Origin: Acidobacteriota bacterium
Lineage (GTDB): Bacteria > Acidobacteriota > Terriglobia > Bryobacterales > Bryobacteraceae
Assembly (NCBI GenBank): GCA_026394095.1
Contig: JAPKYY010000831.1
Coordinates: forward strand, 1-14,533
Direction of reading: 5' to 3'
Length of the DNA: 14,533 nt
Shown here: positions 1 through 14,533 of the stretch, one piece after another
Numbering within the stretch: the first letter of the stretch is position 1
Layout of the letters: each line of letters begins with the position of its first letter
The notes under the pieces: generated by a model
What the model was told of the DNA's origin: nothing
What the model saw: the letters and a program-made list of their open reading frames with translations, nothing else
Databases searched by the model: none
Made by a program: the position numbers and the translations under genes

Positions 1-1
1 G

Positions 2-742
2 GCCAAGAACGACCCCGCCATTGCACCCAGCATGGTCTACGCCTACGCTGCTATCAAATCTGGCGTCCCCTTCGCCAACGGTGCTCCCAACCTGACCCAC
101 GACATCCCCGCACTACTCGATTTTGCCCGAGACCGCGAAGTACCAATCTGCGGTAAAGACTTCAAGACCGGCCAAACCTACATGAAGACGCTGATCGCCC
201 CTGGCCTCAAGGCACGTATGCTCGGCTGCTCTGGCTGGTTCTCCACCAACATCCTGGGCAACCGCGACGGCGAAGTGCTGGAAGATCCAGGCTCCTTCAA
301 GAGCAAAGAAGAAACCAAGCTCAGCGTTCTCGATCAGATCCTGCAGCCCAACCTTTACCCCGATCTTTATAAGGACCTTTTCCACTCGGTCAAGATCAAC
401 TACTATCCTCCGCGCGGCGACGAAAAGGAAGGCTGGGACAACATCGACATCTTCGGCTGGCTCGGCTATCCGATGCAGATCAAGATCGACTTCCTCTGCC
501 GCGACTCGATCCTCGCCGCCCCCCTGGTGCTCGACCTTGTTCTCTTCCTCGACCTCGCCCAGCGTGCCGGCATGAAGGGTGTCCAGGAATGGCTCAGCTT
601 CTACTTCAAAGGCCCGATGACCGCCCCTGGCCTCTACCCCGAGCATGACATCTTCATTCAGTTGATGAAGCTGAAGAACACTCTGCGCTGGATGCGTGGT
701 GAAGACCTCATCACTCACCTCGGCCAGGAATACTACGACTAG
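2..742 (+). CDS. ino1: Inositol-3-phosphate synthase, C-terminal part (5' end outside window)
   Basis: This is the C-terminal 246 codons of an NAD-dependent inositol-3-phosphate synthase, which converts glucose-6-phosphate to 1L-myo-inositol 3-phosphate in the cytoplasm, the first step towards inositol lipids and solutes. The frame is open from base 2, so the internal ATG at 32 is not the true start. Family signatures visible in order are GKDFKTGQT (a lysine-bearing active-site segment), GWFSTNILGNRDGEVL, a SKEETK stretch, VKINYYPPRGDEKEGWD, and DSILAAPLVLDL near the C-terminus; these match conserved blocks of the family recalled from known members. The end at EYYD is a natural stop. The N-terminal Rossmann part lies upstream of the window. 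The next gene begins 21 bases later on the same strand. The family call is firm; pathway use in this organism (phosphatidylinositol or a compatible solute) is not shown. Confidence 0.93.
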   Translation, partial: AKNDPAIAPSMVYAYAAIKSGVPFANGAPNLTHDIPALLDFARDREVPICGKDFKTGQTYMKTLIAPGLKARMLGCSGWFSTNILGNRDGEVLEDPGSFKSKEETKLSVLDQILQPNLYPDLYKDLFHSVKINYYPPRGDEKEGWDNIDIFGWLGYPMQIKIDFLCRDSILAAPLVLDLVLFLDLAQRAGMKGVQEWLSFYFKGPMTAPGLYPEHDIFIQLMKLKNTLRWMRGEDLITHLGQEYYD

Positions 743-749
743 AGCTTTG

Positions 750-755
750 TATACT
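750..755 (+). promoter_or_regulatory. Candidate -10 element (TATACT) for a near-leaderless transcript
   Basis: TATACT lies 8 bases before the GTG start at 764, in the short gap after the inositol synthase gene. No recognisable -35 is present at 16-18 bases upstream and no good Shine-Dalgarno precedes the GTG. If used, transcription would start at about 762-764. It may instead be chance, with the gene read through from upstream. Confidence 0.3.
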
Positions 756-763
756 AGCGGCGA

Positions 764-1153
764 GTGAAACGAAGCCTCGCCGCATCCTTCTTTGTTACGT
801 ATATCTTTGTGCTCGGCCTCTGGCCCACCAGCCGCTGGTGGACGCAGCTTAACATCATGACCTGGACGATGTACGCTCGCGGCATCGGCGACGGCACAGA
901 TCATCCTTTGGTCGAAGCAACATTTAAGGATGGGTCCAGGCTGGTTTTGCCAACGAAGCAAAAAAGGCCCTTCTACTACCTCTATCCACCCGCAACGCAG
1001 AGCGCAACCCAAAGCGCCCTCTTTCGATTCACAGAGAAACCTCGCGTCGTCGATCGACTCGCCGCCCACATCTGTCTGGCCCTCCCCGACGCCAAGGTGA
1101 TTCACTATTCTGAGACCGATGCTGCCGAAAGGTCTTTTCCTTGTCAGCACTAG
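764..1153 (+). CDS. Small membrane-anchored protein of unknown function, upstream partner of an HTTM protein
   Basis: I do not recognise this 129-residue protein. It starts with GTG at 764; no other start lies between the upstream stop and this codon. Residues about 4-21 (SLAASFFVTYIFVLGLWP) form one hydrophobic segment after a KR pair, so it is probably an N-terminal signal anchor with the remaining ~105 residues outside the cytoplasm. The outer part is rich in aromatic residues (two WW/YY pairs) and has two cysteines, one near residue 105 and one three residues from the end. Its last codons overlap the start of the following HTTM-DCC gene by 13 bases, so the two are very likely translationally coupled and may form a membrane complex. 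That role is inferred only from context. A long antisense frame across this region (113-1150) is a shadow of this gene and the inositol synthase gene. Confidence 0.68.
   Translation: MKRSLAASFFVTYIFVLGLWPTSRWWTQLNIMTWTMYARGIGDGTDHPLVEATFKDGSRLVLPTKQKRPFYYLYPPATQSATQSALFRFTEKPRVVDRLAAHICLALPDAKVIHYSETDAAERSFPCQH
1127..1132 (+). promoter_or_regulatory. Ribosome binding site that fixes the TTG start of the HTTM-DCC gene
   Basis: GAAAGG sits 8 bases before TTG at 1141, inside the end of the preceding gene. The HTTM frame has a stop at 1111-1113 and no ATG or GTG between that stop and 1141, so TTG with this site is the only plausible start that keeps the N-terminal helix region. Confidence 0.55.
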
Positions 1154-2214
1154 ATCTGCTTCTCAACCATATTGACGAGAAGACTCAGCCCCAGCCCATC
1201 GGCCTCGCACGCATCGGCCTCGGCCTCACTGCAATCATGATTGCGCTCGTAACGCATCGAGACATCCTGAGCCTCATTGAGCCCGGAACATTGCAGCTCC
1301 CCGTCTTCAGTTGGGTTCCGCTGCTCAACAAAACCAGCCTCTATTTTCTAACCGCGTTTTCGCTCACTGTCAGCTTCCTGTTTACTGTCGGAGCCTTCGC
1401 CCGCTTCGCCGGCTTCAGCATCGTCGCTCTCATTGTTTATCGCCATCTCATGGATTGGAGCCTCTACCAGAACTACACAGCCATGCTGGCACTCTTCATC
1501 CTGTGCGCGAGCCTGGGCAACCCGGGATCAGCGATCTCTGTCAGTTCCCGGCCGCCCACTTTAGTGCCCCTCTGGCCACAGACCTTGATCAAGTTTCAGA
1601 TAAGCGTGATCTATTTCTACACTGCCCTCAGCAAATGCAACCCTCTTTTCCTCGAAGGTAGAGTTTTCAAGCAGAGTCTCACCTGGCTCGCCCCATGGGA
1701 TCATTCGGCCCTTTGGACTGCCTGCGCCATTGCCACGATCATCCTCGAATTCGCTCTTGTCATCTGCCTTTGGCTTCCTGCCACCCGGGCTTGGATGATA
1801 GCCCTCGGCACTGCGTTTCATCTGGGTATCCTCTTCAACTTCGGCTTCATATCCTCCTACATTGGATTTACGGTTGAATTCATTTCGATCTATCTGCTCT
1901 ACCTGCAGCCAAAGCTTGGCTCTCTCAAGGTCGTTTGGGACGAACACTGTTCCTTCTGTCGCAGCTGGATCAATTCCTTCCGCTTCCTGGATTGGTTCGG
2001 TGTCCTCAAACTTGAAGGGACTTCCGATGCAGGACTAGAAATCCTAGCCTTCGATGGCGCACACCAGTATGGAGGCTTCCGCGCGATCCGGGAGATTCTG
2101 GGCGTGCTGCCCATCACTCTCTACTTCGAGCCCTGGCTGCGCATCTGGCCACTCCCCTGGCTTGGGGACAAAGTCTATAAATATGTTGCTGCACGGCGGC
2201 ATTGCAAGATCTAG
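1141..2214 (+). CDS. HTTM-domain membrane protein fused to a DCC (DUF393) thiol-disulfide oxidoreductase domain
   Basis: This is a 357-residue polytopic membrane protein. Residues about 17-255 hold several hydrophobic helices and resemble the HTTM family, related to the transmembrane part of vitamin K-dependent gamma-carboxylase. Typical features are the opening PIGLARIGLGL and the FQISVIYFYTALSKCNPLFLEG segment near residue 155. Residues about 265-357 match a DCC (DUF393) domain: WDEHCSFCRSW with a C270-S-F-C273 redox pair, then a GGFRAIREILGVLP segment and the closing YKYVAARR. The usual DG before the first Cys is DEH here. The TTG start overlaps the upstream small gene and is supported by a ribosome binding site at 1127-1132. 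HTTM proteins in bacteria are mostly uncharacterised; redox chemistry at the membrane is plausible from the CxxC, but the substrate is unknown. The family calls are fairly sure; the function is not. Confidence 0.85.
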   Translation: MSALDLLLNHIDEKTQPQPIGLARIGLGLTAIMIALVTHRDILSLIEPGTLQLPVFSWVPLLNKTSLYFLTAFSLTVSFLFTVGAFARFAGFSIVALIVYRHLMDWSLYQNYTAMLALFILCASLGNPGSAISVSSRPPTLVPLWPQTLIKFQISVIYFYTALSKCNPLFLEGRVFKQSLTWLAPWDHSALWTACAIATIILEFALVICLWLPATRAWMIALGTAFHLGILFNFGFISSYIGFTVEFISIYLLYLQPKLGSLKVVWDEHCSFCRSWINSFRFLDWFGVLKLEGTSDAGLEILAFDGAHQYGGFRAIREILGVLPITLYFEPWLRIWPLPWLGDKVYKYVAARRHCKI

Positions 2215-2229
2215 CCCAGGTGCTATACC
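2202..2229 (+). promoter_or_regulatory. Candidate promoter TTGCAA-16-TATACC for the S9 peptidase gene
   Basis: TTGCAA (2202-2207) and TATACC (2224-2229) each match four of six sigma-70 consensus positions, with a 16-base spacer. Transcription would start about seven bases after the -10, at or next to the ATG at 2236, implying a leaderless or nearly leaderless message. There is no clear Shine-Dalgarno. This is inference from pattern only. Confidence 0.35.
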
Positions 2230-2235
2230 AATAGG

Positions 2236-4362
2236 ATGCGTCTGCTCCTCCTTGCCGCCCTCAGCCTCCAGGCTCAGTCTCCCTTCACTCTCGAGCAAAT
2301 CAAAAGCTACCCCTTCCCCAATGAACTCACCGCCAGCGGCAACAAACTAGCCTGGGCCGTAAACGAGCAAGGCCTCCGCAATGTTTATGTAGCCGAAGGC
2401 CCCGCATACAAAGCTCGACGCCTCACCAACTACAAGCTCGATGATGGCCAGGAACTCACCAGCCTCGCCATCTCCCCTGACGGCAAGTACGTGGTGGTTG
2501 TCCGCGGAGGAGAACATGGCTCCAACTGGGATGTCACCCAACCCGTAAACCCTGCCTCGCTACCAACGCCATTCAAAGTTCAGATCCTCTCGATCCCCTT
2601 CAGTGGAGGCGAGCCGAAAGTATTGGCCGAAGGCGACCAGCCGGAAATCTCTCCGCGCAGCGATCAGGTACTTTTCCAGCGTCAGGGCGGCCTCTACATC
2701 GTCCCCATCGATGGCAGCAAAGCTGCGAAGTCTCTGCTCACCGCACGTGGTTCCCTGAGTCAGGCGCAATGGTCCCCCGACGGCTCGCGCGTTGCCTTCG
2801 TCTCCAATCGCAACACGCATTCCCTCATCGGTATCTACCAAAACGACACGACGCCCATCCTCTGGCTCTCCCCTACAACCAACCGGGATGCCTCCCCGCG
2901 CTGGTCACCCGATGGCAAACAACTTGCATTCACGCGGCAACCATCGCAGGGCGGTGAGCCCCGGTCGATCCTCAATCCCGAACCTACGCCCTGGTCCATC
3001 TACACAGCCAACACAAGCAATGGCGAAGCCAAACGCATCTGGAGCAGCGGCAACACTCGTCGGGATGCCATGCCCACCACTCACGGTCAGGCCAACCTCA
3101 ACTGGGCCGCCAGGGGCCGCATCACCTTCCTGTCTAACGCCGACGGATGGCCACACCTTTACAGCATTCCTGAAGATGGCGGTACCCCGCTCCAGCTCAC
3201 CTCAGGCCGCTTCATGAATGAGTACATCAATCTGAGCCCGGACAAAACTTACCTCCTCTCGACTGCCAATACAGGCCCCGACTCCAAAGATATCGATCGC
3301 CGCCACATCCTCAAGATTCCTGTCGATTCCGCCAAGCCGCAAGTGCTCACCCCGGGATTGGGTATCGAATGGACAGCAGTGCCCACTACAGACGCACTCG
3401 CCTACATTGCCGCCACGGCCCAAGCCCCGCCGATGGTCACCGTCCTGACCCAGGGCAAGTCACAAACACTGGCCCCAGAGACGCTACCCGCCAACTACCC
3501 CGCCAAGGATTTGGTGATCCCACAGCAAGTCATCTTCAACGCCCCGGACGGCACAGCCATCCATGGGCAGCTCTTCCTCCCCAAAGACGGCCCCGCGAAG
3601 AAGCCTGCCCTTGTTTTTGTACACGGCGGCCCGCCTCGCCAGATGCTCCTTGGCTGGCACTATGGCGACTATTACGCGAACGCCTACGCCACAAATCAAT
3701 ATCTGGCAAGCAGAGGCTATATCGTTCTCAGCGTCAACTACCGCCTCGGCATCGGCTATGGCGCAGACTTTCAGCAAGCTTCGAATTCGGGCAATCGCGG
3801 TGCCAGCGAATATGGCGATATCCTCGCCGCCGGAGAATTCCTCAAGGCTCACCCACAAGTAGCCCCTAATCGCATTGGCGTCTACGGCGGCTCCTATGGA
3901 GGCTACCTTACGGCGCTAGCTCTGGCCCGCAACTCAAACCTCTTTGCGGCTGGGGTGGACATCCACGGCGTGCATAACCGTTTTATTGGCCGCAACCGGC
4001 CCGCTGCGGATGCAAGCTACGAGAAGTCATCGGATGCGAACGAGGCCCGCGAGATCTCCTGGCAATCCTCCCCGGTAGCCGACATTGCCACCTGGAAGTC
4101 CCCCGTATTGCTGATCCACGGTGATGACGACCGCAACGTGGAATTCGTCCAGACCGTCGATTTAACGCATCGTCTTCAGAAGCACAAAGTCCCCTACGAG
4201 GAAATAGTGATCCCCGACGATACACATCATTTCCTGCGCCATACCAACTGGCTCAAGATCGCCAGTGCCACCGCGGACTTCTTTGATCGCAAGCTCAAAC
4301 CAGCCCCCTATTTGGTTCGGCTGCGCGCGGGGAAATGCACCCGGGCAGTGATATCGATCTGA
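2236..4362 (+). CDS. Secreted S9 family (prolyl oligopeptidase/DPP-IV type) serine peptidase
   Basis: This is a 708-residue exported peptidase. A short signal peptide (MRLLLLAALSLQAQ) leads into a TolB/WD40-like beta-propeller covering roughly residues 60-400, with repeats of the SPDGKYV, SPDGSRV and SPDGKQLAF kind. Residues about 420-690 form the alpha/beta-hydrolase domain. The catalytic triad is visible by comparison with DPP-IV: Ser553 in GGSYGGYLT, Asp632 in HGDDDRNV, and His664 in PDDTHHF. Enzymes of this family cleave peptides, often after proline, in the periplasm or outside the cell. All catalytic residues are intact. The natural C-terminus looks to be near FFDRKLKP (residue ~689); the last ~19 residues are basic and unlike the family, because they are read out of frame from the remnant antitoxin gene that follows. 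The enzyme is probably still functional with a foreign tail. The start is the ATG at 2236, the only one that includes the signal peptide. Confidence 0.92.
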   Translation: MRLLLLAALSLQAQSPFTLEQIKSYPFPNELTASGNKLAWAVNEQGLRNVYVAEGPAYKARRLTNYKLDDGQELTSLAISPDGKYVVVVRGGEHGSNWDVTQPVNPASLPTPFKVQILSIPFSGGEPKVLAEGDQPEISPRSDQVLFQRQGGLYIVPIDGSKAAKSLLTARGSLSQAQWSPDGSRVAFVSNRNTHSLIGIYQNDTTPILWLSPTTNRDASPRWSPDGKQLAFTRQPSQGGEPRSILNPEPTPWSIYTANTSNGEAKRIWSSGNTRRDAMPTTHGQANLNWAARGRITFLSNADGWPHLYSIPEDGGTPLQLTSGRFMNEYINLSPDKTYLLSTANTGPDSKDIDRRHILKIPVDSAKPQVLTPGLGIEWTAVPTTDALAYIAATAQAPPMVTVLTQGKSQTLAPETLPANYPAKDLVIPQQVIFNAPDGTAIHGQLFLPKDGPAKKPALVFVHGGPPRQMLLGWHYGDYYANAYATNQYLASRGYIVLSVNYRLGIGYGADFQQASNSGNRGASEYGDILAAGEFLKAHPQVAPNRIGVYGGSYGGYLTALALARNSNLFAAGVDIHGVHNRFIGRNRPAADASYEKSSDANEAREISWQSSPVADIATWKSPVLLIHGDDDRNVEFVQTVDLTHRLQKHKVPYEEIVIPDDTHHFLRHTNWLKIASATADFFDRKLKPAPYLVRLRAGKCTRAVISI

Positions 4363-4532
4363 TGGTCGAGTTTCAACCGGGAGTACGAATCGGGTTGATC
4401 AAGTTCGCAACATTTATTGAGGACTTGGAGTCTCTAACGGGATCTCAAGTGGATCTTGTAACCAAGCGTGGACTCAAGGCTTGGGTTCGGCCAAATGTGC
4501 TCAAAGATGCCCGGCTAATCTATGCGGCATGA
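4305..4532 (+). pseudogene. N-terminally truncated MNT-type nucleotidyltransferase (MntA-like antitoxin) remnant
   Basis: In the frame that ends at 4530-4532 the DNA encodes PLFGSAARGE followed by MHPGSDIDLMVEF, which is the GS...DxD active-site signature of minimal nucleotidyltransferases, then LTGSQVDLVTKRGLKAWVRP and a terminal IYAA, as in MntA-type antitoxins. The first possible start codon is the ATG at 4335, after the GS motif, and the frame is closed upstream by a TGA at 4284-4286 that belongs to the peptidase sequence. The normal first 20-odd residues are missing. The product that can be made (65 residues) keeps the DxD but lacks GS, so nucleotidyl transfer is unlikely. In the family, MntA adds AMP to the HepT toxin and neutralises it. 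The end overlaps the HepT start by 11 bases, the usual arrangement for this pair. A deletion joining peptidase and antitoxin genes at about 4290-4308 is the simplest explanation. Confidence 0.8.
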
Positions 4533-4878
4533 GGCCTCATTTCTCAAAGATATCCTTATCGCATGTGGCAAAATTGAAGCCATCATTGCTTCGACTTCCG
4601 AAGAATCATTTCTGAGGGACGAGGTCTTGACTGCCGCCGTCCTTCATCACCTCACCGTCATTGGAGAGGCTATCGGTCGTCTTTCGATTGAGTTGCGACA
4701 ACGCCACCCAAAACTCCCATGGAAGCAGATTGTTGCGATGCGCCACAGAATCGTCCATGCGTATTTCGATCTGGACTGGCAAATTCTTTGGGACGCAGCA
4801 ATCGCGGATGTGCCAGAACTGAGCCAACAGATTCAGGGGATCCTTTCTGCAGATTTTCCTGAAATCGAACGAGGTTAG
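4522..4878 (+). CDS. HepT-like (DUF86) HEPN-domain ribonuclease toxin
   Basis: This 118-residue, all-helical protein belongs to the HepT/DUF86 HEPN family, the toxin half of MNT/HEPN modules. In characterised pairs HepT is an RNase that acts on cellular RNA and is silenced by AMP groups placed by the partner nucleotidyltransferase on the tyrosine of its active-site motif. That motif is complete here: R74-x4-H79-x-Y81 (RHRIVHAY). Other family marks are the early LKDILIACGKIE helix, VIGEAIGRLS around residue 50, PWKQIVAMR before the motif, and LWDAAIADVPEL near the C-terminus. Length is normal and no break is visible. The start ATG at 4522 overlaps the end of the antitoxin frame by 11 bases, so it was probably translated by coupling. 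With the antitoxin truncated, the toxin may be weakly expressed, inactive for other reasons, or held by an antitoxin elsewhere; the sequence does not tell which. Confidence 0.88.
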   Translation: MRHEASFLKDILIACGKIEAIIASTSEESFLRDEVLTAAVLHHLTVIGEAIGRLSIELRQRHPKLPWKQIVAMRHRIVHAYFDLDWQILWDAAIADVPELSQQIQGILSADFPEIERG

Positions 4879-4920
4879 TATCGCGGACACGGCGCTGAGC
4901 TACACGTTAACCTGTAAGTA

Positions 4921-5247
4921 ATGTCCGGCGCGCTCACCAATCCCCAACTCAAGCATCTGCGTGGTTTAGCCCACAATGCTCCCCCTGCCCTGCAACTGGG
5001 CAAAAAGGGTCTAAGTCCCGAATTCCTCCAGGTCTTCGAATTTACACTCTCAAACCAGGAACTCATCAAGCTCCGCTTTTCCAACTTTAAAGAAGAGCGC
5101 AAAGAACTCTCTGCTTCTCTTGTCGAATCCACTGGCGCTGCCCTGGTTTCACTCGTCGGCCACACAGCCGTCTTCTATCGACAAAGCCCAGACCCGGACA
5201 AGCGCAAGATCGTGCTTCCACGCCCCGCAGCCCCAAAGAAGGATTAA
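4921..5247 (+). CDS. yhbY: YhbY family (CRM domain) RNA-binding protein
   Basis: A 108-residue CRS1/YhbY (CRM) domain protein. Visible family features are LTNPQLKHLRGLAHNAPPALQLG, the GxxG RNA-contact loop as GKKG at residues 27-30, HEL-like NQELIKLRF around residue 45, and the closing LVSLVGHTAVFYRQS with a basic tail ending in KIVLPRP. CRM proteins bind structured RNA; YhbY in other bacteria is associated with pre-ribosomal particles, so a role in ribosome assembly is the likely one, in the cytoplasm. The ATG at 4921 gives the standard length. The Shine-Dalgarno is weak (GTAAG just before the start). The following 42-codon ORF begins two bases after this stop codon, so the two probably share a message. 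Confidence 0.93.
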   Translation: MSGALTNPQLKHLRGLAHNAPPALQLGKKGLSPEFLQVFEFTLSNQELIKLRFSNFKEERKELSASLVESTGAALVSLVGHTAVFYRQSPDPDKRKIVLPRPAAPKKD

Positions 5248-5249
5248 TC

Positions 5250-5378
5250 ATGCCAGACGGAAACGAAGAACGCGAAGACCTGAGAACTCGCCTCGAAGAA
5301 CAGAAGCGGGAGAACACCGAAACCTGGATCGACCGCGAAGACCTGATAGACGACGAACCCGAACGCGACGACTCCTAG
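5250..5378 (+). CDS. Small highly acidic protein of 42 residues, coupled to yhbY
   Basis: An ATG at 5250, two bases after the yhbY stop, opens a 42-codon frame ending in TAG at 5376-5378. An AAGGA within the last codons of yhbY is placed as a ribosome binding site. The peptide has 18 Asp/Glu and 7 Arg/Lys, a single Trp (residue 26) and no Cys. It contains two similar blocks, EREDL (residues 7-11) and DREDL (28-32). It has no signal peptide or membrane segment and is probably helical or disordered. It ends about ten bases before the hairpin terminator, so it would be the last gene of the + strand unit. I do not recognise a family. Placement, coupling and codon-like composition support a real gene, but conservation is untested. 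Confidence 0.55.
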   Translation: MPDGNEEREDLRTRLEEQKRENTETWIDREDLIDDEPERDDS

Positions 5379-5388
5379 CTGCAAATGA

Positions 5389-5426
5389 AAAGGGGCGCTA
5401 CCCGAAGGTAGCGCCCCTTTGTTTTT
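5389..5426. terminator. Bidirectional intrinsic terminator between convergent genes
   Basis: A perfect 14-bp inverted repeat (5389-5402 with 5407-5420, GC-rich core GGGGCGCTACC) closes a four-base loop. On the + strand it is followed by a T-rich tract (TTTGTTTTTT) and ends the yhbY unit. On the - strand the loop reads TTCG closed by C-G, the very stable cUUCGg tetraloop, followed by TTTT, and ends the TonB receptor gene, whose stop codon lies 13 bases before the tract. Confidence 0.92.
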
Positions 5427-5438
5427 TGATCTCAGTTC

Positions 5439-8400
5439 TTACCAGTTGAACTTCAAACGCACCTGCATGGTACGCGGGCTGAAATTCTGATTGGAAGTCA
5501 GAGCCGGGAACAAGGTCCCGAAGTTGGCGTCATTCGGATTCGTGTTGAAGCTGTCGTTGCGGCCAAAGTAATACTTGTTGATCGCATTGAAGGCTTCGAA
5601 GCCGAACTGGAAGCGGTAGCGTTCTTTGAAGATGGTGGTCTTCAGGAGCGAAGCGTCGAGCGTCGGCACGCGGTGCTTGCGCAGGTTGCCGAAGAGCGGG
5701 GCAGTCTGGCGGCCGGGAGCCGTCTGACCGGGTGAGAAGTCACCAACCCAAAGCCACGAATAGGTGCTGAGGTCGTTGCCGCAACCGGAGGCAAGCGAGT
5801 AAGGCATAGCGCTACGAGTTCCATCGTTGTTCTGACGGACCACGCAATTGCTAAACCCACGAACCTGATGCTGGTTCCAGTTGATGTCCTTGGTGCGAGG
5901 ATCCTTCAGAGGCCGCACGTTGCCAGGCAGGTTGGCCGGTTCGCCAGAGGCCCACTGGAAGAAGCTGGTTACCTGCCAGCCGCTTACAAGCTTGTCTGCG
6001 ATCCCTTTGGCACCGGAGAACATCTTCTTGCCCTTGCCAAATGGCAGATCGTAGCTGCTGGTGAGCTTGAAGACATGCGGACGGTCATTGAAGTACAGTG
6101 CCCGCTGTTCTACGCCGTTAAACGGATCCATAAATCCGTCACGATCAAGCATACGAGACCACGTGTAATTGGTGATCAGCGTCAGGCCGGACATACGCAC
6201 GTTGTAGTTTACCTGCAACGAGTTGTAGTCGATACGGCCAGAGTTCAAGCCGTCACGGGTCAGGTTTCCGTTGAACTGCGGGAAGGGCCGGTTCAACTGG
6301 TAACGCGACAAAGTGCTGGCGGTAAAGAAGCTGGTGCCACGGAAGGCCTGATTGCCAAGGAAGGGGTTCGGCAACTGTTCGTTACAGAAGTTGGGGAGCC
6401 CACCCTGCAATGCATCGCACTGCCGCATGAACTGCGCGCTCGGGATGTTGAGAGGTCGCGAAGTTTCACGGTTGCGAGTGATGCTGCCGATGTAGCTCAG
6501 GTCGAGCACCGACTTCCGGTTCACCTGGAACTGGATACCCAAAGAGAACTGGTCGATTGCGGGGATCTTGAAGTCCGGGGTCCAGTGATTGAAGTCACGG
6601 CCCAGGAAGGTGTTGGCGCCAAGCGAAGATCCGCTCGGACGGGCAAAGCCGTTCGGCAGAGGGTTGCTCAGCAAGCCAGTGATTGGCGTACGGCCGTCAT
6701 CGAGGCTGGCCACAATCGGCGTTACCGTGCTGAAGCCCAGGCTGCGCAGATTGTTATTGCTCGGGTTCATATAGTAACGGCCCCAGCCGCCACGAACAAC
6801 CAGACGGTCGTTAACCGAGTAAGCGGCACCAATGCGAGGCTGCCAGGTGTTCTTGTAGAGATTGCCGGAAAAAGCGTCGTTGCCACCAACGCCCGCGAAA
6901 TTCAGACCACCGCTCAAATTAGGCAACGACGGAATCTGGCCGCGCAGAGGCGAAGCCACAGTCTGGTCGAAGCCACGGTTCAAACGGTTGTACTTCTCGC
7001 TGGCAGGCATGTTGATGTCATAACGGAGGCCCAGGTTGAGGGTCAGCTTGCGGTTCACCTTCCAGTCGTCCTGGAAGTAGAACGCGCTGTACCAGTTCTG
7101 ATAAAACGGGTAGAGCGGGAAGTTCTGCTGCCCGCCAAGGGTGCGGTCACCACCGAAGTTGCTCGGCATACCCAGCAGGAAGCTGGCAAAGCTGTCGCCA
7201 GCATCTGCCTGAGCCTGGTTCCAGTTGCGGCGTGTCCACTGGTCATTGAACTGGAACTGCAGAATGTTGCCGCTATTCTGTTGGATGAAGTGGATGCGGC
7301 GAACGTCAACTCCGGCCTTTAGCGTGTGCTTGCCGGCATTCTTGGTTACGCTGCCCATGATTCCATAATTGTTGGTGATATTGATACCCTGATCGCGGCC
7401 AAGTGAAGAGTAGCCGGCCAGATCCCAACGGCCGAAGAAGGCTGGCGAGGGGAGTTGGCTCACAAGGTTTGAGGGCAGGCCGAGCTTGGTGAGATCGAAG
7501 TTCAGATTGTCTCGGCCAAAACCTTTCTCGATGAAGCGGTTGTAGGAAGCGCGCACGTTGAACACTGTGGTCGGGTTTAGAGTGGTCACCCAGTCGATCA
7601 CATATGCGTCGTTAATGCGCTGGAAGGGCTGCTGTCCGTCCATGCCAGGGCCAGAGCAGATGCCGTTTGAGCAACGCTCTTCCGTGCGGTCGTTTGAGGC
7701 ATGACGGATGAAGGTGCGATGCTTATCGCCAAAATTCCAGTCGAACTTCAGAATGAGGTTGTAGAAATCATCGTTGTTCACATAGGTCGGCAGGATGAAG
7801 TTGGTTGTCGAATAGCGCTGGCCGGGCGAGGTAGCGTTCGCCTTGGGCATGAATGCCATGACGTTGCGGGCTACGGGATCGATGCGGCTGGCAGGGATCT
7901 GATTGTTCGGGAATTGCGAACGCACAGGATCGCCATTTACCTGCGTCGCATTGAGCGGATCAAAGATCAGAATCGGTTGGCCGTTAGCCTGGGTCAACTT
8001 GCTGAAGTCTCCGGTACGCATCTCATCAGCAGCGTAGCTGTTACGCAGCGGGTTGGGCGTACCTTCGCGATAGCCTTCGTAGCTGCCCATGTAGAAGAGC
8101 TTTACTTTGCTTGTTTTGGTCAATAGCTTGGGAATATAGATCGGGCCATCCATCTCGACGCCATATTGATCCATGAAGCCATTCGGACGTGGTGCGTTTG
8201 CTACCCCGGCTGAGTTGCGCCCAAGGGCATTGTTCTGGAAAGAATTTGCATTCAGCGAAGCGCGGCGCATGAATTCATAGACCGTACCGTGATGCTGTCC
8301 ACCGCCACTCTTGAGAACGACGTTCACAACGCCGCCACCAGTGCGGCCATAAGCCGCGTCATAGGAATTGGTTTGAATTGTGAATTCCTGAACGGCGTCT

Positions 8401-9044
8401 ACAACAGGCACATAGGCGATGTTGTTGCCGCCGAGCTGTGCGTTGTTAGGCGCTCCGTCCATCAGAAATTCGTTTCGTGACTGCTGGCCGCCATTGATCG
8501 ACCATTCAGCGATGGCTCCGTTATCAAAGGGACGCTGCCAGATCGCCGCACCGCGAAAGGTAACACCAGACTGGGTTGCACCCAGCATGAAGGGGTTACG
8601 TGCATTCAGGGGCAAGTCGGTGAGTGTCTTGTTATCGATGATTCCCGACCGCGATGCGGTCTGAGTCTCTAGCACTGCTGCATTGGCTTCAACTGTAACC
8701 GAATCGGTCAATTGGCCTACTTCAAGTGCGAAATCGATACCGGCTACCTGGCTCACATTCAGCGTCATGTTGCTGCGCACTGCCGACTTGAAGCCCGGGT
8801 GCGTTGCCGTTGCCGTGTACTGGCCGGGACGCAAAAACGGAATGTTGTAAACACCGGATGCATCTGTGGTCGCAGTACTTGTTTCTTGTGTGTTCGAGTT
8901 CACCACCTTAACGGTGGCTCCCGCAATAGTGGCACCTGAGCTATCGAGTACGCGGCCCGTTACTGTGGCCCGAAACTCTTGCCCCCACCCTGTCAGACAC
9001 ATCAGCGTCAATAAGGACGCGATGGTCGAGATTCTTCTAAGCAT
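5439..9044 (-). CDS. Oar-like TonB-dependent outer-membrane receptor with N-terminal carboxypeptidase-regulatory domain
   Basis: A complete 1201-residue outer-membrane protein. A signal peptide (MLRRISTIASLLTLMCLTGWG, cleavage near residue 21) precedes a carboxypeptidase regulatory-like beta-sandwich at about 25-110 (VTGRVLDSSGATIAGATV, GVYNIPFLRPGQYTATA). A plug domain follows at about 120-240, with DLPLNARNPFML, FLMDGAPNN and GRTGGGVVNVVLKSG, then a long beta-barrel to the end. The final residues QVRLKFNW end in an aromatic, the usual signal for barrel insertion. Cysteines are paired in likely surface loops, for example C458/C463 and C876/C887, suggesting disulfides. Such receptors are abundant in acidobacteria and take up large or scarce substrates using TonB energy, but the ligand cannot be read from sequence. 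The start is set by an AGGAGA site on the - strand six bases before ATG. Smaller frames on the other strand, including 5868-7322, are shadows. Confidence 0.95.
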   Translation of the reverse strand: MLRRISTIASLLTLMCLTGWGQEFRATVTGRVLDSSGATIAGATVKVVNSNTQETSTATTDASGVYNIPFLRPGQYTATATHPGFKSAVRSNMTLNVSQVAGIDFALEVGQLTDSVTVEANAAVLETQTASRSGIIDNKTLTDLPLNARNPFMLGATQSGVTFRGAAIWQRPFDNGAIAEWSINGGQQSRNEFLMDGAPNNAQLGGNNIAYVPVVDAVQEFTIQTNSYDAAYGRTGGGVVNVVLKSGGGQHHGTVYEFMRRASLNANSFQNNALGRNSAGVANAPRPNGFMDQYGVEMDGPIYIPKLLTKTSKVKLFYMGSYEGYREGTPNPLRNSYAADEMRTGDFSKLTQANGQPILIFDPLNATQVNGDPVRSQFPNNQIPASRIDPVARNVMAFMPKANATSPGQRYSTTNFILPTYVNNDDFYNLILKFDWNFGDKHRTFIRHASNDRTEERCSNGICSGPGMDGQQPFQRINDAYVIDWVTTLNPTTVFNVRASYNRFIEKGFGRDNLNFDLTKLGLPSNLVSQLPSPAFFGRWDLAGYSSLGRDQGINITNNYGIMGSVTKNAGKHTLKAGVDVRRIHFIQQNSGNILQFQFNDQWTRRNWNQAQADAGDSFASFLLGMPSNFGGDRTLGGQQNFPLYPFYQNWYSAFYFQDDWKVNRKLTLNLGLRYDINMPASEKYNRLNRGFDQTVASPLRGQIPSLPNLSGGLNFAGVGGNDAFSGNLYKNTWQPRIGAAYSVNDRLVVRGGWGRYYMNPSNNNLRSLGFSTVTPIVASLDDGRTPITGLLSNPLPNGFARPSGSSLGANTFLGRDFNHWTPDFKIPAIDQFSLGIQFQVNRKSVLDLSYIGSITRNRETSRPLNIPSAQFMRQCDALQGGLPNFCNEQLPNPFLGNQAFRGTSFFTASTLSRYQLNRPFPQFNGNLTRDGLNSGRIDYNSLQVNYNVRMSGLTLITNYTWSRMLDRDGFMDPFNGVEQRALYFNDRPHVFKLTSSYDLPFGKGKKMFSGAKGIADKLVSGWQVTSFFQWASGEPANLPGNVRPLKDPRTKDINWNQHQVRGFSNCVVRQNNDGTRSAMPYSLASGCGNDLSTYSWLWVGDFSPGQTAPGRQTAPLFGNLRKHRVPTLDASLLKTTIFKERYRFQFGFEAFNAINKYYFGRNDSFNTNPNDANFGTLFPALTSNQNFSPRTMQVRLKFNW

Positions 9045-9049
9045 GGAAG

Positions 9050-9055
9050 TCTCCT
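9050..9055 (-). promoter_or_regulatory. Ribosome binding site of the - strand TonB receptor gene
   Basis: Read on the - strand this is AGGAGA, five bases before the ATG at 9044-9042. It is a strong Shine-Dalgarno and contrasts with the weak or absent sites before most + strand genes here. Confidence 0.75.
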
Positions 9056-9183
9056 AGTAAAATTTGAGTACCCCAGTTTTGTCAGGACCCAATTGGAGAA
9101 AATCCTATCACAATTTCTTTACAATCTTTTACACAGAATAGCCTCGGGACGGGATTGACCTTCACACTGAAGAAGCACATACT
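9056..9183. promoter_or_regulatory. Divergent intergenic region between TonB receptor and ASPIC/UnbV gene
   Basis: This is the longest gene-free stretch in the window apart from the edges, and the part at about 9095-9140 is clearly more AT-rich than its surroundings, as expected for promoters of the two divergent genes. I could not identify a convincing -35/-10 pair in either direction, nor a clear operator or terminator. Confidence 0.4.
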
Positions 9184-10513
9184 ATGCGGCCACTGATTCT
9201 GCTTTACCTGATCGCCTTAGCCACCACGCCATTCCCGCATCTGCTCCACAACGCCCCTACGCCCGAAAAGCACCTAAACGAGACGATGCCCGGCGGCATC
9301 GCTAGCCTCGATTACGATAACGATTCGCTCCCTGACCTCTTCTTCACCAACGCTGCCCAACCCAGTCGCCTCTACCGCAACCTCGGCAACAATCAGTGGC
9401 AGGACGTAACGCACCGGCTGGTCCATCTCGGCTGGCTTCTTCGATTACGACCACGACGGCGACCTCGACATTTTCATCGTCAATTACGTCCAATTTGATC
9501 CAGCTAAAGAACTCTTCTGCGGTGACTCCAAAGCGGGCTATCGTACGTACTGCCACCCCCGCCACTACGCAGGGCTGCCCAACTCGCTGTTTCGTAACGA
9601 TGGCCAGGGCCGCTTCACCGACGTCTCAGCCGCATCAGGGATCGCCGCGCACATCGGTAAAGGCATGGCCCTCGCATTCGCCGACTACGACCGCGATGGC
9701 TGGCTTGATGTTTTGGTCACCAACGATGCTGTCCCCAATTTTCTTTTCCGCAACAACCAGAACGGCACCTTCACAGAACGCGCTCTCATCGCTGGGATTG
9801 GCCTCAACGATGATGGCCGGGCTCTTTCGAGCATGGGTGCCGACTTCCGCGACATCAACAACGACGGAAGCCCCGACATCTTCATCACGGCACTGGCCAA
9901 CGAAACCTTCCCGCTTTTCCAATCGCTCCCCAAAGGCCTCTTTGAAGACATCACCTACCCAACTCGGATTGGCGCATCCACACTCTCCTATTCCGGCTGG
10001 TCTACCGGCATCTACGATTTGGACAACGACGGATGGAAAGACATCTTCACGGCCAACGGCGATGTCAACGACAACACGGAAACCTTCTCGAGCCGTAAAT
10101 CGAAGCAGCAGAATCTGATCCTCTGGAACACAGGCAAGAACACCTTTCGCCCCGAAGCCATCGGCGGCGCAGCGCGCCACCGTGGTGCCGCCTTCGCCGA
10201 CCTCAATAACGACGGTGCCATCGACATCGTAACCTCAAGCCTCGGCGAAGCCCCCACCATCTGGCTCAACAACCGGGCCAAAGCAAACCACTGGCTCATC
10301 ATCGAGACAACACTAGGAGCCGAAGTCCTGATCGGCAACCAGCACAACCAGGCCACCCAGGCAGTCGGCTACGCGAGTTCGTCTTCTCCTCAAGTGCACT
10401 TCGGTATGGGCGCTGCAACCAGCGTTGAAAAGATCGAAGTCCGCTTCCCCGGCGGCAAGATCAAAACACTCTTCAATCAAAAAACAAACCAGCGCATTCG
10501 AGTTCTCCCCTAG
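9184..10513 (+). pseudogene. Secreted FG-GAP/VCBS repeat protein with C-terminal ASPIC/UnbV domain, split by a frameshift
   Basis: Two frames together encode one CRTAC1/ASPIC-like protein of about 440 residues. The first (from ATG 9184) gives a signal peptide (MRPLILLYLIALATT), ETMPGGIASLDYDNDSLPD and RLYRNLGNNQWQDVTHR. The homologous sequence then continues in the next frame from about 9413 as TGWSISAGFFDYDHDGDLD and runs to a stop at 10511-10513. The second frame has a stop at 9407-9409, so the two cannot be one ORF without a shift between about 9407 and 9421. Six DxDxDGxxD calcium-binding repeats are present (first: DYDNDSLPD, with S for G), implying a beta-propeller, followed by an ASPIC/UnbV region (NHWLIIE, VHFGMGAATSVEKIEVRFPGGKIKTL). 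The gene may be a recent pseudogene or contain a sequencing error. Restart within the second frame is possible at ATG 9665 but would lose the signal peptide. It faces the TPR gene, whose stop is one base away. Confidence 0.82.
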
Positions 10514-10514
10514 C

Positions 10515-11183
10515 CTACAGGCGCCGCCGCGCGCGCTCGAGAAGCAGTTGGATCCACGCAAGATCCTGCCGCAACAGCGTAGCCTTCCCCAGGATCTCAA
10601 TAGCCTGCTGCATCCTGCCCGTCTGGTAATAAATCCGGCCCAACTCCCCCATTGCCTCGCCAAAGTCTGGCCGCCCATTCACGGCCTGCAACAGCACCCG
10701 CTCGGCCTCCTCCATTCGTCCAGCGCGAAACAAGAAGACGCCCATGCGCAAACGCGCTTCATCCAGGGCATCAGGCTTCCGCAGTGCTTCGCGAAATGCG
10801 GCTTCCGCTTCAGCTTCACGCCCCAGCGCCTCAAGCGCCTGCCCCATTGCAACCAGGCTTCTCCCCCGCCGCTCGCCCTTCTTGAGAGCCTCCAGAGCCG
10901 CCTCAAACCTGGTTAGTGTGTAAAGAATTCGCGCATGGTAGTAGCAAACGTCTTCGAGTTTTGGATCCAGCAGGCACCCTTGCCTCAGCGCCTCTTCAGC
11001 CTCAACAGGATCCCCCACCTTGCCAGCACTCACCCCCAGCGCTTTCCAGGCGAGCGCATTCTTTGGTTCGAACCGAACCACCTCGGCAAACTTCACGCGA
11101 GCTTCGGCCCACCGCCCTTCCCCGCTCAGCCGCACTCCATCCTCAAACAAACCAGCGGCAACCAGGAGCATGCACCAAAACAT
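10515..11183 (-). CDS. Tetratricopeptide repeat (TPR) protein
   Basis: A 222-residue protein made almost entirely of TPR helices, roughly six repeats between residues 10 and 205 (for example GRWAEARVKFAEVVRFEPKNALAWKALG and GRMEEAERVLLQAVNGRPDFGEAMGELGRIYYQTGR), with a basic end LLERARRRL. TPR units bind other proteins; nothing shows an enzyme. The first dozen residues (MFWCMLLVAAG) are hydrophobic but lack a positive start, so export is uncertain. I chose ATG at 11183 over the GTG at 11186 because the GGGAG at 11192-11188 is four bases before the ATG but only one before the GTG. The gene converges with the ASPIC/UnbV gene (stop codons one base apart, no terminator seen) and diverges from the second TonB receptor. 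TPR and ASPIC/UnbV genes are often neighbours of such receptors in acidobacteria, as I recall; a joint role is inference. Confidence 0.85.
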   Translation of the reverse strand: MFWCMLLVAAGLFEDGVRLSGEGRWAEARVKFAEVVRFEPKNALAWKALGVSAGKVGDPVEAEEALRQGCLLDPKLEDVCYYHARILYTLTRFEAALEALKKGERRGRSLVAMGQALEALGREAEAEAAFREALRKPDALDEARLRMGVFLFRAGRMEEAERVLLQAVNGRPDFGEAMGELGRIYYQTGRMQQAIEILGKATLLRQDLAWIQLLLERARRRL

Positions 11184-11204
11184 CACTCTCCCAAACTATC
11201 ATTC

Positions 11205-11212
11205 GATATACT
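11205..11212. promoter_or_regulatory. Candidate shared, near-symmetrical -10 element for divergent TPR and TonB receptor genes
   Basis: The bases GATATACT read as TATACT on the + strand (11207-11212), exactly six bases before the ATG at 11219, and as TATATC on the - strand (11210-11205). A + strand start seven bases past the -10 falls on the A of that ATG, which would make the receptor message leaderless. The - strand start would fall near 11198, leaving a short leader with GGGAG before the TPR gene. No good -35 is visible for either. Only 35 bases separate the two start codons. Confidence 0.45.
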
Positions 11213-11218
11213 CGCCCC

Positions 11219-14200
11219 ATGATTCAGGGCTGCCCATTCCAAATCATTCTTGTCTCTTGCTTGATCGCAACAGCCTCAGCGCAAGATATCCGGGGCAGGA
11301 TTGCCGGCCGGGTCACCGATTCTGGCGGAGCCGTAATCGCAAAGGCTGAATTGCGCGCCACCAACACCAGCACAGGCATACAGATACCTGCAGAGACAAA
11401 CGAAGCTGGCCTTTATGAGTTGCCCTATCTCGCACCAGGCATCTACTCCTTTATCGCCTCCGCCCCAGGCTTCAAGCGCTTTGAACGAAAGGCCATCGAA
11501 GTCCGAGTCGGTGAACGCCTTCAAGTTGACGCGGTACTTGAGGTTGGCGACGTCAACGAGGCGGTAACTGTCACCGGAGAAGCCCAACTGATCGAATCCT
11601 CAACCGCAACCATCGGGCAAGTGGTCGATCGTAAACGCCTGCTCGAACTGCCCCTTCCGGGCGGCAATTCTCTCGCTCTCGCACGCCTCTCACAAGGAGT
11701 TCAGAACTTCGGCGCACCCAACCATCCCAGTCTTGGCCCTGCCGTCGAAGTACTCTCGAGCATCAGCGTAAACGGCGTCCGGCCCGGCAACACCGAGTTC
11801 ACCATCGATGGCACACCAGCCATGTGGGGCACTAACGCATCGGTTGCACCTCCCGCTGAAATGGTAGCTGAGTTCAAGGTCCAAACTGCCACATATGATG
11901 CTGCCCTTGGGCGCGCCCCCGGCGGCAATGTGAACCTCGTTCTGCGATCCGGCACCAATAAGTTTCACGGGATGGTCTATAACTTCCACAACAACCAGGT
12001 GCTTACCGCGATGGACCTCTTTCAGCGTCAACTGCTCGCTTCCGGCCCGCTGACGGACGAGCGTAAAGCCCAGGCCAACCCTCGCAACATCCTCAATCGC
12101 TTTGGCACCAACTTCTCCGGCCCTCTTGTTTTGCCCAAGCTCTATGACGGTCACAATAAGACCTTCTGGATTTATGGCTTCGAAGGCCTGACCCGGCCCG
12201 GCATCGAACGCGGCAACAGCCTCTACACTGTACCCACGCTGGCCCAGCGCAAGGGAGATTTCAGCGGCCTACTCCCGCTTGGGCCCTCCTATCAGGTCTA
12301 TGACCCGGCCACCATCACTGCGGTTTCTGGCGGTAGATTCTCCAGACTTCCTTTCGCCGGCAACATCATTCCAGCCAGCCGCCTCGACCAGACAGCCCAA
12401 AAGATCAATCCGCTTTGGCTGGAACCCAACACCACCGGCACCACCGACGGCCGCAACAACTACCAGCGCCTCCCTGGCTCCTACAACGAATACCGGTCTC
12501 ATACCGCCAAGCTCGATCACAACTTCAGCAATAACCACCGCGCCTTCCTGCGTTACAACCGCTGGTATCAGCTCTTTAGTTCCGGCGACCTGCTCGGCAA
12601 CGGCACCAACGGTACAGACCGCTTCCGCCGCAATTGGGGTTTCGGCGCCGACGACGTCTATGTGTTTTCTCCCAGCTTCCTCATGAATCTCCGCTGGGGT
12701 TTTGCAAGAACCGAGCAGACCTTCATTCCGCTTGCCAGCAACTTTGATCTCAACAGCCTTGGCTTCTCGTCACAATTAATCAACTCCATCGACCCCGCTG
12801 CGCGCTACCTTACACAAATCGCACCCGCCGGCATTCAGACCATCAGCAACGCCGCACGTTCTACCACCACCGCCAATTACCATACCTGGGCTGCAGACTT
12901 CACCAAATCCCTAAGCCGCCATACCCTCCGTTTTGGCGCCGAATACCGGCTCTATCGGGAACACACTTACAACTTCGCTCTGGTCACGCCGCAACTCACC
13001 TTCGGCAATACCTACACCCGCGGCCCTCTCGATAATTCGCCTGTCGATCCTATCGGTCAGGGCTATGCCAGCTTCCTGCTGGGCCTACCCACGGACGGTC
13101 AACAGAACGTAGTCGATTCGCTCGCCGAGCAATCCAAAACCACGGCCTTCTACTTGCAGGACGATTGGCGCCTTAGCAAAACCATCACCATCAACGCAGG
13201 CATTCGTTATGACCTGGATTCCCCGGCTACAGAACGCTTCAACCGTTCCATTCGTGGCTTCGATTTCTCGACGCCGAGCCCGATCGAAGCGCAGGCAAAA
13301 GTAAATTACGCTGCATCACCAATTCCAGAGTTGCCAGTAGCAAACTTCAAAGCTACTGGTGGCCTGCTCTTTGCAGGTGTGGGTGGCCAGCCGCGCGGCC
13401 TTTGGCAGGCAGATCGCAACAACTTCGCTCCCCGCCTCGGCATCGCCTGGCAGATGAGGCCCCGCACCGTGATCCGCGCTGGCTACGGCATTTACTTCGT
13501 TCCGCTTGGGGTAGACCGCACTACGGTCAACCAGAGCGGCTTTTCTTTGCGCAATTCACTCGTCGCCTCAACCGACAATGGCCTGACTTATTCTTCGAGC
13601 TTGTCCAATCCATTTCCGGCAGGTCTGGCCCAACCCCAGCGTGCAGCCGGGGGCCTATCAACGGACATCGGTCGGGCCATCAGCTTCTTCAATGCCAGGC
13701 CCAACAACGGCTATCAGCAACGCTTCAGCTTCTCACTGCAGCACCAGATCGGGCAGTGGCTAGCCGAGGCTAGTTACGTAGGCAACCGTGGCACGGCACT
13801 CCAGGTGAGCCGTCCCTTGAACCCCATCCCGAACCAACAATTGAGCCAGTCGCCGGTTCGCGACCAGGCCGCCATTGATCGACTTTCGCGACAGGTAAAC
13901 AACCCATTCTTTCCGCTCCCGCTCACCGATATCGCAGGTCGAACCGTTGCCGCGTCGCAGCTCCTGCGGCCCTTCCCGCAATACAGTGGCCTCTCCACAG
14001 ATCTGCCCATCGGATACAGCTGGTACCACTCACTGCAAACCAGACTGGAGCGGCGTTTCTCCCGCGGCTTCACCATTAATCTAGGTCACACCTGGTCCAA
14101 GTTGATGGAGGCAAACTCTTTCCTAAATGCGGGAGACTCTCAACTCGAAGAAGTAATCAGCGATCTCGACCGCACACACCGATTCACTGGCAGCGGCATT

Positions 14201-14533
14201 CTGGAATTGCCTTTTGGCAAAGGCCGCAAGCTCTGGAATTCTGCTGGCCGATTTCCCAATGCAATCATTGGCGACTGGCAATTGCAGGCCGTCTGGCAGC
14301 GCAACACGGGTGCTCCGATCACTTTCGGCAATCTCGCTTTGATTGGCGATATTCGCTCACTGCCTGCCCAAACCCAGACCTTCGACACCTGGTTCAACAC
14401 TGCAATTTTCAATCGGGTTCCCGCTCAGCAACTCGCCTCCAACGTACGCACGCTTTCCTCGCGCTTCTCCGGGGTACGCATTCCTGGTCAGGAGACCTGG
14501 GATATTTCTGCGCTAAAGAATTTCAGGGTCACC
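11219..14533 (+). CDS. Second Oar-like TonB-dependent receptor (3' end outside window)
   Basis: The frame from ATG 11219 is open for 1105 codons to the right edge without a stop. It begins with a signal peptide (MIQGCPFQIILVSCLIATASA, cleavage before Gln22), then a carboxypeptidase-regulatory domain at about 27-105 (IAGRVTDSGGAVIAKAEL, GLYELPYLAPGIYSFIA), a plug at about 115-245 (LELPLPGG, VNGVRPGNTEFTIDGTP, GRAPGGNVNLVLRSG) and most of a beta-barrel (YLQDDWRLSKTITINAGIRYD, FAPRLGIAWQMRPRTVIRAGYG, FGKGRKLW). It is a paralogue of the receptor at 5439-9044, sharing the GLxFAGVGG and PRxGxAxxxxxRxxxRxGxGxY landmarks, but is clearly diverged. The last strands and C-terminal signal are cut off. 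There is no Shine-Dalgarno; a TATACT six bases upstream suggests a leaderless message. The ligand is unknown. The large frames seen on other strands here are shadows. Confidence 0.93.
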   Translation, partial: MIQGCPFQIILVSCLIATASAQDIRGRIAGRVTDSGGAVIAKAELRATNTSTGIQIPAETNEAGLYELPYLAPGIYSFIASAPGFKRFERKAIEVRVGERLQVDAVLEVGDVNEAVTVTGEAQLIESSTATIGQVVDRKRLLELPLPGGNSLALARLSQGVQNFGAPNHPSLGPAVEVLSSISVNGVRPGNTEFTIDGTPAMWGTNASVAPPAEMVAEFKVQTATYDAALGRAPGGNVNLVLRSGTNKFHGMVYNFHNNQVLTAMDLFQRQLLASGPLTDERKAQANPRNILNRFGTNFSGPLVLPKLYDGHNKTFWIYGFEGLTRPGIERGNSLYTVPTLAQRKGDFSGLLPLGPSYQVYDPATITAVSGGRFSRLPFAGNIIPASRLDQTAQKINPLWLEPNTTGTTDGRNNYQRLPGSYNEYRSHTAKLDHNFSNNHRAFLRYNRWYQLFSSGDLLGNGTNGTDRFRRNWGFGADDVYVFSPSFLMNLRWGFARTEQTFIPLASNFDLNSLGFSSQLINSIDPAARYLTQIAPAGIQTISNAARSTTTANYHTWAADFTKSLSRHTLRFGAEYRLYREHTYNFALVTPQLTFGNTYTRGPLDNSPVDPIGQGYASFLLGLPTDGQQNVVDSLAEQSKTTAFYLQDDWRLSKTITINAGIRYDLDSPATERFNRSIRGFDFSTPSPIEAQAKVNYAASPIPELPVANFKATGGLLFAGVGGQPRGLWQADRNNFAPRLGIAWQMRPRTVIRAGYGIYFVPLGVDRTTVNQSGFSLRNSLVASTDNGLTYSSSLSNPFPAGLAQPQRAAGGLSTDIGRAISFFNARPNNGYQQRFSFSLQHQIGQWLAEASYVGNRGTALQVSRPLNPIPNQQLSQSPVRDQAAIDRLSRQVNNPFFPLPLTDIAGRTVAASQLLRPFPQYSGLSTDLPIGYSWYHSLQTRLERRFSRGFTINLGHTWSKLMEANSFLNAGDSQLEEVISDLDRTHRFTGSGILELPFGKGRKLWNSAGRFPNAIIGDWQLQAVWQRNTGAPITFGNLALIGDIRSLPAQTQTFDTWFNTAIFNRVPAQQLASNVRTLSSRFSGVRIPGQETWDISALKNFRVT

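Follow-up and report, generated by a model that had tools for sequence, protein, structure and literature searches.

The window analyzed here is the whole of one contig (C817, 14,533 nt) from an assembly of 5.05 Mb in 1077 contigs with a completeness of 89%. On its forward strand, an S9-family peptidase gene is followed by the remnant of an MNT antitoxin gene, a HEPN toxin gene and a gene for a YhbY-domain protein (table 1). Further along the contig (positions 9184–10513), one gene is split across two frames near 9430 and is either a pseudogene or the result of an indel error; we take its product to resemble an FG-GAP/VCBS repeat protein.

Table 1. Features of the peptidase–antitoxin–toxin region in the window
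Feature	Position	Strand	Remarks
S9-family peptidase ORF, 708 aa	2236..4362	+	Catalytic part intact; last 19 codons run on into the antitoxin remnant
TGA closing the antitoxin frame upstream	4284..4286	+	Frame reading
Startless MNT (NTP_transf_2) antitoxin gene remnant	4287..4532	+	Stop TGA 4530–4532; profile and homologue alignment
Deletion junction; the flanks shared with G004 are 10 nt apart here and 122 nt apart there (net loss 112 nt)	4298..4307	+	Alignment with G004; breakpoints approximate
Peptidase run-on tail, APYLVRLRAGKCTRAVISI + TGA (4360–4362)	4303..4362	+	Relatives stop earlier
GSx10DxD motif, intact in the DNA	4314..4358	+	Spelled by GSAARGEMHPGSDID
65-aa ORF without GS	4335..4532	+	Only start codon ahead of DxD; ORF reading and alignment
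TGATG, peptidase stop overlapping an ATG of the antitoxin frame	4360..4364	+	Possible re-initiation site
HEPN toxin (HepT-like), 118 aa, full length	4522..4878	+	RX4HXY is RHRIVHAY at 4741–4764
CRS1/YhbY-domain gene	4921..5247	+	Right neighbor; in G007 directly after the peptidase

The antitoxin frame reads TGA (4284–4286) TCG CAA GCT CAA ACC AGC CCC CTA TTT GGT TCG GCT GCG CGC GGG GAA ATG (4335). From 4287 to 4529, in frame with this ATG, it translates as SQAQTSP-LFGSAARGEMHPGSDIDL..., which is an MNT antitoxin from LFGS onward. No ATG, GTG or TTG was found between the TGA and the ATG when the frame was read codon by codon, and CTG, ATT, ATC and ATA, which are rare start codons, are likewise absent from this interval. 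The Pfam profile NTP_transf_2 matched the frame with 54.5 bits (cut-off 21, E = 1.5e-14), well past what chance would give, over positions 19–92 of 93, indicating that only the N-terminus is missing. The window therefore holds the GSx10DxD motif in its DNA with no start codon before it, and it encodes no complete NTP_transf_2 antitoxin protein with this motif. Judged by its reading frames, the module is a broken member of the HEPN/MNT type rather than a working one.

The ORF that starts at 4335 begins at the residue corresponding to position 45 of P0001, an intact homologue described below, and its product lacks both the GS motif and the strands and helices that lie before residue 43 in the structural model of P0001; loss of activity is thus very likely. 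In the available part of one study (PMC7641770), substitution of GS or of DxD abolished toxin modification in the Shewanella pair, as did substitution of GS in an archaeal pair, and the available part of another (PMC11586414) gives the same outcome for GS and for DxD substitutions in a Legionella MNT protein.

Read in the peptidase frame, the bases at the start of the remnant give DRKLKP, then APYLVRLRAGKCTRAVISI and then TGA. In relatives, the peptidase ends in KLSSR* (G004), KLKP* (G007) or KLN* (G002). The window peptidase also has KLKP before its odd tail, so that its last 19 codons are run-on sequence. The peptidase stop overlaps an ATG of the antitoxin frame, and a product restarted at this TGATG would be without DxD as well. 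A preliminary description of this DNA had placed the GS motif directly upstream of the ATG at 4335 and in its frame, behind a TGA that closes the frame; it had also noted that the ORF from 4335 retains DxD without GS, and that the same bases encode, in another frame, the odd last ~19 residues of the peptidase. Codon reading confirmed all of this.

The toxin gene overlaps the antitoxin frame, in which its start lies 11 nt deep. The toxin is HepT-like, with a score of 84.5 bits against the Pfam HepT-like profile (cut-off 23.5) and the RX4HXY motif in place. A search of PDB with its sequence gave no match at E ≤ 0.001, and PADLOC returned none for the toxin and the candidate family PDC-S09 for the antitoxin.

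We also compared the locus with related genomes. DNA from 3900 to 4920 was matched in six of the eight genomes of the genus (its own included), and peptidase and module were both matched only in the window and in G004, the latter in two pieces (87% and 79% identity). Within the 122 nt that G004 carries at the junction lie the stop codon of the peptidase (KLSSR*), the spacer between the two genes, the start of the antitoxin and its first 30 codons, ahead of LFGS; the missing stretch is thus present at the same locus in a relative. The G004 module occupies the same place as that of the window, in the order peptidase, antitoxin, toxin and yhbY, and its damage is a mirror image: the antitoxin (104 aa) is intact between a peptidase ending in DRKLSSR* and the HEPN toxin, and the toxin is frameshifted by a net +1 nt near codon 63 (module at L016 1207–1576). 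At the corresponding locus of G007 there is no module, and yhbY follows the KLKP* end of the peptidase.

Two other readings of this comparison were considered and set aside. Independent acquisition of the module in the window genome and in G004 is unlikely, as the module stretch common to both has 79% DNA identity and sits in the same place. A single base error that, once corrected, would restore a longer frame is insufficient, because a tblastn search with P0001 at the window locus matched only residues 36–109 and because what precedes the junction is peptidase DNA, with 94% protein identity to G004 in a single match over peptidase residues 15–687.

Homologues of the antitoxin were searched for among 5.8 billion proteins. 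P0001 (109 aa), from a 932-nt contig of the source 'lgn', agrees with the window antitoxin frame from LFGS onward without a single difference (74 of 74 residues) and has 35 further residues in front. A near-identical intact allele therefore exists, and the lesion in the window looks recent, unless it is polymorphic or an assembly error. Among the 120 homologues listed of 428 found, 119 have GSx10DxD, the sole exception being P0118 (81 aa), and the shortest, at 75 aa, retains GS, so that a conserved short antitoxin was rejected. The antitoxin P0003 (86%) and the toxin P0122 (90%) are both given with a longest contig of 90,459 nt and thus probably represent an intact pair in another relative. 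A contig scan with P0001 gave seven loci, the best two of which (L026 and L027, from Bryobacterales MAGs) have the same upstream DNA as G198 and G048 in the stretch compared. Named matches (P0081, P0155, L026 and L027) make a Bryobacterales acidobacterium the probable host. The deletion proposed in the preliminary description, which would have fused the 3' end of the peptidase gene to the middle of the antitoxin gene, is supported by these data: in G004 an intact antitoxin follows a peptidase that stops just after FFDRKL, G007 and G002 have comparably early stops, and intact homologues reveal the missing N-terminus, which P0001 supplies.

Relative to G004, the shared antitoxin part has a dN/dS of 0.08, at a nearly saturated dS of 1.26, and codons 1–62 of the toxin have 0.10; the peptidase gave 0.06 and YhbY 0.08. 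The values for the two module genes fit a recent lesion in genes that would formerly have been under constraint.

The DNA upstream of the antitoxin start was examined at 20 related loci whose start had been placed from the profile, including G117 (59%) and G048 (with an antitoxin frameshifted further on); the antitoxin-bearing loci G012, G094, G114, G029, G015, G083 and G160 fell outside this count. The -10-like hexamer CATAAT occurs at -21 to -18 before the start at 18 of these loci (0.07 expected from simple base shuffles). Of the two exceptions, G004 has CAAAAT at roughly that position and G150 has neither hexamer. So close a box implies a very short leader, and it may serve as promoter, as operator or as both. 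The first ATG of P0001 would fall 15 nt before the MNQ start, where one would expect the ATG of a CATAATG at -19.

Neither CATAAT nor TATAAT is present on the plus strand of the window between 3800 and 4900, and a single CAAAAT, at 4569, falls within the toxin gene. A scan of 4150–4950 for sigma-70-like sites found none, where shuffles gave only 0.5, so that this absence carries little weight. Because the box precedes the antitoxin start in relatives and none lies near the window module, the promoter was probably lost with the deletion. At the toxin start, none of 15 contexts inspected had a well-spaced Shine-Dalgarno sequence; in G166, G057 and G207 a GAGG lies about 12–13 nt before the start. 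As the toxin start also lies inside the antitoxin frame, toxin translation is probably coupled to that of the antitoxin. Promoter loss could account for the tolerance of a toxin that lacks its partner. The toxin may not be fully silent, since read-through from the peptidase or ribosome restart at TGATG may still supply some of it.

We collected the matches listed at no less than 60% identity to P0001 or P0121 in 237 genomes of the family. This gave 32 loci, which were classed by reading profile-search matches and whose species are not independent; G172, G117 and contig C302 of G056 were left out as below 60%. Among the matches listed, both genes are intact at 12 of the 32 loci, the antitoxin is intact and the toxin damaged or absent at 13 (G004 included), the antitoxin is broken and the toxin intact at two (the window and G093), and both are broken at five. 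Two assignments are uncertain, namely G094, whose toxin has a changed N-terminus, and G150, whose toxin break is near a contig end. Toxin–antitoxin decay is expected to be toxin-first, because loss of the antitoxin first should be harmful, and the split of 13 versus 2 among the 32 loci listed agrees with this expectation (two-sided binomial test, P = 0.007 for 2/15 and 0.013 for 2/14, with loci that are related and not independent).

Inspection of the downstream ORFs by eye revealed no trace of the toxin at six of the 13 loci with an intact antitoxin alone (G226, G148, G153, G114, G029 and G015), some of which may have lacked this toxin from the outset or have a different one. At L111 (G029), the MNT antitoxin gene has no HEPN toxin and is followed by another ORF, presumably for a PIN-domain-like protein. 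At L109 (G153), an unrelated-looking open frame of 243 residues starts at the usual position of the toxin start.

The second locus with a broken antitoxin, L102 of G093, has antitoxin fragments in two frames, next to what we take to be a transposase end, beside a HEPN toxin of intact length. Its motif reads RHRIAHAC, with the Tyr of RX4HXY replaced by Cys. RX4HXY is kept in the window toxin and in the 12 toxins of the class with both genes intact, and the window alone of the 32 loci listed has a toxin with intact RX4HXY beside a broken antitoxin. The window thus makes survival of an intact toxin beside a broken antitoxin a testable matter, and simultaneous loss of the promoter is the simplest answer.

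The genome has a second MNT/HEPN locus (G000 contig C5, about 5457–5962; L011 1456–1961), which is also broken, as if fused by a deletion.

We consider it likely that a recent deletion turned the antitoxin into a pseudogene and left the toxin gene intact, and that the same lesion disarms both. The sequences themselves establish that a stretch present in G004 is missing here, that the antitoxin start is absent, that the toxin is full length and that intact alleles exist elsewhere. In the proposed scenario, a HEPN/MNT module stood between the S9 peptidase gene and yhbY in the window genome, as in G004, and a deletion (net 112 nt versus G004) would have removed the peptidase stop, the short intergenic region and the antitoxin start together with about 30 codons at the front of the antitoxin gene (35 from the first Met of P0001). 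The remnant would then be a pseudogene unable to make a GSx10DxD adenylyltransferase, next to an intact toxin gene. The truncated product is predicted to be inactive. As the toxin start lies in the antitoxin frame without a well-placed ribosome-binding site, toxin output would probably drop to leak from peptidase expression. A single lesion would thereby disarm both genes, which should make it survivable.

An assembly or binning artefact, in which the true genome has an intact antitoxin and the contig is short by about 112 nt, is unlikely but is the chief alternative; in its favor, the assembly is fragmented (the 1077 contigs at 89% completeness given above), the public allele P0001 encodes the identical 74 residues, another gene on the same contig looks frameshifted and the second module on C5 is likewise broken at a junction. 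However, the coding sequence common with G004 has no other frame break: peptidase residues 15–687, part of an inositol-phosphate synthase (246 aa), YhbY (108 aa) and a small ORF after YhbY all match in one piece. No second copy or intact allele was found in the assembly, and a loss on the scale of 112 nt is unlike a homopolymer error. The C5 locus also bears on whether the toxin is still made and restrained in trans by a different MNT antitoxin encoded elsewhere in the genome; at this completeness, an unseen partner is conceivable. The C5 antitoxin, however, is 37% identical over 67 residues, and its family match breaks off at profile position 74 of 93. The match of the C5 toxin begins at position 14 of 120, 8 nt further on and in another frame, and two further MNT-like matches in the genome score low (23 and 21.9 bits). 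Restraint in trans is therefore very improbable.

Still less probable is a functional arrangement in which frameshifting yields a peptidase–antitoxin fusion with both GS and DxD. The antitoxin frame is open from 4287, and the overlap that it forms with the peptidase frame, ending at 4362, includes five consecutive C (4304–4308); yet the product would still be without the strands and helix that open the MNT fold at its N-terminus. Moreover, the antitoxins of G004 and P0001 are complete and encoded separately, and nothing but the loss distinguishes the remnant from P0001. The least credible reading is that the 65-aa ORF, or a non-canonical start before LFGS, gives a functional short antitoxin. 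The ATG at 4335 with DxD downstream would allow the former, but no 65-aa homologue was seen among the 120 listed of 428 found, the interval ahead of this ATG has none of the start codons named above, and the GS substitutions cited above, in the available parts of both sources, abolish modification in published pairs.

If the deletion pseudogenized the antitoxin as proposed, the order of genes in the module acquires a further meaning, because it is this order that lets a deletion at the front remove promoter, start and catalytic half together. It is conceivable, although we regard it as doubtful, that gene order, with the toxin start buried in the antitoxin frame, serves as a built-in fail-safe: front deletions that kill the antitoxin would also switch the toxin off, and the mutants could survive with an intact but silent toxin gene at the same time as related populations keep intact alleles in circulation.

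Known HepT/MntA (HEPN/MNT, type VII) systems, such as SO_3166/SO_3165 of Shewanella oneidensis, have a GSx10DxD antitoxin and an RX4HXY toxin encoded by adjacent genes, as here, according to the available part of PMC7641770. Unlike in these systems, the window antitoxin lacks its start and N-terminus. The model of P0001 (pLDDT 87) matches the MntA structures 7bxo and 6m6u and the minimal nucleotidyltransferase 1wot (best E = 1.3e-7). For the AlphaFold model of the window toxin (pLDDT 86), the best ten PDB matches in Foldseek are chains of 7ae2, 7ae6, 7ae8 and 7ae9, with probabilities of 0.96–0.99 and weak E-values of 0.14 to 0.40; the best structural likeness is to HEPN-MNT of Aphanizomenon flos-aquae (7ae2, 7ae8 and 7ae9), at 15–20% identity. 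Scores against the NCBIfam models stay below their cut-off of 60, with 48.5 for P0001 and 47.2 for the window frame (MntA_antitoxin) and 29.2 for the toxin (HepT_toxin), suggesting that the window genes are distant from characterized pairs. A case like this one is not described in the titles and opening parts of abstracts surveyed. On the evidence of its DNA, the locus is best regarded as a pseudogene made by deletion, an ordinary form of decay in a module of known type; its decay has taken an uncommon direction, for whose survival promoter loss is a plausible reason.
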